From Gammaproteobacteria bacterium Ga0077536 (lineage in GTDB: Bacteria > Pseudomonadota > Gammaproteobacteria > Ga0077536), in the NCBI GenBank assembly GCA_001464935.1, contig LNEL01000040.1, positions 1 to 64,000 on the forward strand: a DNA stretch of 64,000 nt. Reading direction: 5' to 3'. Shown piece by piece: positions 1 to 64,000 of this stretch (the stretch's first letter is position 1; every line of letters starts with the position of its first letter). The notes beneath the pieces are model-generated. The model did no database searches. It saw only the letters and a program-made list of their open reading frames with translations, and was not told the origin of the DNA. The position numbers and the translations under genes are program-made.

Positions 1-64
1 TGCCTATACTTCGATACCCGTAAGCCGCTAAAAAGGGCGTCACGGGCCCGAAGACGGGGCCGCA

Positions 65-964
65 TTGCAATGGATTCGCAAGGTTGAGCGCGGGGAATTG
101 GGCATGCTGAACATCACCGAGATGCTGGCCGCAGAGGTCGCCAACCGCCTGGGGTCCAATTACGCCGTGATGTTCGGTGGTGCGGATTCCGGCCATCTGA
201 GTGCGGCTGCGAACATCGCCCACCGCGCCCTCCACAGCATCGCCACCTCCGACGCGCTCTACCACAACGTCGAACATTCCGTGTACGTGACGGTGGTCGG
301 GATGCAGATCCTGCTCGGTCGTCAGATCGTCGCCGCCGATGTGACGCGCGAAGACTGGCTGAACGTCATCACGGCCCTGCTCTGTCACGACATCGGCTAT
401 GTGCGCGGCATCTGCGCCAACGATGGCGTCGAGCGCCTGTCGACCGGCATCGGCAATCACTCCGTGCGGCTGGCCGCGGGTTCCAGCGACGCGGCGCTGA
501 TGCCGCTGCACGTGGACCGCGGCAAGCGCTACATCTCGGAACAGTTCGCGGCTTCGTCGCATGCGCTGGTCGACACCGCCGCCGTGCAGGCCTGCATCGA
601 GCGCACGCGTTTCCCGGTGCCGGACGATCCGCAGTACCGCCAGAACGGCGATTATCCCGGGCTCGTGCGCGGCGCCGATCTGATCGGCCAGCTCTCCGAT
701 CCGCGCTATCTGCACAAGCTGTCCGCCGTCTTCTTCGAATTCGAAGAGATCGGGTTCAACCGCCAGACCGGTTATCGCCGGCCCGGCGATCTGCTGAGCG
801 CCTATCCCGCCTTCTTCGAACGGAATGTGGCACCATTCATCGTCGATTCCGAGCGTTACCTGAAACAGACGAAGGACGGCCGTGAAATTCTCGCGAGCCT
901 TTACCGCAATCTCGACATCGCCCGTCAGCCGGAAACGGCGCTCGCCGTCGCGCGCCAGGCCTGA
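65..964 (+). CDS. HD-domain metal-dependent phosphohydrolase family protein (start may be at 104)
   Basis: Translation has H...HD pattern (YHNVEHSVYV, LLCHDIGYVRG) typical of HD-domain proteins. Confidence 0.75.
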   Translation: MQWIRKVERGELGMLNITEMLAAEVANRLGSNYAVMFGGADSGHLSAAANIAHRALHSIATSDALYHNVEHSVYVTVVGMQILLGRQIVAADVTREDWLNVITALLCHDIGYVRGICANDGVERLSTGIGNHSVRLAAGSSDAALMPLHVDRGKRYISEQFAASSHALVDTAAVQACIERTRFPVPDDPQYRQNGDYPGLVRGADLIGQLSDPRYLHKLSAVFFEFEEIGFNRQTGYRRPGDLLSAYPAFFERNVAPFIVDSERYLKQTKDGREILASLYRNLDIARQPETALAVARQA

Positions 965-1892
965 TCCCGTCCTTTCCCCCCTGTGCGCCGCACTGGCGCT
1001 GCTGGGGGTGTGGTGCCTGTCGCCCGAGCCACCCGCCCACGCGTCGAACGCCGACACTTTCGCCGTCACCGAAGTCGCCCCCGGCGTGTTCGTGCACCAT
1101 GGGCGCCACGTCGGCATCGAGGACCCGGCGCGCGGCGACAGCGCGAACATCGGTTTCATCGTCGGCGAGCGCTGCGTGGCGGTGGTCGACAGCGGCGGCA
1201 GCCTCGCGACCGGCCGGGCGCTACGCGGTGCGATCGCGGCGCGGACCGCGCTGCCGGTCTGCTACGTCATCAACACCCACGCGCATTTCGACCACGTGCT
1301 CGGCAACGCGGCCTTCGCCGCCGACGAGGCACCACTCGTCGGCCACACCAATCTGGCCCCGACGCTGGCCGCGAGCCAGACGTATTTCGCCGAGCGTTTC
1401 GCCACCGAGCTCGCGGGCGCCACGCCGGGCGTGCCGGATGTCGCCGTCGACGACACGCTCGAACTCGATCTGGGCGCACGCAAGCTGCTGCTGACGGCGG
1501 TAGCCGAGGCGCATACGGCCGCCGATCTCACGGTCTTCGATGTCGCCACGGGCAGCCTGTGGAGCGGTGATCTGCTGTTCATGGAGCGCCTGCCGGTGCT
1601 CGATGGCAGCCTGCGCGGCTGGCTCGCCTGGCTCGAGACCGCGCACGGGATCAAGGCGGCCCGCGTGATCCCGGGCCATGGGCCGGTGTCCGCGCCATGG
1701 CCGGACGCCCTCGGGCCCGAACGCGACTACCTGGCGCGGCTGTTGAAGGCCGCGCGCGACGCCGTTGCCGCGGGCACCTTCCTCGAAGACCTCACCGCCG
1801 ACGCCGCGGCGCATCCGCCGGCCGACTGGCTGCTCAACGAGCCCCACACGCGCAACGTCAGCAAGGCCTATCGCGAAGTCGAATGGGAATGA
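882..1892 (+). CDS. MBL-fold metallo-hydrolase, exported (quinoprotein relay system / SoxH-like)
   Basis: NTHAHFDHVLGN metal-binding motif, SGDLLF and PGHGPV motifs; hydrophobic signal-like N-terminus; exact start uncertain because it overlaps the upstream gene. Confidence 0.75.
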   Translation: MKFSRAFTAISTSPVSRKRRSPSRARPDPVLSPLCAALALLGVWCLSPEPPAHASNADTFAVTEVAPGVFVHHGRHVGIEDPARGDSANIGFIVGERCVAVVDSGGSLATGRALRGAIAARTALPVCYVINTHAHFDHVLGNAAFAADEAPLVGHTNLAPTLAASQTYFAERFATELAGATPGVPDVAVDDTLELDLGARKLLLTAVAEAHTAADLTVFDVATGSLWSGDLLFMERLPVLDGSLRGWLAWLETAHGIKAARVIPGHGPVSAPWPDALGPERDYLARLLKAARDAVAAGTFLEDLTADAAAHPPADWLLNEPHTRNVSKAYREVEWE

Positions 1893-1923
1893 GGGCGGCC
1901 GTCCGGCCGCTGAACCGGCCGAA

Positions 1924-2637
1924 TTAGAGCTTGGCGCCGAGGCTCGTGCATAGAAAGCGCATCAGTGGCACGGCCGCCTTGAAGCTCTCGGCGGCGAACT
2001 CGACGATGTCGGGTTCGAACAGCAGGCCTTCGTGAAAGCGCCGCGTGACGATGAAATCCTTGCGCTTCAAATCCTCGACCGCCGGATGCTCCGCCGCAAA
2101 GCCGCGCGGTACCCGCTTCATCGATTCACCGAAAAACGCGAATCCGCTGCCCTCTGCCGCCACCCGGCGTGCGGCCGACCACGCGCGCGGCTGATCGACG
2201 ATGTGCTGGCGGATGCGCGTGGCAGTCGGCGGATCGGGATGCCAGATGCCGCAGCCGATGAAGCATTCATCGAGGCCGATGTGGAAGTAGTAGCCCGGTC
2301 CATGGATGTCGCGGAACGCGTCATGCCGGAAGTGCATGCCGATATTGGTCTTGTACGGCCGTTTGTCGCGCGCGAAGCGCGTGTCGCGATAGATGCGCAG
2401 CAACGACCCTCCCATGCGTTTCGGCACGCACAGGAACCGCGGCGAGATTCTGGCCAGCGGCTGTTCGAGGGCCTGGATGAAATCGAGCGCGGGTTCGAGC
2501 ACGTCGCGCTCGTACGCGGGCTTGTGCGCCTGGAACCACTCCCGGTCGTTGTGCTGCGAAAGCTTGTGCAGGAACTCGAGTGATTGGGGTGTAAAGCCGC
2601 CGAACACCGGCGCTTTCGTCTTGATGCTGCGTGCCAT
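1924..2637 (-). CDS. DUF2461/TIGR02453 family protein
   Basis: FxPQSLEFLHKLSQHNDREWFQAHKPAYE...RIYRDTRFARDKRPYKTNIGMHFRH typical of the family. Confidence 0.85.
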   Translation of the reverse strand: MARSIKTKAPVFGGFTPQSLEFLHKLSQHNDREWFQAHKPAYERDVLEPALDFIQALEQPLARISPRFLCVPKRMGGSLLRIYRDTRFARDKRPYKTNIGMHFRHDAFRDIHGPGYYFHIGLDECFIGCGIWHPDPPTATRIRQHIVDQPRAWSAARRVAAEGSGFAFFGESMKRVPRGFAAEHPAVEDLKRKDFIVTRRFHEGLLFEPDIVEFAAESFKAAVPLMRFLCTSLGAKL

Positions 2638-2696
2638 GACTTGCTCCGCGCGGGCGCTTGCGCTTCAGCGTTGATTCGGGTGCCGATGCCGGCGGA

Positions 2697-4202
2697 TCAG
2701 GTGTCTGCGGCCGGGCCAGGATCGACAACGGGGTCGACAATATATCGCGCCGCGAGGCGCCTGAAAGCGGCGAGATCCTGCGTCACCTCCTCCGCGCTGC
2801 GGCCGAGTTCTTCGCCGACGATGGCGGCGACGCGCGGCGCGGCGGCGAGGGCCGCGCGCGCATCGGTGAAGAGGGCGCGGCAACGGCGCGCGAGCATGTC
2901 TTCGGTGCGCCGCGCCATCGTCTCGCGGACGGCCGCGCGACAGGCAGCTTCGGTGCAGGCCAGGCCCGGCAGGTGCGGTCCGGCAGTGGCCATCGGCGGT
3001 GACGTCAGCGGGCAGTCGGCGGTCCGCGAGGGGCCGGCCGCGAGCGGGCTCGCGGCAAGTGCGAAATCCAGGGTCGCGCCGGCCATGCGGCGAAACGTCG
3101 TCCACTTGCCGCCGGTGATCGTCACCAGCCCGCTCGCCGCGCGCGTCAGCGCGTGTTCGCGCGAGACCTGCGCCGTCGGCGCGCCGCCCGTGCCCGCCAG
3201 CGGCCGCAGTCCGCAGAACATCGCCGTGATATCGGCGCGACCGGGTGCCCGCGCGAGATAACGCGCGGCGGTGGCGAGGATCGCGTCGATCTCCGCCGCG
3301 CGCGGCGTGGGTTCGGCTTCGAAAGCGTCCTGCGCCAGGTCTGTCGTGCCGAGCAGGGTGTGGCCGAGCCAGGGAATCGCGAACATCACGCGTCCATCGT
3401 CGACGCGCGGCATCAGCACCGCCGTGTCGCCACCGAGGAAGCCCGCGCCGACCACGACATGGCTGCCGCGGCTCAACTGCACCGACGCCCCGGCGTCCCC
3501 GCCGTCGAGCGCGAGCACCGCGCCCACCGCGGGCCCTGCCGCATTGATCACGCACGGCGCCTGCACTTCGTGCGTCTGTCCGCTCTCGCAGTCGAGATAG
3601 GCCACGCCGCACACGCGCCCGTCGGCGCGCTTCAGCAGCGCGGTGACTTCGGCGTAGTTGACGCAGGTGGCGCCCAGATCCGCGGCCGCGCGCAACACCG
3701 CGAACAACAGCGCCGTGTCGTCGAACTGGCCGTCGTGGAAGCTGACCGCGCCCGCGAACTCCTCCGCACGCAGGCCCGGCACGGCGGCCGCCATCTCGCG
3801 CCGCGACAGCCAGGCCGAGCGCGGGAAATCGCTGTGACCGGCGAGCAGATCGTAGGCCGCTAGGCCCCCGCGGAACTTGACGCGCTCCAGCAGGGACGCC
3901 ACCGGCACGACGAAGCGCAGCGCACGCACGAGTGTGGGCGCGTTGTGACGCAGCAGGGCGCGTTCGTGCAGCGCCTCGCGCACGAGGCCGAGCCGGCCCT
4001 GCGCGAGATAGCGCACGCCGCCGTGGATCAGTTTCGTGCTGCGGCTCGACGTACCGGCGCCGAAGTCGCGCGCCTCCAGCAGCACCGCGCGCAGGCCGCG
4101 TGACGCGGCTTCCCACGCGATGCCGGCGCCCGTGGCGCCGCCGCCAATCACGACGACGTCGGCAGCGCCGCACGCCGCCGCGAGCATCGCCTCCCGTTTC
4201 AT
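2697..4202 (-). CDS. glpD: glycerol-3-phosphate dehydrogenase
   Basis: [24 protein letters not shown] motif, [15 protein letters not shown] signature; start ATG at 4202 overlaps glpK stop (ATGA). Confidence 0.9.
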
Positions 4203-5689
4203 GCGTCGTCCGTGGCCCAGGTGCGCGAGCGCTCGACTGCGCGGCGCCAGCGTCGCCGCAGGCCCGCGTCCAGCGCGAATTCGGCCGGCGCGAAGCATCG
4301 CTCTGGATGCCAGTGCGCGCGCAGGCTGTCGCGGTCGGGCCACAGGCCGACGCCGAGGCCGGCAAGCGCGGCGGCGCCGAGTGCGGTGTTTTCCAGATCG
4401 TGCGGACGTTCGAGCGTGAGTCCCAGCAGGCTCGCCTGGATGCGCATCAGCAGGTCGTTGCGCGCGGCACCGCCGTCGACCCGCAGGGTGCGCAGCGGCG
4501 CGGCGAGCGCCGGGCGCATCGCGTCGAGCACGTCGCTGACCTGCAGCGCGATGCCGTCGAGCGCTGCGCGCGCGATGTGTGCCCGGCCCGTGCCGCGCGT
4601 GAGGCCGATCAGCAGCCCGCGCGCCTGCGCATCCCAGTACGGCGCGCCGAGACCGGTGAAGGCGGGGACCAGCACCACGCCGCCGCTGTCCGGCACGCTG
4701 GCCGCGAGCGCCTCGACGTCGCCGGCGCCCGCGATGATGCCCAGCTGATCGCGCAGCCACTGGATCGTCGCGCCGCCCATGAACACGCTGCCTTCGACCG
4801 CGTAGGTGGTCGTGCCGCCGATCCGCCACGCGGGAGTCGTCAGCAGACCGCCAGTGGCCTGCGGCCGCGTGGTGCCGGCGTTCACGAGGATGAAACAGCC
4901 CGTGCCATAGGTGCACTTGGCGTCGCCGGCGTCGAAACACTGCAGGCCGAACAGCGCCGCCTGCTGATCGCCCGCGACACCGGCCACGGGACAGCGCAGG
5001 TCGCCCAGGCCGCTGATGTCGAACAGCGGCTCGGCGCAGCCGACGACGCGCGGCAGCAGCGCGCGCGGAATCGTCCAGCGGGCGAGCAGTTCATCGTCCC
5101 AGTCGCCGGTGTCGATGTTGAAGAGCAGGGTGCGGGCCGCGTTGGTGACATCGGTCAGGTGCGCGCGGCCGCCGCTCAACTGCCACATCAGCCAGCTGTC
5201 GGTGGTGCCGAACGCGAGTTCACCACGTTCGGCGCGGGCCCGCGCGCCAGGGCAGTGGTCGAGCAGCCAGCACAGCTTGCTGGCGGAGAAGTAGGGGTCG
5301 ATGACGAGCCCGGTGCGCTCGCGCATCAGTGCCGCGTGACCGTCGGCGGTCATCTGCTCGCACAGCCCGGCGGTGCGCCGGTCCTGCCACACCAGCGCCC
5401 GGTGCAGTGGCCGTCCGCTGCTGCGCTCCCACAGGACCACGGTTTCACGCTGGTTGGTGAGGCCGACCGCCGTGATCTCGCGGGCGCCGACGCCCGCGGC
5501 AGCCAGGGCCTCGAGCGTGACATCGTGAATCGATTGCCAGATTTCCACGGCATCGTGCTCGACGAGACCGGGGGCCGGGAAATATTGCGCGAACTCGCGC
5601 CGGGCGCTGCCGAGCACGCGCAGGGTGTCGTCGAGCACGACGGCGCGTGAACTCGTCGTTCCCTGATCGAGGGCCAGCAGTGTGCTCAT
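4199..5689 (-). CDS. glpK: glycerol kinase
   Basis: [17 protein letters not shown]-terminus, [29 protein letters not shown]-kinase family signatures. Confidence 0.93.
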
Positions 5690-5935
5690 CGCCTGCAGAG
5701 TGTACTTAGGCTAATCAATTTGGGCGATGGTTCGGGAAGACCCCGTTCATAGAATTGTCATCGCGAAGTGGAGGGGGGAGTAAGGATTCCATTGCGGCCG
5801 GGTCAGCCCGGCGGCGGGGTGTGCTTGCTGCCATCTAGAACGCGGTTCGCCGCGTTCAAAAACCGTCCTGCTGATCGGCGCAATGCCGGTGGTACCGACG
5901 TGTTTTTGCACCCCTTTTTGTACTGCCTGACCTTG

Positions 5936-5957
5936 GCGCCCGGGGCAACCCGGGCGC
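5936..5957 (+). other. Perfect GC-rich stem-loop with GCAA tetraloop in the leader upstream of the GGDEF-like gene
   Basis: GCGCCCGGG-GCAA-CCCGGGCGC followed by ATGTTTTACTT. Confidence 0.55.
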
Positions 5958-6094
5958 ATGTTTTACTTCCCTTTCGATCCCGATGCCCCCGGTCTGCGCC
6001 GGCGCGCCAGTTCGCGTGGACGATCGCGTGCCTCTCAACCCCTGGTGCCGCGCTGCCGATACGCATGCCTGTCAGTGAATTCGACAGGTGCCCG

Positions 6095-7651
6095 ATGCAC
6101 CTCAGGGGGACTCGATTGAATCTGGACTCGCACACGGTGGCGCCGGCAACGGCAGGCCCGACGTCAACAGACGGTCCGGCGTCGCCGCTGCTCGCGCAGG
6201 CGGCGTTCGCCCTGCTCGCGGCGGTGGCGGCCGCGGCCGCCCTGGCCGATGTGCCCTGGCCCTGGTGCGCCGCCTGGGCGCTCGCGCTGGTCGCCGTGAC
6301 GGCGCTGCGCGATCGCCTGCCCGGTGTGCTGGCGCTGTGGGCTGCGAACGGCGTGGTCTGGGGGATCGGGGCGGCAGGGGCACACACGATTGCCGCCGCG
6401 ACCGGGGTCGCGGTCCTGCTTGCCGCTGCCGCGCCGCTGCTGGCGGCAGGGCGTGTGCCTGCCGGGCGTTACCATCTGCTGGCGCTGGCAGTAGGTGCCT
6501 GTGCGCCGCTGGCCGGCCTGATGCTGGTGACGGGCACGCTCGCCGGCATCGCCACGGCGGCGATGCTCGCGGTCGTCGGCTGGGCCGCGTTCGGCGTGCA
6601 GCAGCGCCTGCACGGCCTGTTCGCCGCGCTCGAGACCGAGACGGCGCAGCGTCAGGCTGCCGAGGCGCTGACCGAGCGTCTCAGCGATGAGGTGCAGGTG
6701 CTCAAGGTCGAGACGCGCGCGGTCGGCGAGACCAAGGACACGCTGGCCGGTGAGCTCAGCAACGCGACGCAGGAACTGGCAGTGCTGCGGACGAAAGCCG
6801 GCGCGCTGTCGACGGTGCTGCAGCGGATCAACCCGTACGACACCGAGACGGGCCTGCTGACCGCCGAGAAATTCGCCAACGTGATGAATCGCGAGTGGGC
6901 GCGCATGCGCCGGCAGGAGTTGCCGCTGAGCCTGATGCTGGTGTCGCTCGACCGCTTCGATGACTTCCAGGCCAAGCACAGCCGGTTGGCCCACGAAGCG
7001 GCACTGCGCAAGATCAGCGACGTGCTGCGCAACGCCGGCAACCGGCCGGGCGACGTCGCCGCGCGGCTCGGACCCGGCGCATTCGCGCTGCTGTTTCCCG
7101 AAACCGATCACAAGCATGTGAACCGGCTGGCCGACGCCGTGCGTTCGCGCATCCGCCAGCTCGGCGTGCTGGCGGATCCGGCCGAGGCGGGCAAGCCGCT
7201 GACGGCCACCGTCGGCATGGCGACGGTGATCCCGAACAACGACATCACGCCGGTCGTGCTCCGTGAGCGGGTCGAAGCGGCGTTGTACGAGGCGCAGTTC
7301 CAGGGGGGCGATCGCAGCGTGCGCTATCGCACGATGGACAGCATCCGCGTCGAACATTGGGATACGGCACAGGAAGGCCAGCTGACCGCCGACAGCGTGC
7401 GACACAAGCTCGCGGTGCTCGGCTACGACGCCGCGCCGAAGACCTATCGACCGGGCGAGACCCCGCCGTCGCGTCGCGTGCCGGTCGACAGCGTGGAGGC
7501 CGTCGTCGAAGGCCAGCTCAAGATCTCGCTCGACGGCGAGGCTCGCGTGCTGAAGCCAGGCGATCTGCTGTTCATCCCGAAGGGCCTGATGACCAGCGTC
7601 GAAGTCGTCGGTGCGCGGCCCGTGCTGTGCCTGGAGGCCATCCGCGCCTGA
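6095..7651 (+). CDS. Membrane protein with degenerate GGDEF domain and C-terminal cupin-like domain (the supplied ORF extends to 5768; likely start 6065 or 6095)
   Basis: Hydrophobic N-terminal half, coiled region, GGDEF-fold sequence with motif RLGPGAFALLF, C-terminal VVEGQLKISLDGEARVLKPGDLLFIPKG cupin pattern. Confidence 0.8.
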   Translation: MHLRGTRLNLDSHTVAPATAGPTSTDGPASPLLAQAAFALLAAVAAAAALADVPWPWCAAWALALVAVTALRDRLPGVLALWAANGVVWGIGAAGAHTIAAATGVAVLLAAAAPLLAAGRVPAGRYHLLALAVGACAPLAGLMLVTGTLAGIATAAMLAVVGWAAFGVQQRLHGLFAALETETAQRQAAEALTERLSDEVQVLKVETRAVGETKDTLAGELSNATQELAVLRTKAGALSTVLQRINPYDTETGLLTAEKFANVMNREWARMRRQELPLSLMLVSLDRFDDFQAKHSRLAHEAALRKISDVLRNAGNRPGDVAARLGPGAFALLFPETDHKHVNRLADAVRSRIRQLGVLADPAEAGKPLTATVGMATVIPNNDITPVVLRERVEAALYEAQFQGGDRSVRYRTMDSIRVEHWDTAQEGQLTADSVRHKLAVLGYDAAPKTYRPGETPPSRRVPVDSVEAVVEGQLKISLDGEARVLKPGDLLFIPKGLMTSVEVVGARPVLCLEAIRA

Positions 7652-7788
7652 CGGCGCGCCACGCGCCCGCCGCGGAACCCCCGTGGCCCCCATCTGGCCT
7701 TATACTCCGTGCCGCGCGGGAAACCGCGCACGGCGGCCGCCAGGCGGCATGCCGGACTCGCCTTCCTACCCCAGGACTCGGAACGGGC

Positions 7789-8613
7789 ATGAGACTCAAC
7801 AAGTACATCAGCGAGTCCGGGCGCTGCTCGCGGCGCGAGGCGGACGCCCTCATTGCCGAGGGCCGCGTCACGATCAACGGCGCCCCGGCCGATATCGGCA
7901 CGCAGGTCGGCGACGGTGACGTCGTGCAGGTCGACGGCGACACGATCGCCGACGCCGGGACCTCGGAACAGCGCAGCCGCGTCTACCTCGCGCTGAACAA
8001 GCCGGTCGGGATCACCTGCACCACCGAACGCGACGTCGAAGGCAACATCGTCGATTTCATCGACCACGCCTCGCGCATTTTTCCGATCGGTCGCCTCGAC
8101 AAGAATTCCGAAGGCCTGATCCTGCTGACCAGCGACGGCGACATCGTCAACCGCATCCTGCGCGCGGAGAACAAGCTCGAGAAAGAGTATCTCGTCGTCG
8201 TCGACAAACCGGTGACGCCGACCTTTCTCGCCAACATGGCGCGCGGCGTGCGCATCCACAACACCAGGACGCTGCCCTGCCGGCTCTACCGCATCAATCG
8301 CTACACCTTCGGCATCATTCTCGTCCAGGGCCTGAACCGGCAGATCCGGCTGATGTGCGAGGCCTTCGATTACCACGTGCGCCAACTGTGCCGGATTCGA
8401 ATCGGCAACATCCGCCTCGACCATCTGAAGCCAGGCCGCTGGCGCAATCTCGCACCGTCGGAAGTACAGGCGCTGATTGCGGGCACGACCGCGCGCGCCA
8501 AGGCCACCACCACCGCCGCGCCGCGGCAGCGCACCGCGGCAAGGCCTGCGCCAGCGCCAGCCGCCGGACCCCGGCGACGCGGCGCGGCGCGCGGCAAGAG
8601 CCGCCCCGACTGA
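7789..8613 (+). CDS. rluF: 23S rRNA pseudouridine synthase RluF-like
   Basis: S4 domain MRLNKYISESGRCSRREADALI; catalytic GRLDKNSEGLILLTSDGD; GLNRQIRLMCEAFDYHV. Confidence 0.88.
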   Translation: MRLNKYISESGRCSRREADALIAEGRVTINGAPADIGTQVGDGDVVQVDGDTIADAGTSEQRSRVYLALNKPVGITCTTERDVEGNIVDFIDHASRIFPIGRLDKNSEGLILLTSDGDIVNRILRAENKLEKEYLVVVDKPVTPTFLANMARGVRIHNTRTLPCRLYRINRYTFGIILVQGLNRQIRLMCEAFDYHVRQLCRIRIGNIRLDHLKPGRWRNLAPSEVQALIAGTTARAKATTTAAPRQRTAARPAPAPAAGPRRRGAARGKSRPD

Positions 8614-8755
8614 GCAGGGGCACCGCCCCCGGGGTCGGTCTGGGCATCGCGCGCCTGACCGTCCTCGCGGCGCCTGTTACGCTTTGCCCTGACGAGACCC
8701 AATATTGTCATGCCCGCACGCGGCGTCACCGCACGCAGATCAGGAGTCTTCCGCC

Positions 8756-9604
8756 ATGAAATTCGGCACCATGCTCTATTCCACCGACTACGCGATGCGT
8801 CCCGACGACTTCGCCGTCGCCTCCGAGGACCGTGGCTTCGACTCGGTCTGGTTTCCCGAGCACACGCACATTCCGGCCAGCCGACGCACGCCGTTTCCAG
8901 GCGGCGGTGATCTGCCGCAGGAGTACTGGCACATCCACGACCCGTTCATCGCACTGACCGCCGCGGCGATCGCGACGAAAACCATCAAGGTCGCCACCGG
9001 CGTGTGCCTCATCACCGAGCGCGATCCGATCGTCACCGCCAAGGAAGTTGCTTCGCTCGACATGTTGTCCAACGGCCGCTTCCTGTTCGGCATCGGCGCC
9101 GGCTGGAACGCCGAAGAAATGGAGAACCACGGCACGGCCTTCGCCGACCGCTGGCAGGTGCTCGAAGAGCGCATCGAAGCGATGAAGGCGTGCTGGACGC
9201 AGGAGAACTCGAGCTATCACGGCAAGCACGTGAATTTCGACTCGATCTGGTCGTGGCCGAAGCCCGTGCAGAAGCCGCATCCGCCGATCATCATGGGCGC
9301 CGCCTCGCCGTGGGGCCGTGAACGCGTGGCGCGCTACTGCGACGGCTGGGTGCCGCTGCCGGCGCAGATGAAGAACATCGCCGCCGAACTCGCCGATCTC
9401 GAAGTGCGCCTCACCCGTCACGGCCGCCAGCTGTCCGACATCGAGATCTCATTCTTCTGGGCACCGACCGACGTCGACGAACTGAAGCGCTACCGCGACC
9501 TCGGCGTGCATCGCGTGATCCTCGCCTGTCCGGCGGACGGCAATGAAGCGACGCTGAAACTGCTCGACCAGCATGCGGCGCTGATGAAAGCGGTGGGGAA
9601 CTGA
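8756..9604 (+). CDS. LLM class F420/flavin-dependent oxidoreductase
   Basis: MKFGTMLYSTDYAM..., SNGRFLFGIGAGWNAEEMENHG typical luciferase-like monooxygenase family. Confidence 0.88.
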   Translation: MKFGTMLYSTDYAMRPDDFAVASEDRGFDSVWFPEHTHIPASRRTPFPGGGDLPQEYWHIHDPFIALTAAAIATKTIKVATGVCLITERDPIVTAKEVASLDMLSNGRFLFGIGAGWNAEEMENHGTAFADRWQVLEERIEAMKACWTQENSSYHGKHVNFDSIWSWPKPVQKPHPPIIMGAASPWGRERVARYCDGWVPLPAQMKNIAAELADLEVRLTRHGRQLSDIEISFFWAPTDVDELKRYRDLGVHRVILACPADGNEATLKLLDQHAALMKAVGN

Positions 9605-9650
9605 CGCAGCGCGCTCCGGGACGGCAGTGCCGGAGGAAATGCGGGTTGAT

Positions 9651-9786
9651 TTGGCCACCGAGAACACCGAGAAGGAAGGGATTGATGCTGCCGCGCTGAA
9701 ACGCCCTGGCCACCCGGCGCGCCGGCGTTTCAGAGCCCTCCAGTAAAATTCGTCTTCCTCGGTGTTCGCGGTGTTCTCGGTGGCAA
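9651..9786. repeat. MITE-like large hairpin with CCACCGAGAACACCGAG arms
   Basis: Left arm TTTGGCCACCGAGAACACCGAGAAGGAAG; right arm is the reverse complement with one extra 9-bp unit; inner perfect 10-bp stem CTGAAACGCC (9696-9705)/GGCGTTTCAG (9724-9733). Confidence 0.85.
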
Positions 9787-9831
9787 AAAAGCCGATCCCG
9801 GTGCACGCACTGTCGCCCGGGACCCCTGAGC

Positions 9832-11067
9832 TCAGATGCGCTCGATGATGATCGCCGGTGCCATGCCGCCGGCGGCGCACATCGTGACCAGGCCGAACTG
9901 CTTGTCCTGCCGCTCGAGTTCGTCGAGGACGGTGCCGATCAGCATCGCGCCGGTCGCGCCGATCGGATGACCGAGCGCGATCGCACCGCCGTTGACATTG
10001 ACCTTGTCGCGATCGAGGTCGAGGTCGCGCATGTATTTCTCCGCGACCACCGCGAACGCCTCGTTGATCTCGAACAGGTCGATGTCGGCGAGCGTGAGCC
10101 CGGCCTTCGCGAGCACCTTGCGGGTGGCCGGCACCGGCGCGTTCAGCATCAGCGTCGGGGAGTCGCCGACGTTGGCGGTGGCGACGATGCGCGCGCGGGG
10201 CTTCATGCCGTGCGCGCGCGCGTAGTCCGGTGCGGCCAGCAGCAGCGCGGCGGCGCCGTCGGCGACGCCCGACGAGTTGCCGGCGTGGTGCACGTAACGG
10301 ATGTCCAGCGTCGGATACTGGCGCAGCACCAGCGCGCGATAGGTCGTGCCCTGTTCGTCGAGCGGATGATTGCCCATCGCTTCGAACGCGGGTTTGAGCT
10401 TCGCGAGGTCATCCAGCGAGGTGGTCGGCCGCGGCAGTTCGTCGCGGTCGAGCGCCAGCGTGCCGTCTTCGCGGTACACCGGCACCAGCGAACGCGCGAA
10501 GCGGCCTTCGGCGATCGCGCGGCCGGCGCGCGTCTGGCTCATCACACCGACCGCGTCGAGTGCTTCGCGCGAAATGCCTTCGAGCGTCGCAATCGCGTCG
10601 GCGCAGATCCCCTGGTGCGGCTGCGGATGGACTTCGCGCAGCCGCAGGTTGCCGCTGTCCATGAACGGCGAATCCTTGACGCCCGGGTTGCCGTAGGTCG
10701 ACATCATCTCGGTGCCGCCGGCGATCACGAGATCCTCCATGCCTGACATCAGCGCGGCCGCGGCGAAGTTGACCGCCGTGATCCCCGATCCGCAATAGCG
10801 GTCGAGCGTGACCCCGCTCGCGCGGATGTCATAGCCCGCGTCGAGCGCCGCCATGCGGGCGAGATCGCCACCCTGCTGGCCCCGCTGCGTGCTCGTGCCC
10901 CAGATGATGTCGTCGACCGCGGCGGTGTCGAGCCGGTTGCGCTCGGCTATCGCGCGCAGCACGGCGGCGCCGAGGTGCTGTGGATGGAAAGACGCCAGCG
11001 CGCCCTTGCCGGCCTTGCCAACGCCGCGCGGCGTGCGGCAGGCATCGATGATCCAGGCTTCGGTCAT
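9832..11067 (-). CDS. acetyl-CoA C-acyltransferase (thiolase)
   Basis: [18 protein letters not shown] nucleophile Cys region, [19 protein letters not shown]-terminal [15 protein letters not shown]. Confidence 0.92.
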
Positions 11068-11120
11068 TGTTGATGCTCCTCTTTTCACTGTTCAGTTGTG
11101 CCGGGTTCGGCGCTGGGTCA

Positions 11121-11270
11121 TTTGGCCACAGAGAACACCGGGAACACAGAGAAAAAAATAGATGAAGTGATGCCACTGCAAGCGCTAGCATCGTGCCGAT
11201 GCTGGAACCGATGTACCCATCCATCAATTCTTCTATTTCTCTGTGTTCTCTGTGTTCTCGGTGGCAAATT
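11121..11270. repeat. Second MITE-like hairpin of the same family
   Basis: TTTGGCCACAGAGAACACCGGGAACACAGAGAAA... inverted at TTTCTCTGTGTTCTCTGTGTTCTCGGTGGCAAATT. Confidence 0.85.
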
Positions 11271-11307
11271 TTTTTCGAAACCACCAGCGCAGTTGTCAAT
11301 CCCGGGC

Positions 11308-12093
11308 TCAGCGCGGCGCCATACGAATGGCGCCGTCGAGGCGCACGTCTTCGCCGTTGAAATAGCCGCAGGTGATCATGGTCAGTGCAAGTTGCGCGTA
11401 CTCCTCGGCGAGGCCGAGGCGCTTCGGGAACGGTACCTGCGCGGCGAGGCTCGCCTTCACACTCTCCGCCGCGCGCTGCAGCAGCGGCGTGTCGAAAATG
11501 CCGGGCAGGATGGTATTGCAGCGAATCGCTTCGCTCGCGAGATCGCGCGCGACGACCAGGTTCAGGCCGACGACACCGGCTTTCGACGCCGTGTAGGCGG
11601 CCTGGCCGATCTGGCCGTCCTCGGCGGCGACGGACGCCGTGTTCACGATTGCGCCGCGATCGCCGTCCGGCAGCGGCGGCAGGCTCAGCATGCCGGCCGC
11701 GCTCTTGGTGATGCAGCGGAAGGTGCCGATCAGGTTGACCTGGATGATGCGTTCGAAGTTCTCTATCGGATACTCGCGGATCTCGCCGGTCTGCCGATCG
11801 CGCGCGACGGTCTTCGCCGCCCCGCCGCCGACCCCGGCGCAGTTCACGAGAATGCGTTCCTGCCCGATCGCCGCGCGCGCCTGCGCGAACGCCGCGTCGA
11901 CATCCGCCGCGGACGTCACGTCGACCTTGCAGAACACACCGTTGATCTCCTCGGCGAGCATCTCGCCACGCTCGACGTTGACGTCGAAGATCGCGACGCG
12001 CACGCCGTGCGACGCGAGCAGCCGCGCCGTGGCTTCGCCCAGCCCCGAGGCGCCGCCCGTGATCACGGCGCTGATCGAATAATCGAGTTTCAT
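11308..12093 (-). CDS. SDR family oxidoreductase (3-hydroxyacyl-CoA dehydrogenase type II-like)
   Basis: AVITGGASGLGEATARLL Rossmann motif, NCAG, YTASKAGV. Confidence 0.88.
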   Translation of the reverse strand: MKLDYSISAVITGGASGLGEATARLLASHGVRVAIFDVNVERGEMLAEEINGVFCKVDVTSAADVDAAFAQARAAIGQERILVNCAGVGGGAAKTVARDRQTGEIREYPIENFERIIQVNLIGTFRCITKSAAGMLSLPPLPDGDRGAIVNTASVAAEDGQIGQAAYTASKAGVVGLNLVVARDLASEAIRCNTILPGIFDTPLLQRAAESVKASLAAQVPFPKRLGLAEEYAQLALTMITCGYFNGEDVRLDGAIRMAPR

Positions 12094-13565
12094 GCGTGTG
12101 CCTCCGCTGCGCGTTGTGCTTCGTAAACCGCTTCATCGGGCCGCACGGTGCGTGCGGCGAATTCGTCGATAGTATGCGGCCACTGGGTGACCATGCGCCC
12201 TGAGGCCGCGTTGTAGTAATGGCCGCAGTTCGCCTGCCAGACCTCGACGGCGCCGATCTCCTGCTGCATCGAGTCGTTGTAACGCGTTTCGACCTCCGCG
12301 CGCAGATCGAGAAACGCCAGTTGCTCGCGCTCGAGACGCCGGATCTGGCGCAGGATGTAATCGACCTGGATCTCCAGCATCGCGATGATCGAGCCGTTGT
12401 TGGTGTTCGGGCCATACAGCATGAAAAGATTCGGGAAGCCGCTCGTGGTGATCCCGAGATAGGCCTGCGCGCCGTCGCTCCAGGCCTCGTCGAGGCGGCG
12501 CCCGTGGCGACCGGTGACCTCAATCGCCGACAGGTACTTCGTGACCTTGAAGCCCGTCGCGAGGATCACGGTGTCGACCTTGCGCTCGCGGCCGTCGGCA
12601 GTCACGACGCCCGTGCGGCTCAGGCGTGTGATGCGATCGGTGACGAGTTCGACCTGCGGCAGGTTGAACACCGGGTAATAGAGGTTCGAGAACAGCGGCC
12701 GCTTGCAGCCGAACGGATGCGTCGGCACGAGCTTCGCGCGCAGCGCCGGGTCTTCGACCACGGCGATGTTGTCGAGCGCAAGCTGCGTCATGTCGGCCTG
12801 CAGCTGCGGATTGTTGAACAGGATGAACTCGTTCAGCTCCTTGTAGATCGTCGCCCGCGACTCGTGAATGGCGTTCAGATCGTGGACGAAATGCGCAAGT
12901 TCGTCGGCCGTGTAGGGCTTGTCGTCCTTCGGCGCCACCCAGTTCGCGGTGCGCTGGAACAGGTGCAGCGACGCGGTCTGGTGTGCGATCTCGGGCACGA
13001 ACTGCACGGCGCTCGCCGCGCTGCCGATCACAGCGACCTGCCGGCCGGTCAGATCGTGCGCGGAGTCCCAGCGCGCCGAGTGGAACAGCGTGCCGCTGAA
13101 CTCATCGAGCCCCGGGATGTCCGGCATCTCGAGCTCGTTGAACATGCCCATGCCGCTGACGAGGATCGGCGCGCGGAACACCTGGCCGTCGACGGTCTCG
13201 ACCTGCCAGCGCGCAGCGTCGTCCAGCCAGTGCGCCGAGCGCACTTCGTGGCCGAAACGTGCGTAGGGCAGGATGCCGTATCTCTCCGCGACGCCCTGAA
13301 GGTATTCGAGAATCTCGGCCTGGCCGGCAAACGGCCGCGTCCAGTCGCGCTTGAGTTCGAACGAAAATGAATACAGATGCGACTTCACATCGCATTCGGC
13401 GCCCGGGTAGCGGTTGTGCCACCAGGTGCCACCGACGCCGGTCGCCTTCTCGAGAATCACGAAGTCCCTGATCCCCGCTTCCAGCAGTTTGATTGCGGTG
13501 CACATGCCGCCGGGTCCGGCCCCGATGATGACGATGCGGAAGTCATGGGTCGCTGCTGCGCTCAT
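12090..13565 (-). CDS. Baeyer-Villiger-type flavin monooxygenase
   Basis: GAGPGGMCTAIKL, GVGGTWWHNRYPGAECD, FSGTLFHSARWD fingerprint, VIGSAASA second Rossmann motif; stop/start overlap with SDR. Confidence 0.9.
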   Translation of the reverse strand: MSAAATHDFRIVIIGAGPGGMCTAIKLLEAGIRDFVILEKATGVGGTWWHNRYPGAECDVKSHLYSFSFELKRDWTRPFAGQAEILEYLQGVAERYGILPYARFGHEVRSAHWLDDAARWQVETVDGQVFRAPILVSGMGMFNELEMPDIPGLDEFSGTLFHSARWDSAHDLTGRQVAVIGSAASAVQFVPEIAHQTASLHLFQRTANWVAPKDDKPYTADELAHFVHDLNAIHESRATIYKELNEFILFNNPQLQADMTQLALDNIAVVEDPALRAKLVPTHPFGCKRPLFSNLYYPVFNLPQVELVTDRITRLSRTGVVTADGRERKVDTVILATGFKVTKYLSAIEVTGRHGRRLDEAWSDGAQAYLGITTSGFPNLFMLYGPNTNNGSIIAMLEIQVDYILRQIRRLEREQLAFLDLRAEVETRYNDSMQQEIGAVEVWQANCGHYYNAASGRMVTQWPHTIDEFAARTVRPDEAVYEAQRAAEAHA

Positions 13566-13823
13566 GCGGGGAAACACTCCGGTCTGCGGGTGATGCTGAG
13601 GCCCGGACCTTAGCAAGCGAACCGGCCGCACGTAAGCCCCCGAACGTGCGGGCTGCCGGCCGTTGGGCCTGACGGGCCACGCGCCGTGCGAGGCTGGCCC
13701 CGCTTGCAGACTTTCGGGCACTCTACGCGGCAGCGGGCCCGTCCCGCCGTCGGCGTCGATGACGCACCGTCCCGATCACGCCGCTGCGCCTGGCGCCGCG
13801 CAGCCGCTCCCAGCGAGGCACGC

Positions 13824-15029
13824 ATGAACATACTCGAAGGCATCCGGGTGCTCGATTTCACCCAGTACCTGTCCGGCCCCACGGTCACGCGCCTGATGGC
13901 GGAGATGGGCGCCGACATCATCAAGATCGAGCCGGCGCCGGGCGGCGATCCGTCACGCCAGCTGCCGTTCGTCATCGACGGTCGCAGCGGCTACTTCGTG
14001 CAGCAGAATCGCGGCAAGCGCAGCGTGTGTCTCGACCTTCGCCGCCCGGAGGCGCTCGCCATCGTGCGCGAACTGGTGGCCACGGTCGATGTCGTCGTCG
14101 AGAACTTCGGCCCGGGCGTGATGGAGAAACGGGGACTCGCGTGGGACGACCTGCGGGCCATCAACCCGCGGCTCGTGATGGCGTCGATTTCGGCCTATGG
14201 CCGCGACAGCCCGCTGTCGCACAAGACGGGCTACGACTGGGTGGCGCAGGCTTTCGCCGGTGTCATGCACATGACGGGCGAGGCCGACGGGCCGCCCCTG
14301 CCTGCCGGCGTGTCGGTGGCCGACGTGTCCTCCGGCGTGCACGCGTTCTCGGCAATCGGCTACGCGCTGTTCCATCGTGAACGCACGGGACTCGGCCAGT
14401 GGCTGGACATCTCGATGATCGACTCGATGTTCCACATGATGGAGATCCCCGTCCAGGGCAGCTCGCTGAGCAAGGGCCAGTACGTGCCCGGCCGCAAGGG
14501 CTCGCACCATCCGCAGGTGTCGCCGTTCGGCGTGTTCAAGGGGCCGAGCGGCTATCTCGTGGTGCTCGCATTGCAGGGCCAGTGGGCCAGTCTCTGCAGC
14601 GCGATGGAGCGCCCGGACCTCGAGCACGATCCACGCTTCGTCGACGGTGCGGCGCGCGTCGAACATCAGCGCGAGCTGGCGCCGATCATCGAAGCCTGGC
14701 TCGGTACCTTCGCCAGCAACGACGACATCCTCGACCTGCTGGAGCGCCATCGAGTGCCGGCTGCGCCGGTGCTGAGCCCGGCCGATGCGATCGATCATCC
14801 ATACTTCCGCGCGCGCGGCACCGTGCGCACGATCAGCGATCCGCTGCTCGGCGAATTCGCGATTCCCGGCTTCCCGCTGCGCTTCTCCGCGCAGCCCGAA
14901 CTGCCCGATCTGACGGCGCCGTTGCTCGGCGAACACAATGCGGACGTGCTCACCGGCACGCTGGGTTACAGTGCGGAGAGACTGGACGAACTGACGCGCA
15001 GCGGTGTGCTCAAACACGGCAATCGCTAG
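13824..15029 (+). CDS. CaiB/BaiF family CoA transferase
   Basis: MNILEGIRVLDFTQYLSGPTVTRLMAEMGADIIKIEPAPGGD family signature. Confidence 0.93.
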   Translation: MNILEGIRVLDFTQYLSGPTVTRLMAEMGADIIKIEPAPGGDPSRQLPFVIDGRSGYFVQQNRGKRSVCLDLRRPEALAIVRELVATVDVVVENFGPGVMEKRGLAWDDLRAINPRLVMASISAYGRDSPLSHKTGYDWVAQAFAGVMHMTGEADGPPLPAGVSVADVSSGVHAFSAIGYALFHRERTGLGQWLDISMIDSMFHMMEIPVQGSSLSKGQYVPGRKGSHHPQVSPFGVFKGPSGYLVVLALQGQWASLCSAMERPDLEHDPRFVDGAARVEHQRELAPIIEAWLGTFASNDDILDLLERHRVPAAPVLSPADAIDHPYFRARGTVRTISDPLLGEFAIPGFPLRFSAQPELPDLTAPLLGEHNADVLTGTLGYSAERLDELTRSGVLKHGNR

Positions 15030-15127
15030 CGCGGACGCCAGGCATCATGCTCGATGCAGCCCGCGTACGGCTCGCGCGCCAACGCGCGCTGCCTTTCTGC
15101 GGGATCACGACCCGGGAGACCCTGACC

Positions 15128-15709
15128 ATGGACCATCGAGGCGGTAAAGTCGCGGACAAGCGCCACGCGGGCAGGTGGCTCCCGATGCTCGTCATGCTGC
15201 TCGGCTGGTGCCTGACGGCAATGGCCGACATCGCGCCAGACGCCGCCGCGCTCGCGGCGCGCATCCACCAGGAAGTGAACCTCGCGCGCGAACGCGAAGG
15301 CCTGCCACCGCTCGCCTGGCACGGCGAACTCGCCGCGATCGCGCAGAAGCACAGCACGGACATGGTCGGGCGGGACTATTTCTCGCACGCGAGCCCCGAG
15401 GGCACGTCGATGCGCGAGCGCTACGAGCAGGCGGCTTACGAATGCGCGGTGCAGGTCGGCGAGGAGATTTATGTCGGCGCGGAAAACATCGCGATGCACA
15501 CGCTGTACCGGCGCGTGCGGATCGACAGCGCAGGCCGGCGCCACTACGACTGGCTCGATGATGCCGCGCTGGCCAGAAAGGTCGTCAGCGGCTGGCTGCA
15601 GAGCGCGGGACACCGCCAGAACATGCTCGCGCCGCACTGGCAACGCGAAGGCATCGGCCTCGCGTTCAACGCGGACTACGAAGTGCTGATCACGCAGAAC
15701 TTCTGTTGA
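15128..15709 (+). CDS. CAP (SCP-like) domain secreted protein
   Basis: Signal-like N-terminus; HQEVNLAREREGLPPLAWHGELAAIAQKHSTDMVGRDYFSHASPEG, WLQSAGHRQNML. Confidence 0.88.
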   Translation: MDHRGGKVADKRHAGRWLPMLVMLLGWCLTAMADIAPDAAALAARIHQEVNLAREREGLPPLAWHGELAAIAQKHSTDMVGRDYFSHASPEGTSMRERYEQAAYECAVQVGEEIYVGAENIAMHTLYRRVRIDSAGRRHYDWLDDAALARKVVSGWLQSAGHRQNMLAPHWQREGIGLAFNADYEVLITQNFC

Positions 15710-15749
15710 CCGTGGCGAAGGCGTGGCGGGCCCGCTGGGCAGGCATGCG

Positions 15750-16470
15750 ATGAACACGTCCACCGAGCTGACGGTCCTGCACATCGACGAGGATCTCGTC
15801 GCGATCGACAAGCCGCCGGGGCTGCTGGTCCATCCGTCCTCGCTCGATGCCCACGAAACCCGCAGCGCGCTCGCGCTCTTGAGCGAACAGCTCGCCCAGC
15901 CGCTGTGGACGGTGCACCGGCTCGACAAGGCGACTTCCGGCGTGCTCGTGTTCGCCCGCAGCCTCGAGGCTGCGCGCGCGCTGGGCGCGGCGTTCGAAGC
16001 CGGTAGCGTGAGCAAACGCTACCTCGCGCTGGTGCGCGGCTGGCCGCCCGACGCCGGCGAAATCGATTACGCGCTGGCCCGCGACCCTGAACTGCCGTCC
16101 GCCGGCCAGCCGCGTGTCGCGGCTGTCACCCGCTATCGCCGGCTGGCCTGTCACGAATGGCCGCTTGCCGTCGGCCGCCACCCGACCTGCCGCGTGGCGC
16201 TGGTCGAGGTCGAGCCGCTGAGCGGGCGACGCCACCAGATCCGCCGCCACTTCAAACATCTCGCGCATCCCCTGATCGGCGACAGCACCCACGGCAAGGG
16301 CCCGCTGAATCGCGCGCTCGCCGAGTGGCTCGGCGTGCAGCGGCTGTGGCTGCACGCGCGCACCCTGGTCATCCCCGCTCGTGATCGAAGCCGCCGCGAG
16401 CCACGAGTGGCAGCGGCTGATGCCGGCGCGTCCGGTGGTTGGCGCCGGGCACACCGCTGCCGTGCCATAG
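15750..16470 (+). pseudogene. truC: tRNA pseudouridine synthase TruC-like, apparently frameshifted in a CCCC run near 16373-16376
   Basis: RluA/TruC-family signature WTVHRLDKATSGVLVFARS and SGRRHQIRRHFKHL in one frame to ~16373; expected C-terminus PLVIEAAASHEWQRLMPARPVVGAGHTAAVP* in the +1 frame ending 16470. Confidence 0.75.
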
Positions 16471-16661
16471 GGCGGAGGCTGCTGTCATCCGCAGGTTCAC
16501 GGCTTTCCGTCGCGGGCAGGGCGAACTGGTCGCCTGCCTGCATCACGCGTTGCTCGAATGGGCGGGCAGGACTGTCCGTTGAAGCACCGGCGCGTGCCGC
16601 CGTTACCGCGGCACCCGTAGCCGGCGATGCGCGCTGCTGCCGCGCCGGCCGCAGCGTTACC

Positions 16662-17120
16662 TCAGCTGCGTGCGACCCCCGCCGAGGTGTAGGTGCCGCC
16701 GATATACGCCTGCAGCTGGCCGATGAGCCAGCGCTGCTGTTTCAACGTTTCCTTGACGACGTCGCCAATCGAAATCATGCCGATCACGCGCTCGTGCTCG
16801 ATCACCGGCACGTGGCGGATGTCGCGTTCGATCATCAGCTGCATGCAGTCCTCGAGCGGCTGGTTGGGGCCAACGCTCAGCACGGCGGCAGTCATCACCT
16901 CGCGCACGCGCATCGTGCCCGCCTGCAGGCCCGGCATGCAGACCCGAATCGCGCAGTCGCGTTCGGACAGGATGCCGACGAGGCGCGTGCCGTCCAGGAC
17001 CAGCACGGCGCCAATGCGACGGGCGGACAGAATGGCGAGCGCAGCGGCGACGGATTCGTCCGGGCTGATGGCGAACAGCTCGTTGGACTTCGAGTCCAGG
17101 AATTCGCGGACCTTGATCAT
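16662..17120 (-). CDS. Tandem CBS-domain protein
   Basis: AALAILSARRIGAVLVLDGTRLVGILSERDCAIR and RDIRHVPVIEHERVIGMISIGDVV. Confidence 0.92.
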   Translation of the reverse strand: MIKVREFLDSKSNELFAISPDESVAAALAILSARRIGAVLVLDGTRLVGILSERDCAIRVCMPGLQAGTMRVREVMTAAVLSVGPNQPLEDCMQLMIERDIRHVPVIEHERVIGMISIGDVVKETLKQQRWLIGQLQAYIGGTYTSAGVARS

Positions 17121-17349
17121 GGCGGTGACCCTTTCGTGATGAAGAATCAGGGTTCGCGGACGGCGTGTCCGCGGCTCAACCCGCCTGTGCACCGAAGTTA
17201 TCGCGGCATGCGGTGGCCGCGCTGCCAGTCTGCCGGGTGCGTGCCGGGGTGATGAATGGAGGCGTTACGTCGCAGACGGCGTTTCGGCTCAGCGCAGGGG
17301 CTGGCCCGACACCGCAGGACGGCGTGCCGGCGCGGGACCGGCGCGCGGT

Positions 17350-18948
17350 TCAGACGCCCGAGGGCATCGCCGTTTCGTGCGGTTCGGGGTGCGCGGCGGC
17401 CGGCTCGGTCACGGCGAACTTCGCGCAGCCGACGAGCACCCCGGCGAAGCCGAGATAGCTGAGCGCGACGTCCAGGCTCTGGCCGACGCCGATGTGCTCG
17501 CCGTGCATGAAGCCGAAGAAGGTCAGTGCGGCGCCCGCCGCGGCGAACGCGGCAGCCTTTTGCAGCTCGCGTTCGATGACGCACACGGCGATTGCGCCGA
17601 GGATCAGCCCGCCCAGAATCGCGCCGCCGCCGAGCACTTCGAGGCCTTGGTAGAGCACGCCGGTCTGGCCCAGCTTGTCGAGGCCGACCGCCGCCGCGTT
17701 CGTGCCCGCCGCGCCCAGCGCGTTGTCGATCTGCAGTTTGCCCCACGCCGCGAGGTGCGGCATGAATGCGAGAATGATGGCCGGTGCGTGGCTGCGCGGC
17801 GTTTCCTGGAACGCCTGCGCGCCGATCAGCATGCCGATGTAGAGCAGGATCGGCGCAATCGCGACGACCGGAATCAGTGATGTCATCACCGAGATCACGC
17901 CGAACCAGCACAGGACGAGCGCGGTCACGCCCGTGGCCGCGGAATAACCGATGCGCCCGCCCATGGCCTTCCAGCCGGGATGGCCGATGTACACCGCGTT
18001 GATGAACGGATTACCCATCAGGCAGCCGACGAGGCTGACCACGCCGTCAGCCGTCAGCACGCGCGTGGTCGGGAAGCTGTCGCCGCCGACCGCTGCGCTC
18101 TCGACGTTGTCCATCGCTTCGACCAGGTCGTAGATGCCGAACGGAATCGCGGTGACGAGGATGACGCCGAGGAACTCGAAGCCGGCGAACACGTGTCCGA
18201 ACGCGGGCAGCGGCACCGAGAAGCCGAAGTTCGCGAAGGATGCGCCGAGCGCGGCCAGGCTCATGCCGCCGATGGGCTTGCCGAGCAGCGCCGAGCCCCA
18301 GGCGATGAGGCAACCCAGCGCGATGGCGACGAGTCCGGCTGGGATGCCGCGAAACCAGCGCACGCCACCGAACCAGCTGACCATGATCACCGAGAAGCAC
18401 ACCACGCCGAGCAGCGGCGTCATGTACATCTCGAGCGCGGGCCTGAGTGCGATGAACGCGATCGACACGCCGGCCAGCGTGCCGAGCAGCGCCGCGCGCG
18501 GCGTGATCCGGCGTATCGCCGGCGCGATGAAGCCACCGATCATCAGCACGAAACTCTGCACGAACACCCAGGTGAGGCCGGCTTCCCAACCCTTGATCGG
18601 ATCGCCGGTGGTGGACGCGATCGGCAGCATGATCACGAACACGACAACGAACATGTGCGGCACGCTGATCCCGGAGGGCAGCGCGCAGACATCGCTGCGG
18701 CCCGTGCGCTGCGCGAGCTGGAACGCGAGATACGCGTAGTAGATGGTCGACAGGAACAGCATCAGCCCGGCTGCCGGCAGGATGCGGCCGAACACGATCT
18801 CGTCCGGCATTTTCAGCACGAAGCGCAGCAGACCGGTCAACACCAGCAGGTTGACGAGAATATTGGTGCCGAATCCGAAGTAGGCATTCCAGTCGCCGCT
18901 GACCCACAGGGCGGGGCCGGTGCGCGGGTTCGCGTGCGTTGCGCTCAT
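17350..18948 (-). CDS. NCS2-type (xanthine/uracil) permease family protein
   Basis: Multiple hydrophobic segments; ALPSGISVPHMF, FGIYDLVEAMDNVESAAVGGDSFPTTRVL. Confidence 0.8.
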   Translation of the reverse strand: MSATHANPRTGPALWVSGDWNAYFGFGTNILVNLLVLTGLLRFVLKMPDEIVFGRILPAAGLMLFLSTIYYAYLAFQLAQRTGRSDVCALPSGISVPHMFVVVFVIMLPIASTTGDPIKGWEAGLTWVFVQSFVLMIGGFIAPAIRRITPRAALLGTLAGVSIAFIALRPALEMYMTPLLGVVCFSVIMVSWFGGVRWFRGIPAGLVAIALGCLIAWGSALLGKPIGGMSLAALGASFANFGFSVPLPAFGHVFAGFEFLGVILVTAIPFGIYDLVEAMDNVESAAVGGDSFPTTRVLTADGVVSLVGCLMGNPFINAVYIGHPGWKAMGGRIGYSAATGVTALVLCWFGVISVMTSLIPVVAIAPILLYIGMLIGAQAFQETPRSHAPAIILAFMPHLAAWGKLQIDNALGAAGTNAAAVGLDKLGQTGVLYQGLEVLGGGAILGGLILGAIAVCVIERELQKAAAFAAAGAALTFFGFMHGEHIGVGQSLDVALSYLGFAGVLVGCAKFAVTEPAAAHPEPHETAMPSGV

Positions 18949-18970
18949 GTGTCGTTCCTCTGTCGGAGGT

Positions 18971-19651
18971 TCATGGAGTGAAGGGGTTCATGGCGTTGAT
19001 CACGCCCGCGGCGTCGGTGACCCAGCCGAATATGCCGCCCTGGGCCTTGATCATCGCGAGTGCGCTGTGGTGAAAGGCGGGAAAGTACGACGCGCAGCAG
19101 TCCGCCGGCACCAGGCAGCGGTAACCGCGATCGTTCGCCTCGCGCACCGTGGTGTGCACGCAGACTTCGGTCGTCACGCCGCAGACGATCAGGTTCTCGA
19201 TGCCGCGACCGCTGAGCAGGGCGCCGAAGTCCGTCGCGTAGAACGCGCCCTTGCCCGGCTTGTCGACGACGGGTTCGCCGTCGCGCGGACGGAGTTCGGG
19301 AATGAGGTCGTGGCCGGGTTCGCCGCGAATCAGGATGCGGCCCATCGGACCGCTGTCACCGATGCGCAAACTCGGTGCGCCGCGCTCCAGCTTGGCGCGG
19401 GGCGCGTCGCTGAGATCGGGTCGGTGGCCCTCGCGCGTGTGGACGACCAGCAGGCCTGCAGCGCGCGCGGCTGCGAGCAGTTGGCGGCAGGGATCGATCG
19501 CTGCGCGCAGCAGCGACACGTCGTTGCCGAGGCTTGCGCCAAAGCCGCCGGGCTCGATGAAATCGCGCTGCATGTCGATCATCACGAGCGCCGTGCGATC
19601 GAGATCGACGCTGAGCGCCTGAGGTTCGGCTGTCACCGTGACGACGCGCAT
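18971..19651 (-). CDS. Isochorismatase-family cysteine hydrolase, biuret amidohydrolase-like
   Basis: [50 protein letters not shown]. Confidence 0.85.
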
Positions 19652-19735
19652 GCCGGCTCCTGTGATCGAGTCTGTGGGCGAAGCAGGCTGCAATAAGCAG
19701 GCCACGCGTGGCATGTAATCTGCTAACGTCTCCGC

Positions 19736-19945
19736 ATGACACTCACCCCCGCCCAGATCGAAGCCCTGGTCAGAGCGAACGCCGATGCGCTGGGGCTCAG
19801 GCTCACGCCCGAACAAATGCCGGGCGTGCTGCGCTACGTCGCACTCGCCGCGGACATGGCGGCGCTGGTCGATGGCCTGCCACTCGGTCGCGACGACGAA
19901 GGGGCCAATGTGTTCGTGCCCGTCGCGCCGGCCGCGCGCGAATGA
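19736..19945 (+). CDS. AtzG/HpxX-like (DUF4089) small protein
   Basis: 69-aa [52 protein letters not shown] overlap with downstream amidase. Confidence 0.8.
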
Positions 19946-21345
19946 AACCCTGCACGCTCGACGCCGTGACGATCGCCGCCGAGGTGCGCGCCGGCCGGCT
20001 GCGCGCGAGCGACGCGGTCGACAGCTGCCTCGCGCGCATCGCGGCGACTGACGATCGCGTCAATGCGTTCACGACCGTGCTCGATACGCGGGCCCGGGCG
20101 CGCGCGCTGATGGTCGACTCGAAGCCCGATCGACACACGCTGCCGCTCGCCGGCGTGCCGTTCGCGGTGAAGAACCTGTTCGACATCGCAGGCCTGCCGA
20201 CCCTCGCCGGCTCGAAGATCGAACGCGATGCACCGGCCGCCGCGCGCGACGCGCTGCTCGTGCGGCGGCTCGAGGCAGCGGGCGCCATCCTCGTCGGCGC
20301 GCTGAACATGGACGAGTACGCCTACGGCTTCACGACCGAGAACAGTCACTACGGCGCGACCTGCAACCCGCACGACCTCGCGCGTACCGCGGGCGGATCC
20401 TCCGGCGGCTCGGCGGCGGCGATCTCAGCCGGCCAGGTGCCGCTGACGCTGGGCTCGGACACCAATGGATCGATCCGCGTACCGGCGTCACTGTGCGGCT
20501 GTTTCGGCCTGAAGCCGACCTTCGGCCGGCTGCCGCGCACGGGGACTTATCCCTTCGTCGCCAGTCTCGATCACCTCGGGCCGTTCGCGCGCAGCGTGCG
20601 CGATCTCGCGCTCTGTTATGACCTGATGCAGGGCTGGTGCGCCGAGGATCCCGGCTGCGCGCCGCGCGCGGCCGAGCCCGTGAGTGCCGTGCTCGATGAC
20701 ATCGACCTCGGCGGCCTGCGCCTAGCGACGCTCGGTGGCTGGTGGCGCGAGATGGCCGATGCAGATGCACTGGCGGCGGTCTCACTGGTGCGCGAGGCGC
20801 TGGGAGTCACGCGCGACATCGAGCTGCCCGAGGTCGCGCGGGCGCGCGCTGCAGCGTTCCTGATCACGAATGCCGAAGGCGCCAATCTGCACCTGCCCGA
20901 TTTGCGCACGCGCGCGGACGACTTCGAGCCGCTCTCGCGCGATCGCTTTCTCGCCGGCGCGCTGCTGCCGGCGGGCTGGGTGCAGCAGGCGCAGCGCGTG
21001 CGGCGCCGGTTCGCGCACGAGGTTGCGCAGGTGTTCGACACTGTCGATGTCCTGCTCGCACCGGCGACGCCCTGCGTCGCGCCGCTGCTCGGCACCGAGT
21101 GGCTGTCGCTCGGCACGCAGCGCCTGCCGGCACGGCCGAGTCTCGGCCTGCTCGCGCAGCCGCTGTCGTGCATCGGGTTGCCGGTTGTCACGGTGCCGGT
21201 GTGGAACGCGCAGTCGAGTGCGCCCCATCTGCCGCTCGGGGTGCAGGTGATCGCTGCACCGTGGCGCGAGGATCTCGCGTTGCGCGTGGCGGCGGCGCTG
21301 GCGCGTGAGCCGTGGTGTCGCGCGCCGATCGCACCGCTGGCCTGA
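19942..21345 (+). CDS. AtzE/HpxY-family amidase
   Basis: Amidase signature: [41 protein letters not shown]; context with AtzG-like and AtzH-like genes. Confidence 0.87.
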
Positions 21346-21371
21346 ACGCGCCGCTGACGCGCAGACCGCTG

Positions 21372-21767
21372 ATGGAGATCAACCTGCCCGCGGTCCGCGC
21401 CGAACTCGCGGCGGTGTTCGAGGCCTACGAGCGCGCACTCGTCGATAACGACATCGCGACGCTCGATGCACTGTTTTGGCATTCCGAATTCACCGTGCGC
21501 TACGGCGGCGGCGAGAATCTCTATGGCATCACCGCCATTCGCGCGTTTCGCGCGGCGCGCCCGGCGCAGGGTCTCGCGCGCGAATTGCGCAATATCGTGA
21601 TCACGACTTACGGCACCGACTTCGGCACTGCGATGACCGAGTTCTGGCGGCCTTCATACGGCGCGGCCAGCATCGGCCGCCAGAGCCAGACCTGGCTGCG
21701 CACGGCGGCGCCCGGCCACGGCGGCTGGCGCGTGGTGGCGGCGCATGTCAGCGTGATCGCGAAGTGA
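21372..21767 (+). CDS. AtzH/HpxZ-like (DUF3225, SnoaL-fold) protein
   Basis: FEAYERALVDNDIATLDALFWHSEFTVRYGGGENLYGITAIRAFRAAR. Confidence 0.82.
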   Translation: MEINLPAVRAELAAVFEAYERALVDNDIATLDALFWHSEFTVRYGGGENLYGITAIRAFRAARPAQGLARELRNIVITTYGTDFGTAMTEFWRPSYGAASIGRQSQTWLRTAAPGHGGWRVVAAHVSVIAK

Positions 21768-21843
21768 CGGGCGCCGCGTGATCGCTGATCAGTGTGCTGT
21801 CCGGCCCTGAGCCCGGGCGAACACCTCGGGTGATCGAGGAGGG

Positions 21844-21984
21844 TGGGCTGACGCAGGAAGCCCAACTTCGGCGTCTCTGTGTGCACCCAGACACGCCGAT
21901 CCTCCGGTCGCGGTCGACGGCATGTTTTTGCAGGTACCAGGAGCGCTGCGAGCGCGCACGCGTTGGGCTTCCTGCGTCAGCCCA
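21844..21984. repeat. Perfect 23-bp inverted repeat pair, REP-like
   Basis: TGGGCTGACGCAGGAAGCCCAAC (21844-21866) and its exact reverse complement (21962-21984). Confidence 0.85.
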
Positions 21985-22019
21985 ACCTGCGAACGCGGCG
22001 CTTGGGCGAGCCGTGGTTT

Positions 22020-23201
<1,182 letters not shown>

Positions 23202-23430
23202 GGGGTCTCATCCTTCCTGTGTCGTCATGGGCCCGGGCGGGCAGGGCAAGGCCGCGCGCGGCGCGGCGGGGGGCAACGCACCGCGTCGAGGCGCGCGTGG
23301 CTCGGACACCTAAGATGCCGTGTCGACCGATGGCAGGCAATGCAGGCCGGTTTCGACGCCGCGCTGCTGCGGCGCAATCATCCGGTCATCGCGGTCAACG
23401 GCAGCAATTGGCAGGCAGTAATCAGTAATC

Positions 23431-23789
23431 GGGGACACCCACCGTTTGCGCCGCGCACCGCATTCGGGGACACCCATCGTGCGCATCGTTCGCACCGACG
23501 ACCTCCCGCAGCATGCAAGGGCACTAATCGGGCACTAATCGGGCACTAATCGGGGACACCCACCCCTTGGCCCGTCATCGGGGGAAATCAGCGACGCCCA
23601 TCTTTTGCGCTGACGACGTGACGCAGCTTGCAGCGACGCGCAATCGGCGCGCGCAATCGGGGACACCCATCGTTCCATCGCGATCGGGGACACCCATCGT
23701 TCCATCGTTCGCGCCGCCGACGTGCCGCAGCATGCAAACGGCTGCCCGCGCCCGGCTTGTCAGCGGCGCGTCCGCTGCGGTGGGTGTCC
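23431..23789. repeat. Cluster of GGGACACCCA repeats (5 exact forward copies plus a degenerate inverted copy) with local tandem duplications
   Basis: Exact GGGGACACCCA at 23431, 23466, 23552, 23659, 23686; 11-bp GGGCACTAATC x3 at 23519-23551; 25-bp direct repeat at 23656/23683; GTGCCGCAGCATGC at 23722-23735; GTGGGTGTCCG at 23780. Confidence 0.9.
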
Positions 23790-23934
23790 GGACCCTGGCG
23801 AACCGTCGGTCCCCGCCTTGGGGTTTGACGATCCACCATCCCGTTCGCGATATTGCGGAACGGCCGACGGCAGCGCGGCCTGCCCTTATCCCCCTCGATC
23901 GCACAACGGCGTGATGCGCCAGGAGAGCTCCGAC

Positions 23935-25335
23935 ATGGCGGACACCGATCTTCACTACCTCGAACTGCTCGAAGTCGGGCGCCAGATCCAGTCACGCGCA
24001 CGTTCGTCGGTCGACGTCACCCGCGCGATGCTCGCCCGCATCGAGGCGCTGGATCCGCGCCTGCTGAGCTATGTCACGCTGATGGGGGATGCGGCGCTCG
24101 CAGACGCCCAGCGGGCGGACCAGGAGATTGCCGCCGGGCGCGCGCGCGGCCCGCTGCACGGGGTCCCGATTGCGGTGAAGGACCTGCTGTGGACGGCCGG
24201 TGTGCCGACTTCGCACGGCATGCCGATTCATCGCGACTTCCGCCCGACTGAAGACGCGACCACGGTGCGCCGTCTGCGCGAAGCAGGCGCGGTATTGCTC
24301 GGCAAGTTGCAGCAGACCGAAGGCGCGTTCGCCGATCACCATCCGTCGATCACGCCGCCGACGAATCCGTGGGGGCCGTCGCTGTGGTCTGGCGCGTCGT
24401 CGAGCGGTTCCGGTGTCGCCACGGCGGCGGGCCTGTGCTTCGGCTCGCTCGGCACCGATACCGGTGGCTCCATTCGCTTTCCGTCGGCTGCGAACGGCAT
24501 CACCGGTCTGAAACCGACCTGGGGTCGCGTCAGCCGCCATGGTGCGTTCGAACTTGCCGCGTCGCTCGATCACATCGGCCCGATGACGCGCAGCGCAGCG
24601 GACGCCGGCGCGATGCTCGCCGCGATCGCGGGCGCCGATCCGGGTGACCCGACTGCCGTGCCGCTGCCCGTGCCGGACTACCTGGCGCTGATGACGCGCG
24701 GGCTCACGGGTCTGCGCGTCGGGATCGATCGCGCGTGGACGCTCGAGCGCGTCGATGCGCCGACACGCGCGGCGCTGCTCGACGTGCTGCGCGTGGTGGC
24801 GGATGTCGGCGGCGTAGTTCAGGAGATTCAGTTTCCGGACGCCGAACAGGTCACGCAGGACTGGGCACCGCTGTGCGCAGTGGAAACCGCGGTCGCGCAC
24901 GAAGCGACCTACCCCGCGCGCCGCGACGAATACGGCCCCGGGCTCGCGGGCCTGATCGACGTCGGCCGGTCCTTGAGCGCGATGGACTTCCAGAAGATGC
25001 AACTGCGCCGCGCCGAGTTCTCCGGCCGTGTGCACGCGCTGTTCCAGTCCGTCGACCTGCTGCTGATCCCGGCGATGTCGGTCGCCGCGCCGTCGGTTGA
25101 ACTGATGTCGAAGTTCGGTGAGGACGCGGATCTCCTCGCCGGCATGTTGCGTTACACCTGCCCGTTCGACCTGACCGGCAGCCCCACGATCACGCTGCCC
25201 GGCGGCCAGACCGCCGACGGCGCGCCGATCGCGTTCCAGTTCGTGGCCGCGAACTTCGCCGAACATCTGCTGGTGCAGGCCGGCTGGGCGTACCAGCGCG
25301 TGACCGACTGGCATCGACACCATCCGGCGCTGTGA
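23935..25335 (+). CDS. Amidase
   Basis: PIAVKDLLWTAG, GASSSGSGVATAAG, GTDTGGSIRFPSA amidase signature. Confidence 0.92.
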   Translation: MADTDLHYLELLEVGRQIQSRARSSVDVTRAMLARIEALDPRLLSYVTLMGDAALADAQRADQEIAAGRARGPLHGVPIAVKDLLWTAGVPTSHGMPIHRDFRPTEDATTVRRLREAGAVLLGKLQQTEGAFADHHPSITPPTNPWGPSLWSGASSSGSGVATAAGLCFGSLGTDTGGSIRFPSAANGITGLKPTWGRVSRHGAFELAASLDHIGPMTRSAADAGAMLAAIAGADPGDPTAVPLPVPDYLALMTRGLTGLRVGIDRAWTLERVDAPTRAALLDVLRVVADVGGVVQEIQFPDAEQVTQDWAPLCAVETAVAHEATYPARRDEYGPGLAGLIDVGRSLSAMDFQKMQLRRAEFSGRVHALFQSVDLLLIPAMSVAAPSVELMSKFGEDADLLAGMLRYTCPFDLTGSPTITLPGGQTADGAPIAFQFVAANFAEHLLVQAGWAYQRVTDWHRHHPAL

Positions 25336-25428
25336 GGGATAAGGGCAGAGGCGGGGAAGGACGCCAGCGGGGCCACCCAATCAATTGCTGAGCGCAAATA
25401 TCGGCCACTGGCCATGGTCCCGTGCGAA

Positions 25429-25518
25429 GTAGCCCGGGAGTCGCGCGCAGCGCGGATCCCGGGATCAGCCTGTCAGACACTGATGGTCCCGGGTTCCACT
25501 GCGTTGCACCCGGGCTAC
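25429..25518. repeat. REP/BIME-like inverted GTAGCCCGGG pair
   Basis: GTAGCCCGGG (25429-25438) ... CCCGGGCTAC (25509-25518), with internal TCCCGGG elements. Confidence 0.75.
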
Positions 25519-25647
25519 CTCGAGCTTTCAACAGGCCGCGTGAGGCAGCGACCTCATGACCGTTGGGCAGACGGAGGAAGCCCGACACGGGCGAAAGAAG
25601 ATACACATCGTCGGGAAGGACCTGGGGGGTTCGAGATTCGAAAATCC

Positions 25648-25660
25648 GGGGCACCCATCG
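25648..25660 (+). repeat. Degenerate GGGGCACCCATCG copy of the GGGACACCCA family
   Basis: CCGGGGCACCCATCGTTTG. Confidence 0.6.
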
Positions 25661-25674
25661 TTTGTTGCTGGTTT

Positions 25675-26028
25675 ATGCCCATGACCAATGGAAGAAAAAC
25701 AAGACGGCTCAGCTATTGGGGCGGCGGAGCCGCCTTGATAACTTTGATCTGGTCCACGGCCATTTATTGCCGGTTTGAGTCATCCGAGGAATGGGCAAGC
25801 TTGCGGAATGAATTGCAAGAACAAAACGCCTTAGCCTTGGAAGTAGGCACGGTGAACGAAATGGATCTTCTTTTTTCGGGATTCAACCATGCATCCTATG
25901 ACCTGAGTGCCGAGATCAAGGCGCGGGTGCGAGTGAGAGGCAGCGCAGGAAGCGCGGAATATCGGATTCAAGCCCAAATGGAACCGAACCACAGGTGGAA
26001 GATCACCACGCTCTTGAGCGAGGATTAA
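25675..26028 (+). CDS. Hypothetical single-TM protein in locally lower-GC DNA
   Basis: One hydrophobic segment (AALITLIWSTAIYC) followed by a soluble domain ending WKITTLLSED; A/T-richer codons than neighbours. Confidence 0.6.
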   Translation: MPMTNGRKTRRLSYWGGGAALITLIWSTAIYCRFESSEEWASLRNELQEQNALALEVGTVNEMDLLFSGFNHASYDLSAEIKARVRVRGSAGSAEYRIQAQMEPNHRWKITTLLSED

Positions 26029-26164
26029 CGAATGGGGAGGGAGGAGGGGGCGCCCATCCTATGCCGCGCCAAGTGAACGCGTTCATCGTCAGCGTCACAC
26101 CCCCCCGCGATGAATGCGCCGGACCTGCAGCGTCGCCACAGCTCCAGCGCACTCACACGCAGGC

Positions 26165-27766
26165 TCAGGCGACCTTGAACCCCTGGTAGCCGCTGGCCTG
26201 CGCTTCGTCGCAGATCTGCCGGTAGTTGCCCACACCCCCGATGTACGACAGCAGGCGCCGCGGCTTGCCTTCGATGTTGTCGCCGGTGTACCAGGACTTC
26301 GTGCGCATCAGCAGCGTCGAGTTCGCGACTTCATCGTGGTGGCGCACCCACTCGTCTTCACGCTCGCGCGTCGGCTCGATCGCCCGTTTGCCGTTCGCGC
26401 GCAGCCAGGTGATGCAGTTCATCACCCAGTCCACCTGCTGCTGCAGGCAGGTGGTCATATTGCAGAACGCGGTCGATGGCGCGAGCGGGCCGGCCACTGT
26501 GAAGAGGTTCGGGAAGCCGTGCACCTGCAGGCCGAGCGTCGAGCGGATGTCCTTGCTCCACAGTTCGGTCAGCGAGCGGCCGTCGCGGCCGCGCACGTCC
26601 ATGCGGGCGAGTGCGCCGGTGCCGGCGTCGAAACCGGTCGCGAGGATCACCACGTCGAGTTCGAACTCGCGGCCGTTGACCACGAGACCCTTCTCGGTGA
26701 AGCGCTCGATCGGCGTCGCGCGCACGTCGATCACTTCGACATTGTCGCGGTTGAAGGCTTCGTAGTAGCCATTCTCCAGCGGCACGCGGTAGGTGCCGAA
26801 GCCGTACAGGCGCGGTACGAGCATCTCGGCGACTTTCGGATCGTTGATCTGCGCGCGAATCTTTTCGCGCACGAACTCGGAGACTTCCTCATTGATCGCA
26901 GGGTCGATCAGGGATTCCTGGAAACCGCCGACCCAGATCGCGAGCGAGCCGTCGGTCCACAGCTTCTCGAGTTCCTCGCGACGCTGCGCCGGCGTCAGGC
27001 TGTGCCAGGACGGGAGATGGAAGTCGAAGTCGAAGCCGGCGAAGGTGTGATGCACGTGTTCGCGCAGGCGCGGGTATTGCGCGCGCCATTCGGCGAAACG
27101 CTTCGCGTCATAACGCTCGTTGTTCATGCGCACCGCGTACTGCGCCGTGCGCTGGAAGACCTTCAACTCCGCGACTTCGCCCGCGATGGTCTGGATGACC
27201 TGGATGCCCGTCGCGCCGGTGCCGACCACGCCGACCTTCTTGCCTTTCAAATCAATGCCGCGCGGCCAGCGCGCGGTGTGCGCAATGACACCCTTGTACT
27301 GTTCGTGTCCCGGAAACGGCGGCACCTTCGGCGCCGACAGCATGCCCGCGCAGCTGACGAAGTACTTCGCCGTGTAGCGCTCGCCGGCTTCGGTCTCCAC
27401 CGTCCACAGGCCCGCCGCCTCGTCCCAGTTCGCGTGGGCAACGCGGGTGTTGAAGCGGATGTGCTGGCGCAGTTCGAACTTGTCGGCGACGAAGTTCAGG
27501 TAGCGCTCGGTCTCGGGCTGTGACGGAAAGCGCTCGCTCCAGTCCCACTCCTTCAGCAGCTCGTCCGAGAACCAGTACTGGTAGACATAGGACTGCGAAT
27601 CGACGCGCGCGCCGGGGTAGCTGTTCCAGTACCAGGTGCCGCCGACATCGGGGGCGGCGTCGAAGGCCTGGAAGGACAGGCCGAGCTCGCGCAGGCGATA
27701 GATGGCGTACAGGCCGGCGATGCCGGCGCCGACGACGATGGCGTCCAAGTGATTGTTGCGTTGCAT
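26165..27766 (-). CDS. Baeyer-Villiger-type flavin monooxygenase
   Basis: VVGAGIAGLYAIYRL, VGGTWYWNSYPGARVDSQSY, YKGVIAHTARWP fingerprint, GTGATGIQ. Confidence 0.93.
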   Translation of the reverse strand: MQRNNHLDAIVVGAGIAGLYAIYRLRELGLSFQAFDAAPDVGGTWYWNSYPGARVDSQSYVYQYWFSDELLKEWDWSERFPSQPETERYLNFVADKFELRQHIRFNTRVAHANWDEAAGLWTVETEAGERYTAKYFVSCAGMLSAPKVPPFPGHEQYKGVIAHTARWPRGIDLKGKKVGVVGTGATGIQVIQTIAGEVAELKVFQRTAQYAVRMNNERYDAKRFAEWRAQYPRLREHVHHTFAGFDFDFHLPSWHSLTPAQRREELEKLWTDGSLAIWVGGFQESLIDPAINEEVSEFVREKIRAQINDPKVAEMLVPRLYGFGTYRVPLENGYYEAFNRDNVEVIDVRATPIERFTEKGLVVNGREFELDVVILATGFDAGTGALARMDVRGRDGRSLTELWSKDIRSTLGLQVHGFPNLFTVAGPLAPSTAFCNMTTCLQQQVDWVMNCITWLRANGKRAIEPTREREDEWVRHHDEVANSTLLMRTKSWYTGDNIEGKPRRLLSYIGGVGNYRQICDEAQASGYQGFKVA

Positions 27767-27887
27767 GATTTTTCCTTGCGATAGCGCGGCGGGATGCCGT
27801 GAGATGACACGCAGTATCAGCGCCGAAAATCGACGCGGACAGCCGTCGCTGGTGACAAGGAAGGGGTTAATTCGTGACAATTCCCCC

Positions 27888-28937
27888 ATGACGCCTGACG
27901 AATTCGACCACGTGCTGATGCCGAACACCTACATCCGGCTGTTGGCCCAGGAGTTCGTCGAGCATGAGGTGATTGCCGATGGCACGGGCATCCCCGCCGC
28001 ACAACTCGCCACCTACCCGTACCCGCTGACGGTGCGTCAGGCCCTGCGCTGCATTGCCAATGTCCTGCCGCTGCGGACAGGCCCGGACTGGCATCTGCAG
28101 TGGGGCAAGCGGATGGCCGAGAACTTCCACGGCGCGGTCACCGTCGCCGGCCTGACGGCGCCGACACTCGGCGACGGGCTCGACGTGTTCGTGCGCTACA
28201 TGCCGGGCCGCGTGCCCTATCTCGACTGGCGCAGCCGCATCGAGCGCGATGAGTTCCACTGCACGCTGATGCCGCGCATCGATCTCGGTGCCGCCACGCA
28301 CATGCTGATCGAGATCCCGCTGCTCGTGATGCACGAATACGTGCGGGTGATGCGGCCGGCGCCGATGCGCGGCGCGCGCGTCGAACTCGCGTATCCGCCA
28401 ACGGCCCATCGCGACTGTTACGGCCGCTACTTCGACTGCCCGATCGTATTCGGTCGGCCGACCAACGCACTCGTGATCCCGGCCGCGTGGCGCGCGATTC
28501 CGAACATCGACTTCGACGCCATCGCCTGGCGCAACGCGCTCGAACGCTGCGCGGCCGCTGCCAGCGGTATCGACGAGCGCGATGTCGTCAGCCGCGTGCG
28601 CATGGTGCTCGCCGATGCCCTCGCGCAGGCCGGCCCGAGCGGCCTGCCGACGCTGGAACAGGTCGCGGCACGACTGCATTGTTCGACGCGCACGATCATC
28701 AGACGCCTGCGCGCGATCGATTCGAGCTTTCAGGCCGAGGCCGAGCAGGTGCTGAAATCCCGCGCCACGGAACTCCTCGCCGACCGCACGAACCGCGTGC
28801 AGGACGTTGCCGCGCGCCTCGGTTTCGCCGACGCCGCGAGTTTTCGCAAAGCGTTCAAGCGCTGGTTCGGCGCGACACCAGGGCAGTGGCGAGGCGGAGT
28901 GGGCGACGGGGAGTCGCGGGCGCGCCTGTCACCGTGA
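27888..28937 (+). CDS. AraC-family transcriptional regulator (Arabinose_bd-like N-terminal domain)
   Basis: C-terminal HTH: QVAARLHCSTRTIIRRLRAIDSSFQ...VQDVAARLGFADAASFRKAFKRWFGATPGQWR. Confidence 0.9.
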   Translation: MTPDEFDHVLMPNTYIRLLAQEFVEHEVIADGTGIPAAQLATYPYPLTVRQALRCIANVLPLRTGPDWHLQWGKRMAENFHGAVTVAGLTAPTLGDGLDVFVRYMPGRVPYLDWRSRIERDEFHCTLMPRIDLGAATHMLIEIPLLVMHEYVRVMRPAPMRGARVELAYPPTAHRDCYGRYFDCPIVFGRPTNALVIPAAWRAIPNIDFDAIAWRNALERCAAAASGIDERDVVSRVRMVLADALAQAGPSGLPTLEQVAARLHCSTRTIIRRLRAIDSSFQAEAEQVLKSRATELLADRTNRVQDVAARLGFADAASFRKAFKRWFGATPGQWRGGVGDGESRARLSP

Positions 28938-29314
28938 GGCGGTTCTCCGGACAGCGTGGCAAGCCGACGACGCCACGCCGCGCGGTTGCACAGACAAGCG
29001 TGCTCGCTGATTCAGCATGCTGATCACCAGCATCGGACTCGGCTTCGAGGGCGCCATCCGCACGACGGCGTCCACGAAGCCTTTTGTGCCGGGCGCAGTG
29101 TTTGCCCGTGCCTGTGGTCGCGAGCCAGGCGCCGGGCTGACCGTAAACGCCGCGGCGGTAGCGGTGTCGGCAGGCGTTCAGGAGTGTGAAGACATCTGTG
29201 GACACCGGCCGGCCCGCAAGAAGCCCGGGAGACATCGGACACCCGGGCCTCACGCCAAATGGTGACACGCGGCTCGCGTGGTTTCCGCCGCGCTGTCCGC
29301 AGCTTCACCGCCAA

Positions 29315-30232
29315 TCAGCCCCCGGTGCAATGCAGGACTTCGTTGCTTTCGGTGTCACGAATCCAGAACACATCGCGGGTGCCGCTGGCGACCGAATAGG
29401 GCTCGTGCTCCAGGCGATAGGCGCGCCCGGCTTGCAGGGTGACGTCGGCATAGATGGCGTAGCCGTTCCCTGATGCGCCGTACATGAAGCTGCCGCGCAG
29501 CGACGATCTGAACTCGATCTCGTGGGTACCGGCGCTGAGCCTCGTCGGATTGCCGGCGACGGAGTGGCCGTCGACAATGACGGTGAACGCCGAATCCCAG
29601 GCGAACGTTGCGTCCAGTGTCGCGGCACCTGCCAGCGGGGCCGGTATCGCCGTTGCAGGGATGCCGGTGTCGCTCGGAAATCTGCTTCGCATGCAGCCGC
29701 AGTCAGTGCTCGTGCCTGCCCAGGCCTTCGACACGAAGCGGATCCGGTTCGTGTCGTCGTAGCCGATCGCCACCTGCCTGACTGGCCATGCTCGCCGATG
29801 TGCCCGTGGCGTTGTCTCCATGAGGCCCAGCGTGAACAAGTCGGCGAGCATCACGGCTGCACCTGCCGCCGGATTCGCTGGGCGTGACGCGTCGAACTGG
29901 TAGACATCGTAGGTCACGGCATCGGCCACGCCGAGACGACAGAGTCGCACGCCCAGCATGCGTTCCGCGTCGGCGCGCGTGACGCCGGGCACGATGCTGC
30001 CGACATCTGGCGCCCTGTGGCCCACCATCGTGGAAGTGGCAGTGCAGGCGCCCAACGTGACACAGGTCATGAGCAACAGAATCCGGACGCCGGCTGATGC
30101 CAGCCACCAGACTGCTGACCGCGCTGTCGAGGGGATCGCCACCGCACACCCCGCCCGGCACTGCGCAGCATGTCGTGGTCGCGAAGTGGGCCAGGACACA
30201 CCTCTGTGCGGCGATCGATGCGGGTGCTTCAT
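29315..30232 (-). CDS. Putative lipoprotein of unknown function
   Basis: Lipobox-like LLLMTCVTLGACTATS; SmpA-like GSIVPGVTRADAERMLG; coding strand supported by composition; start uncertain. Confidence 0.6.
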   Translation of the reverse strand: MKHPHRSPHRGVSWPTSRPRHAAQCRAGCAVAIPSTARSAVWWLASAGVRILLLMTCVTLGACTATSTMVGHRAPDVGSIVPGVTRADAERMLGVRLCRLGVADAVTYDVYQFDASRPANPAAGAAVMLADLFTLGLMETTPRAHRRAWPVRQVAIGYDDTNRIRFVSKAWAGTSTDCGCMRSRFPSDTGIPATAIPAPLAGAATLDATFAWDSAFTVIVDGHSVAGNPTRLSAGTHEIEFRSSLRGSFMYGASGNGYAIYADVTLQAGRAYRLEHEPYSVASGTRDVFWIRDTESNEVLHCTGG

Positions 30233-30526
30233 GCAGCCGATGATGCCGATCCGACCGTCCCACTGGCTTGATGGCGATCAGTGACGGCACGCCTGCAGCG
30301 GCACTCGACAGGTCGCTGCCATGCCGGACCCCCGCTTCGTGCCGCCTGGTGAGGCAGTTTCCGTGCAATGCCCTCAACAGGATCACGGCGTAACGCCCTC
30401 GAAGATCTGGCGATGCCGGAGCGGATTGACGATACTCGCCGCGCTGGACCACACCAGGCCCGGCAGCTCCCAAGTGATATGTCACGCCGCAATGCGCAGG
30501 CCGGCAGGCCCTCAGCTGGATTCCTT

Positions 30527-31603
30527 ATGACGATACTCATGTTTCTCGGCGGCCTCGTGGCGCTGGTCGCAGGCGCGGAGCTGCTGGTGCGCGGGGCGTC
30601 GAGGCTCGCGCTGTCGTTCGGCATTTCGCCGCTGGTGGTGGGCCTGACGATCGTGGCTTTCGGCACCAGCGCGCCGGAGATGGCGGTCTCCGTGGGCGCG
30701 GTGCTCGGCGGCCAGACCGACATCGCGATCGGCAATGTCGTGGGCAGCAACATCTTCAACGTGCTGTTCATCCTCGGGCTCTCCGCCCTGATCACGCCGC
30801 TGGTGGTCAACATCCAGCTGATCCGTCAGGAGGTGCCGATCATGCTCGGGGCGGGCCTGCTGCTGCTGGTCTTCGCGCTCGACGGCAAAGTCGGCATGCT
30901 CGATGGTGCGATGCTGCTCGCCCTGGTGCTGGCCTACACCGTGTTCCTGATCGTGCAGTCTCGCAGCGAGACGAAGGCGGCCAATGACGAGTACGCCGCC
31001 GAATTCCAGCCGGCAGAAAAAGGTGGTTGGGACGCGCGGCTGCCGGTGCAACTCGGGTTGATCGTGATTGGGCTGGTGCTCCTCGTGCTCGGTTCGAACT
31101 GGCTGGTCAGCGCGTCGGTGATCTTTGCGAAGACGCTCGGCGTGAGCGACGTGGTAATCGGCCTGACCATCGTGGCGGCGGGGACCTCGATGCCCGAGGT
31201 GGCCACTTCAGTCATGGCCGCCGTCAAGGGTGAGCGCGATATCGCGGTGGGCAACGTGGTCGGCAGCTGCACCTTCAATGTCCTGGGCTGCGTGGGACTC
31301 TCGGGCCTGGCGGCAGGCGGTGCGGGCCTGGTGATACCGGCCTCGGTGATGTCGTTCGACCTCTGGGTGATGCAGGCGGTGGCCCTGGCCTGCCTGCCGG
31401 TGTTCATGAGCGGGCGCGAGATCGCGCGCTGGGAAGGCGGTGTTTTCCTGCTGCATTACGTGGCGTACGTGAGCTATCTGGTGCTGGTCGCACAGCAGAA
31501 CCCCTCGCTGCCCCTGTTGACCTCCGTCATGACGAGCTGGCTGCTGCCGCTCACCGTGATTGCGCTGGTGGCGGTGATGCTGCGGGACACGTCGCAGGGC
31601 TGA
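30527..31603 (+). CDS. Calcium/sodium antiporter (CaCA family)
   Basis: Two inverted repeats VVGLTIVAFGTSAPEMAVSV and VIGLTIVAAGTSMPEVATSV; GNVVGSNIFN/GNVVGSCTFN. Confidence 0.93.
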   Translation: MTILMFLGGLVALVAGAELLVRGASRLALSFGISPLVVGLTIVAFGTSAPEMAVSVGAVLGGQTDIAIGNVVGSNIFNVLFILGLSALITPLVVNIQLIRQEVPIMLGAGLLLLVFALDGKVGMLDGAMLLALVLAYTVFLIVQSRSETKAANDEYAAEFQPAEKGGWDARLPVQLGLIVIGLVLLVLGSNWLVSASVIFAKTLGVSDVVIGLTIVAAGTSMPEVATSVMAAVKGERDIAVGNVVGSCTFNVLGCVGLSGLAAGGAGLVIPASVMSFDLWVMQAVALACLPVFMSGREIARWEGGVFLLHYVAYVSYLVLVAQQNPSLPLLTSVMTSWLLPLTVIALVAVMLRDTSQG

Positions 31604-31901
31604 AGCCTCGACTGCCGGCGCGGGTGTCATCGACGCGTGGCGACACGGTTCTGCGTGTCGTCAACGCGCTCCACGTGCGCCCGTTTGCAGCAGACGCCGC
31701 GTGCCGGGCGCCATCCCGGTGCGGGGCAGTCCCACCGCCGACAGCCCGAAGCTGCAGAAGAATCCGCGTGGAAAGTCCGCGCGCAAAGGCACTTGCGGCA
31801 AGCACGCGAAGCAGGAATGACGGTGGGCCCAAGGCCCGCACGAAGGCCCGCTTCTTGCTGAGGATCGGGTGAGTTCATCACCACGATTCAGGAGTGCATC
31901 C

Positions 31902-32495
31902 ATGTCCATGACCCGCCCACTCGCCACGCTCGGCGCCCTGTGTCTGCTCGGCACGGTGTGCGCCGGCGCACAGGCCGCAACCGAAGACCTGGCGCTCGAC
32001 AACGCCACTTTCGTCACGGCGCAGAACGTCGACCCGTTCGCGCTCGATATTTCGGGCAACTTCGAGATCATCAATGTGTTCGGGGTGCGTGGCGCCGTGT
32101 TCGGCGGCCTCCTCGTCGACGACGATCTGCCGGACTTCTACAGATTCACCGTCGGACCGAACATGCGGGTGACACTGTCTGTCTCCACGCCCGAAGGACC
32201 GCTGCTCGGCAACGATCCGTTGATCGGGCTCTTCGACATCGACGGGGAGCTGCTGGCTGTCAACGATGACGGCGGGGCCGGCTACGACGCTTCGTTCAGC
32301 TACGACCTGCTCGTCGCCGGTACTTATTTCGCGGCAATCGCGGGCTATCCCGACTTCGACTTCATCGGCGATTCGACGTCCACGGACTATCTCTACCAGC
32401 TGACCATCGAGGCCGCGCCGGTGCCCTTGCCGCCTGCCTTCGCACTGCTCGGCACGGCATGCGCGGTGCTCGCCGCGCGCCGCCGCCGCACCTGA
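31902..32495 (+). CDS. Exported protein with VPLPA/PEP-CTERM-type C-terminal sorting signal
   Basis: N-terminal signal peptide; pre-peptidase-like domain (DFYRFTVGPNMRVTLSVSTPEG); C-terminus VPLPPAFALLGTACAVLAARRRRT. Confidence 0.75.
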   Translation: MSMTRPLATLGALCLLGTVCAGAQAATEDLALDNATFVTAQNVDPFALDISGNFEIINVFGVRGAVFGGLLVDDDLPDFYRFTVGPNMRVTLSVSTPEGPLLGNDPLIGLFDIDGELLAVNDDGGAGYDASFSYDLLVAGTYFAAIAGYPDFDFIGDSTSTDYLYQLTIEAAPVPLPPAFALLGTACAVLAARRRRT

Positions 32496-32644
32496 CATTT
32501 CCTTCTCCCTCCCGGCCTGCGCACGCCACGGACGGCGGCGCGCTTCCGCCCCGTTGCCTCCCTTCTCACTCGACGAGTGCCACGCCGACATCCGTCGGTG
32601 CTGCAATCCCTGATCGGTCCAATTGGCCCTACCGGGACCGCCCC

Positions 32645-32679
32645 AATAAAAAAGCCGGCGCCACAGGTGGCGCCGGCTT
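32645..32679 (-). terminator. Rho-independent terminator for the minus-strand amidase gene
   Basis: 13-bp stem AAGCCGGCGCCAC/GTGGCGCCGGCTT followed on the minus strand by TTTTTTATTGG. Confidence 0.8.
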
Positions 32680-32707
32680 GATGCCAGAAGCTGCGGGCTG
32701 ATCCGCG

Positions 32708-35700
32708 TTACGGCATGGCGAGCACCCGGTCACCGGGATGGCAGAGTTCCTTCGTGAAGAAGGCGCTGCCCGGCACACAGCGGTACATGCTCGGGTTGGT
32801 CACGCTCGGCGCCCGACGCTGAAATGACGAGCCCTGCTCGAACGCATGTCCAATCGAGAGCAGCTCGGCCTCGTCGAACGCGGTGCCGACGAAGCTGACG
32901 CCCACCGGATTGCGTCCCTGGTTGCCAGTACCCTCACTGGCCGGCACGGTCAGCACGGGATAGCCGGCCCGATCGGCATGGCCGATCAGTGGGCTCGCCG
33001 CGATGCCGTTGCCCGCCGGCACCACGATCGCGGCGAGGTCATCCGCCGGATCCGCGGTTCCTGCCGCGAGTATCCCGTCGATCAGCTGCTGCGTGCCCGC
33101 CTTGCCGTCCGCCAGATCGGCGGCATATGTCGACAGGTCGGGCAGGTTCGCCGCCTCGAGTTCGCGCTGTTGATACTTCAGGCCCTCCACCGGATTCGCG
33201 ACGTTGTAGTCGATGATCTGCTGCAGGGTTTTCGCACCGCGACCGCGCAGCGTGGGCAGGTACTGATTGAGGTCGCGTTTGAACTCGCGCAACACGATGC
33301 TCGGCGGGTTCACAGCGGGCGTCGCGATCGTCACCTCCACGGTCGTTGCGCCCAGGCCCGTCAGGGTTGCGATTGCCGCCTGGTAGGCCGCGTTCGCATT
33401 GGCGACGAACGCGATCTTCTTGCCGGCGAGCGCGCCCGGCGCGAGGCCGGCCAGGTAGTTCGGTACCGGCGGCTGTCCCAGTGTCGCCGGGTCGGCCACA
33501 TCCGGGCCTGCAATGACCTGCAGCTGGAGTGCCGCATCGTAGACTGAGCGCGCAATCGGTCCCGGGGCATCCTGGGACTTCGCGACCGGCAGCACACCCT
33601 TGCGGCTGACGAGACCGACCGTCGGCTTGAGACCCACGACGCCGGCAACACTCGCCGGGCCGATCAGCTGCGCCGTATCGGGGGAGGTCTCGAGCCCGAC
33701 CGCCATCGCAGCGAGACCGGAGGCGGTCGCGGCCGCCGAGCCGCCGGACGAGCCTGCGGGTGTCTTGTCGGTATCGGACGGCAACAGCACCTGGCCGCCG
33801 AGCGAGGAGTATCCGGCAGGCATGTTTTCGTCGAACACGCCGTTCAGCTCGCTGATGTTCGCCTTGCCGACGATCACCGCGCCGGCCGCACGCAAGCGCG
33901 CGACGACGGTCGACTCACCCGTCGGCAACAGGCCCTGCAGCGCGATCGAGCCGCCGGTGGTCGGCAGTCCGCGCACGTCCATCGAGTCGTCGACGATCAC
34001 GGGGATGCCGTGCAGGGGCCCGCGCGCGCCGCGCAGCCTGCGTTCGAGATCCATGGCCCTGGCCTCCTTGAGCGCACCGGGATTGACGAGGCGCACGGCC
34101 TGGACCGCCGGGCCGTCGGCATTCGTCAGCGCGATGCGCGACAGGTAGGCGCGCGTCAGCGTCTCGGCGCTCAGCGTGCCGGCCGTCATGCGCGCCTGCA
34201 GGCTCTGGACCGTTTCCGTTTCGAGCGGGAACGGCAGCGTCGTGGTGGTGGGGCCGGCAATCACGGACGGCACGATCGCCTCGTAGTCGGGATTGCAGGC
34301 GCCGCGCTGGTGAAAGGCGGGTTTCGGGTTCGTCTTTGCGCAACGGTACATGCTCGGATTGATCTCCGTGACCGGCTGGCGCTTGAGCGTGCCCTGCTCG
34401 ATCACGTAGGCGACACCGAGCAGATCACGCTCGCTGTAGGCCGTGCCATAGACGTTGAGACCCACCGCGCGGCGCGTGGTCGGGTTGTAACCCATCGGCA
34501 CCGTGATCTGCGGATAGCCCGCACGCGGACCGTTCGGCGCCGAGCCCACGATCGCGATGAAGTCATCGCTGGTATCGTTCGGCGTATCGTTGGTCAGCAG
34601 GCGGTCGATGCTCTGACGGGCGATGATTTTTCCCTGCAGCAGTGCGTTTCTGTAGTTGGCGGCGATCGTCGGGTCGCCGAGATCGATGGCGTTCGCATTG
34701 AGGTGCGTGTTGTGACCGAACTTCAGCGCCTGGTCGGCCTCCTCGATGTTCTTCGCGATTTCTTCATCGAGCGACTTGATCGGCGCGTTCGGTCCGAGAT
34801 TCGCGTAATAGCGGTTGATGTCCCGCTTCGCCTCGGTCGTCAGGATGTTGCCGGGTGGAAAGGTCAATGCCGGGCTGAGGACCGGACGCAGCACCATGAT
34901 GGCGCCCGCCGCGACCAGCGCGTTGTAGGCTTCGCCGAGCGGGGTTGTGGCGCCGGTGACGGGATCGAGCAGATCGCCGTTGTAGCCAATGCGCTTGCCG
35001 TTGACGAAGTTCAGATCCAGCGCCGACAGGTAGTTCGGCAACGGGACCGGCTGCGGGGGAATGATGATGTCGTCTTCCGCCGGTGTGAGGCCCCAGAGGC
35101 CGTCGAGACTGCTCTCGGGATCGGGCCCGGCAATGGCGGTCAGCGTATAGGCGGCATTGGCAACGGTGCGATCCATTGGACCGGCGGTGTCCTGCGACGC
35201 CGAGATCGGGCCGATGCCGACGCCCGGCACGAGGCCGACCGTCGGGCGCAGGCCCACGATGCCATTCGCCGCCGACGGGCTGATGATCGAACCTGAAGTC
35301 TCAGTGCCGATCACCAGCAGCGACAGCGCCGCCGCAGAGGCCGCGCCGCTGCCCGAAGACGAACCGCTCACATTCTGGTCGGCATCGACCGCGTTGAGCA
35401 CCTGGCCCGTGAGGTTCGAAAAGCCCGACGGCTGGTTGCCGAAGAAGTTCGCATACTCCGACAGGCCCAGCTTGCCGAGCACGAGCGCGCCGCGCTCACG
35501 CAGTTTCTCCACGACACCGGAGTCATTCTGCGGGAATGAGTTGCGCAGCGAGTAGTTGCCGTTCGAGGTGTACATGCCCTTGACGTCGATGAGGTCCTTC
35601 ATCAGCACCGGCATGCCGTGCACAGGACTGCGCGCTTTGCCCATGCGCCGCTCCTGATCGAGCTTGCGGGCCTCGGCGAGCCATTGCTTGTTGAGCTGCG

Positions 35701-35944
35701 TCACCGCGTTCAGACCGGGGCCGCGCTTGTTCAGGGCCTCGATGCGCGCAATGTAGGCGCGTGCGAGCGCCTCACTGGTCAATGTCCCCGCCTCGAGCAT
35801 CGCACGCACCTGCGGTGCAGTGAGTCGTTCGAGGTCCAGCGGTTTGTTGGCCTGCGCACCCGCTGCCGCGAGTGCACAGGCCAGACCGAGCAGCCGCCCC
35901 GCTGCCTGTCGTTTCAGCGATGATTTTCCCGACTTCTTCCGCAT
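32708..35944 (-). CDS. Exported tandem amidase-signature protein (two amidase domains, second degenerate)
   Basis: Signal-like N-terminus; domain 1 PVLMKDLIDV, SGSSSGSGAA, ETSGSIISPSA; domain 2 [34 protein letters not shown]; repeated NPSMYRC C-terminal element. Confidence 0.88.
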   Translation of the reverse strand: MRKKSGKSSLKRQAAGRLLGLACALAAAGAQANKPLDLERLTAPQVRAMLEAGTLTSEALARAYIARIEALNKRGPGLNAVTQLNKQWLAEARKLDQERRMGKARSPVHGMPVLMKDLIDVKGMYTSNGNYSLRNSFPQNDSGVVEKLRERGALVLGKLGLSEYANFFGNQPSGFSNLTGQVLNAVDADQNVSGSSSGSGAASAAALSLLVIGTETSGSIISPSAANGIVGLRPTVGLVPGVGIGPISASQDTAGPMDRTVANAAYTLTAIAGPDPESSLDGLWGLTPAEDDIIIPPQPVPLPNYLSALDLNFVNGKRIGYNGDLLDPVTGATTPLGEAYNALVAAGAIMVLRPVLSPALTFPPGNILTTEAKRDINRYYANLGPNAPIKSLDEEIAKNIEEADQALKFGHNTHLNANAIDLGDPTIAANYRNALLQGKIIARQSIDRLLTNDTPNDTSDDFIAIVGSAPNGPRAGYPQITVPMGYNPTTRRAVGLNVYGTAYSERDLLGVAYVIEQGTLKRQPVTEINPSMYRCAKTNPKPAFHQRGACNPDYEAIVPSVIAGPTTTTLPFPLETETVQSLQARMTAGTLSAETLTRAYLSRIALTNADGPAVQAVRLVNPGALKEARAMDLERRLRGARGPLHGIPVIVDDSMDVRGLPTTGGSIALQGLLPTGESTVVARLRAAGAVIVGKANISELNGVFDENMPAGYSSLGGQVLLPSDTDKTPAGSSGGSAAATASGLAAMAVGLETSPDTAQLIGPASVAGVVGLKPTVGLVSRKGVLPVAKSQDAPGPIARSVYDAALQLQVIAGPDVADPATLGQPPVPNYLAGLAPGALAGKKIAFVANANAAYQAAIATLTGLGATTVEVTIATPAVNPPSIVLREFKRDLNQYLPTLRGRGAKTLQQIIDYNVANPVEGLKYQQRELEAANLPDLSTYAADLADGKAGTQQLIDGILAAGTADPADDLAAIVVPAGNGIAASPLIGHADRAGYPVLTVPASEGTGNQGRNPVGVSFVGTAFDEAELLSIGHAFEQGSSFQRRAPSVTNPSMYRCVPGSAFFTKELCHPGDRVLAMP

Positions 35945-36222
35945 TTTGATTTCCCCGCCTGGTTCGGTGTGTGAAGTGGCAGCCGCGCGTGAGCGGACTG
36001 GTGCGGGGTGCTAGCAAGCGGCGCGCCACGCGAGGACTGTCGGCGCAAGTGATTGAATCAGACGAAGCTTCAGTGTCGTCCGCACGGCGAATGCGTGAGA
36101 CGACATGAGACGACGCACAATTCGCATGCGGAATCACGACGCGAAGGACCGTGGCGGTGCGCGGATGACGCCGGGATGCCGCCCGGTCGATGCAGTGGCT
36201 GAACGGCGCGCCGGACGGAGTT

Positions 36223-36307
36223 GATAGCAATCGGGGACGATAGCAATCGGGGACACCCACTTAACAATCGAAGCGTCAGCAATTAGGAAGCAATTAGGGA
36301 CACCCAC
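36223..36307. repeat. GGGACACCCA repeat cluster with 16-bp tandem duplication
   Basis: GATAGCAATCGGGGAC x2 (36223-36254); exact GGGACACCCAC copies at 36249-36260 and 36297-36307. Confidence 0.85.
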
Positions 36308-36667
36308 ATTCTGGTGCACGCTTCGGCGCTCTAGATTTGGCCTTGTCGACGAATGCGCCGGTGATCGCGGCAATCAGGGGCAGGCAGGTTGCCGCGCAAT
36401 GAGATCGTGCCCAGCAACTCGGGGGTGTGTGACGAAACTGGTGCAACGTCCGCCTTCGACCTGAAATCTTGCGACGGCGCTGGAGAGGATGGAGAGGGCG
36501 GATGTCTCCGGGGCCGCGCCCAGGACGACGTGCGGCGCCATGATCTGGTCCGTTTGGCGCGCTGCCTGGCAGCGCCGCCGAGGATTCTTCGGCCGAAAGA
36601 GTGCGGCGCTCAAGCTCTTTGGCGCACATCGCAAGTGCGCCGCACCAGACAAGGGCTGTCGCGCCGG

Positions 36668-37174
36668 CTATGGCTTCAGGACATCGAGTGCATCCTGCGC
36701 GAACTGCGCGTACTCGATCACGGTGCCGTCAGGATCCCTGACGCACAGGAACTTTGCTTCGACGCCCGAAGGCTTCACCCCCGGCGCCGTTTCGTACGGT
36801 GATACGGGCCCGACGAACTCGACGCCGCGCTCGGCGAGGTGCCTCGCAACGCTTTCGATATCGGCGACTTCGAAGCAGAGCCGCACGATGCCGACGTTGT
36901 CGAGCGTCTTGTAAGCCTCGCCCGCCGTGGGTTGGTCCAGGAACTGGATGATGTCGAGAAATGGCACTGGCTTGTCGCCGGGAATCTTCATGAACACCGC
37001 GCGAAAGCGTCGGTTGGATTCGAGCCCGAGCCCACGCCAGACGCCGGCACCTTCCTCGAAGATCTGATCGGCGAACTTCTCGAAACCCAGCATTTCGTAG
37101 AACGGGACGGTACGGTCCATATCGCGCACGCAGATGTTGGCGTGGACCATTTGGCGAATTTCGATGGCTGGCAT
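36668..37174 (-). CDS. VOC family (glyoxalase-like) protein
   Basis: VHANICVRDMDRTVPFYEMLGFEKF; KFLCVRDPDGTVIEYAQF. Confidence 0.9.
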   Translation of the reverse strand: MPAIEIRQMVHANICVRDMDRTVPFYEMLGFEKFADQIFEEGAGVWRGLGLESNRRFRAVFMKIPGDKPVPFLDIIQFLDQPTAGEAYKTLDNVGIVRLCFEVADIESVARHLAERGVEFVGPVSPYETAPGVKPSGVEAKFLCVRDPDGTVIEYAQFAQDALDVLKP

Positions 37175-37278
37175 GAGGGATCCTCCGATCATTGAATACG
37201 GACAGGGCGAGTATAACGTCAGTCATTGGAGAGCCACGAAGCGCTGCCTCCTTACCGATTCCCGGCCAGGCACATCGC

Positions 37279-37306
37279 GTAGGTTGGGCTGACGTCGGAA
37301 ACCCAG
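37279..37306. repeat. Lone GGTTGGGCTGACG... REP-like copy
   Basis: GTAGGTTGGGCTGACGTCGGAAACCCAG, related to the arms at 21844/21962. Confidence 0.55.
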
Positions 37307-37327
37307 CGCCCGACGTTCTTTGCGTGT

Positions 37328-37373
37328 GGGAAATTCGGGAAATTCGGGGAAATTGGAAATTCGGGACACCCAC
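37328..37373 (+). repeat. GGGACACCCAC copy preceded by AAATTCGGG tandem units, left flank of the transposase gene
   Basis: GGGAAATTCGGGAAATTCGGGGAAATTGGAAATTCGGGACACCCAC. Confidence 0.85.
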
Positions 37374-37585
37374 TTCTTGTTGCAAGCAGCGGAAATGTCG
37401 CACATCCACCTCCCGACTTCAGTACCTAGCGCTTTCGCAAGCCGATAAACCAGCGACGGCCAAACACGCTGGGGCTCGTGGTTCGTTCTCGGGTGCTGGC
37501 TGCTGAATTCCGGCCATGGCCCTCCGGGCCGCGAATTCCGCGACGTTGCGCTGCCCCAGTTCCAATGTGATGAATGGGCCGGCTG

Positions 37586-38590
37586 CTATTCGTTGATGCG
37601 GCTATAGAGCCGTCGTGCTGCGGTCTGCCCCCGAATCCAGCGCCAGCCACACCGCGAAGCCAGGCTCTTGAGTCTATGCGGCGCGCCAATGAAGAGTCGG
37701 AAGCGCGTGTGCAACTCGGCGACGCTGTTCAGCCACTCTCCGGGCGACAGGCCAAGGCTTTCGAGCAGACGCGGCGTCGAGTCAGGTATAGCGCCTCGCT
37801 TGCGCAGGTGCACGGCGCGGCCACTCGAGTCCAGGAGGTCGAGATAGTCTTGAAGGTTGAACGGCAGGCCGGCATCTTCGCCCTGCCGCATCGCCCCGGC
37901 GAAGGGCCGCAAGGCAGGTTTGACGTTCCCGACGTCCGCTTTGGGTGTGGCGATGACTTCGTGCAACCGCTGCTGGCCGGACGTGAACTCGGACGTCTCG
38001 ATCGAGTCGGCTATCCCGGCCCGTACCGGGTTCAGATCGACATAGGCCATCACCGTCAACAGCGCCTCTTCATCGAGCAGCGCTTGCGACTTGAAGCGGC
38101 CTTCCCAGAAGCGCCCCGTGCAACCGTCTTCCTTGTTGGCGAGGCGGGCAATGAATTCATTGAGGCAACGCATGAACCAGCCCAGGTCCGTCAGGCGCCC
38201 CCGCCAGCGGGCAATGCAATCGGCAAGCAGGGCGGATTCGCTTGCGTCGAGCGTCGCGCCGTTCAGGTAGCTCGCGGCACAGGCAGGGCCCGTGTAGAGC
38301 TGGCGCCAGCGCTCGACGACCTCACGAGCCGTCCACTGGGCGGCTCGGCCCGGCGCGAGGCGCAGCACGAGGTGATAGTGATTGCTCATCAACGCATAGG
38401 CGCAGAGATCGATGGCGAAGACTTCGGTGAGCAACGCGAGTCGCTCGAGGATGCTGGCCTTGCGGTGCTCGAACGATCTACCGGAAGCGGGGTCGCGACC
38501 GCAGAGGAAAGCCTGGCGCACGCAGCGGCCGATGCAGTGGTAATAGGGCGTAACACTCGCGGACACGAGCGATGAACGGGCACGAGTCAT
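37586..38590 (-). mobile_element. IS200-like Y1/HUH transposase, REP-associated tyrosine transposase (RAYT) type
   Basis: PYYHCIGRCVRQAFLCG, ALMSNHYHLVLRL (HUH motif), FWEGRFKSQALLDEEALLTVMAYVDLNPVRAGI (catalytic Tyr region). Confidence 0.9.
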
Positions 38591-38669
38591 CCTTGTTTCT
38601 CCCGATAGACTGCCGGCGTCCTTGCCGACAACTCACACGCTAACGGGGCGAAGACATGCTTTCAATACG

Positions 38670-38736
38670 GTGGGTGTCCCAGTATTGGTCGGATTGGTCA
38701 TACGGTGGGTGTCCCAGGATGGTCCAGGATGGTCCA
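38670..38736 (-). repeat. Two inverted GTGGGTGTCCC copies with 10-bp tandem duplication, right flank of the transposase gene
   Basis: GTGGGTGTCCC at 38670-38680 and 38705-38715; CCAGGATGGT x2 from 38714. Confidence 0.85.
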
Positions 38737-38900
38737 CGCGCTACGCGGGCCGCCCGCGCTGCGTCAGCGTGCATGCGGCACAACGCCGTCGGGGTCAGTG
38801 CTCAAACCGGCATCCTGACTGATTTCGCCCTCTCGGGTGCAACGGCGAACTGATCCATAATCACGCACTGCCATCCGGCAGCCGAAGCGAGAGAGTGCCC

Positions 38901-39992
38901 ATGAAGATCAAGGCTGCGGTCTACCGCGAATCCAACCGTCCGCTCGCCATCGAAGACATCGATGTCGCCGATCCGGGCCCCGAGGAGGTCCTGGTCAAGA
39001 CCGTTGCCTGCGGCGTCTGTCACAGCGATCTGCACACCCTGCACGGCAAGATTGGCACGCCGATGCCGTCGGTGCTCGGGCACGAACCGGCGGGGCGGGT
39101 GGTGGCGGTCGGTGCGCGCGTGCGCAACGTTGCTGTCGGCGATCACGTGATCGCCTGCACCTCGCTGTTCTGCGGTAGCTGCGCACAGTGCGTGCAGGGC
39201 CGGCCGCATCTGTGCATCGACCGGGGTGCCTGCGCGCGCGGCGCGGACGAGATGCCGCGCCTGTCGCGCGGCGGTGAACTGATCCACCCGTTCGTCGATC
39301 TCGGCGGCTTCGCCGAAGCGATGCTGCTGCATCACCGCGCGGTGGTGAAGATCGACAAGGACATCCCACTCGATCGCGCAGCGCTCGTCGGTTGCGCTGT
39401 CACGACCGGCGTCGGCGCCGCGCTGAACACCGCACAGGTGACGCCGGGCTCGTCGGTGGTGGTGTTCGGTGCCGGCGGCGTCGGTATCTCGATCATCCAG
39501 GGCGCGCGCATCGCCGGCGCGGGCCAGATCATTGCCGTCGACATGCTCGACGCGAAGCTCGCGAGCGCGAAGAAATTCGGCGCAACGGACACGCTGAACC
39601 CGGCCGGCATCGACGTCGTGAAGACGCTCAAGAAGATGACCAAAGGCGGCGCGGATTTCGCGTTCGAAGCGGTCGGCGTGCCGAAGCTGCTGGAGCAGGC
39701 GTTCTACTGCCTCGCGCCACGCGGTACCGCCGTGCTGGTCGGCGCGATACCGATGGGCGAAACGGTGTCGATCAATCCCGCGCACTTCTTCCAGGAAAAG
39801 CGCATCTTCGGCTGCATGATGGGCTCGAACCGCTTCACGCTCGACGCGCCGCGCTATCTCGAGTTCTATCGCCAGGGCCGGCTCGATCTCGACGGCATGG
39901 TCAGCCGCCACACGCCGCTCGACCAGGTCAATGACGCGTTTCGCGCGATGGAAGCGGGCGAAGTCACGCGCACGGTGCTGATGTTCGAGTAG
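38901..39992 (+). CDS. Zinc-dependent alcohol dehydrogenase (class III/MDR family)
   Basis: CGVCHSDLHTLHGKIGTPMPSVLGHEPAGRV; CTSLFCGSCAQCVQGRPHLC; VFGAGGVGISIIQ; possible GTG start at 38895. Confidence 0.92.
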   Translation: MKIKAAVYRESNRPLAIEDIDVADPGPEEVLVKTVACGVCHSDLHTLHGKIGTPMPSVLGHEPAGRVVAVGARVRNVAVGDHVIACTSLFCGSCAQCVQGRPHLCIDRGACARGADEMPRLSRGGELIHPFVDLGGFAEAMLLHHRAVVKIDKDIPLDRAALVGCAVTTGVGAALNTAQVTPGSSVVVFGAGGVGISIIQGARIAGAGQIIAVDMLDAKLASAKKFGATDTLNPAGIDVVKTLKKMTKGGADFAFEAVGVPKLLEQAFYCLAPRGTAVLVGAIPMGETVSINPAHFFQEKRIFGCMMGSNRFTLDAPRYLEFYRQGRLDLDGMVSRHTPLDQVNDAFRAMEAGEVTRTVLMFE

Positions 39993-40437
39993 GCAACAGC
40001 TTGCCGGAAAGGCGCGGCGCTGCGGCCAACCGGACACTGGCATTGCGCAGCCGCGAGCGCCGCCCGATGGTCGGTAGCCGTGAAGCAGCGGCTGACGCAG
40101 TGGTGCGCCATCTCGTCGCCGGGGTGTAGCGCGGACCCCGTGAGCGGCCTTTCGAATGCCGCGGATCCCGGGCTTCCATGATGGTGGGCGAGACTAGCGC
40201 CTGAGGCGCGATCGGCTTGCCGCGTCAGGCCAGGCGCTGATCGCATCATTCGAACTTCGGGGCGACCCCAGCGCTGTATCCTCGCGGCAACGTGACTCAC
40301 GACGCCGACGATGCCGTGCCCGGCCATCTCGCGACGGAACCCCAGTCACGGCCGAATCCCGCAGCCCGACGGACGAGCGGCCGCTGTCAGCATGCGTCAA
40401 CGTCGGGTAACCTCGAACGACCCAGCAGGAGACGAAC

Positions 40438-41874
40438 ATGGCCAATACAGATTACGGTGATCTCGACGCGACCGCGCAGGCCGCACTGGTGCGCACAGGA
40501 CAGGTGAGTCCGCTCGAACTGGTGGAAGATGCCATCAGGCGATGCGAAGAAGTGAACGGCAGCCTGAATGCGGTGATCACCGACATGTATGAGCATGCCC
40601 GGGACGCCGCGCGGCGCCCGCTCGCCGATGGGCCGTTTGCTGGTGTGCCGTTCCTGATGAAGGACTTCGGCGCCGAAGTCGCCGGGTTTCCGTTCTTCGA
40701 GGGTTCCGCGTTCCTGAAAGGCTATATCCCGAGCGAAGATTCCGAAATCTACCGGCGCTTCTGTCGCGCGGGTCTCATCACGATCGGCAAGACCAACCTG
40801 CCGGAGTTCGCGATCGGGACTACGACAGAACCGCGCATGTTCGGCGCGACGCATAATCCGTGGGATTTGAGCCGCACGCCAGGCGGTTCGAGCGGCGGTG
40901 CCGGCGCGGCGGTTGCGGCACGGGTGGTGGCGATGGCCCATGGCAACGACGTCGGTGGCTCGATTCGCATTCCATCGTCGTGCTGCGGGCTCGTCGGCCT
41001 GAAGCCGACCCGGGGCCGCGTCACGCTCGCGCCGCACTACGGAGACGTGCTCGCCGGCAGCTTCAACGAGCATGCCTTGACGCGCACCGTGCGCGACAGC
41101 GCAGCGCTGCTCGACGCCATCGCCGGACCAGGCATAGGCGAACCCTACACGCCGACCGCGCCGGGGCGGCCCTATGCCACGGAGGTCACGCGGGATCCAG
41201 GGCGCCTGAGAATCGGTTTTTCCACCGTGACACCCCTGGGCGATGCGCTGGATCCGGAATGCGTGAAGGCCGTACACGAGACGGCGAAACTGTGTGAGTC
41301 CCTGGGGCATGAAGTGGTCGAAGATGCGCCGAAATTCGACGCCATGGAGATGTGGACCAAGTTCACGACGATGCTCGCCGCACTGGTCAACTGGGCGGTG
41401 ATGGACTGGGCACGCCGCACGGACAAGGTCCCTGCACCGGAACACTTCGAACCCTTCGTATGGGCCTTCTCGGAACGCGGCCGTGGGCAGAGCGCTGCCG
41501 ACTACCTGCTCGCGCTCCAGGACGTCCAGAAGCAGTCTCGCCTGTATTGCGAATTCTTCACGCGCCATGACGTCCTGTTGACCACGACACTGGGTCAGCC
41601 GCCCGTGCCATTGAACACACTGGTCTATGCCGGCGATCCATTCGAACTGCGTCGGCGCAGCGCGAAGTTTTCGCCCTATACCTACCTCACCAATGCCACT
41701 GGGCAGCCGGCCATCTCGCTGCCCCTGCACTGGACGCCCGACAACATGCCCGTTGGCCTGCATTTCGCTGCCCGGCACGGTGAGGAAGATTTGTTGTTCC
41801 GCCTAGCCGGCCAGTTGGAAGTCGCGCGGCCGTGGGCATCGCGGAAGCCGCCCGTGTGTTCCACGCCGGGCTGA
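40438..41874 (+). CDS. Amidase
   Basis: GVPFLMKDFGAE, GGSSGGAGAAVAAR, GNDVGGSIRIPSSCCGLVGLKPTRGR. Confidence 0.92.
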   Translation: MANTDYGDLDATAQAALVRTGQVSPLELVEDAIRRCEEVNGSLNAVITDMYEHARDAARRPLADGPFAGVPFLMKDFGAEVAGFPFFEGSAFLKGYIPSEDSEIYRRFCRAGLITIGKTNLPEFAIGTTTEPRMFGATHNPWDLSRTPGGSSGGAGAAVAARVVAMAHGNDVGGSIRIPSSCCGLVGLKPTRGRVTLAPHYGDVLAGSFNEHALTRTVRDSAALLDAIAGPGIGEPYTPTAPGRPYATEVTRDPGRLRIGFSTVTPLGDALDPECVKAVHETAKLCESLGHEVVEDAPKFDAMEMWTKFTTMLAALVNWAVMDWARRTDKVPAPEHFEPFVWAFSERGRGQSAADYLLALQDVQKQSRLYCEFFTRHDVLLTTTLGQPPVPLNTLVYAGDPFELRRRSAKFSPYTYLTNATGQPAISLPLHWTPDNMPVGLHFAARHGEEDLLFRLAGQLEVARPWASRKPPVCSTPG

Positions 41875-42287
41875 GGCCCTGGTAGCCGTGTCTACCCGGC
41901 GTCGGCTGAACGCGAAGCCGGGCCGCTTCATCGACGAAGCGAGCGCGATAAAGTCGGGTTCCCTTTGCCTGCCTACCGGTCATGACGCGCTTCTCTCACT
42001 CGCCCCCAGAACATCCTGGTGGCGCCCGGTCGCGGCGTAGCAAAGCCCGGGACCTGCGGTGTCCGGGTAACTCCCGGGTGCCGCGCTGCATACTGCAGCG
42101 GGCGTACATGACAGCTTCGAAACGGCCCTTCCAGCAGCACGAGTCACCACGCCGCCAAGCAGACGCAGGCGGCACCGTGCGCTTTCACGGCACGCGACGG
42201 TGACGACAGCAGCCAGGGATCATGAGCACGGCGAGCCTCGTCACACGCCCCACTCGCCGGGGGCGGCGGCAGCGTCGCTCTGACACC

Positions 42288-44234
42288 CTACGGTCTGCCG
42301 CGCGCGTCGATGCCGTAGAGGGCGAGCTTGCGGTACAGCGTGCTGCGCGACATGCCAAGGCGGCGCGCGGCGAGCGACATGTTGTGGCCGTCCTCGGCAA
42401 TCGCCGCGAGGATCTGCGTGCGTTCATCGGCAGCGGGCGCGAGAGCCGGTGGCGGGTCGCGCCGCTTGCGCAGGAACTCCTCGGGCAGGTCGCGCGCGGT
42501 GAGTCGCGGGCCTTCGCTCAGGATGTACATGCTTTCGACGAGACCCAGCAGTTCGCGCACATTGCCCGGCCAGTCGTACTGCGTCAGCGCCTCGACGAGT
42601 TCGGCCGACGCGGTCTTGATGCCCAGCCCGTAAACGCCCTGCAGGTGCTGGAGAAAGCGCTCTGTCAGCAGCCCGATGTCGCCGCGGTGGTCGCGCAGTG
42701 ATGGCAGGCTCAGCGCGAACACCTTCAGGCGGAAGTAGAGGTCGGCGCGGAAGCGGCCGGCGTCGATTTCCTGCTCGAGATCGCGATGGGTGGCGGTAAT
42801 GATGCGCACGCGCACCGTACGCTCGACGTTGCCGCCGACGCGCACGATGATCTGGTCCTGCAGTACGCGCAGCAGGTGCACCTGCACGTCGAGCGGCAGC
42901 TCGCCGATCTCATCCAGGAACAGCGTGCCGCCGTTCGCGAGCTCGAACTTGCCGATGCGCCCCTTGGGTGACGCCCCGGTGAACGCGCCGGCCTCGTAGC
43001 CGAGCAGTTCGCTTGCGGCGAGTTCTTTCGTCAGCGTGCCGCAGTTCACCGCGATGAAGGGGCCGGCCGATACGCTCGAGCAGAGGTGTATCGCGCGCGC
43101 GAAGAGTTCCTTGCCGGTGCCGGTCTCGCCATGCAGCAGCACGGGCGCGTTCGCGCGCGCCATGCGCTCGGCGCGGCCCATCAAATCGAACAGGTGAGGA
43201 TCCTGGGTTGCGATGGCGTGGAACGCGGGATGAAAGCGCCGCGCGGGGCGTTCCACGTCGTCGCCCCTGCTGGCGTGTGCCGCGTTCGCCGCAATCGTGA
43301 CGACGCCGCCGTGCCATTGGGGCACGCCGTCCGCGACGGGCTCGCTGCCGGTTCGGAAGGGCGCCGTCGCCATGATCGTCACCGCTGCGTCAGAGGGCAC
43401 GACGGGCAGGCCGTCGCGAAGCTCGAAGTGAGCTGGCAGCGCGTCGCAGACGGCCTGCGCCGTGTCGTTGGCCGTGATCACGCCGCCCTTGCCGTCGAGC
43501 AGCAGGCTAGGCCGATGCTGCCACGGCATGTCCGGTGTGCGGTACCACTGCAACAGGCGGAGTGTCCGCGCGAGTTCCTGCGCGTGCAGCGTGTGTTCGA
43601 CCTGATGGGCCGCCGTGACGGCGAGCGCGAGCGAGTGGTGGTCGCTCAGGCCGCCCATGCTCGTGATGTCGACGATGCCGAGCAAGGTGCCGTCGCTGAG
43701 GCGGCGCACCGGCGCGGCGGCGCAGTCCCAGACCTTGCCGGTTGCGCAATAGTGTTCGGTGGAATGCACGATGACAGGATGGCCGAGCACGGCAGCAGTC
43801 CCGAGTGCATTGGTGCCGCTGACCGCTTCGCGCCAGTCGAACCCGGGCGCCGTGCCGCGCGCGGCGGCGGCGGCGACGAGCGCCGCGTTGCCCTGTACGT
43901 CGATCACCACGCCGCGCGCATCGGCCACGACGAACACCACCTCGCTCGCGCCGAGCGTCGGCGATAGCAGCGCCCAGGTGTGGTCAGCCGCGGTGAGGAG
44001 TTCACGATTGGTCTGACGCAGGGCCGCCACTGCCGACGCGTCGCCGATGCACGGAGGGCAGACTCGGGCCGGATCGACGCCCGCCTGCCGGCAACGTTGC
44101 CAGGAGTCGAGTATCGGCGCCCGCACGGCGCTCGCATCGACAGCCTGGCCCGCGACAAAGCGCTGCCACGCCTCGTCTACGCGGGCGCTGTCGAAGGTGT
44201 CGGGCAGGTTCGCGACCGCGCCTGATTCGCGCAT
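42288..44234 (-). CDS. Sigma-54-dependent (AcoR-like, GAF/AAA+/Fis) transcriptional activator
   Basis: [15 protein letters not shown] Walker [11 protein letters not shown] sigma-54 contact loop, [13 protein letters not shown] Walker B, C-terminal Fis-type HTH. Confidence 0.95.
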
Positions 44235-44250
44235 GTGTCACCGCTGTGTC

Positions 44251-44283
44251 GTGTGTCTCATGGGACAGTCGGATGATACACAC
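44251..44283. promoter_or_regulatory. Candidate activator-binding inverted repeat (UAS)
   Basis: GTGTGTCTCAT-N11-ATGATACACAC, 10/11 complementary, between the divergent activator and BVMO genes. Confidence 0.5.
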
Positions 44284-44398
44284 GGTCGGATCGTGGAACA
44301 GTCCGCTGCCTTCGCCGATCGCCCGTGCTGCAGGCGCAGCATGCGGCAACCTGTTGTTTACGTGGGAGCTGCCGCAGCAGATCTCATGCACCGATGTG

Positions 44399-44414
44399 TG
44401 GCACGGATGCTGCT
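44399..44414 (+). promoter_or_regulatory. Candidate sigma-54 (-24/-12) promoter for the BVMO gene
   Basis: TGGCACGGATGCTGCT with GG-N10-GC spacing, about 50 bp upstream of the ATG at 44465. Confidence 0.75.
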
Positions 44415-44464
44415 CTACTCTGGGCAGATCATCCTTACAAAACAGCTGACCGGGGAGAAGGCCA

Positions 44465-46132
44465 ATGACACAGTCCACCACTCGGACGACCAATGTCGCC
44501 GTCACCACCGACTTCGACGCCGTCGTCGTCGGTGCGGGCTTCGGCGGGCTCTACATGCTGCGCAAACTGCGCGACGAACTCGGCCTCACCGTGCGCGGTT
44601 TCGAACGCGCGCCCGGCGTGGGCGGCACCTGGTACTGGAATCGCTACCCGGGTGCGCTGTCGGACACCGAAACCTATCTGTACTGCTATTCCTTTGACAG
44701 GGATCTGCTCCAGGACTGGGAGTGGGACACGCGCTACGTCACGCAGCCGCGCATCCTGTCCTATCTCGAGCACGTCGCCGCGCGCTACGACCTGAAGCGC
44801 GACTTCCAGTTCGAGACCGGCGTCGAGGCCGCGCATTTCGACGAGGCTGCCGGCCGCTGGCGTATCCGCACCGATCGCGGCGAACTGTGCAGCGCGAAGT
44901 ATCTCGTGACGGCGCTGGGCCTGCTGTCCGCGACCAACCTGCCCGACATCCCGGGACTCGAGCGCTTCACCGGTGAGCGTTATCACACCGGCGCGTGGCC
45001 GTCGAACGTGTCGCTCGCGGGCAAGCGCGTCGGCGTGATTGGCACGGGCTCGACGGGCCTGCAGGTGATTACCGCGATCGCGCCCGAAGTCGCGCAGTTG
45101 ACCGTGTTCCAGCGCACGGCCCAGTACAGCGTGCCGGTCGGCAACGGCAAGGTGCCGCAGGCGGAGATCGACGCGATCAAGCGCGACTACGACGCCATCT
45201 GGGCACGCGCCAAGCGCTCGATGGTGGCCTTCGGCTTCGAGGAGAGCACGGTGCCCGCGATGAGCGTGTCGGAAGAGGAGCGCCAGGCCGTGTTCCAGCG
45301 CGCGTGGGACGCGGGCGGCGGTTTCCGCTACATGTTCGGCACCTTCGGCGACATCGCAACGAACCCCGAGGCCAATGAGGCGGCGGCGGCCTTCGTGCGC
45401 GCCAAGATCGCGCAGATCGTCAAAGACCCCGAGACCGCGCGCAAGCTCACACCGCGCGGCGTGTACGCCAAACGCCCGCTGTGCGATAGCGGTTACTACG
45501 CGACCTTCAACCGCCCGAACGTGTCGCTGGTCGACATCAAGGAAAACCCGATTCGCGAGATCACCGCCGGGGGCGTGGTGACGGCCGACGGCGTCGAGCA
45601 CGCACTCGACGTGCTGATCTTCGCGACGGGCTTCGACGCCGTCGACGGCAACTACGTGAAGATCGATTTGCGCGGCCGCGGTGGCAGGTCCATCCGCGAG
45701 CAGTGGCAGCGCGGGCCGACGAGCTATCTCGGCATGACCACGACCGGCTTTCCGAACATGTTCATGATCCTGGGCCCCAACGGTCCGTTCACGAATCTAC
45801 CGCCGAGCATCGAGACGCAGGTCGAATGGATCTCCGACTGCGTGAAGCACGCGGAGCAGCACGGCGCGCAGAGCATCGAAGCGACTGCGGAGGCAGAGAG
45901 CGCGTGGACCGCGACCTGCGCCGACATCGCTGCGCAGACGCTGTTCGCCCAGGGCGACAGCTGGATCTTCGGCGCCAACATTCCCGGCAAACCGAATACC
46001 GTGATGTTCTACATGGCGGGGCTCGGCGCCTATCGCGAAGTGCTGGGGGGTGTGGTCAGGGAGGAATACCGCGGTTTCGAGCTGCGGCACTCGTCGAACG
46101 TGGGTCGCGAGCGCGCGGTGGCGGCAGGCTGA
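44465..46132 (+). CDS. Baeyer-Villiger monooxygenase (cyclohexanone monooxygenase-like)
   Basis: VVGAGFGGLYMLRKL, GVGGTWYWNRYPGALSDTETYLYCYSF, FTGERYHTGAWP fingerprint, GTGSTGLQ. Confidence 0.95.
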   Translation: MTQSTTRTTNVAVTTDFDAVVVGAGFGGLYMLRKLRDELGLTVRGFERAPGVGGTWYWNRYPGALSDTETYLYCYSFDRDLLQDWEWDTRYVTQPRILSYLEHVAARYDLKRDFQFETGVEAAHFDEAAGRWRIRTDRGELCSAKYLVTALGLLSATNLPDIPGLERFTGERYHTGAWPSNVSLAGKRVGVIGTGSTGLQVITAIAPEVAQLTVFQRTAQYSVPVGNGKVPQAEIDAIKRDYDAIWARAKRSMVAFGFEESTVPAMSVSEEERQAVFQRAWDAGGGFRYMFGTFGDIATNPEANEAAAAFVRAKIAQIVKDPETARKLTPRGVYAKRPLCDSGYYATFNRPNVSLVDIKENPIREITAGGVVTADGVEHALDVLIFATGFDAVDGNYVKIDLRGRGGRSIREQWQRGPTSYLGMTTTGFPNMFMILGPNGPFTNLPPSIETQVEWISDCVKHAEQHGAQSIEATAEAESAWTATCADIAAQTLFAQGDSWIFGANIPGKPNTVMFYMAGLGAYREVLGGVVREEYRGFELRHSSNVGRERAVAAG

Positions 46133-46142
46133 AGAGTTGTTT

Positions 46143-46289
46143 GGGGACACCCATCGGGCGTAGTTCGGGGACACCCAACGTCCGGACCCGGGGACACCCA
46201 TCGTCCGGACCGCATGCTGCGGCACGGTGCGAATTTAATGAGTGGGTGTCCCTGAACTCTGAACTCTGAATTCAATGAGTGGGTGTCCC
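46143..46289. repeat. GGGACACCCA cluster: three forward then two inverted copies
   Basis: Forward at 46143, 46167, 46190; inverted GTGGGTGTCCC at 46242 and 46279; GCATGCTGCGGCAC at 46212-46225. Confidence 0.9.
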
Positions 46290-46449
46290 TGAGCTTTTGC
46301 GGGGACACGCTCTGTCTCGATGAGCGTGAGCTCGATCCGGGTTCCTGGCCAACCATCGATGTGGGCGCTCAACCATTCAGCCTGCGTGCTGTGCCGCAGT
46401 GCTGGTTCAGCAGGTGGATGTCCAGGCATCCACCCTGGAATTCAGCGCT

Positions 46450-46773
46450 TCACGGCTGTGCGTTCTTCAGCGTGAGTTCGTCGTGAATCGTGTGCGCGCC
46501 ATTGGCGGCGCGCGCGATGCCAAGCGCATCATCGATCTGCGCCTGGCTGTCTAGCGTGCCGGTCAGCCGGACATCGCCTTTCTTCGTCACGACGGTGATG
46601 TCCGCCTGTGCGAGTGATGACGTCTGATGAAGCGCCGTCGTCACGTTGTTCGTGATGTCGCTGTCGGCGATGTTCTCCGCCGCTGACGTCGCCCCTGGCT
46701 CGCCGCACCCGTTGAGCGCCAACAGAAGGGTGGCCGTGGCAAGCAACTTTGCCGGTTGGAGTGGCTGGCTCAT
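46450..46773 (-). CDS. BON-domain lipoprotein
   Basis: LLALNGCG lipobox; DITVVTKKGDVRLTGTLDSQAQIDDALGIARAANGAHTIHDEL BON pattern. Confidence 0.85.
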   Translation of the reverse strand: MSQPLQPAKLLATATLLLALNGCGEPGATSAAENIADSDITNNVTTALHQTSSLAQADITVVTKKGDVRLTGTLDSQAQIDDALGIARAANGAHTIHDELTLKNAQP

Positions 46774-46997
46774 GGATGTGATCTCCAATCAGGAAGTGAG
46801 GGGGCGATTGCGCGAACTCCAGCGTCGCTCACCGCAGCGGGCGTGTCCGTGCGATGCCGAACAGGTGGGGTCGACATTTCCGATCCCGGATGATCTGTTG
46901 GAACCGGCGTTCATGTGCAGAGCGTGTGGCGCATCGATGCATGCTCCCGTATGACGCGTATGACGCGCCGGCTTGCGGCCCATCACGGCACCACAGC

Positions 46998-47008
46998 GTG
47001 GGTGTCCC
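46998..47008 (-). repeat. Inverted GTGGGTGTCCC copy
   Basis: GCGTGGGTGTCCCCC upstream of the LLM oxidoreductase gene. Confidence 0.7.
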
Positions 47009-47167
47009 CCAAAATCCGCCCCGAATCCACCTGAATCCGCGAACCCGGTAGTCGCATTCGCATTGCAACGCACCATTCGGTGCAGCTGGCGCAACGCTTG
47101 TCGTCAGACGGCGGAATCTGAATAATCCGGCCATCGCCCTCGCTTCCGGCCACGAAGGAGAACGCCG

Positions 47168-48397
47168 ATGAAAATTGCCTGCTTCCACCTGATGCCTTAC
47201 CGCGATCTCGAACCCGACTTCGAGAAGAAACACAAATCTGCGTGGTTCACCCTGCCGTTCGACGCAGTGGCCGACCGGCACAAGGTGTCGCAGTACTACA
47301 ACTGGACGCTCGATGAACTCGAGTTCGCCGCGAAGTCCGGTTTCGACGGTGTGTGTACCAACGAACATCACCAGAACGCCTATGGCTTCATGGTGAACCC
47401 GAACATGATGGGCGCAGCGCTCGCGCGCGCGACGCGCGGCACGAAGACCGCCATCATCCAGATGGGCGAGACGGCGGTGTTCCTGAATCCGCCGATTCGG
47501 GTCGCCGAAGAGTATGCGATGCTCGATGCGATCTCCGAAGGGCGCCTGGTGGCCGGCTTCCCGGTTGGCCTCGGCGGCGATTTCTCGTACAGCTACGGCA
47601 TGGCGCCGATCGAGCAGCGCCAGCGCTACAACGAGGCCCACGATTTGATCACACGCGCGTGGACGTCCTCGGAGCAGTTCGCGTTCAACGGCAAGTTCTA
47701 TCAGCTGCCGATGGTCAACATCTGGCCCAAGCCGGTGCAGCGTCCGCACCCGCCGATCTGGGTCCCGGGCAACGCGAGCCCGAGCACCTGGGACTTCGTG
47801 ACGAAGAACGACTACTCCTACTGTTACCTGACTTACTTCGGGGCCAAGGGCGCGGAGCACATGGTCAACGGCTACTGGGAGAAAGTCGAAGAGGCAGGCC
47901 GCGATCGCAATCCGTATCGCATGGGTTTCCTCATTCCGGTCGGCGTGTCCGATACCGACGAGAAGGCCGCGCAAGAGTATGGCCCGGCCGCCGAGTATTT
48001 CTACCACAAGGGTTTGCATCTGCCCGAGCAGCTGCTGCTGCCGCCCGGCCACATGACCCACGCGAGCCTCACGCACCTGCTGACCAAGCGACCCTTCCCG
48101 CCGTACGACGAGCTCAAGAAGATGAACTACGCGACGTTCAACGATCGCGACTTCGTGGTCTGCGGTTCGGCGCGGACCGTGACCGAGCGTCTGATCAATA
48201 TCGTCAAGACGCTGCGCGTCGGCCACCTGATGATCCTGCCGCAATTCGGCTCGCTGTCGCACCAGAAGACGATGGAGAACATCGAACGAATTTCGAAGAG
48301 CGTGCTGCCGCACCTGCGCCCGATCTGGGAGAACGAGGGTTGGGAAGACCGCTGGTGGCCGGAGGCCTGCAAGGCCGAACAACGCGCCGCGGCCTGA
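47168..48397 (+). CDS. LLM class flavin-dependent oxidoreductase
   Basis: MKIACFHLMPYRDL..., FDGVCTNEHHQNAYGFM, ISEGRLVAGFPVGLGGDF. Confidence 0.92.
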   Translation: MKIACFHLMPYRDLEPDFEKKHKSAWFTLPFDAVADRHKVSQYYNWTLDELEFAAKSGFDGVCTNEHHQNAYGFMVNPNMMGAALARATRGTKTAIIQMGETAVFLNPPIRVAEEYAMLDAISEGRLVAGFPVGLGGDFSYSYGMAPIEQRQRYNEAHDLITRAWTSSEQFAFNGKFYQLPMVNIWPKPVQRPHPPIWVPGNASPSTWDFVTKNDYSYCYLTYFGAKGAEHMVNGYWEKVEEAGRDRNPYRMGFLIPVGVSDTDEKAAQEYGPAAEYFYHKGLHLPEQLLLPPGHMTHASLTHLLTKRPFPPYDELKKMNYATFNDRDFVVCGSARTVTERLINIVKTLRVGHLMILPQFGSLSHQKTMENIERISKSVLPHLRPIWENEGWEDRWWPEACKAEQRAAA

Positions 48398-48417
48398 ACC
48401 GGAACGGAGGATCACGC

Positions 48418-49221
48418 ATGAAGAAGCCTCGCAAGAAGATCGTCCCGGTCCTCGGTGGCGAACTCGAAATGACGGTCAACGTCGCCGGCCAGGGCAAGCC
48501 CGTGCTGTACCTGCATTCGGCCGGCGGCTATTACTGGGACGACTTCCTCGACACCCTTTCCGATCACTACAAGGTCTACGTTCCGCACTTCCCGGGCACT
48601 GCGCCGGGGCGCCCGAACGACATCGACAAAATCGACAACCTGTGGGATGCGGTCATCGCGTATGAGGATTTGATCGACGGGCTCGGTCTGAAGAAGTTTC
48701 GCCTGATCGGACACTCGTTCGGCGGCATGCTGGCCGCTGAACTCGCCGCGCAGCGGCCGAAGGCCGTCGAAGACCTGGTGCTCATGGCGCCCATCGGCTT
48801 GTGGCGCGAAGATGCGCCGTACACCTGCGCGGACTGGTGCGCGCTCGGCATGAACGAGATTCTCGAGGTCCTGTTCTACGACCAGAAACATCCCCGCGTC
48901 GTGCGCCGCATGATGCCGCCGAGCGGCAAAGACGCGGAGGCCCTGTGGACGGTGAATTTCATCTGGACGCTCGGCTGCACCGGCAAGGTGATCTGGCCGA
49001 TTCCGGACAAAGGGCTGCGCAAGCGTATCCATCGCATCAGCGCACCGACCCTCGTGGTCTGGGGCGAGAATGACCGGCTGATCCCGCCGGCTTATGCGGA
49101 GGAATTCCGCCGCTCGATTCCCAACGCCGAGGTGCTGATGCTGCCGCAGTGCGGGCACGAACCGCCGCTCGAGCAATGCGAGACCCTGCTGAACCGCGTC
49201 CGCGGTTTTTTCGATGCCTGA
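48418..49221 (+). CDS. alpha/beta hydrolase
   Basis: LYLHSAGG, GHSFGGMLAAELA nucleophile elbow, VVWGENDRLIPP, CGHEPPLEQ. Confidence 0.93.
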   Translation: MKKPRKKIVPVLGGELEMTVNVAGQGKPVLYLHSAGGYYWDDFLDTLSDHYKVYVPHFPGTAPGRPNDIDKIDNLWDAVIAYEDLIDGLGLKKFRLIGHSFGGMLAAELAAQRPKAVEDLVLMAPIGLWREDAPYTCADWCALGMNEILEVLFYDQKHPRVVRRMMPPSGKDAEALWTVNFIWTLGCTGKVIWPIPDKGLRKRIHRISAPTLVVWGENDRLIPPAYAEEFRRSIPNAEVLMLPQCGHEPPLEQCETLLNRVRGFFDA

Positions 49222-49319
49222 CGGCTGAGGGCCTGGAAGACGCTGGGGGTGCTGGCGCACCCCTGCGTGAGACGGGCAGCAGTGCCCGCCAGGCGGGCAC
49301 GAAGATCCGGGCTGCCTGA

Positions 49320-50006
49320 TCAGGCGAGCAGGCGACGCGCCCTGTACACCGTATGCCGCGCGCCTTTGCGCACCGCGCCGCGCGAGCGCACCGTCTGGCA
49401 GTCGACATCGAACCCTGCGCCGCGCAGCCGCTTTTCGAACGGCGGGCTTCTGAACGCCGACCACAACACCATCACGCCCCCACGACGCAGCGCGGCATGC
49501 AGCGTGGCGAGGCCTGTCGGCTGATAGAGCCTGTCGTTGGCCTTGACCGTGAAGGCCTCTGGTCCGTTGTCGATGTCGAGAATGATGGCGTCGTAGCCCT
49601 GATCGCTTTCCTCGAGATGCGCGAGCACATCGCGCACGATCACCGTCACGCGGGGATCCGCCAGCGGTTGTCCGGCATGGGCCGCCAGCGGGCCGCGATT
49701 CCAGTCGACGACCGGGGCGAGCAGCTCGAGCACATCGACGCGTGCATCAGAACCGACTGCCTCGAGCACCGCGCGCAGGGTGAACCCCATGCCGAGACCG
49801 CCGACCAGTACCCGCATGTCCCTGTGGATCACCGGTTCGCCGAGCGCGAGCCTCGCCAGTGCTTCTTCCGACCCGCTGACGCGGCTCGACATCAGCAACT
49901 CGTTGCGCACACGCACCACGTGATGTCCCCCCTCGAGTGTGAGGGTCAGGGCCTCGCCGTCGGGCGTGACGGCTTCCGCGATGAGGGTTCGAAATGGGGT
50001 GCGCAT
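49320..50006 (-). CDS. Spermidine synthase-like / class I SAM methyltransferase-fold protein
   Basis: VLVGGLGMGFTLRAVLEAVG, DVLELLAPVVDWN, YDAIILDIDNGPEA. Confidence 0.8.
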   Translation of the reverse strand: MRTPFRTLIAEAVTPDGEALTLTLEGGHHVVRVRNELLMSSRVSGSEEALARLALGEPVIHRDMRVLVGGLGMGFTLRAVLEAVGSDARVDVLELLAPVVDWNRGPLAAHAGQPLADPRVTVIVRDVLAHLEESDQGYDAIILDIDNGPEAFTVKANDRLYQPTGLATLHAALRRGGVMVLWSAFRSPPFEKRLRGAGFDVDCQTVRSRGAVRKGARHTVYRARRLLA

Positions 50007-50024
50007 GGTCGATCACTAAACAGT

Positions 50025-50100
50025 AATTGGGGACAGATCTATTTGATCATTTGATTGCGAGAGGGCGGAGCGATTCGAAAAATAAATCTGTCCCCGAATT
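50025..50100. repeat. Stem-loop with AATTGGGGACAGATCTATTT / AAATAAATCTGTCCCCGAATT arms
   Basis: Inverted near-perfect arms; GGGGACAG core, distinct from GGGGACACCC. Confidence 0.75.
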
Positions 50101-50143
50101 CGAATGCCGCCCGAATACGGCCACTAGTGGGTGATTAGTCGTT

Positions 50144-50608
50144 TCAGTCGAGCGGTACGCGGGCTTGCGCATGCGCGAGCAGCGCGTGAAATTCTTCGTC
50201 GTTCGGGGCTTCGGCAATTTTCTGCAGAGGGCTGGCCATGCAGTCCCACGGCTGTCCACGCGACACCCAGACATCCGCCTGCGGCTTGAAGCGCGCGGGC
50301 TCATCGAGACTCGCGGCCCACAGGCCCTGCAGGTCGGGCACCAGGTCTGCCTGGATGAACAGCGGTGAGCCGCAGGTGGGGCAGAAGCCGCGACTGACGC
50401 GGCGGCCGCTTTCAGCGCGCACCTCGAAGTACGTCGCCTCGCCGTGCACCGTCAGTGCTGCGCGGGGCACGTAGAGCACGGCGCAGAATGCGCTGCCGCT
50501 CGCGCGCTGGCAGTCGCGACAATGGCAGTTCCAGGAGAACGCGGGATCGGCCGCACTGGCATACCGAATGGCACCGCAGGCACAGCCGCCCGCCCAGGCT
50601 TCGTTCAT
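50144..50608 (-). CDS. GFA family (glutathione-dependent formaldehyde-activating-like) protein
   Basis: GGCACGAIRY, CHCRDCQRASGSAF, FCPTCGSPLF zinc-binding Cys pattern. Confidence 0.92.
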   Translation of the reverse strand: MNEAWAGGCACGAIRYASAADPAFSWNCHCRDCQRASGSAFCAVLYVPRAALTVHGEATYFEVRAESGRRVSRGFCPTCGSPLFIQADLVPDLQGLWAASLDEPARFKPQADVWVSRGQPWDCMASPLQKIAEAPNDEEFHALLAHAQARVPLD

Positions 50609-50717
50609 GTCCACCTCCGAACACGTCAACCGAGGCAAGTGCACCAGATGCGGCGCTCGCCGATGCCTATTGTGTCGCGCACGCAGCGCGGACGCCATGT
50701 GGGAAGTGAGCTTGAAA

Positions 50718-50794
<77 letters not shown>

Positions 50795-50855
50795 GTGCTG
50801 GGAAAACGTCGAGGAAGAACACCCGGCGCCCTGTGCGGACGCCGGGTAGGAAGCA

Positions 50856-52703
<1,848 letters not shown>

Positions 52704-52895
52704 CGTATTTAAAGTCTACCTTTGGTCGGCCGTCGGTCGTTTCAGGGGCGCAAATGGGGACCGGACGCGTGCGGCGGCAGGGCATCCATTCACTCGGCTT
52801 AGAGTGTAGTTCAGCGTCGATGTTTCGCCAGACGCGGCGAGAGACCGACAATTGTAGCCCATCGAGGCGCCTTACGGCAGCCCTTGGACTGTGGT

Positions 52896-54626
52896 TCAGC
52901 CGTCGTCGTCATCGGGCTGGCGATCCGGCCCCGGTCCCGGCGGCAGCCGGTTCATCACCCGCCGCGTGATCTCGCCGCGGCGGCTGCGTTTGAGCATCTG
53001 CTCGATCGCGCCGGTGAATTCGGCCTCCCAGTGGCTTTCATCGAGCAGCAGCGGCTGGGCGAGGATGTCGGTCAGCAGGCTGGCCTGGGGCCCGTCGCGG
53101 AAGCTCTCGAGCAGCGCGCCACTCGACAGATCGGGGTTGCCCTCCAGTCTTTCAAGCAGCGTGACCAGCAGCGCGGACTCGGGGTTCGTCGCGACATCGA
53201 GTGCCGGCAGGTCCCGCGCCAGCGGGGCGAGGCTCGGCTGGCGGACCAGCATCGCGATCGCGCGGGTCAGCAGCGACGGCACGTAGCGGCCGGGCGCGTG
53301 CGGACGGACCGGCTGCGGCGGCGGCTTGCGCACCGGCGGTGCCGGCTCGTCGGTGCCGCGGATCGTGGTGCCGGCGAGCTTCTCGAGGTGCTGGCCCAGC
53401 AGTTGCCGCAGCGGTCCGGGCGGTACTTTCGTGATCAGGGGGCGGGCGAGGGCGACGAGCTGGGCACGGCCGTCGATGCTGCTGAGATCGGCTTTCGCGC
53501 TCAGGTCGTCGAACAGGAACGTCGACAGCGCCGTGATCCGCTCCTTCGCATTGAACACCGCCGCGCCCTCGGCGCGCACCAGGCTGTCCGGGTCGTGGCC
53601 CTGGGGCAGGAACAGAAAGCCCGCGCGCCGGCCTTCCTTCAGCAGCGGCAGCACCGTCTCGAGCGCGCGCCACGCGGCACGCCGCCCGGCCGCGTCGCCG
53701 TCGAAGCAGAACACGATCTCGCTGACGTGGCGATAGAGCTGCTCGAGCTGTTCACCGGTGGTCGCGGTACCGAGCGTCGCGACGGCGTTGTCGACGCCGA
53801 ACTGCCCGAGCGCGACGACATCCATGTAACCCTCGACGATCAACACCCGCTCGGGGCGCTTGCCGCGTTTGAGCACCTGGTCGAGCCCGTACAGCTCCTG
53901 GCGCTTGTGGAAGATCGGCGTTTCCGGCGAATTCAGGTACTTCGGCTCGCCCTCGTCGATGATGCGGCCGCCGAACGCGATGCAGCGGCCGCGGCGGTCG
54001 CGGATTGGAAACATGATGCGATCGCGGAAGCGGTCGTAGAACCGGTCGTTGTCCTTCTCGACCGCCAGACCCGCTTCGATCAGGAGTTTGCGGCGGCCGG
54101 GCTCAGCGCCCAGGGTGCTGACCAGCGCATCCCAGCCGGGGGGCGCATAGCCAATGCCGAAGCGCTTCGCGACTTCACCGGTCAGGCCCCGGCCCTTCAG
54201 GTAATCGACGGCGCGTTGACGTGCCGGGTGTTCGCGCAGCAGGCGGGCGTAAAGCTGCTGGGCCTCGTCCATCACCTGGTAGAGCGCGCTGTAATCGGCG
54301 GCGGGCGTCGCGGGGCCGGACGACTCTTCGTACTGCACTTCGAGCCCGAGCAGGCCGGCCAGATCTTCGACCGCCTCGACGAAGCCGAGCCCGTCGTGAT
54401 TCATCAGGAAGCCAATCGCCGAGCCGTGCGCGCCGCAGCCGAAACAGTGATAGAACTGCTTCTCCGGACTGACGGTGAAAGACGGCGTTTTTTCGTTGTG
54501 GAACGGGCACAGGCCCTGGAAATCGCGCCCGGCCTTCTTCAACTGCACGGCGCGTTCGACGACCTCGACGATGTTCGCGCGGGCCAGCAGGTCGTCGATG
54601 AAATGTTTGGCGATTTTTCCGGCCAA
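52896..54626 (-). CDS. dnaG: DNA primase
   Basis: CPFHNEKTPSFTVSPEKQFYHCFGCGAHGSAIGFLM zinc finger; VEGYMDVVALGQFGVDNAVATLGTA TOPRIM. Confidence 0.98.
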   Translation of the reverse strand: MAGKIAKHFIDDLLARANIVEVVERAVQLKKAGRDFQGLCPFHNEKTPSFTVSPEKQFYHCFGCGAHGSAIGFLMNHDGLGFVEAVEDLAGLLGLEVQYEESSGPATPAADYSALYQVMDEAQQLYARLLREHPARQRAVDYLKGRGLTGEVAKRFGIGYAPPGWDALVSTLGAEPGRRKLLIEAGLAVEKDNDRFYDRFRDRIMFPIRDRRGRCIAFGGRIIDEGEPKYLNSPETPIFHKRQELYGLDQVLKRGKRPERVLIVEGYMDVVALGQFGVDNAVATLGTATTGEQLEQLYRHVSEIVFCFDGDAAGRRAAWRALETVLPLLKEGRRAGFLFLPQGHDPDSLVRAEGAAVFNAKERITALSTFLFDDLSAKADLSSIDGRAQLVALARPLITKVPPGPLRQLLGQHLEKLAGTTIRGTDEPAPPVRKPPPQPVRPHAPGRYVPSLLTRAIAMLVRQPSLAPLARDLPALDVATNPESALLVTLLERLEGNPDLSSGALLESFRDGPQASLLTDILAQPLLLDESHWEAEFTGAIEQMLKRSRRGEITRRVMNRLPPGPGPDRQPDDDDG

Positions 54627-54762
54627 GCCAGTGTCCCCGGGTCACAGCCCCATGGCGCCGTCGCGCGGCGATGTCCGACGATGATAAAGGCTGGCGGGAT
54701 GGGCCAGTACCGGCGCTTCAGGCCGCGGACGCAGGACAGGCCGCACAGGCCCGGGGACGGGC

Positions 54763-55215
54763 TCAGCCGCCGAGGCGGGCTTTGACCTGTGCGCTGACGG
54801 CACCGATGTCGGCGCGGCCGACCAGGTGCGGTTTCAGTTCGGCCATCACCTTGCCCATGTCCTTGATGGTCGGGGCCTCGAACCGGGCGATCGCCGCGTT
54901 GACGAGGGCCTCGATTTCACCGGCGCTCAGCGGGGAGGGCAGGTAGGTCTCGACGATGGCGAGTTCTTCGCGCTCTTTCGACGCGAGGTCTTCGCGCTGG
55001 GCATTTTCGAACTGGCTGATCGATTCGCGGCGCTGGTTCGCGAGCTTGGTCAGAATCGCGGTGACGGCGGCGTCATCGAGTTCCAGCCGGGTATCGATTT
55101 CCTGCTGTTTGACCGCGGCGAGCATGAACCGCAGGGTGCCCAGGCGTGACTTGTCGCCCGCCTTCATCGCGGTCTTCACGTCTTCCGTGAGGCGGGTTTT
55201 CAGCTCGGACGGCAT
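54763..55215 (-). CDS. GatB/YqeY domain protein
   Basis: LKTRLTEDVKTAMKAGDKSRLGTLRFMLAAVKQQEID; LSAGEIEALVNAAIARF; MGKVMAELKPHLVGRADIGAVSAQVKARL. Confidence 0.93.
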   Translation of the reverse strand: MPSELKTRLTEDVKTAMKAGDKSRLGTLRFMLAAVKQQEIDTRLELDDAAVTAILTKLANQRRESISQFENAQREDLASKEREELAIVETYLPSPLSAGEIEALVNAAIARFEAPTIKDMGKVMAELKPHLVGRADIGAVSAQVKARLGG

Positions 55216-55252
55216 GAGATCAGGCGCCGGCACGGGCCGGCGCGGGCGGCTG

Positions 55253-55468
55253 TCAGTACGGGCGAGTGCGGCGGGCCAGCTGGCGCGCGGCCTTCTTCTG
55301 CCAGCGCTTGACCGCGGCAGCAGCCTTGCGCTTACGTTCCTGCGTCGGCTTTTCGTAATATTCGCGCTTGTGGACTTCGGCCAGCACACCGGCTTTTTCG
55401 CAGGCGCGCTTGAAGCGGCGCATGGCGACATCAAAGGGCTCGTTTTCGCGGACTCGCACAGAAGGCAT
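55253..55468 (-). CDS. rpsU: 30S ribosomal protein S21
   Basis: [59 protein letters not shown]. Confidence 0.97.
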
Positions 55469-55566
55469 AGACTGGGCTTCTCGGTTGGTTGGGCAGTATT
55501 CGTTCAACGTTAACTTGCGAATCCTAACGACCAGTCTCCACCTTGTCCACCCTGGGAAAAGCCGCC

Positions 55567-56604
55567 ATGCGCGTATTGGGCATCGAAACCTCCTGCGACG
55601 AAACCGGCGTCGCCCTCTATGACGGTGACCGGGGCCTGCTCGCCCACGCGCTGTTCAGCCAGATCGAGATGCATCAGGCCTATGGCGGAGTAGTGCCCGA
55701 GCTCGCCTCGCGGGATCACGTCCGGCGCACTTTACCGCTGATAAACAACGTCCTGGCGGAAGCCGGGATGACTCACACCGACCTTGACGGGATTGCCTAC
55801 ACGGCCGGTCCGGGGCTCATCGGGGCGCTGCTGGTCGGGGCGGGCGTGGCCCAGGGCCTCGCGTTCGGCCTCGGGATCCCGGCCGTCGGCGTGCATCACA
55901 TGGAGGCGCATCTGCTGGCGCCGATGCTCGAGCCCGACCCGCCGTCATTTCCGTTCCTGGCGCTGCTGGTGTCCGGCGGGCACAGCCTGCTGGTCGACGT
56001 CGCGGGGCTCGGGCGCTACACGGTGCTCGGCGAGTCGCTCGACGACGCGGCCGGCGAAGCCTTCGACAAGGCCGCGAAGCTGCTGGGTCTCGGCTATCCC
56101 GGTGGCCCCGCCATCGAGCGCCTCGCCGCCGGCGGCACGCCCGGCCGGTTCCGTTTTCCGCGCCCGATGACCGACCGGCCCGGGCTCGATTTCAGCTTCA
56201 GCGGCCTGAAGACCTATACCGCGACGACCGTGCGCGCGCATGCCGGCGAGCCGGCGGCCGCGCCCGACATCGCGCTCGCCTTCTCCGAAGCGGTCGTCGA
56301 CACCTTCGTCATCAAGTGCCGGCGCGCGCTGAAGCAGAGCGGGCGGCGGACCCTGATCGTCGCCGGCGGCGTCAGCGCGAATCGCATGCTGCGCTCGGCG
56401 CTCGATGCGCTCGGCCGCGAGTGCGGCGCGCGCGTGTGTTATCCGGCGCCGCAGTTCTGTACGGACAACGGCGCGATGGTCGCGTACGCGGGATATCTGC
56501 GGTTGGCGGCAGGTGACCGCGCCGACGAGGCCTTCGCCGTGCGCCCGCGCTGGTCACTTGCGGAACTCGTGGCGCCCGGCGCCGGGGCTCAGGACTTGCG
56601 CTGA
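55567..56604 (+). CDS. tsaD: tRNA N6-adenosine threonylcarbamoyltransferase TsaD
   Basis: [39 protein letters not shown]. Confidence 0.98.
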
Positions 56605-57185
56605 CCGATCCTGCTCTCGGTGCCCGCCCGCAGGCGTGCGATGTTCTCGCCGTGCCGCCAGAAGATCGCCACCGCCATCACCGCCAGTGCCAGCGCAATC
56701 GACACCGGCATGCCGCCGACCAGGGCCACGATTGGCGTGACGGCGGCCGCCACGAGCGCGGCAAGAGATGAATAACGCGTGATGGCCGCCGTTGCGAGCC
56801 AGATCGCGGCGAAACTGCCGCCGAGCCACAGCGACATGCCGAACAGCACGCCGATGTAGGTCGCCACGCCCTTGCCGCCGCGAAAATTGAAGAACACCGG
56901 AAACAGGTGGCCGAGAAATGCGCCGAGTCCGGCGAGCGCGATGACCAGCGGGCTCATGCCGAGCAGCTTTGCGAGCAGCACCGGCAGCACGCCCTTCGCG
57001 ACGTCGCCGGCGAGGGTGGCGGCGGCGGGTCCGCGGCCGTGGCTGCGGAGCACATTCGTGGCGCCCGGATTGCCCGAGCCGGTCGAGCGCGGATCGGCCT
57101 TGCCGAGCAGCTTGCAGATCAGGATGGCGGAGGAAACCGAACCGAGCAGATACCCGAAGACGGCGAAGGCGAGGGCGCTCAGCAT
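56589..57185 (-). CDS. plsY: Glycerol-3-phosphate acyltransferase PlsY
   Basis: [55 protein letters not shown]. Confidence 0.96.
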
Positions 57186-57303
57186 GGGGCGTATTGGAAT
57201 CGATGCGATCGGGCGGATCAAGTCCGATTCGATTTATACTGCGGCGCAGATCAATTCCGCGATGACCCACATGCCAGCGACGCAGACGAGTTCAACGGGC
57301 GCC

Positions 57304-57663
57304 ATGGACATCGTGTTCCTGCACGATCTCAAGGTCGATGCGGTGATCGGGCTCTGGGACTGGGAACGCCAGTTCAAGCAGACGCTGCACATCGACGTCG
57401 ATCTCGGCACCGACATCAGCGCGGCCGGCAGGAGCGACTCGATCGACGACACCGTCGACTACAAGTCCGTCACCAAACGCATCATGCAGATCGCCGAGAC
57501 GGGCGGCTTCCTGCTCGTCGAAGCGCTCGCCGAGGCGATCTGCGCCGCCATCCTCACCGAGTTCAACGTCAAATGGCTGCGCCTGCGCATCAACAAGAAG
57601 TCGGCCGTGCGCCAGGCACGCGATGTCGGCGTGATGATCGAGCGCAAACGCGTGGCGGACTGA
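57304..57663 (+). CDS. folB: Dihydroneopterin aldolase FolB
   Basis: MDIVFLHDLKVDAVIGLWDWERQFKQTLHIDVDLG; DDTVDYKSVTKRI. Confidence 0.93.
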   Translation: MDIVFLHDLKVDAVIGLWDWERQFKQTLHIDVDLGTDISAAGRSDSIDDTVDYKSVTKRIMQIAETGGFLLVEALAEAICAAILTEFNVKWLRLRINKKSAVRQARDVGVMIERKRVAD

Positions 57664-57670
57664 AAGACGC

Positions 57671-58201
57671 ATGGCGCGCGCCTACCTCAGCATCGGCAGC
57701 AACATCGCGCCGGCGGCCAACGTGCTCGCGGCGCTCGAATTGCTGAGCGACAGTTTCGGTCCGCTGCTGTGTTCCGCCGTCTATCGCACGCCAGCGGTCG
57801 GCTTCGAGGGCGAGGATTTCCTGAACATGGTCGTCGGCATCGACACCACGCTCGCGCCGCTCGCGCTCGCGCAGACGCTGCGCGGATTCGAAGACCGCTG
57901 TGGCCGTCGCCGCGGCGGGCCGCGATTCTCCGCCCGCACGCTCGATCTCGACGTGCTGACCTATGACGATCTGGTGCTCGAAACCGCAGGTCTCACGCTG
58001 CCGCGGGCCGAGATTACCGAACAGGCCTTCGTGCTCGGCCCCCTCGCCGAGATCGCAGGCGACGAACGCCATCCCGTGCTCGGCGTGTCCTACGCTGAAC
58101 TCTGGCAGGCGATGGTGCCGACGGTCGCGCCCCTTGCGCGCGTGGCCTTGCCCGGGCTCGACGCCGTGCCGCAGATGTCCCCGACGGAAAAAGGACCCTG
58201 A
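57671..58201 (+). CDS. folK: 2-amino-4-hydroxy-6-hydroxymethyldihydropteridine diphosphokinase FolK
   Basis: AYLSIGSNIAPAANVLAALELL; FEDRCGRRRGGPRFSARTLDLDVLTYDDL. Confidence 0.93.
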   Translation: MARAYLSIGSNIAPAANVLAALELLSDSFGPLLCSAVYRTPAVGFEGEDFLNMVVGIDTTLAPLALAQTLRGFEDRCGRRRGGPRFSARTLDLDVLTYDDLVLETAGLTLPRAEITEQAFVLGPLAEIAGDERHPVLGVSYAELWQAMVPTVAPLARVALPGLDAVPQMSPTEKGP

Positions 58202-58205
58202 GCCG

Positions 58206-58664
58206 ATGCTGATTTCACGCCATGCCATCAAACTGCTCGCCGTCGCGCTGTGCGTCGCGACGCTGACCGCGTGCTCGCTGGTCAAGGGGCCGGGCGCCGA
58301 ACGTCGCGACAAGGCGTTCGTGCAGGCGGTCGAAACCTACCGCAAGCTCATCCGCTGGGGCTATTTCGAGCAGGCCAGCGAGTATCTGAAGGGCAAGGAC
58401 GCGCCGCTGCCCGCGCCGAACCTCGCGGCTTATGCCGGGTACAAGGTCACCGGCTATGACGTCGGCGAACAGGTAGTCAGCAACGACGGTGATGAGGCGC
58501 GCGTGATTGCGCAGGTCGAGTTCTACGAAGTGGACTCGCACATTGCGAATACCGTGCGCGACGAACAGTACTGGTGGTACGACAACGAGGCGAAACGCTG
58601 GTACCTCGGTTCACCGCTGCCGGTGCTGAAGGTCGGGCCGCAGGTGCGCGAAATCAGTCGTTGA
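58206..58664 (+). CDS. Lipoprotein of unknown function
   Basis: LCVATLTACSLVKGP lipobox; rest lacks an obvious family. Confidence 0.75.
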   Translation: MLISRHAIKLLAVALCVATLTACSLVKGPGAERRDKAFVQAVETYRKLIRWGYFEQASEYLKGKDAPLPAPNLAAYAGYKVTGYDVGEQVVSNDGDEARVIAQVEFYEVDSHIANTVRDEQYWWYDNEAKRWYLGSPLPVLKVGPQVREISR

Positions 58665-59379
58665 GGTTGCGCCCGCCATCGACGGCGATGATTTGCCCGG
58701 TCACGAAACGCGCTTCCAGCAGGTAGCGCACGGCTTGGGCGATGTCGGCCGGTTCCCCGCAGCGCCCGAGTGGCGTGCGATCGAGCAGCGCCTGCCGCGT
58801 GTCGGCCGAGGCCGTTTCCGGCCACAGGATGGCCCCCGGTGCCACACCGTTCACCCGCACGGCCGGCGCGAGTTCGCGCGCTAGCGCGCGCGTGAGTCCG
58901 GCGAGTCCCGCCTTGGCGGCACAGTAAATCACGAAGCCGGCCTTGGGCCGGTCCGCATAGATGTCCGTGATGTTGACGATCGCACCCTCCGCCGCCGCCA
59001 GCAGTGGTGCAGCGGCCTGCGCGAGCAGGAACGGGGCCCGCAGGTTCACGTCCATCGTCTGTGACCATTCCTCGCTGGTCGCACACGCGAGCGGTGCCGG
59101 CTGGAACACGGCCGCGTTGTTGACGAGCGCATCGAGCCTGCCCCAGTGCGCGGCCACCGTCGACACCAGCGCCGACGTCGCGCTTTCGTCGCGCAGATCG
59201 GCCGTCACCACGAACGCGGACGCCGGGCGCAACGCGTTCAGGCGCGCGGCCAGCGCTGCGGCTTCGGCGGTCGAGTGCTGGCAATGAATCGCGAGCCGGT
59301 AGCGCGCGGCATGCAGTTCTTCGGCGATGGCAGCGCCTAGCCGCCGCGCGCCGCCGGTGATGAGAGCGACTTTGTCCAT
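58654..59379 (-). CDS. Pteridine reductase (SDR family)
   Basis: KVALITGGARRLGAAIAEELHAARYRLAIHC (TGxxxRxG pteridine reductase-type), YCAAKAGLAGLTRALARELAP; next to folB-folK. Confidence 0.85.
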   Translation of the reverse strand: MDKVALITGGARRLGAAIAEELHAARYRLAIHCQHSTAEAAALAARLNALRPASAFVVTADLRDESATSALVSTVAAHWGRLDALVNNAAVFQPAPLACATSEEWSQTMDVNLRAPFLLAQAAAPLLAAAEGAIVNITDIYADRPKAGFVIYCAAKAGLAGLTRALARELAPAVRVNGVAPGAILWPETASADTRQALLDRTPLGRCGEPADIAQAVRYLLEARFVTGQIIAVDGGRNLND

Positions 59380-59430
59380 CGGTTTGCTTACGATGCGGCG
59401 CGGTGATGCGATCACCGTCGAGGAGTGGTC

Positions 59431-60603
59431 ATGGAAACCCGAACGAGATTACCCGATCCCGGCGCCGATGAGTTAGCGCACGCCGCACTGCTGCGTGAAC
59501 GCATCGTGCAGGCGATCGCGGCGGCCGACGGGCGTCTGCCCTTCGATGTGTTCATGGATCTCGCGCTGTTCGCACCGGGTCTCGGCTATTACGTGGCCGG
59601 GGCGCGCAAGTTCGGGCGCGACGGCGACTTCGTCACCGCGCCCGAGGTGTCGGCGCTGTTCGGCGCGAGCCTGGCCCGCCAGTGTGCCGAGGTGCTCGCA
59701 CAGATCGGTGGCGCCATCATCGAGTTCGGTGGCGGCACGGGCCGCCTGGCCGCGAGCCTGCTCGCCGAACTCGCGCATCTGGGGGCTCTGCCCGACACCT
59801 ATTACATCGTCGAACTGAGCCCGGAACTGCGTGAGCGTCAGCGTGAGACGCTGCGCGCGCAGCCGCCGGCGATAGCCGAGCGCGTGCAGTGGCTGAGCGA
59901 CGCGCCGGCCACACCACTCGACGGCGTGGTGATCGCGAACGAGGTGCTCGATTCCCTGCCCGTCCGCGTGTTCGAGCGGGCCGACGGCCAGACGTACGAG
60001 CGCGGCGTCACGCTCGATGTCCGCGCGCAGCTGCAGTGGACCCGCTGGCCGGCCGAGGCCGACCTGGCCGCCCGCGTCGCGCACTGCTTCGAGCCCGGCC
60101 CGCCGCCCGCCGATTACCTGTCCGAGCTCAACCTCCGGCAGTCGCTGTGGATCGCCGATCTCGCGCGCTTTCTGCGCCGGGGCGTCGCGCTGCTGATCGA
60201 CTACGGCGACCCGCGCCACGAGCGCTACCACGCAAGCCGTGACAGCGGCAGCCTGCGCTGCTACTGGCGCCATCGCGTGCACGACGATCCGCTGCTGCAT
60301 CCGGGGCTGCAGGACATCACCGCCTCGGTCGATTTCACCGGCGTTGCCGAGGACGCCGTCGAAGCGGGTTTCGACGTGCTCGGCTTTGCGAGCCAGGCGA
60401 ACTTTCTGCTCGGCTGCGGCGTCGAGGCCCTGCTGCAGCAGCGGCTTGCCGATCCCGCGCCACATGCGCGGCTCGCACTCGAGGCGCGCATCCTGCTGTT
60501 GCCGAGCGAAATGGGCACGCGCTGCAAGGTGATCGCGCTTGGTCGCGACTATACGCACCCCCTGCTCGGCCTGCGTCTGCGCAATGAAAAGCACCGTCTG
60601 TGA
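59431..60603 (+). CDS. MidA/NDUFAF7-family class I SAM-dependent methyltransferase
   Basis: LPFDVFMDLALFAPGLGYYVAGARKFGRDGDFVTAPEVSALFG; EFGGGTGRLAASLL; VIANEVLDSLPVRVF. Confidence 0.93.
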   Translation: METRTRLPDPGADELAHAALLRERIVQAIAAADGRLPFDVFMDLALFAPGLGYYVAGARKFGRDGDFVTAPEVSALFGASLARQCAEVLAQIGGAIIEFGGGTGRLAASLLAELAHLGALPDTYYIVELSPELRERQRETLRAQPPAIAERVQWLSDAPATPLDGVVIANEVLDSLPVRVFERADGQTYERGVTLDVRAQLQWTRWPAEADLAARVAHCFEPGPPPADYLSELNLRQSLWIADLARFLRRGVALLIDYGDPRHERYHASRDSGSLRCYWRHRVHDDPLLHPGLQDITASVDFTGVAEDAVEAGFDVLGFASQANFLLGCGVEALLQQRLADPAPHARLALEARILLLPSEMGTRCKVIALGRDYTHPLLGLRLRNEKHRL

Positions 60604-60668
60604 GCGGCGGCAACTTCGCCCGCGCGGGACAGTCGAACCGGGCCACAACTTCCAGCAGAGACTGCACC

Positions 60669-61301
60669 ATGATGCTTCGCGCGTTCGTCTTCCTGTGGTG
60701 GCTGGGCATGGTCCCGGCGTTCGCGGCCGGGTCTCCGTCGACGCCGGTCAGTCCGGAGCCGGCACAGGGGCAGGCCGCCGCGACCTTCGCCGGCGGTTGC
60801 TTCTGGTGCATGGAGCCGCCGTTCGATGCGCTCGACGGCGTGGTCGCGACCATCTCGGGGTATACGGGCGGCACGGTGCCGAACCCGACCTACGAGCAGG
60901 TCTCGGCCGGCGGCACCGGGCACGCCGAAGCATTGAGGGTGATCTACGATCCGACAAGGATTAGCTACGAGCGACTGCTCGAGGTCTTCTGGCACAACAT
61001 CGACCCGGTGACCGCAGACCGGCAGTTCTGCGATGGCGGCACGCAATACAGGTCGGCGATCTTCGTGCATGACGCGGACCAGGCCGCCGCGGCGAAAGCG
61101 AGCCTCGCGGCGTTGAGCGCCGGCGGGACACTGCCGGGGCCAATCGTCACGGAGATCAACGAGGCCGCGGCGTTCTACCCGGCCGAGGACTACCACCAGG
61201 ACTACTATCGAAAGAATCCCGTGCGCTACGAGTTCTACCGCTTCAACTGCGGGCGCGATGACCGGCTGCAGGCGCTGTGGGGTAAAGCCGCAGCGCATTG
61301 A
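60669..61301 (+). CDS. msrA: Peptide-methionine (S)-S-oxide reductase MsrA, with signal peptide
   Basis: GGCFWCMEPPFDALDGVVATISGYTGG; EDYHQDYYRKNP. Confidence 0.95.
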   Translation: MMLRAFVFLWWLGMVPAFAAGSPSTPVSPEPAQGQAAATFAGGCFWCMEPPFDALDGVVATISGYTGGTVPNPTYEQVSAGGTGHAEALRVIYDPTRISYERLLEVFWHNIDPVTADRQFCDGGTQYRSAIFVHDADQAAAAKASLAALSAGGTLPGPIVTEINEAAAFYPAEDYHQDYYRKNPVRYEFYRFNCGRDDRLQALWGKAAAH

Positions 61302-61422
61302 GCGGTTTCATGCAGGACCCCTTCAGTTTGGGCGCCTATTGCCGAATTCCCCTATGCTCTTCGGGCAACACCGGACAGGCAGGTCCCACGCGGCACGCCG
61401 CAACAGGCACGGGCACAGCGCC

Positions 61423-62337
61423 ATGGCAAAACAGACTAGCGATCGCTCGACCTCGCAGCAGGTCATCCTGTTCGCCGACATCGTCGGCAGCACGTCACTC
61501 TATGAAACGATCGGCGACGCCGCGGCACGCGAACTGACGGCCGCGTGCATCGCGCGCATGGTCGAGATCACCGAGCAGCACCAGGGCCGGGTCACCGCCG
61601 AGCTCGGCGACGAAATCATGTGCTTCTTCCACGATCCCGCCGATGCGGCCGCCGCCGCCTGCGAACTGCACGCGCGGATCGGCGAAGCGTATCCCGGCGA
61701 TGCGCGCACGCCCGCGCTGAAACTGCGCATCGGCATGCACTTCGGCAGCGTCGTCGGCGTCAAGGACGACCTGATGAGCGAGACGGCGAAGATCGCCCAT
61801 TGGGCCGCGCGCAATGCGAAGGGCGAACAGACCCTGGCGACGGTGCCGGTGATCGACGCCCTGCCGCGCATCTATCGCGCGGTGTCGCGCTATGTCGACG
61901 ACGAAACCTGGAATTTCGTGTCCTTCGAACACGTCGCGTTATATGAAATCATCTGGGACGTCGAGGCCATCACCGCCGCGTCCGTCGAGAAGTCCAAGCC
62001 CGAAGAACGGCGCTATGAACTGGTGAGTTTTGCCTTTGGCGGCGATACGGTGGCGGTCAGCGCGGAGCGCCCGGTGATCTCGATCGGACGCGGCACACAG
62101 AACGATCTGACTGTGAAGAACGACCTGGTGTCGCGCCAGCATTTCACGGCGCAGTACAGCCGCGGCCGCTGCACGATCACCGACAAGAGCACCAACGGCA
62201 CTTTCATTCTGCCTGCCGGTGGAGGCCGCCACGAAGTCCGCCGTGACACGTTTCCGTTGTCCGGCAGCGGCATCATCGTGCTCGGCGCGCCGCTGCAGCA
62301 GGGCGATGTGGTCGCGATCCAGTACGTCTGCAAATAG
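61423..62337 (+). CDS. Class III nucleotidyl cyclase-like domain fused to FHA domain
   Basis: ILFADIVGSTSLYETIGDAAA; ELGDEIMCFF; FHA: VISIGRGTQNDLTVKNDLVSRQHFTAQYSRGRCTITDKSTNGTFI. Confidence 0.9.
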   Translation: MAKQTSDRSTSQQVILFADIVGSTSLYETIGDAAARELTAACIARMVEITEQHQGRVTAELGDEIMCFFHDPADAAAAACELHARIGEAYPGDARTPALKLRIGMHFGSVVGVKDDLMSETAKIAHWAARNAKGEQTLATVPVIDALPRIYRAVSRYVDDETWNFVSFEHVALYEIIWDVEAITAASVEKSKPEERRYELVSFAFGGDTVAVSAERPVISIGRGTQNDLTVKNDLVSRQHFTAQYSRGRCTITDKSTNGTFILPAGGGRHEVRRDTFPLSGSGIIVLGAPLQQGDVVAIQYVCK

Positions 62338-62392
62338 CGCGTTCGATCCCACCAGCCTCTGGCGAGGCTGATCCGCCCGGTGGTCGCGCGCG

Positions 62393-63604
62393 CTAGTCGC
62401 GGGACACGGCCTTGAGCGCCATAATCCGTGCTTCGCGCAATAGAGTCTTGATCTGCGGCCCCGGCCCGTGTTCGGCGACGATCGCCGCGACGTCGATCTC
62501 ACGAGTAACCACCAGTGCCTCGCGCAAGCGCGCGGCCTGCGGATAGGGCCGGTCCTCGAATCCCGCACGGCCGCGCGCGTCGCACTCGCAGGCGAGCAGG
62601 CACTCCTCGAAGCGTGCCGGACGACGATAGGCGTCGAGTTTGTCGAGCAGGTCGACCACCGTGGACGCTTTCAGTTCGAGCGCTCGATGCACGTTGGTGT
62701 GATGGCGCGCGACGAGCACCGCGAGTTCGCGACAGGCCTGCGGCACGCGCAGGCGATCGCAGAGGCCGTTCAGCAGGCCGACGCTGCGTTCTTCATGACC
62801 AATGTGTTGCGGCAGCTTCGCCGCCGGCGTCGTCGCCTTGCCGAGATCGTGCACCAGCACGGCGAAGCGCACCCGTGCGTCGGCTCCGGCGCGCGCCGCC
62901 GCCGCCAGGCACAGCATCAGGTGGGCACCGCAGTCGATCTCCGGATGATGCTGCGCCGGCTGCGGCACGCCGAACAGTGCGTCGACCTCCGGCAGCACCA
63001 CGCGCAGCGCGCCGCACTCGCGCAGCACTTCGAAGAAACGCTGCGGATGCGCTTCGCCGAGTGCGCGTTCGAGTTCGCGCCACACGCGTTCGGGCGTCAG
63101 CGTGTCGAGTTCGCCGGAGGCGGTGATCGCGCGCATCAGCGCCATCGTTTCCGGTGCCACCGTGAAATCGAAACGGGCGGCGAAGCGCCCGACGCGCAGC
63201 GCGCGCAGGGGATCCTCGGTGAAGGCTGCGGTGACATGGCGCAGCACGCGCTGCGCGAGATCGCGGCGGCCTCCGTACGGATCGATGATCGTGCCGTCAG
63301 CCTCTTCCGCCATCGCGTTGATCGTCAGATCGCGGCGCGCGAGATCCTGCTCGAGCGTGACGCTGCGCGCGACATCGACCGCGAAGCCCGTGTAGCCGCT
63401 GCCCTGTTTGCGCTCGGTGCGCGCCAGCGCGTATTCCTCGTGCGTGTCCGGGTGCAGAAAGACCGGAAAGTCCTTGCCGACCCGCGTGTAGCCCTGCGCG
63501 AGCATCTCGTCCTCGCTCGCGCCGACGACCACCCAGTCGCAGTCGACGATCGGCAGGCCCAGCAGCCGATCGCGAACGGCGCCTCCGACGCGGTAGATCT
63601 TCAT
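62393..63604 (-). CDS. cca: Multifunctional CCA-adding tRNA nucleotidyltransferase with HD domain
   Basis: MKIYRVGGAVRDRLLGLPIVDCDWVVVGAS; RRDLTINAMA; VHDLGKATTP HD motif. Confidence 0.96.
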   Translation of the reverse strand: MKIYRVGGAVRDRLLGLPIVDCDWVVVGASEDEMLAQGYTRVGKDFPVFLHPDTHEEYALARTERKQGSGYTGFAVDVARSVTLEQDLARRDLTINAMAEEADGTIIDPYGGRRDLAQRVLRHVTAAFTEDPLRALRVGRFAARFDFTVAPETMALMRAITASGELDTLTPERVWRELERALGEAHPQRFFEVLRECGALRVVLPEVDALFGVPQPAQHHPEIDCGAHLMLCLAAAARAGADARVRFAVLVHDLGKATTPAAKLPQHIGHEERSVGLLNGLCDRLRVPQACRELAVLVARHHTNVHRALELKASTVVDLLDKLDAYRRPARFEECLLACECDARGRAGFEDRPYPQAARLREALVVTREIDVAAIVAEHGPGPQIKTLLREARIMALKAVSRD

Positions 63605-63632
63605 CGCGTGCGGCCGGCGGGCGCGGGACGCC

Positions 63633-64000
63633 TCAGCGCCCGGCGTGCCGGCGCAGCCGGTCGTAGCGCATGCGCTCGCCGCCGCCACGCAACAGCGTGT
63701 CGATCACGGCGTCGACAGCGGTCGGCGTGATCCCGAGCGCCGTGAGCCCGTTCGCACCGGTGAGCACGCTGTCCTGCGTGGCCGAGCGGAAGTTGTCGCG
63801 CGAGAATGGTTTGCCCGGCAGATGCTCGAAGACTTCGGCCTGGAGGCGCGAGGCGAGCATGCCGAGTGGCAGGATCAGCCGTGTGCGGCCGGTCACGCGC
63901 ACGACCAGTCGCACGATCTCTTCGAGCGTCATCACCGCAGGACCGCCGAGATCGTAGGCCTGGCCGACACTGCGCCGATCGTCGATGGCGCGCACGAAGG
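63633..64000 (-). CDS. NAD-dependent epimerase/NDUFA9-like protein (C-terminal part; truncated by window edge)
   Basis: GQAYDLGGPAVMTLEEIVRLVVRVTGR...FSRDNFRSATQDSV; typical position next to cca. Confidence 0.75.
   Translation of the reverse strand, partial: FVRAIDDRRSVGQAYDLGGPAVMTLEEIVRLVVRVTGRTRLILPLGMLASRLQAEVFEHLPGKPFSRDNFRSATQDSVLTGANGLTALGITPTAVDAVIDTLLRGGGERMRYDRLRRHAGR

Follow-up and report, generated by a model that had tools for sequence, protein, structure and literature searches.

A core repeat that brackets subclass 2.3-type Y1 transposase genes in gammaproteobacteria, and duplications of the DNA beside it

The 64-kb stretch of DNA analysed here (the window) contains many copies of a 10-base core, GGGACACCCA, some of them joined to a second conserved block, the tail. 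This arrangement raises the question of what kind of element the core and tail belong to, and which enzyme, if any, acts on them. The evidence indicates that the core is very probably the terminal inverted repeat (TIR) of a Y1/HUH transposase element.

Core, tail and composite unit

The window holds 15 exact copies of the core, and 20 matches with up to one mismatch against 3.15 expected; Table 1 lists cores together with the other features. Genome-wide there are 81 exact copies, compared with nine for the reversed control. They are mostly intergenic and occur singly, in pairs or in groups, with many unpaired. Three sets of core flanks were examined for base-pair covariation and showed none, which rules out an extended hairpin in the single core. 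In the open-access literature, the letters of the motif appear only in unrelated primers and genes. The single core at 46999 lies within an ORF (46829–48415, minus strand) that has no Pfam match and may not be a real gene; the sole Rfam match in the window is a tRNA gene (50721–50794).

Table 1. Repeats, duplications and transposase gene in the window
Position	Strand	Feature	Basis
23432–23441	+	Core (very probable TIR), GGGACACCCA	Exact match
23467–23476	+	Core of unit with tail 23503–23516	Motif match
23503–23516	+	Tail variant CTCCCGCAGCATGC	2 mismatches to tail consensus
23519–23551	+	Triple tandem copy of GGGCACTAATC, ends at next core (23553)	Flank duplication
23553–23562	+	Core	Motif match
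23618–23631	+	Tail variant GTGACGCAGCTTGC	Tail search
23660–23669	+	Core	Motif match
23687–23696	+	Core of best composite unit in the sequence-only reading	Motif match
23722–23735	+	Tail GTGCCGCAGCATGC, exact	Exact match
23781–23790	-	Inverted partner core of 23687	9/10 bases
36223–36248	+	GATAGCAATC-GGGGAC / GATAGCAATC before core 36250; first copy with only part of core	Flank duplication
36250–36259	+	Core	Motif match
36297–36306	+	Core	Motif match
37363–37372	+	Very probable right-end TIR of transposase element (gene on minus strand)	Motif match
37586–38590	-	Predicted 334-aa Y1 HUH transposase (TnpA-Y1 subclass 2.3 type; NHYH, YVDLNP)	ORF comparison, profiles, alignment, structure model
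38671–38680	-	Very probable left-end TIR, inner copy	Motif match
38706–38715	-	Very probable left-end TIR, outer copy	Motif match
38716–38735	-	AGGATGGTCC twice on + strand, outside left TIR 38706	Flank duplication
46144–46153	+	Core	Motif match
46168–46177	+	Core	Motif match
46191–46200	+	Core, one arm of inverted pair around tail	Motif match, folding
46212–46225	-	Tail	Exact reverse complement of 23722–23735
46243–46252	-	Core, other arm of inverted pair	Motif match, folding
46280–46289	-	Core	Motif match
46999–47008	-	Single core, within ORF 46829–48415	Motif match

A sequence-only reading of the window had proposed a longer unit made of the core, the block TTCGCRCC, a variable spacer and a palindromic tail bearing GCATGC. 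The sequences it named are all in place: TTCGCACC at 23489, CCCGCAGCATGCAA at 23505, TTCGCGCC at 23708 and GGTGCGAA at 46226–46233, and the tail at 23722–23735 is the exact reverse complement of 46212–46225. Reading from GGGACACCCA towards the tail, core and tail stand in the same relative order at each locus. A composite of core, variable spacer and palindromic tail does exist and recurs, but the reading overlooked an inverted second core. In the usual order, GGGACACCCA is followed by 28–50 nt of variable sequence, GTGCYGCAGCATGC, a further 9–20 nt and TGGGTGTCCC, and most units carry this inverted core. TTCGCRCC is local to the two window loci and missing from most of the 19 core-adjacent tail sites; we rejected it as a general block. 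Within the tail, TGCYGCAGCA, a near-perfect palindrome, is the conserved heart, whereas the GCATGC end varies (ATGG, ATCG, GTGC). Folding as single-stranded DNA, suggested as a check, gave two outcomes: seven units with paired cores fold well compared with shuffles (z of -3.5 to -5.0), while 23687–23740, with one core only, does not (z +1.06).

The 14-mer tail (GTGCCGCAGCATGC; GTGCYGCAGCATGC) has 13 copies in the genome, against none for the reversed control. All 13 lie near a core: 11 have an exact core no more than 130 bp away, and the remaining two, on contig C20, are beside variant cores. Further core-adjacent tails, whose absence would speak against a longer unit, are thus present across the genome. 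A shorter 11-mer, CCGCAGCATGC, has 27 genome matches. Fourteen stretches in which it lies away from exact cores were examined, and most proved to be plain sequence with neither a preceding GTG nor a core; the exceptions are C20 and one stretch on C59 between GGGGACATCCA-type cores. Similarity between the tail and the right end of the window's transposase element is only loose (GCTGCTTGCaacaagaagTGGGTGTCCC).

The tail might instead be an independent repeat family that inserted near cores by chance. With up to two mismatches allowed, a tail is present in only 13 of the 42 core clusters, compared with about 3.5% of random segments; the 14-mer is absent from all eight congeneric genomes, with single matches in four other genera, and on contig C37 the cores around the tail face the opposite way. 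We nonetheless consider chance insertion improbable, given that each exact 14-mer has an exact or variant core close by and, as a rule, an inverted core 9–20 nt away on its other side. The tail is an optional, species-specific module and the core is the general element. The composite form, likewise species-specific, consists of two inverted cores ∼50–110 bp apart around the small hairpin block TGCYGCAGCA.

Pairing of the core with a Y1 transposase gene

An all-against-all comparison of the ORFs near cores in this genome and three relatives, made with no prior assumption, returned a single recurrent family. Its member in the window is bracketed by a plus-strand core on one side (37363) and two minus-strand cores on the other (38671 and 38706). 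Profile searches with the encoded protein gave a match to NCBIfam REP_Tyr_transpos at 3e-10, under the cut-off, and a sub-threshold match to Pfam Y1_Tnp. The protein contains the motifs LMSNHYHLVL (HuH motif, NHYH) and AYVDLNPVRAG (Y motif, YVDLNP), both of which are fully or almost fully conserved across 40 members of the family; H71, Y183, D185 and N187-P188 are invariant over all 40. An AlphaFold model (mean pLDDT 82.7) places several helices past the catalytic helix. Its best structural match in the PDB is the E. coli TnpA-REP/REP complex 4er8 (probability 1.00, E 1.4e-3, target TM 0.68), followed by the ISDra2 and IS608 transposases. A sequence search of the PDB found no significant match, with a weak one to an IS200-like transposase.

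These features agree with TnpA-Y1 subclass 2.3 as described by Quentin et al. 2018 (PMC6006769), in which the HuH and Y motifs are likewise NHYH and YVDLNP, the proteins are about 325 aa long (here 334 aa) with inserted regions and a long C-terminal part, and several diverged copies occur per genome, mainly in gammaproteobacteria. On the basis of motifs and length, we call the predicted transposase subclass 2.3-type.

A scan of GTDB genomes provided 80 relatives with 45–72% identity, from hosts that include Shewanella, Psychromonas, Photobacterium, Hahella, Zooshikella, Alcanivorax, Thiodiazotropha and other genera. When the ±400 bp around 56 such genes were searched with no motif given, GACACCCA emerged as the most frequent 8-mer. 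The flanks of 79 gammaproteobacterial genes contain GACA[CTG]CCA in strict orientation, with 107 plus-strand and two minus-strand matches upstream and one plus-strand and 81 minus-strand matches downstream, for a total of 191 against 4.0 in shuffles. The matches lie about 60–140 nt from the start codon and 180–300 nt from the stop codon. Inside the genes there are five matches in 80 kb (0.06 per kb), and farther away the density is about 0.3 per kb. Eleven of the 80 genes lack GACA[CTG]CCA in either flank, several of them having a diverged form.

The sixth base of the core (C, G or T) follows the enzyme tree, requiring 14 changes against 25.0 in shuffles, none of which reached so low a number in 500. 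All 16 members of the Shewanella–Photobacterium branch have G at this position. The gene is also present in every genome with a large expansion of the core (17–42 matches; Mann-Whitney p 0.003). Among 36 genomes of the family, four contain at least 17 copies of CGGGGACACCCA, and all four encode the gene. GGACA[CGT]CCA is thus a newly found cognate inverted repeat of subclass 2.3-type enzymes.

The core could instead be the binding site of a regulator or of a chromosome-organising protein, lying near the gene by chance. Cores are indeed mainly intergenic and some are paired. The strict inverted bracketing of the gene across many genera, together with the co-variation of core and enzyme tree, leaves this explanation hardly credible.

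Comparison of two genomes, G011 and G012, yielded no clean empty site. A gene copy in G012 is absent from G011, but the flanks differ at this site, making it at most a candidate insertion. On contig C45 of G012 (L051:319-1246), a ∼60-bp stretch ending in TGGGTGTCCC occurs twice within 1 kb, apparently representing the transposase element's right end alone, with no gene.

The canonical, Pfam-detected Y1 genes of the window's genome were considered as partners of the core and rejected: they adjoin other motifs, such as GGGGACAGATCTATTT, rather than this core. A second Y1 gene of the genome (L034, G000:C55:124109-127435) is bracketed by GGGGACAGATCTATTT-type repeats as a separate TIR family, and a further locus of the genome (L026) has one copy of a motif of this type. 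Directly before the start codon of the subclass 2.3-type gene, members of the window's genus carry a GC-rich inverted repeat of GGCAAGGACGCCGG type (window positions 38591–38640 and the 5′ flanks of L106–L108), which may serve translation control of the transposase. Other genera have different hairpins at this place. Three loci (L107, L111 and L112) come from public records titled ‘Klebsiella pneumoniae’ that are metagenome bins of the window's lineage. The titles look wrong, and the contig numbers or positions agree with G012, G020 and G006 from the window's own family.

Relation to known repeat–transposase systems

Elements of this general kind (TIRtrons and REPtrons) are already known. In the account of TIRtrons and their TIRYT transposases by Di Nocera et al. 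2013 (PMC3733652), a Y1 gene is bracketed by short inverted repeats, and repeats also occur singly, in pairs and in groups across the genome. The motif published there, GGGGWSAS, is matched by GGGGACAC, which has many copies in the window's genus; other genera share only GGACA. The tyrosine transposase section of that paper, for its part, makes no mention of anchored flank duplications (see next section). The 26 published TIRYTs fall in subclass 2.1 (20 proteins) or in 2.2 and 2.5 (the other six), and none was assigned to 2.3 (PMC6006769).

For subclass 2.3 itself, neither an automatic nor a manual search by Quentin et al. 2018 (PMC6006769) found REP-like sequences, and our search of the open-access literature found no later paper on its repeats. 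The proteins described here differ from the published subclass in having the cognate inverted repeat GGACA[CGT]CCA. Because no repeat had previously been linked to subclass 2.3 transposases, the repeat fills a published gap, in a subclass whose Y1 proteins are found often in gammaproteobacteria from marine and freshwater habitats. With orientation and distance now given, binding and cutting become directly testable.

IS200/IS605 elements (IS608, ISDra2) share the catalytic fold and single-strand cutting beside a recognised end. Typically, their copies are highly identical in sequence and have hairpin ends and tnpB, in contrast to the diverged copies (67–80% in one genome) and linear TIRs seen here. 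IS200/IS605 transposition takes place 3′ of a fixed target and produces no target duplication; the search here for a clean empty site, at which such events would be visible, found none.

A further comparison is with REPtrons, in which a RAYT mobilises REPs and REPINs as single-strand hairpins. Both systems combine an HUH/Y1 enzyme with short repeats spread over the genome as inverted pairs and tandem clusters. The nearest solved structure to the window's transposase is a REP transposase; inverted core pairs fold stably, and the seven paired-core units have the REPIN-like feature of two inverted repeats forming one hairpin unit; and REPIN clusters with repeated 5′ flanks occur in P. fluorescens (PMC3116915). 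Classical REP biology fits poorly, however, because the single core has neither paired flanks nor a GT[AG]G tetranucleotide foot, and no stem-loop of its own; subclass 2.3 proteins were, moreover, published as lacking REPs (PMC6006769). We therefore regard classical REP or REPIN elements as an unlikely identity for these units.

A TIRtron, in which the core is the TIR of a subclass 2.3-type Y1 element and the composites are its non-autonomous units, is in our view the likely overall explanation. The composite units, with inverted cores around a small hairpin, are probably MITE- or REPIN-like derivatives of this element that lack autonomy. Isolated cores, inverted pairs and core-tail composites would then be non-autonomous copies or remnants, with the enzyme acting in trans.

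Duplication of DNA next to the core

The DNA directly 5′ of the core is duplicated at 165 of 486 cores (34%), compared with 55 of 6000 random positions (0.9%). The left edge of the duplications falls mostly 8–12 nt before GGACA, with a median of -10 in three separate sets (this genome, three congeners and other genera). The right edge may lie anywhere from the start of the core onwards. When each locus contributes a single duplication, the left edge has an interquartile range of 3.3 and the right edge one of 10.0; part of the spread on the right stems from pairs of complete cores. In 49 of the 147 cases in which the first copy does not contain the whole core, it retains 3–7 nt of it. Left edges fall between -13 and -7 for 81% of duplications at cores and for 56% of the few random repeats, a test weakened by the minimum repeat length, which shapes the near edge. 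At related GGGG[AT]C motifs (GGGGTC-, GGGGACAGA-type) next to other Y1 genes, the left edge has the same offset. These anchored flank duplications are a new regularity, additional to the cognate repeat.

The HUH Y1 enzymes known so far cleave single-stranded DNA next to their recognition sequence, generating a 3′ OH and a 5′ phosphotyrosine (PMC8266576). A cut ∼10 nt before the core, followed by limited copying from the 3′ end and rejoining, would give a duplication whose start is fixed and whose end varies. The duplications thus suggest a cut position for the enzyme. We conjecture that the enzyme, once bound to a single-stranded core, makes a nick ∼10 nt 5′ of it. Synthesis from the free 3′ end would then run through the flank and for a variable distance into the core, and rejoining of the strands by the enzyme would leave the flank tandemly duplicated, either alone or together with the core. 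Repeated rounds over time could build hypervariable arrays. Such nicking, copying and rejoining by the transposase is a tentative proposal. More tentatively still, the Y1 transposase might act chiefly as an in-place duplication machine, nicking at a fixed distance 5′ of its core, leaving a polymerase to copy the flank and some of the core, resealing the strand, and so generating hypervariable intergenic arrays from an element that rarely moves.

Ordinary replication slippage at short repeats, with no part for a transposase, might also account for the duplications and arrays. Slippage is common at stalled forks and could yield similar pictures, and the arrays are tandem and fast-changing: in G011 and G012, which share about 96% identity in the surrounding sequence, the arrays at the same positions are quite different. 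Slippage would not readily anchor duplications on one side, ∼10 nt from the core, in unrelated flanks and several genera, and the downstream flanks of cores in the window's genome are duplicated far less often. We judge it somewhat unlikely, yet a serious rival.

Whatever their origin, the duplications offer a route to study how bacterial REP-like arrays grow, a question that REPINs raise too. Dense intergenic arrays with 11–15 cores per stretch occur in genome G007 (L039:7796-8475, L037:7655-8204 and L040:7647-8099), where each core has locally repeated flanks, e.g., GGCATTCG and GGGAATTCG.
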